In this document: in pieces, positions 1 to 10,428 of the stretch
How positions within the stretch are numbered: the stretch's first letter is position 1
Layout of the letters: each line of letters opens with the position of its first letter
Assembly (NCBI GenBank): GCA_030043835.1
Contig: JASHWY010000183.1
Coordinates: 1 to 10,428, forward strand
Origin: Thermoplasmata archaeon
GTDB lineage: Archaea; Thermoplasmatota; Thermoplasmata; Lutacidiplasmatales; UBA184
Direction of reading: 5' to 3'
DNA: 10,428 nucleotides
Position numbers and translations under genes: made by a program
Notes under the pieces: generated by a model
Databases searched by the model: none
Told to the model about the DNA's origin: nothing
The model's input: only the letters and a program-made list of their open reading frames with translations

Positions 1-3000
1 GCGGCGTCATGGCGGCCCTCGACAAGAACTTCCCGACCCTCGACTGCAGCATCTGCATCGAGGCCCCGAAGCTGAGCGAGGTCGCCGAGAACGGGAACGT
101 CGAGATCCTCACCGACGCCGAGGTCGTCGGACTCGAGAAGAAAGGAGAGGGTTACGAGGTCACGATCCGACAGCGAGGGAACCTCGTCAGCAACGAGTGC
201 ACCCGGTGCGACCTGTGCGTGCAGGCCTGCCCGGTCGTCCTTCCGAACGCCTTCGACCAAGGCCTCGCTTCGAGGAAGGCGATCTACACTCCCTTCCCCC
301 AGGCAGTTCCCGGCCCCTACTTTCTGGACACCGAGAAGTGCGTCAACCAATACCCCATCCTCCTGACGTGCACGCGGTGCTACGACGCCTGCGGGCCGAA
401 GGCGATCAACTTCGACCGCCCGCTCGACGTCCAGCTCCGGCGAGAGGTCTCGTCCATCATCGTGTCCGCCGGCTTCGAACCGGTCGACCCGGCGGTGCTC
501 CCCGAGTATGGCTATGGGACGCACCCCGACATTCTCACGTCGCTCGAGCTCGAGCGGCTCCTCTCCTCGGCCGGCCCGAGCGGTGGGGAGATCGTCTGCC
601 CCTCGGACGGAAGGCACGCCAAACGCATCGTCTTCGTGCTCTGCGCCGGCTCTCGCGACGTGCGGAACATCCCGCAGTGCTCCCGTTTCTGCTGCATGTA
701 CTCGATCAAGGAAGCCGTGCAGGTCCGCGACCACGGCGTCGAGGATGTGACGATAGCGTACCTGGACCTTCGTAGCTACGGTAAGGGGTTCGACGCCTTT
801 TGCCAGCGCGCCAAGGACCAGGGAGTGCACTTCCTCCGAGGGCGGCCCTCCCGCGTCCGGCACGACGGGAACGAGCTCAAGGTTCGAGTGGCCGACAGTG
901 CCACCGGCGAGGTCAAGGAGATCGGAACGGACCTCGTGGTCCTCGCGACGGGCGCGAGCCCCCCGCGGGCCCTCTCGGACCTCGCGAAGGTCCTGAACGT
1001 GAAGACCGGTGTCGACGGCTTCATGACCGAGGAAGGAGCTCCGGAAGGCATCTACGTGGCCGGCAGCGCTTCCGGCCCCAAGGACATTCCGGACAGCGTC
1101 GTCGAAGGGGGCGCGGCCGCCGCGAAGTCGCTCGAGCGGGTGAAGTACCGCTTCTGGGCCCAGCCGGAGGTGGGAGAACCGCTCCCGGCGGACGGCGAAG
1201 CTCGGGTGGGGGTCTTCGTCTGCGACTGCGGGAGCAACATCGCCGGGACCGTGAACGTGCCTCAGGTCGCGCGATATGCCGGTTCGCTGCCCCACGTCGC
1301 CCACGCTGAAGAGGTCCGCTTCGCGTGCGCCGCCAACACCCAGGCGGACATGGCGAAGAAGATCGTCGACCTGAAACTCAACCGCCTCGTCGTCCCCGCA
1401 TGCTCGCCGAAGACCCACGAGGGGACCTTCAAGCGGGTCTGCCTGCGCGCGGGTCTCAACCCGTATCTCCTCGAGATGGCCAACGTCCGGAACATGGACT
1501 CGTGGGTCCACAAGAACGAACCGGACCAGGCCACGGTGAAGGCCCAAGACCTGGTTCGGATGGCCGTCGAGAAGGCCGTGCGCCTTAAGCCCCTGGTCCC
1601 TTTCGAGCAGCACGTCGTCCGTGCTGCGCTCGTGGTCGGAGCGGGGCCGGCCGGGATGGTCGCGGCGTCGAACCTCGCACGGCAGGGGTACGAGGTCCAT
1701 CTCGTCGAGAAGCGCGAGCGGCTCGGCGGAGCCCTCCGCTTCATGTCGCACGTCGACCCGTACGGGCTCGAGGCCCCGGCGCTGCTCGACGCGATGGTCC
1801 GCGAGGTCGAGCACTCCGGGGTGCGGGTGCACCTCTCCTCCGAGGTGGTCCAGGTCGACGGCCACGTGGGGGAGTTCCGGGCCCACCTTTCCACGGGGGA
1901 GGTCATCGACGCCGGGGCAATCCTTCTCGCGACCGGGGGCCGGACTTCGACCCAGGCGGTCACCCAGGGCCCGCTCGCGAGCGCGCAGAGCCCCCTCACC
2001 ATCACCAACGAGCGGCTCCACGAGATGATCCGGGAAGGCAACGTGCCCCAAGAGCGGGTCACGCTCGTGAGCTGCGTCGGTTCTCGGAACGGCCAGCTCG
2101 AGTGCTCCCGGTACTGTTGTGGGGCGATGGTCGGTCAGGCGCTCCGCCTTCGGCGCATGGGAAAGAAAGTCCGGGTGCTCTTCCGGGACATGCGCACGTT
2201 CGCCCGCGGGGCCGAGGACCTCTACCGCGAGGCGGCCGAAGCGGGGGTCGCCTTCTTCCGATACCCCGACGCGACGCCCGAGAGCGTCCTCCGTCTCCAC
2301 GACGGGAGTGTGATTTTCCGGGACGAGCTCCTCGGCCGGGACGTCGAGCTGCCGACCGACCTCCTCGTCCTCATGAGCGCGATCGAGCCCGCGGACGAGA
2401 ACGTCTCGAAGATGCTCAAGGTGGCGAGGGATTCCGCGGGCTTCCTTCTCGAGCGCCACCCGAAGCTCGGCCCGGTCGAGGCGGCGAGCGCAGGGATCTA
2501 CCTCTGCGGTAGCGCGCAGGCGCCGAAGGATGTCCGGGAGTCGATCGCCCAGGGACTGGCGGCGGCGACCAAGGCGAGCGGTCTCCTATCGCACGAGAAG
2601 ATCGAAAAGGAACCGCTGGTCGTTCAGATCGACCTTGAGAAGTGCAACGGTTGCGGCCGCTGCGTTCCTGTCTGCCCGTATCGGGCGATCGAGCCGGTCG
2701 TCTTAGACGGGAAGAAGAAGGTCCAAGTGGTCAGCGCGGCCTGCATGGGCTGCGGAACCTGCGGGGCGGACTGCTACCGGGACGCCATCACGAGCCCGGG
2801 GTTCACGGACGAGCAGATCCTCGCCCAAGTCGACGCCGCCCTCGCTGAGGACCCCGAGCACAAGGTGCTCGTTTTCGCGTGCAACTGGTGTAGCTACGCC
2901 GGGGCCGACCAAGCAGGGATCGAGAAGATCCAGTACCCGGCGGTGCCGCGCACCATCCGGACGATGTGTTCCGGTCGCGTCTCGGAAGATTTCATCAAAC

Positions 3001-3290
3001 GCGCGTTCGAAAAGGGCGCGGGGGCCGTGCTGCTCACCGGCTGTCATCCGGGAGACTGCCACTACATCAACGCCAACACGTCGACGGAGAAGAGATTCCG
3101 CATTTGGAGCAAGATGTTCGAGCGCAAGGGGATCGCTCCGGATCGCTTCCAACTAGAGTGGATCTCCGCGGCCGAGGGAAAGGAATTCGCCCGGAAGATT
3201 CGTGAGATGGCGGAGGTCATCGACCGGTACAACGCGACTCGAGCGGTAGGGAAGTCGTCGTCGGCGGTGGAGGCCGTCGCGGCGAAGTGA
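1..3290 (+). CDS. HdrA-HdrA-MvhD fusion flavo-iron-sulfur protein (5' partial)
   Basis: Catalytic scaffold of a heterodisulfide-reductase-type electron-transfer complex, probably cytoplasmic. The frame is open from position 3. The ATG at position 9 lies inside a conserved HdrA stretch (GVMAALDKNFPTLDC), so the true start is outside the window and I infer 200 or more residues are missing. Numbering from that Met: module 1 (to about 385) has ferredoxin cysteines C64/C67/C70/C74 and C111/C121/C124/C128, the HdrA cysteine set C212/C224/C228/C229, and the ATG and GPKDIPDS flavoprotein motifs. Module 2 (about 399-865) restarts with the HdrA N-terminal VGVFVCDCG, has a FAD Rossmann loop GAGPAG at 544-549 and a second cysteine set C689/C699/C703/C704, but no ferredoxin insertion. 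A two-cluster ferredoxin follows (C879/882/885/889 and C912/915/918/922), then an MvhD domain (about 952-1065; C958, C961, C987, C1012, C1017). MvhD normally carries a [2Fe-2S] cluster linking HdrA to a hydrogenase or dehydrogenase. It is the first visible gene of the Hdr-Etf operon. Confidence 0.93.
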   Translation, partial: GVMAALDKNFPTLDCSICIEAPKLSEVAENGNVEILTDAEVVGLEKKGEGYEVTIRQRGNLVSNECTRCDLCVQACPVVLPNAFDQGLASRKAIYTPFPQAVPGPYFLDTEKCVNQYPILLTCTRCYDACGPKAINFDRPLDVQLRREVSSIIVSAGFEPVDPAVLPEYGYGTHPDILTSLELERLLSSAGPSGGEIVCPSDGRHAKRIVFVLCAGSRDVRNIPQCSRFCCMYSIKEAVQVRDHGVEDVTIAYLDLRSYGKGFDAFCQRAKDQGVHFLRGRPSRVRHDGNELKVRVADSATGEVKEIGTDLVVLATGASPPRALSDLAKVLNVKTGVDGFMTEEGAPEGIYVAGSASGPKDIPDSVVEGGAAAAKSLERVKYRFWAQPEVGEPLPADGEARVGVFVCDCGSNIAGTVNVPQVARYAGSLPHVAHAEEVRFACAANTQADMAKKIVDLKLNRLVVPACSPKTHEGTFKRVCLRAGLNPYLLEMANVRNMDSWVHKNEPDQATVKAQDLVRMAVEKAVRLKPLVPFEQHVVRAALVVGAGPAGMVAASNLARQGYEVHLVEKRERLGGALRFMSHVDPYGLEAPALLDAMVREVEHSGVRVHLSSEVVQVDGHVGEFRAHLSTGEVIDAGAILLATGGRTSTQAVTQGPLASAQSPLTITNERLHEMIREGNVPQERVTLVSCVGSRNGQLECSRYCCGAMVGQALRLRRMGKKVRVLFRDMRTFARGAEDLYREAAEAGVAFFRYPDATPESVLRLHDGSVIFRDELLGRDVELPTDLLVLMSAIEPADENVSKMLKVARDSAGFLLERHPKLGPVEAASAGIYLCGSAQAPKDVRESIAQGLAAATKASGLLSHEKIEKEPLVVQIDLEKCNGCGRCVPVCPYRAIEPVVLDGKKKVQVVSAACMGCGTCGADCYRDAITSPGFTDEQILAQVDAALAEDPEHKVLVFACNWCSYAGADQAGIEKIQYPAVPRTIRTMCSGRVSEDFIKRAFEKGAGAVLLTGCHPGDCHYINANTSTEKRFRIWSKMFERKGIAPDRFQLEWISAAEGKEFARKIREMAEVIDRYNATRAVGKSSSAVEAVAAK

Positions 3291-3296
3291 GAGGAG
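3291..3296 (+). promoter_or_regulatory. Shine-Dalgarno site of the HdrD-like gene
   Basis: GAGGAG lies 4 nt upstream of the ATG at 3301, in the 10-nt gap after the stop of the HdrA fusion gene. It supports that start codon and shows that purine-rich ribosome-binding sites are used for internal operon genes here. The spacing is slightly short. Confidence 0.55.
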
Positions 3297-3300
3297 CGGT

Positions 3301-4425
3301 ATGGTAGAGGAGTCCAAGAGCTCGGTCCCGATCCGCTTCGACGACGAAGCGTGGGAGGCCCTGGCCGCCACGACCAACGCCAATCGGTGTTTCCAGTGCG
3401 GCACGTGCACCGCGGCGTGTCCTCTCGCCGACAGCACCCCGATGAGGGTGCGCGCCCTCATCCGCCGGGCACAGTTCGGCGAGACCGACCCGCTCATCTG
3501 GAAGTGCATGACGTGCGCGGAGTGTAACGCGTCGTGCCCCCGCGGGGTGGACATCGTTGGCCTCGTGCGACACCTGCGCCAAGAGAAGTGGCGGACGAGG
3601 GAGGTTCCGAAGGGTCTTCCGACGCTCCTCTGGGGAATCTACTCGGATGGGAACACGTTCCACCTGCCTCCCAAGGACCGGGCGGCGTGGATGAAGGACG
3701 TGAAGGTTCCCGGTCGAGGGTCGACCCTCCTCTACGTGGGCTGCACGGCTTCCTACGACCCCCGGGCCCAGCGCACCGCGCGCTCGGTGGCGAAGCTCCT
3801 CAATCTCGCCGGAGTGGAATTCCAGGTCATGGGCACGGACGAGGTGTGCTGCGGAGAGGCCGCGAGGTCGGTCGGAAACGTGGGGCTCTACGACGACCTC
3901 CAGCAACGGAACTCTGATGCCTTCCGTAAGCGCGGCGTCGAGCGGGTGATCACGATCTCACCTCACTCCTTCGACGCCCTGAAAGTCGGTCAGTCGAAGT
4001 ACGGCGGCCCCCAGGTCGTCCACTACACCCAAGCGCTCGAGGAGCTGGTGGACAGCGGGAAGGTCGTTGGCACGGTGGAGAAACGCACGGTCACGTACCA
4101 TGACCCCTGCTATCTCGGTCGCCACCAAGGCGTCTTTGAGCCACCCCGCCGGCTCCTGGAGCTCTCCGGCCTTACGCTGGTCGAGATGGCGAACAATCGC
4201 GCCCAATCGCTCTGCTGCGGCGGGGGCGGCGGGCGGATGTGGATGGAAACCGACCCCTTGGAGCGACCGGGATCCCGTCGCGTGAGCGAAGCGGCGGGCA
4301 CGGGGGCGGACCTCCTGGCCACGGCGTGTCCCTACTGCATCAGCGTTTTCGAGTCCGAGCGGGGATCGGAGGTGATTCCCGTGACCGACGTCGCCGAGCT
4401 CGTCGCCTCCGGAGCCAAGGGCTGA
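3301..4425 (+). CDS. HdrD-like (HdrC-HdrB fused) iron-sulfur oxidoreductase subunit
   Basis: Soluble 374-residue protein built like HdrD, GlpC and GlcF. An N-terminal HdrC-type ferredoxin has two [4Fe-4S] motifs (C30/33/36/40 and C69/72/75/79). Two HdrB-type CCG domains follow, of the kind that hold non-cubane clusters in HdrB. The C-terminal CCG domain is complete: C270, C305-C306, C343 and C346. The N-terminal one has C148 and C183-C184, but its usual closing CxxC reads S220-P-H-S223, so two ligands are replaced by serine. No membrane helix is visible, unlike ETF:menaquinone oxidoreductases that fuse a similar module to a cytochrome b-like anchor. It lies between the HdrA fusion and EtfA, with a 3-nt gap to EtfA. 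I infer that it passes electrons between EtfAB and HdrA. A true heterodisulfide substrate is possible but not shown; the exact substrate is unknown. Confidence 0.9.
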   Translation: MVEESKSSVPIRFDDEAWEALAATTNANRCFQCGTCTAACPLADSTPMRVRALIRRAQFGETDPLIWKCMTCAECNASCPRGVDIVGLVRHLRQEKWRTREVPKGLPTLLWGIYSDGNTFHLPPKDRAAWMKDVKVPGRGSTLLYVGCTASYDPRAQRTARSVAKLLNLAGVEFQVMGTDEVCCGEAARSVGNVGLYDDLQQRNSDAFRKRGVERVITISPHSFDALKVGQSKYGGPQVVHYTQALEELVDSGKVVGTVEKRTVTYHDPCYLGRHQGVFEPPRRLLELSGLTLVEMANNRAQSLCCGGGGGRMWMETDPLERPGSRRVSEAAGTGADLLATACPYCISVFESERGSEVIPVTDVAELVASGAKG

Positions 4426-4428
4426 CCG

Positions 4429-5406
4429 ATGATCGACGTTCGGGAGGGCGGTATCTGGGTGTACGCCGAGCGGCGGGGGGATTCGTTCCTCCCCGTGAGC
4501 CTCGAACTCATGGGCAAGGCCCGGGAGATCGCGGACCGGCTGGGTGTCGAGCTGACGGCGTTGACGGTCGGCCGCGACGGGGGAGCCGGTGCGCAGCTGC
4601 GGCGATACGGCCCTGACCACGTTCTCGAACTCGCGCATCCGCTGCTTACGACCTACGACGCGAAGGCCTACGCGACCGCCATCAGTGCGGAGCTGCGCAG
4701 GTCAAAGCCCTCGACCCTCCTCCTCGGAGCGACGCGGAACGGCCAGGACCTCGCCGGTCGGTTGGCGATCCGGATGCGTACCGGCCTTACCGCCCACGTC
4801 ACCGCACTCGAGCTGGACGATCGGCAGAACCTCATCGGCTGGGTCCCCGGATTCGGCGGGGGGATCGAGGCGGGGGTCTCCTGCCCGGTCCGTCGGCCCC
4901 AGATGGTGACGGTCAAGCCGGGGGTCTTCCCGTTGCCCGAGAGCGGGACGCCGACCGGAGACGTCACGAAGGTGGTGCCCGAGCTCTCGGAGAAGGACGT
5001 CGGGTCCCGCCGGATCTCGTTCGAGCCGAAAGGTTCGACGGTCGACTTAACCCGGGCGGGCGTGATCGTCGTGGGCGGACGGGGGACCGGAGGGGACTTC
5101 ACCCGGATCGAGAGGCTGGCGCACCTCCTCGGAGGGGAGGTCGGCGCGACGCGCGTCGCCACCGATGCCGGCTGGGTGGAGCGCGACCGGATGATCGGCC
5201 AGACCGGGGTCATCACGCATCCGGAGTTGGCCCTCGTGTTCGGCGCGAGCGGAGCGGTCCAGTTCACCGTGGGCATCGAAGGCGCGAACACGGTGATCGC
5301 CGTCAACCGGGATCCCGCGGCCCCCATCTTCGACCACGCGGACCTCGGTATCGTGGGCGACCTCGGCCCGGTCGTCGACTCCCTTCTCCGAGCCCTGGCG
5401 GCCTGA
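4429..5406 (+). CDS. etfA: Electron transfer flavoprotein, alpha subunit
   Basis: Alpha subunit of the EtfAB heterodimer, which binds FAD and shuttles electrons between acyl-CoA-type dehydrogenases (or NADH in bifurcating types) and an acceptor. The length (325 aa) is normal for the family. The N-terminal half is the ETF alpha/beta fold, ending around RRPQM (156-159) and VKPGVF. The C-terminal FAD domain (about 208-325) shows VVGGRGTG, R242 in GATRVATDAGW (the conserved flavin-neighbouring arginine), GQTG (257-260), GASGAVQF (272-279), AVNRDPAAPIF and the terminal GIVGD. The residue after Q278, normally His, is Phe279. The ATG at 4429 lies 3 nt after the HdrD-like stop; I see no strong Shine-Dalgarno close to it, so translational coupling is likely. 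It is followed 2 nt later by etfB. This alpha-then-beta order directly behind Hdr genes argues for an Hdr-linked ETF. Confidence 0.94.
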   Translation: MIDVREGGIWVYAERRGDSFLPVSLELMGKAREIADRLGVELTALTVGRDGGAGAQLRRYGPDHVLELAHPLLTTYDAKAYATAISAELRRSKPSTLLLGATRNGQDLAGRLAIRMRTGLTAHVTALELDDRQNLIGWVPGFGGGIEAGVSCPVRRPQMVTVKPGVFPLPESGTPTGDVTKVVPELSEKDVGSRRISFEPKGSTVDLTRAGVIVVGGRGTGGDFTRIERLAHLLGGEVGATRVATDAGWVERDRMIGQTGVITHPELALVFGASGAVQFTVGIEGANTVIAVNRDPAAPIFDHADLGIVGDLGPVVDSLLRALAA

Positions 5407-5408
5407 CG

Positions 5409-6206
5409 ATGCGGATCGTCGTGTGTATGAAGGTCGTCCCTCGCCCGGAGGAGGTCAAGGTCAACCTCGAGACCAAGACGCTCGACCGTGCTGGCGCGCG
5501 GTCGGTCCTCAACTCGGCGGACATGAACGCCCTCGAGACCGCGCTCGCCTTCCGCGATGCCCACGGGGGCACGGTCGCGGTCCTCTCGATGGGGCCTCCC
5601 CAGTTCGAACCGTACCTCCGCGTCGCCCTCGCGGTCGGAGCGGACGAGGCGATCCTCTTGAGCGACCGGGCATTCGGCGGGGCGGACACTCTCGCCACGT
5701 CGTATACGTTGGCGACCGCCCTCCCGAAGATCGGAGGCGCCGACCTGGTCGTCTGCGGGGAGGAGTCCTCGGACGGGGGAACGAGCCAGGTGCCTCCTAG
5801 CATCGCCGAGTGGTTGGACGCGTCACAGGCCACCTACGTAGAGCGAATCGTCGCGGGGAAGGACGGAACCACGGTGTTGGCGACCCGGGCGCTCGAGGAT
5901 GGGAAGGAAACCGTCGAACTCGTCCTCCCGGCCGTGATCTCGGTCGTCGTCGGCTCGAACGAACCCCGTTTCATCGACTACGACCGTTGGGCGTTTGCCC
6001 AGAGCGCGAAGGTGAAGGTCCTGGACTTTGCGGCCCTGGGCGGCGATCCCCAGTACCTGGGCCTCCAAGGCTCGCCGACGAGGGTGGCGGGGTTGCGCGA
6101 GGTCCGAAAACCCGGGCGACGCCGCGAGCTCGTCACCGTCACGGCCGACGAAGCGGCGTTTCGGATCAAGGCCGAGATCGAGCGGGTCGGACGGGTTCGG
6201 AGCTAG
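5409..6206 (+). CDS. etfB: Electron transfer flavoprotein, beta subunit (bifurcating-type features)
   Basis: Beta subunit of EtfAB, 265 aa, a usual length. It starts with the typical MRIVVCMKVVPRPEEVKV. Residues 58-62 (VLSMG) and 85-101 (SDRAFGGADTLATSYTL) match the block that in characterised bifurcating EtfB proteins helps bind the second FAD; non-bifurcating EtfB proteins hold AMP there. The nucleotide loop reads D122-GGTSQVPP, where bifurcating relatives usually have DGDTAQVGP, so Pro129 replaces a Gly. NEPRF (184-188) and GLQGSPTRV (218-226), which form the recognition and C-terminal region, are also conserved. The C-terminal tail is rich in Lys, Arg and Glu. It is the last gene of the operon: 153 nt without a gene follow. 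FAD rather than AMP in the beta subunit, and therefore bifurcation, is an inference from motifs. Confidence 0.94.
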   Translation: MRIVVCMKVVPRPEEVKVNLETKTLDRAGARSVLNSADMNALETALAFRDAHGGTVAVLSMGPPQFEPYLRVALAVGADEAILLSDRAFGGADTLATSYTLATALPKIGGADLVVCGEESSDGGTSQVPPSIAEWLDASQATYVERIVAGKDGTTVLATRALEDGKETVELVLPAVISVVVGSNEPRFIDYDRWAFAQSAKVKVLDFAALGGDPQYLGLQGSPTRVAGLREVRKPGRRRELVTVTADEAAFRIKAEIERVGRVRS

Positions 6207-6323
6207 AAGAGCGGTGGGAGGCGGCGGCGCTCGGCCGCGGGGCTTTGGGGGAATCGCCCGAGAGAGTCCTTGGGAATCACCGGTCCCCCCGCTCGCCGAA
6301 ACGTTCACTGAGGTGGACGAGAC
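6207..6323 (+). other. Spacer downstream of etfB
   Basis: GC-rich gap after etfB with no gene visible. It contains a 7-nt direct repeat GGGAATC at 6249-6255 and 6272-6278 (23 nt start to start) and a G run near 6247-6251 opposite a C run at 6285-6290 that could pair weakly. No T-rich archaeal terminator tract is seen, so where the operon transcript ends is unclear. Confidence 0.4.
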
Positions 6324-6331
6324 TCTTATCT
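6324..6331 (+). promoter_or_regulatory. Probable TATA box of the CBS-domain gene
   Basis: CTTATCTA is an AT-rich island in a GC-rich spacer. Counting about 25 nt downstream places transcription start near 6350-6355, some 20 nt before the ATG at 6372. This fits a short archaeal leader and suggests the CBS gene has its own promoter rather than being read from the Etf operon. Confidence 0.45.
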
Positions 6332-6371
6332 AGCCGGAAGCGCTCAAGAAAACGAACGAGTGGGGAAGGCG

Positions 6372-6932
6372 ATGGCGAACGGGCCAACCGTGGCCCAGAT
6401 CATGACGCGGCTCGTGATGACGACCTCGCCGGACGCGAGCTTGGACCAAGCCGCCCGTCTCCTTAGGGAGTGTCACATTTCCGGTCTGCCCGTCGTCGAC
6501 CTTAAGGACCGGGTGATCGGAGTGCTCAGCGAGAAAGACATCGTTCGGGTGCTTCACGAGGCCACCGGGGTAGGTCACCCGCGGGGTCTCCTGGATGTCC
6601 TCCTCGAGTCCGAGACCGCGAAGGGAGAGAACGTCCTGACGATCTGTCGGCGTCGACTTCGGAACACCCGGGTGAGGGAAGCGATGTCCCAACCCGTGGT
6701 ATCCGTGAAGCCGGATACTTCCCTCATCGCGGCGGCCCGTCTCATGAAGATGAAGGGAGTGAACCGTCTTCCGGTGCTGGGTCCTCGGCAGCGTCTCGTA
6801 GGAATTGTTTCGAGATGCGACATCGTCGGGGACCTTTCGGCGACGACCTTGAGGGCCCGCGGCTCGCTGCATCCCGGCCCGCTCAAGGTGGGACCCGGCG
6901 TAAGAAGGTCCGACTCGTACTTGGATGCCTAA
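6372..6932 (+). CDS. CBS-pair domain protein
   Basis: Stand-alone tandem CBS (Bateman) protein of 186 aa. CBS pairs normally bind adenine nucleotides such as AMP, ATP or SAM and act as energy or ligand sensors. CBS1 spans about 8-62 (VAQIMTRL, HISGLPVVD, GVLSEKDIV) and CBS2 about 100-156 (VREAMSQPVVSV, GVNRLPVLG, GIVSRCDIV). The two GxxSxxD motifs, G50-D56 and G144-D150, are the usual nucleotide-contact segments. A linker of about 40 residues separates the repeats, and a short basic tail follows. There is no fused enzyme, DNA-binding or transport domain, so the target is unknown. I chose the ATG at 6372 because the purine-rich GGGGAAGG precedes it. An in-frame GTG at 6360 would add four residues (MGKA), and I cannot exclude it. 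Confidence 0.85.
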   Translation: MANGPTVAQIMTRLVMTTSPDASLDQAARLLRECHISGLPVVDLKDRVIGVLSEKDIVRVLHEATGVGHPRGLLDVLLESETAKGENVLTICRRRLRNTRVREAMSQPVVSVKPDTSLIAAARLMKMKGVNRLPVLGPRQRLVGIVSRCDIVGDLSATTLRARGSLHPGPLKVGPGVRRSDSYLDA

Positions 6933-7031
6933 AGGGCCGGCGACCGCAGAGGGTCCCGCGGCTTCGTGTCTCGACCTCGGCGGCCAGGTCGTCCTAGCCG
7001 ACCTCGACCCTTTCCCGAAAACCGCGGTCCG
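6933..7031. other. Convergent intergenic gap with overlapping inverted repeats
   Basis: A 99-nt gap between convergent genes. Three copies of one hexamer alternate in orientation: CGACCT at 6972-6977, its complement AGGTCG at 6986-6991, and CGACCT at 6999-7004. The middle copy can pair with either neighbour, giving two mutually exclusive 6-bp hairpins. No U-tract follows in either direction. It may mark the 3' ends of both transcripts, but this is weak. Confidence 0.3.
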
Positions 7032-7970
7032 TCACGAGAAGGAGGAGGCCCGCGTCACCGCTGAGGGTTGGCCGTTCAAGGCATCGGAGCTCGCGAGCGC
7101 GACAGAGGAAGAGGAGCTGCAGGTAACCCCCGTGAGGGTCTGGTAGAATCGGACGTTGCCGGTCGTTGCATTGACGGTCGCATTGAACGCGGTCCCGGTC
7201 CCGGCCGCGGACTTGCCGAGGGTGCAGGTGGAGTACTTGACCGACCACTCGGCGCCGACGGTACCGAGGAACGAGAATCCTCCGATGATCGCAAACTCGG
7301 CGGTCGCGTTCGGGTTCGCGGCAAGGAAAGCGCCGGCGTAGGGCGCCACCGCCGCAGCCGCCGCATCGCTATCGATCACGCCTGCGGGTATGGAGAGGAA
7401 AAGGCCGAAGATGGTCTGGCAGGTCCCCGAAATGGTCGCGACGACCGTGCCTTTGCCGTCATCGACTAGCACGACCGAGACCGCACCCGCTCCGTTTCGG
7501 TAAAGAAACTCCCAGAAAGGCGCGACCCCAGCGCCCCGGCTCCCAGTGTACGCCGGTACCGTCACGTTGGCCGAGAGACCGGGGGCCGGTGTCACCGTGC
7601 AGTTGCTCGTTCCGGAGCCACTGAAGTTGAGCGGGGCCGTGTACGCGGACGCCGAATCCAACCCGATGGCGGCGAGCGCTGCCCAGCCCCCACTCCCGTA
7701 GCCAGAGACCGACTGATCGGCCACCGGTCGGGCTTGGGAGTAGGTCTGCGGGCCCCCGCTATCGCTCGAGCTCCCAAGGCTCGGCAAGACCAAGACTACG
7801 AGCAACAGGACGACGACGATGGCGGCGCCGATCCCGAGGAAGACCAGCAACCGGTTCCGTCGGGGAGGGGAAAGCGGGGCAACGACCGGAGCGGTCGGAG
7901 AAGACCCCTCCACGCCAGGAGGCACGACACCCTGCGCCGACACATCGTCGGATAGGGGGCCCCTCGGCAC
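7032..7970 (-). CDS. Membrane-anchored extracellular protein, function unknown
   Basis: Not recognised as a known family. The 312-residue protein has a Pro-rich cytoplasmic N-terminus (1-36), a basic stop PRRNR (36-40), one strong hydrophobic segment (41-63) and a Ser/Gly/Ala/Thr-rich domain (64-312) predicted outside the cell. The outside domain has six N-glycosylation sequons (N115, N123, N135, N221, N263, N267) and four cysteines (C124, C184, C249, C284) that could form two disulfides. A Ser-rich tail ends the protein. No lipobox, catalytic motif or S-layer domain was identified. The start is a GTG at 7970, 35 nt beyond a TATA-like element. An in-frame GTG at codon 10 is an alternative and would not change the topology. 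The low-complexity, sequon-rich ectodomain is usual for archaeal surface proteins, but no role can be assigned. Confidence 0.72.
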   Translation of the reverse strand: MPRGPLSDDVSAQGVVPPGVEGSSPTAPVVAPLSPPRRNRLLVFLGIGAAIVVVLLLVVLVLPSLGSSSDSGGPQTYSQARPVADQSVSGYGSGGWAALAAIGLDSASAYTAPLNFSGSGTSNCTVTPAPGLSANVTVPAYTGSRGAGVAPFWEFLYRNGAGAVSVVLVDDGKGTVVATISGTCQTIFGLFLSIPAGVIDSDAAAAAVAPYAGAFLAANPNATAEFAIIGGFSFLGTVGAEWSVKYSTCTLGKSAAGTGTAFNATVNATTGNVRFYQTLTGVTCSSSSSVALASSDALNGQPSAVTRASSFS

Positions 7971-8004
7971 TTAAAGGGCTCGGCTAGGCGGGAGAATCAA
8001 TGCG

Positions 8005-8012
8005 CATATAAA
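8005..8012 (-). promoter_or_regulatory. Probable TATA box of the surface-protein gene
   Basis: Read on the minus strand this is TTTATATG, close to archaeal TATA consensus. Its centre is about 39 nt upstream of the GTG start at 7970, so transcription would begin near 7983 with a leader of about 13 nt. The plus-strand reading CATATAAA is also TATA-like, so initiation in the other direction is possible. Confidence 0.6.
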
Positions 8013-8034
8013 CGTATCCGATACGGCGTTCGAC

Positions 8035-8060
8035 CGGGCCACCCTTCCGTGGCTGGCCCG
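8035..8060. repeat. Inverted repeat, 7-bp stem
   Basis: CGGGCCA (8035-8041) pairs with TGGCCCG (8054-8060) around a 12-nt loop. It sits just upstream of the surface-protein promoter. There is no U-tract on either strand and no gene that it could terminate, so it may be an operator or a chance product of high GC. Confidence 0.35.
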
Positions 8061-8115
8061 TCGCAAAAGACAGAACGATCCGGGAAACGTTGTCGCCAGA
8101 AACCAGCGGATTCTC

Positions 8116-8151
8116 CCCGCGAGGCTGCGTCCGGCTTCGCCCACTCGCGGG
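8116..8151. repeat. Inverted repeat, 8-bp stem
   Basis: CCCGCGAG (8116-8123) is perfectly complementary to CTCGCGGG (8144-8151) across a 20-nt spacer. It lies in the middle of the divergent spacer, outside any predicted transcript of the flanking genes, so a DNA-level role or chance is likelier than an RNA hairpin. Confidence 0.35.
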
Positions 8152-8187
8152 ACCCGGGGGCGCCGGAGCCCGGGAGCCTCTCCCGCG

Positions 8188-8204
8188 TGACTCACCGTGA
8201 GTGA
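8188..8204. promoter_or_regulatory. Palindrome adjoining a TATA-like box, candidate operator
   Basis: ACTCAC-C-GTGAGT (8190-8202) is a perfect 6+1+6 palindrome and extends to 17 bp (TGACTCACCGTGAGTGA) with one mismatched pair. It ends 8 nt before the TTTTAAA element at 8211. A dimeric helix-turn-helix regulator bound here would be placed to control TBP/TFB access to the ABC exporter promoter. No regulator gene is in the window. Confidence 0.45.
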
Positions 8205-8210
8205 GGTCAG

Positions 8211-8217
8211 TTTTAAA
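8211..8217 (+). promoter_or_regulatory. Probable TATA box of the ABC exporter operon
   Basis: TTTTAAA is the only AT-rich heptamer between 8020 and the ABC ATPase start. It would place transcription start near 8240 and give a leader of about 95 nt, longer than for the other promoters here. The leader would begin in or next to the hairpin at 8235-8249. The long leader makes the assignment less certain. Confidence 0.45.
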
Positions 8218-8234
8218 CCCGGCCCACTCGTGGT

Positions 8235-8249
8235 CGCGCCGAAGGCGCG
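8235..8249 (+). repeat. Tight hairpin near the predicted 5' end of the ABC transcript
   Basis: CGCGCC, a GAA loop and GGCGCG form a perfect 6-bp stem with a three-base loop. If the TTTTAAA box is used, the hairpin would overlap the transcript's 5' end. It may stabilise the RNA or may be chance in GC-rich DNA. Confidence 0.35.
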
Positions 8250-8333
8250 CGATGGGAGCGACGAGCCCGGGGTTGACGAAAGGTCTAACGTGAGCGCGTC
8301 GTCCGATCCCCCTCGCGGAGAAGAATCCGGCGG

Positions 8334-9317
8334 ATGCTGAATCAGCGTGGGGCCCCGCGCGGGGAGCCCATCATCGTCGCCGAGCGGATCCGACACTCCT
8401 ACGACGGACGTCACTACGCCCTCGACGACGTGAGTTTCACGGTCGCCCGAGGCGAGGTGTTCGGCCTCCTCGGCCGGAACGGCGCGGGAAAGTCGACTCT
8501 CATCCGAGCGATGACAACGCTCATCCAGCCGACCTCGGGCACCCTCCGGGTTCTGGGGCTCGATCCGGCACGGGACGGTCAGAGGATCCGCCACCGGATC
8601 GGGGTCGTTCAACAGGGTGAGTCGTTCGATTTCACGACGGTCCAGGGCAATCTCGACGTGTACGGAGTGCTGTGGGGGGTCCCCCGACCCGAGCGCCAGC
8701 AGCGGCGGGAGCGACTGCTCACTCAGTTCGGGCTCGTCGACATTCGGAAGCGCCGTGCGTTCGACATCTCGGGCGGACAGAAGCGTCGCGTCCAGGTCGC
8801 GCGAGAGTTCATGCACGACATGGAGATCCTCTTCCTCGACGAGCCGACCGTTGGCCTCGACGTGATCATGCGCCGCACGCTGCTCGACTCCGTGCGCGCG
8901 GAGGTGCGTCGGGGACTTACCGTCGTCTTCACGACCCATAACCTCGAGGAGGCGGACTACCTGTGCGACCGGGTCGCGGTCATCGACGAGGGGCGATTCC
9001 TCGTCCTCGACACGGTCGAGAACCTGAAGCGGCTGTACGGGGGGAAGAAGACCATCGACCTGACCGTGGGGAACGGCGTCGCCGATCGGTTCTTCGCGGC
9101 GCTCCGCGACGCCCTCGGACCGGGCGCGACCCTTACCGTTCAGGGAAGGACCGCCGTGCTCCTCACCGACGAGCCGAAGGGGGCGCTCGCGCAAATCGTC
9201 GGTCTCGCCCAGTCGCTGGCGGTGCCGCTGGAGTGGGTCAACGTGCGCGAGAACACCCTCGAGGACGTCTTCCTACGATCGGTCCGGCACGGAGGCGAGG
9301 CCGCTGGCGCTCCCTAA
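8334..9317 (+). CDS. ABC exporter ATP-binding protein, DrrA type
   Basis: Cytoplasmic ATPase of an ABC-2 type exporter, 327 aa, the usual length for DrrA/CcmA-like proteins with a C-terminal extension. It shows Walker A GRNGAGKST (47-55, K53), the Q-loop glutamine (Q93/Q94), the signature ISGGQKRR (S146-Q149), Walker B ILFLDEP (D169, E170), the D-loop VGLD and the H-loop histidine H202. Residues from about 238 form the DUF4162-like tail ending in NTLEDVFL, usual in this family. The frame is closed by a stop at 8286, and the ATG at 8334 is the first usable start; GGAG lies 13 nt upstream, rather far. The permease gene overlaps its 3' end. The substrate (drug, lipid or polysaccharide) cannot be told from the sequence. 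All catalytic motifs are intact. Confidence 0.95.
   Translation: MLNQRGAPRGEPIIVAERIRHSYDGRHYALDDVSFTVARGEVFGLLGRNGAGKSTLIRAMTTLIQPTSGTLRVLGLDPARDGQRIRHRIGVVQQGESFDFTTVQGNLDVYGVLWGVPRPERQQRRERLLTQFGLVDIRKRRAFDISGGQKRRVQVAREFMHDMEILFLDEPTVGLDVIMRRTLLDSVRAEVRRGLTVVFTTHNLEEADYLCDRVAVIDEGRFLVLDTVENLKRLYGGKKTIDLTVGNGVADRFFAALRDALGPGATLTVQGRTAVLLTDEPKGALAQIVGLAQSLAVPLEWVNVRENTLEDVFLRSVRHGGEAAGAP
9291..9295 (+). promoter_or_regulatory. Shine-Dalgarno site that argues for a CTG start
   Basis: GGAGG lies inside the last codons of the ATPase gene, 8 nt upstream of a CTG codon at 9304. It is the best ribosome-binding site in the window, and its spacing is ideal for that codon. There is no ATG, GTG or TTG in the permease frame between 9064 and 9388, so the site decides the start. 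Confidence 0.5.
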
Positions 9318-10068
9318 CCTCTTACGCCTCATCTACCGGAACATTGTCGTCAACACGGACCCCGGGAGCCTCGTCATCCTGGTCGGGTTGCCCGCGATGT
9401 ACCTCGTCTTCTTCGGGTACGGCTTCGCCTCGATCATCTCCTCCGGTTCCGGAACGGGCTACCTCAAGTTCCTCACACCGGGGATCATGTCGTTCCAAGT
9501 GGTCATGGCCGGCACGGTGGGCGGAAGCATGCTCTGGTCCGATCGACGCTGGGGAATGCTCGCTCAGCTGCTCTCTGGCCCGTTCACCCGGTTGCAGTAC
9601 CTCCTAGGGATCATGCTGACCTCGCTGCTGTTCGGCCTCGCCGGTGCCCTCGTCATGCTGGGGGTCGCGCTCGCTCTCATCGGGAGCATCCCGACCGGGC
9701 TCCTTTCGCTCGGCGAGATCTTCGGAGCGATCACGCTGGGGTCGATATTCTTCGGCGCGCTGATGCTACTCCTCGCGGGGCTCGTAAAGTCGAACACGGC
9801 GTACAATAGTATCCAGATCTTGTTGATCTTCGTCGTGAACTTCGCGAGCACGGTCTTCTACCCGCTGAGCCCAAGCCTCCCCCTCGTCCTGCACGCCCTG
9901 TTCGTCGCGAACCCGCTCACCTACGTCGCGGACGCGGTGCGGGGCGCGTACACGGGAGCGCTGAGCCCTACGGACGGCTACCAGATCGTCGTCCTCCTGA
10001 TCGAGACCGTTATAGTCCTGTTCCTCGCGGTCCGCGCCTACATGCGCTCCGAACTCGCCTACGAGTGA
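9304..10068 (+). CDS. ABC-2 type exporter permease, DrrB type (apparent CTG start)
   Basis: Membrane partner of the preceding ATPase. From the CTG at 9304 it is 254 aa, a normal DrrB length, with about six hydrophobic segments: 23-45, 57-77, 100-127, 137-160, 166-186 and 227-245. An amphipathic N-terminal stretch (LRLIYRNIVVNTDPGS) is usual before the first helix. NPLTYVADAVR (203-213) is the hallmark of ABC-2 permeases. The first conventional start in frame is a TTG at 9388 (ATG at 9397), which would remove the N-terminal helix and cut into the first membrane segment. I therefore place the start at CTG 9304, 8 nt after GGAGG, overlapping the ATPase by 14 nt. Alternatives are a frameshift that joins the two genes, or a base error in the assembly. 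Identity as an ABC-2 permease is firm; the start is not. Confidence 0.85.
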   Translation: MALPNLLRLIYRNIVVNTDPGSLVILVGLPAMYLVFFGYGFASIISSGSGTGYLKFLTPGIMSFQVVMAGTVGGSMLWSDRRWGMLAQLLSGPFTRLQYLLGIMLTSLLFGLAGALVMLGVALALIGSIPTGLLSLGEIFGAITLGSIFFGALMLLLAGLVKSNTAYNSIQILLIFVVNFASTVFYPLSPSLPLVLHALFVANPLTYVADAVRGAYTGALSPTDGYQIVVLLIETVIVLFLAVRAYMRSELAYE

Positions 10069-10172
10069 GCCCGCTGAGAGGACCCGCGGGACCCGACTCG
10101 GTCTGTCGCCCTGCTGCGTTCCCGTGGAACGGGGCCGGAAACGGGAGACCGCCGCCGGCCCTTAGAGGCGGG
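10069..10172. other. Convergent gap between two ABC-2 permease genes
   Basis: 104 nt with no gene visible. It holds a perfect 6-bp hairpin, CGTTCC-CGT-GGAACG, at 10117-10131, with an overlapping alternative CCCGT-GGA-ACGGG at 10121-10133. No U-tract follows on either strand, so a terminator role is only suggested by its place between convergent genes. Confidence 0.35.
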
Positions 10173-10428
10173 TCACTCGACCTTCATGTACTTGCGCCCC
10201 GCCAAGGTGCCGGCGAGGAGCAGGACCACGGCGAAGATCGCGACGTAGCCGAGGTAGAGCCAGCTAAAGGCGCCGCTCACGACGACCCCGCGTCCCAAGA
10301 GGGCGGTGTAGGTCACCGGGTTCCACTTGGCGATCGTGGCCATCCAGCTCGGGAAGTTCGCGGTCGGGAAGAGCGCCCCGCTCGCGAACATCAGGGGCAT
10401 CATGATGAAGTTCGAGATGACGCCCGGC
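10173..10428 (-). CDS. ABC-2 type transporter permease, C-terminal part (5' partial)
   Basis: The minus-strand frame runs from the window edge to a TGA at 10173-10175, giving 84 residues. The visible part has the final half of an ABC-2 permease: a hydrophobic segment that continues past the edge (PGVISNFIMMPLMFASGALFP), the family motif WNPVTYTALLGRG, a last membrane helix (about WLYLGYVAIFAVVLLLAG) and a short basic tail GRKYMKVE. The Met codon at 10403 is internal, because the conserved sequence continues upstream of it, so the start lies outside. It is convergent with the first exporter permease and is of the same broad family, but the sequences differ clearly. Its ATPase would be expected beyond the right edge. 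Confidence 0.85.
   Translation of the reverse strand, partial: PGVISNFIMMPLMFASGALFPTANFPSWMATIAKWNPVTYTALLGRGVVVSGAFSWLYLGYVAIFAVVLLLAGTLAGRKYMKVE

Follow-up and report, generated by a model that had tools for sequence, protein, structure and literature searches.

The 10,428-nt window, i.e., the whole stretch of DNA analysed, represents an entire MAG contig (C130), which starts within hdrA. Four ORFs (3-3290, 3301-4425, 4429-5406 and 5409-6206) were detected, all on the plus strand and separated by gaps of 10, 3 and 2 bases. Domain matches and ORFs agree with the four genes named in the first-pass annotation (HdrA-HdrA-ferredoxin-MvhD, an HdrD-like protein, EtfA and EtfB); for the first gene this holds for the domain set and not for its completeness, the hdrA start being missing at the contig edge. 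An Rfam scan of the window at the gathering threshold and a tRNA scan were both empty. The following features were identified:

3..3290, + strand: hdrAA' (HdrA-HdrA-ferredoxin-MvhD fusion), 5' end cut, about 41 residues missing
3..1190, + strand: HdrA half 1, thioredoxin-reductase-like FAD domain carrying a ferredoxin insertion; aligns with residues 180-561 of 5odc_A
1206..2600, + strand: HdrA half 2, N-terminal domain and FAD domain
2625..2789, + strand: C-terminal 2x[4Fe-4S] ferredoxin (residues 875-929; PF14697)
2865..3224, + strand: MvhD/FlpD domain (residues 955-1074; PF02662, 149 bits)
3301..4425, + strand: hdrD-like gene, N-terminal HdrC-like dicluster ferredoxin with two CCG domains, of which the first is degenerate
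4429..5406, + strand: etfA (PF01012, 119 bits), Val at the bifurcation-Arg position and Phe at the alpha-FAD His position
5409..6206, + strand: etfB (PF01012, 129 bits), beta-FAD motif DGGTSQVPP and recognition loop RFIDYDR
6360..6932, + strand: CBS-pair protein gene, 153 bases downstream of etfB, candidate member only

Completeness of the operon

The hdrA start was located on contig C209 of the same genome, which shares an exact 64-base overlap with the start of the window and carries korD-korA-korB-korC, running into hdrA. Across the window's 1095 hdrA residues, a 1136-aa protein from the protein database (P0180) is 100 % identical. The real unit is korDABC-hdrAA'-hdrD-etfA-etfB (here termed the cassette), and the window holds its 3' half. 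Genes for the alpha, beta, gamma and delta subunits of Kor are all present on C209; KorA matches NF006412 with 514 bits (cut-off 411), and KorB, KorC and KorD match their own families below the cut-offs. The first-pass annotation, which had proposed an outside hydrogenase, formate dehydrogenase or other partner, missed this input module: a 2-oxoacid:ferredoxin oxidoreductase is encoded directly upstream instead.

Misbinning of the contig was ruled out by the C209 overlap, by the window's ABC permease, which shares 62-77 % identity with its counterparts in genomes of the genus, and by the presence of the cassette together with the CBS-pair gene (77 % identical, retained as cassette neighbour) in genome G352. 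In two genomes of the genus, G352 and G317, the cassette lies on one contig, the G317 locus being the same 172,535-base contig as UBA61/L035. The distribution within the genus is patchy, cassette-type HdrD occurring in only 4 of 78 genomes, an observation that was counted against the binning, and the cassette was absent from the three same-genus ABC loci fetched (L084-L086). An assembly artefact was ruled out by G401, in which a single contig of 1.58 Mb shows the identical order.

The HdrAA' fusion and the HdrD-like protein

The two HdrA halves complement each other with respect to the N-terminal domain and Cys197: half 1 has kept the Cys197 equivalent and lacks the N-terminal domain, and half 2 possesses the latter and is devoid of both the inserted ferredoxin and a Cys197 equivalent. 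The HdrA FAD domain with iron-sulfur ligands and ferredoxin ports is present, and 18 rows show no variation in the cysteines of the three electron ports, those of the C-terminal ferredoxin and MvhD included. Complementary halves in ANME and Moorella fusions have been interpreted as heterodimer formation (PMC9012536), and from the domain pattern we infer that the present fusion probably folds as an internal heterodimer forming a three-port hub. In an AlphaFold2 model based on an 18-row alignment (L037, L038 and L092, being cut or split, were excluded), there is good agreement of the second half with HdrA; confidence is lower for the first half, which was hardly covered by this comparison.

The 374-aa HdrD-like protein is filled by ferredoxin and CCG matches and comprises an HdrBC-equivalent arm, i.e., an HdrC-like ferredoxin plus one complete CCG domain, the other catalytic CCG site being degenerate. 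Its closest solved chain, 9ojn_A, is far longer (1042 aa) and is presumably an EtfD-type ETF oxidoreductase. The 21 cassette HdrD rows form one group (support 100/99), and in the cassette loci read a gene for an HdrD-type iron-sulfur protein adjoins etfAB.

Conservation and distribution

The eight genes were found in the same order and on the same strand in 20 other genomes across phyla, a recurrence beyond chance. Most of these are archaea; the taxa include Thermoplasmatota, Nitrososphaerales, Geocrenenecus, Aigarchaeota, one Sulfolobales MAG, Chloroflexi and others. Within 17 loci, 98 out of 119 gene junctions lie within 30 bases; the remainder are 3 longer gaps (one representing a split hdrA) and 18 larger apparent overlaps stemming from longest-ORF start choice. 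Exact 1- or 4-base overlaps account for only 51 of the 119 junctions, and a statement that most genes overlap was dropped after this recount.

A whole-phylum search revealed HdrD relatives in 191 out of 292 genomes. Among the 30 phylum loci with gene order read (the window and 29 others), the 3' order of the cassette occurs in 3 of the 29. In the class of G375, 46 out of 250 genomes matched, nine of them through short HdrD frames with scores of 348 bits or more; gene order was read in four of these nine, i.e., G375 (L041), G401 and G552 (all eight genes) and G410 (cut by a contig end). The EtfB and HdrD queries used to find the cassette loci themselves came from members of the cassette, so features common to these loci are partly to be expected.

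The earlier proposal that Hdr and Etf systems are joined here is supported by the shared order across phyla, the short junctions, the single HdrD group and a cassette-specific EtfB loop: the docking loop RFxD[FYW]xR occurs in 18/18 full-length cassette rows vs 0/16 controls. The cassette genes belong together and most likely encode one soluble complex.

Residues of the ETF subunits

In Ldh-EtfAB, loss of the EtfA Arg on beta-FAD N5 abolishes bifurcation (PMC9232219); the same Arg is R136 in C. difficile (PMC5691135). This feature of bifurcating ETFs, an EtfA Arg/Lys at beta-FAD N5, is absent from the cassette: the position is occupied by Val in 21 and by Thr in one of 22 rows, and by Val in 3/3 further genomes. 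The non-cassette bacterial EtfA controls (16 loci, the only independent ETF controls, after cassette row L053 had been taken out of 17) have Val in 11, Lys in 3 (two poorly aligned) and Arg in 2 cases. Because 11 out of 16 non-cassette EtfAs have Val, this residue marks an ETF subgroup and not the cassette alone, and it was ruled out as cassette marker. The cassette is better marked by Phe in place of the alpha-FAD His, which occurs in 22/22 cassette rows, with 15 His and 1 Tyr in the controls (n=16); all of the 120 nearest EtfA homologues listed, which were selected by cassette profile, have Phe. Compared with the EtfB motif DGDTAQVGP, the window has retained Asp, Thr, Gln and Val and lost the second Asp and Gly, both of which are altered in the rows read. 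The claim that the ETF supplies the bifurcating flavin is not sustained by the N5 position, and the residues of the cassette ETF at best faintly suggest an ETF-type bifurcating flavin.

Host context

COX1 was detected in 19 out of 21 hosts (18 above cut-off), a count which in the absence of a matched baseline represents context rather than correlation. It was not found in G317 (91 % complete) or G377, and the match in G374 is weak. Besides oxidases, the hosts mostly carry complex I relatives. Acyl-CoA dehydrogenases, possible ETF donors, are encoded in 21/21 hosts, and an ETF-QO/FixX-type ferredoxin domain is present in 13/21 (11 above cut-off). Some hosts encode further 2-oxoacid oxidoreductases, G000 having three extra KorA-like matches. 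The complexes of pyruvate and 2-oxoglutarate dehydrogenase are absent from one Angelarchaeales genome according to PMC9038741.

Proposed function and alternatives

Our leading interpretation, to which we assign a probability of roughly 0.4, is that the eight-gene operon encodes one soluble Kor-Hdr-Etf complex with a three-port HdrA hub, confurcating in the oxidative direction. Electrons from 2-oxoacid decarboxylation are at about -500 mV and ETF is at about 0 mV. KorAB would oxidise the 2-oxoacid, and the low-potential electrons would pass via KorD into HdrA half 1, entering at its ferredoxin insert. At the high-potential port, the HdrD-like protein would take the place of HdrBC and exchange electrons with EtfAB, and the C-terminal ferredoxin together with MvhD would provide the middle port to a carrier outside the cassette; no gene for a middle-potential partner was found within the cassette. 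As to electron direction and acceptor, we infer that electrons from 2-oxoacid and reduced ETF would be joined on an HdrA flavin and exit at middle potential, the direction most likely being oxidative and the coupling site HdrA rather than Etf. Since most hosts carry oxidases and complex I relatives, a con- or bifurcating step is not strictly needed. If the interpretation is true, Kor-Hdr-Etf would stand in for free ferredoxin plus a 2-oxoacid dehydrogenase complex, in a machine that uses an ETF whose own bifurcation site is lost. That soluble Kor-Hdr-Etf confurcation into a middle-potential carrier, in archaea that mostly bear oxidases and in some Chloroflexi, constitutes a new class of HdrA machine is a tentative and rather doubtful proposition.

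A non-bifurcating route from Kor via KorD, HdrA, the HdrD-like protein and EtfAB into the quinone pool, in which the HdrA flavins would only relay electrons, appears unlikely. It would amount to a ferredoxin-free respiratory 2-oxoacid dehydrogenase, and the missing bifurcation Arg of EtfA, the proximity of the HdrD-like protein to the EtfD-type 9ojn_A and the COX1 and ETF-QO/FixX-type matches among the hosts are in line with it; however, the invariant cysteines of MvhD and the C-terminal ferredoxin would be superfluous for a two-port wire, 8/21 hosts are without ETF-QO match, and the COX1 count has no matched baseline. Improbable is the operation of separate, co-regulated enzymes from one operon, with Kor reducing free ferredoxin and Hdr-Etf forming another complex. 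Classical Kor enzymes work alone, and HdrD-Etf-HdrA-MvhD clusters devoid of Kor occur, e.g., L093 in the same genus, so that Hdr-Etf pairing as such does not require Kor; yet the eight-gene order is unbroken in 20 genomes across phyla with mostly short junctions, and the only loci seen with cassette-type HdrD-EtfAB and no Kor, L037, L092 and L096, are truncated at the end of a contig. The form first proposed, double bifurcation with EtfAB feeding the HdrA flavins, is highly improbable in view of the replaced N5 Arg and the changed second Asp and Gly of the EtfB motif, even though bifurcating ETFs are the top matches of EtfA and EtfB among solved structures and the window keeps the equivalents of Asp122, Thr125, Gln127 and Val128 of this motif.

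Comparison with known systems

The HdrA complexes known so far come mainly from strict anaerobes and are partnered by hydrogenase, formate dehydrogenase, F420 or MetFV. The combination of HdrA, 2-oxoacid oxidoreductase and ETF in hosts most of which (19 of 21) encode heme-copper oxidases would extend HdrA coupling to respiring archaea, may explain the handling of very low-potential electrons in some oxygen-respiring archaea, and would offer a testable 2-oxoacid electron route in archaea without dehydrogenase complexes for pyruvate and 2-oxoglutarate. The joint occurrence of the eight genes allows the predicted complex to be expressed and tested as one unit. No description of a kor-hdr-etf cassette was found in the open-access literature searched.

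With the methanogen MvhADG-HdrABC and FdhAB-HdrABC complexes (5odc, 7bkb) the cassette shares the HdrA FAD hub, the inserted and C-terminal ferredoxins, MvhD, an HdrBC-like arm and (predicted) solubility; unlike them, it has two fused HdrA halves, HdrD-like protein and EtfAB replacing HdrBC, and, as input, a 2-oxoacid oxidoreductase where the methanogen complexes have hydrogenase or formate dehydrogenase. The bifurcating complexes Bcd-, Car- and Ldh-EtfAB and EtfABCX include the closest solved relatives of cassette EtfA and EtfB, but in the cassette the N5 Arg and the alpha-FAD His are replaced, the beta-FAD motif is altered and the docking loop is distinct. Phenylglyoxylate dehydrogenase PadEFGHI (named in NCBIfam) is a 2-oxoacid oxidoreductase with its own flavoprotein module. 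Like this enzyme and the ANME-1 clusters of pyruvate:ferredoxin oxidoreductase with FrhB (PMC9012536), the cassette is apparently flavoprotein-wired rather than dependent on free ferredoxin, its module being HdrAA'-HdrD-Etf and not an NAD/F420 reductase.

The fused or tandem HdrA of ANME and MetFV-HdrABC-MvhD of Moorella, as described in PMC9012536, likewise comprise two HdrA units complementary in N-terminal domain and Cys197, with HdrD-like neighbours and swapped input modules, whereas the order of the halves is reversed in the cassette; the word EtfAB is absent from the main text of that article, and a Kor module was not seen in its available part. The pairing of an HdrD-type iron-sulfur protein with EtfAB is shared with HdrF3-EtfBA of Desulfobacterium autotrophicum (PMC2702500) and with EtfD-type reductases (9ojn_A). 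Both are described as membrane-bound and as lacking HdrA and Kor; the protein of the window has 374 aa.

Cassette structure and gene neighbourhood

The window represents the entire contig C130 (10,428 bases) of a MAG (G000) that is 62 % complete. Four genes, all in one direction and separated by gaps of 10, 3 and 2 bases, occupy its initial 6.2 kb:

3-3290, +, HdrA-HdrA-ferredoxin-MvhD fusion
3301-4425, +, HdrD-like protein
4429-5406, +, EtfA
5409-6206, +, EtfB

Gene content and gaps are as described in the first-pass annotation, except that hdrA is truncated at the contig edge. On a second contig of the same MAG (C209), korD-korA-korB-korC runs into the hdrA segment for the N-terminus, and the end of this contig is identical to bases 1-64 of the window. 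KorA encoded there scored 514 bits against the NCBIfam 2-oxoacid alpha model (cut-off 411), while KorB, KorC and KorD matched their NCBIfam families with scores under the cut-offs. The four window genes recur in three relatives from the phylum Thermoplasmatota (34-54 % identity), where their immediate 5' neighbours code for a ferredoxin with two [4Fe-4S] clusters as well as for the alpha, beta and gamma subunits of a 2-oxoacid:ferredoxin oxidoreductase (Kor).

Downstream of etfB, the window encodes a CBS-domain protein and a DrrAB-like ABC transporter. The CBS-pair gene (6360-6932, +) is located 153 bases 3' of etfB; a 77 % identical gene likewise adjoins etfB in genome G352, and a different CBS-pair gene is found upstream of korD in locus L043. 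A 312-aa ORF (7032-7970, minus), possibly coding for a surface protein, contains a hydrophobic stretch and a Ser/Gly-rich segment close to its start and had no match in Pfam and NCBIfam.

Conservation and distribution of the cassette

Scanning genome_contigs (84,980 species, one genome each) with an EtfB profile yielded 32 loci, 16 of which contain the cassette korDABC-hdrAA'-hdrD-etfA-etfB. All eight genes are present in identical order and strand in 15 of these (including L053, the EtfB of which is truncated at the contig end); the 16th, L037, is truncated at the contig start. In the remaining 16 loci, the same test detected etfB and etfA but neither Kor nor HdrA; one of them (L051) also has weak HdrD matches elsewhere. 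The four-gene order, which the first-pass annotation had proposed to check in relatives, is kept: together with G001, G003, G352, G401 and G552, all eight genes occur in order on a single contig in 20 genomes. The cassette of G000 is spread over two contigs, L037, L092 and L096 are truncated, and G151 and L044 share one contig, as do G317 and L035. Of the 119 gene junctions measured in 17 loci, 98 fall within 30 bases and 51 are exact 1- or 4-base overlaps. Record names of the 16 cassette loci from the EtfB scan comprise Thermoplasmata or Thermoplasmatota, Euryarchaeota, Nitrososphaerales, Geocrenenecus, Aigarchaeota, Pelearchaeum, Sulfolobales, uncultured archaeon, "bacterium" and Chloroflexi. 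The distribution is patchy, with cassette-type HdrD (54-100 % identity) in 4 out of 78 genomes of the window's genus; a fifth match there (G324, 38 %) is of the Kor-less type.

A divergent gene for a conserved protein of 326-358 aa is located ~100-200 bases 5' of korD in eight loci, and is also present in L095:

L038:366-1421, minus, divergent protein
L039:552-1538, minus, divergent protein
L040:548-1528, minus, divergent protein
L041:175-1251, minus, divergent protein
L042:487-1473, minus, divergent protein
L045:558-1541, minus, divergent protein
L047:153-1226, minus, divergent protein
L053:438-1505, minus, divergent protein
L095:17230-18267, +, divergent protein

One member had no match in Pfam and NCBIfam. 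The protein displays an invariant Cys-x2-Cys...Cys segment, appears winged-helix-like by eye and is, from its sequence, a candidate redox- or iron-sulfur-sensing regulator. In a Chloroflexi cassette, a divergent Fer4_20 plus Pyr_redox_2 (GltD/NfnB-like) gene is located 76 bases upstream (L036:3-1490, minus). Genes for a Rieske ferredoxin and an EtfB-EtfA fusion immediately follow the cassette 3' in G151 (L034:5899-7946, minus), and ferredoxin-like, lipoyl-synthase-like and dihydrolipoyl-dehydrogenase-like genes (named by eye) adjoin that of G401 (L094:18143-19901). KorC of the window's genus carries the motif TQSYGPESRGG(A/S)CEADVVV (L083:182-703, minus; L035:3608-4477; L091:6449-6970), whereas KorC of other cassettes, matched by pattern, has the form (T/R)GGWS(R/S/K)AD instead.

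HdrA fusion

Half 1 of the fusion, aligned to HdrA residues 180-561, possesses the inserted ferredoxin and the equivalent of Cys197; it lacks the N-terminal domain present in half 2, which in turn has neither of these two features. For ANME fusions and Moorella MetFV-HdrABC-MvhD, PMC9012536 interpreted the same complementarity as heterodimer formation; the ANME halves are described there in the opposite order. According to the same source, methanogen HdrA has three ports: ferredoxin, the HdrBC side and MvhD. Across 18 rows, cysteines do not vary in the two ferredoxins (inserted and C-terminal), in the N-terminal domain, in either CxGSR...CSRxCC motif or in MvhD, and an AlphaFold2 model (pLDDT 78.3, pTM 0.76) has HdrA chains as best structural matches; all three ports of the cassette HdrA therefore look functional. 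By protein sequence alone, the fusion is widespread (7400 proteins at E <= 1e-100 among 7999 candidates), its owners among the 120 matches listed including Poseidoniia, Chloroflexi, Dehalococcoidia, Armatimonadota and Rokubacteria. In L038 (4448-6973, +) and L095 (10772-14199, minus), hdrA is in two frames, the first ending at a near-identical place (842 and 843 residues). Such agreement points to a genuine split of the gene more than to two assembly errors.

HdrD-like protein and ETF

A maximum-likelihood tree built from 48 HdrD-like rows places all 21 rows from the cassette on one side of a branch (support 100/99), with L006, L024 and L093 as nearest outsiders. L093 (7497-12795, +; G324, window's genus) clusters HdrD, EtfB, EtfA, HdrA, ferredoxin and MvhD genes with KorA, KorB and KorC absent from the cluster, and is a Kor-less Hdr-Etf system. 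The HdrD-like protein comprises an HdrC-like dicluster ferredoxin, an altered first and a complete second CCG domain. The closing CxxC of the first starts with Ser in 21/21 cassette rows, and this domain is without the CC pair in L033, L038 and L095. The nearest solved chain is 9ojn_A ("Iron-sulfur-binding reductase"), which we take to be an EtfD-type ETF oxidoreductase.

The nearest solved relatives of EtfA and EtfB are bifurcating ETFs. R136 of Clostridium difficile EtfA is hydrogen-bonded to N5 of the bifurcating FAD (PMC5691135), and alanine at the equivalent R205 of Ldh EtfA abolishes activity (PMC9232219). At this position, 21 of 22 cassette rows have Val and one has Thr, and all three additional genomes have Val; the EtfB motif DGDTAQVGP is likewise changed. 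The His of SGAIQH, near the alpha-FAD, is replaced by Phe in 25/25 EtfA rows (two from one genome), the 16 control EtfAs having 15 His and one Tyr. The EtfB recognition loop RFxD[FYW]xR is found in all 18 full-length cassette rows (four truncated rows unscored), in none of the 16 controls and in 5/5 loci of a separately read set. From these differences in N5 residue, motif, His and loop, we conclude that the cassette ETF serves as a dedicated partner, the HdrD-like protein being its most likely counterpart, and that it is probably no canonical bifurcating ETF; the ETF-type bifurcating flavin originally proposed to feed the HdrA flavins is unlikely.

Counting hosts alone, a COX1 match was obtained in 19 of 21 genomes (18 over cut-off), a complex I 49-kDa relative in 20, acyl-CoA dehydrogenase in all 21 and an ETF-QO/FixX-type ferredoxin domain in 13 (11 over cut-off). 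Judged from gene content, the hosts look mostly respiring, with plentiful ETF donors.

Proposed function

What is established is the composition, order and close spacing of the cassette, the shared ancestry of its HdrD proteins, the conservation of cysteines and the loss of particular residues; beyond these, we infer that Kor, Hdr and Etf form one complex. Electrons from 2-oxoacids would pass via KorD to the HdrA insert, HdrD-Etf would serve as high-potential and MvhD as middle port, and the direction would be oxidative and probably confurcating. As the chief alternative, a plain 2-oxoacid-to-ETF conduit would operate without coupling at HdrA; coupling is preferred over such a simple wire mainly since the three HdrA ports look functional. 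Separate enzymes are less likely, since the cassette is unbroken.

No description of a kor-hdr-etf cassette was found in the open-access literature searched. HdrA hubs with exchanged partners and HdrD-like neighbours are already known (PMC9012536), and the cassette is therefore a variant of these hubs, new in its input module and its high-potential module.
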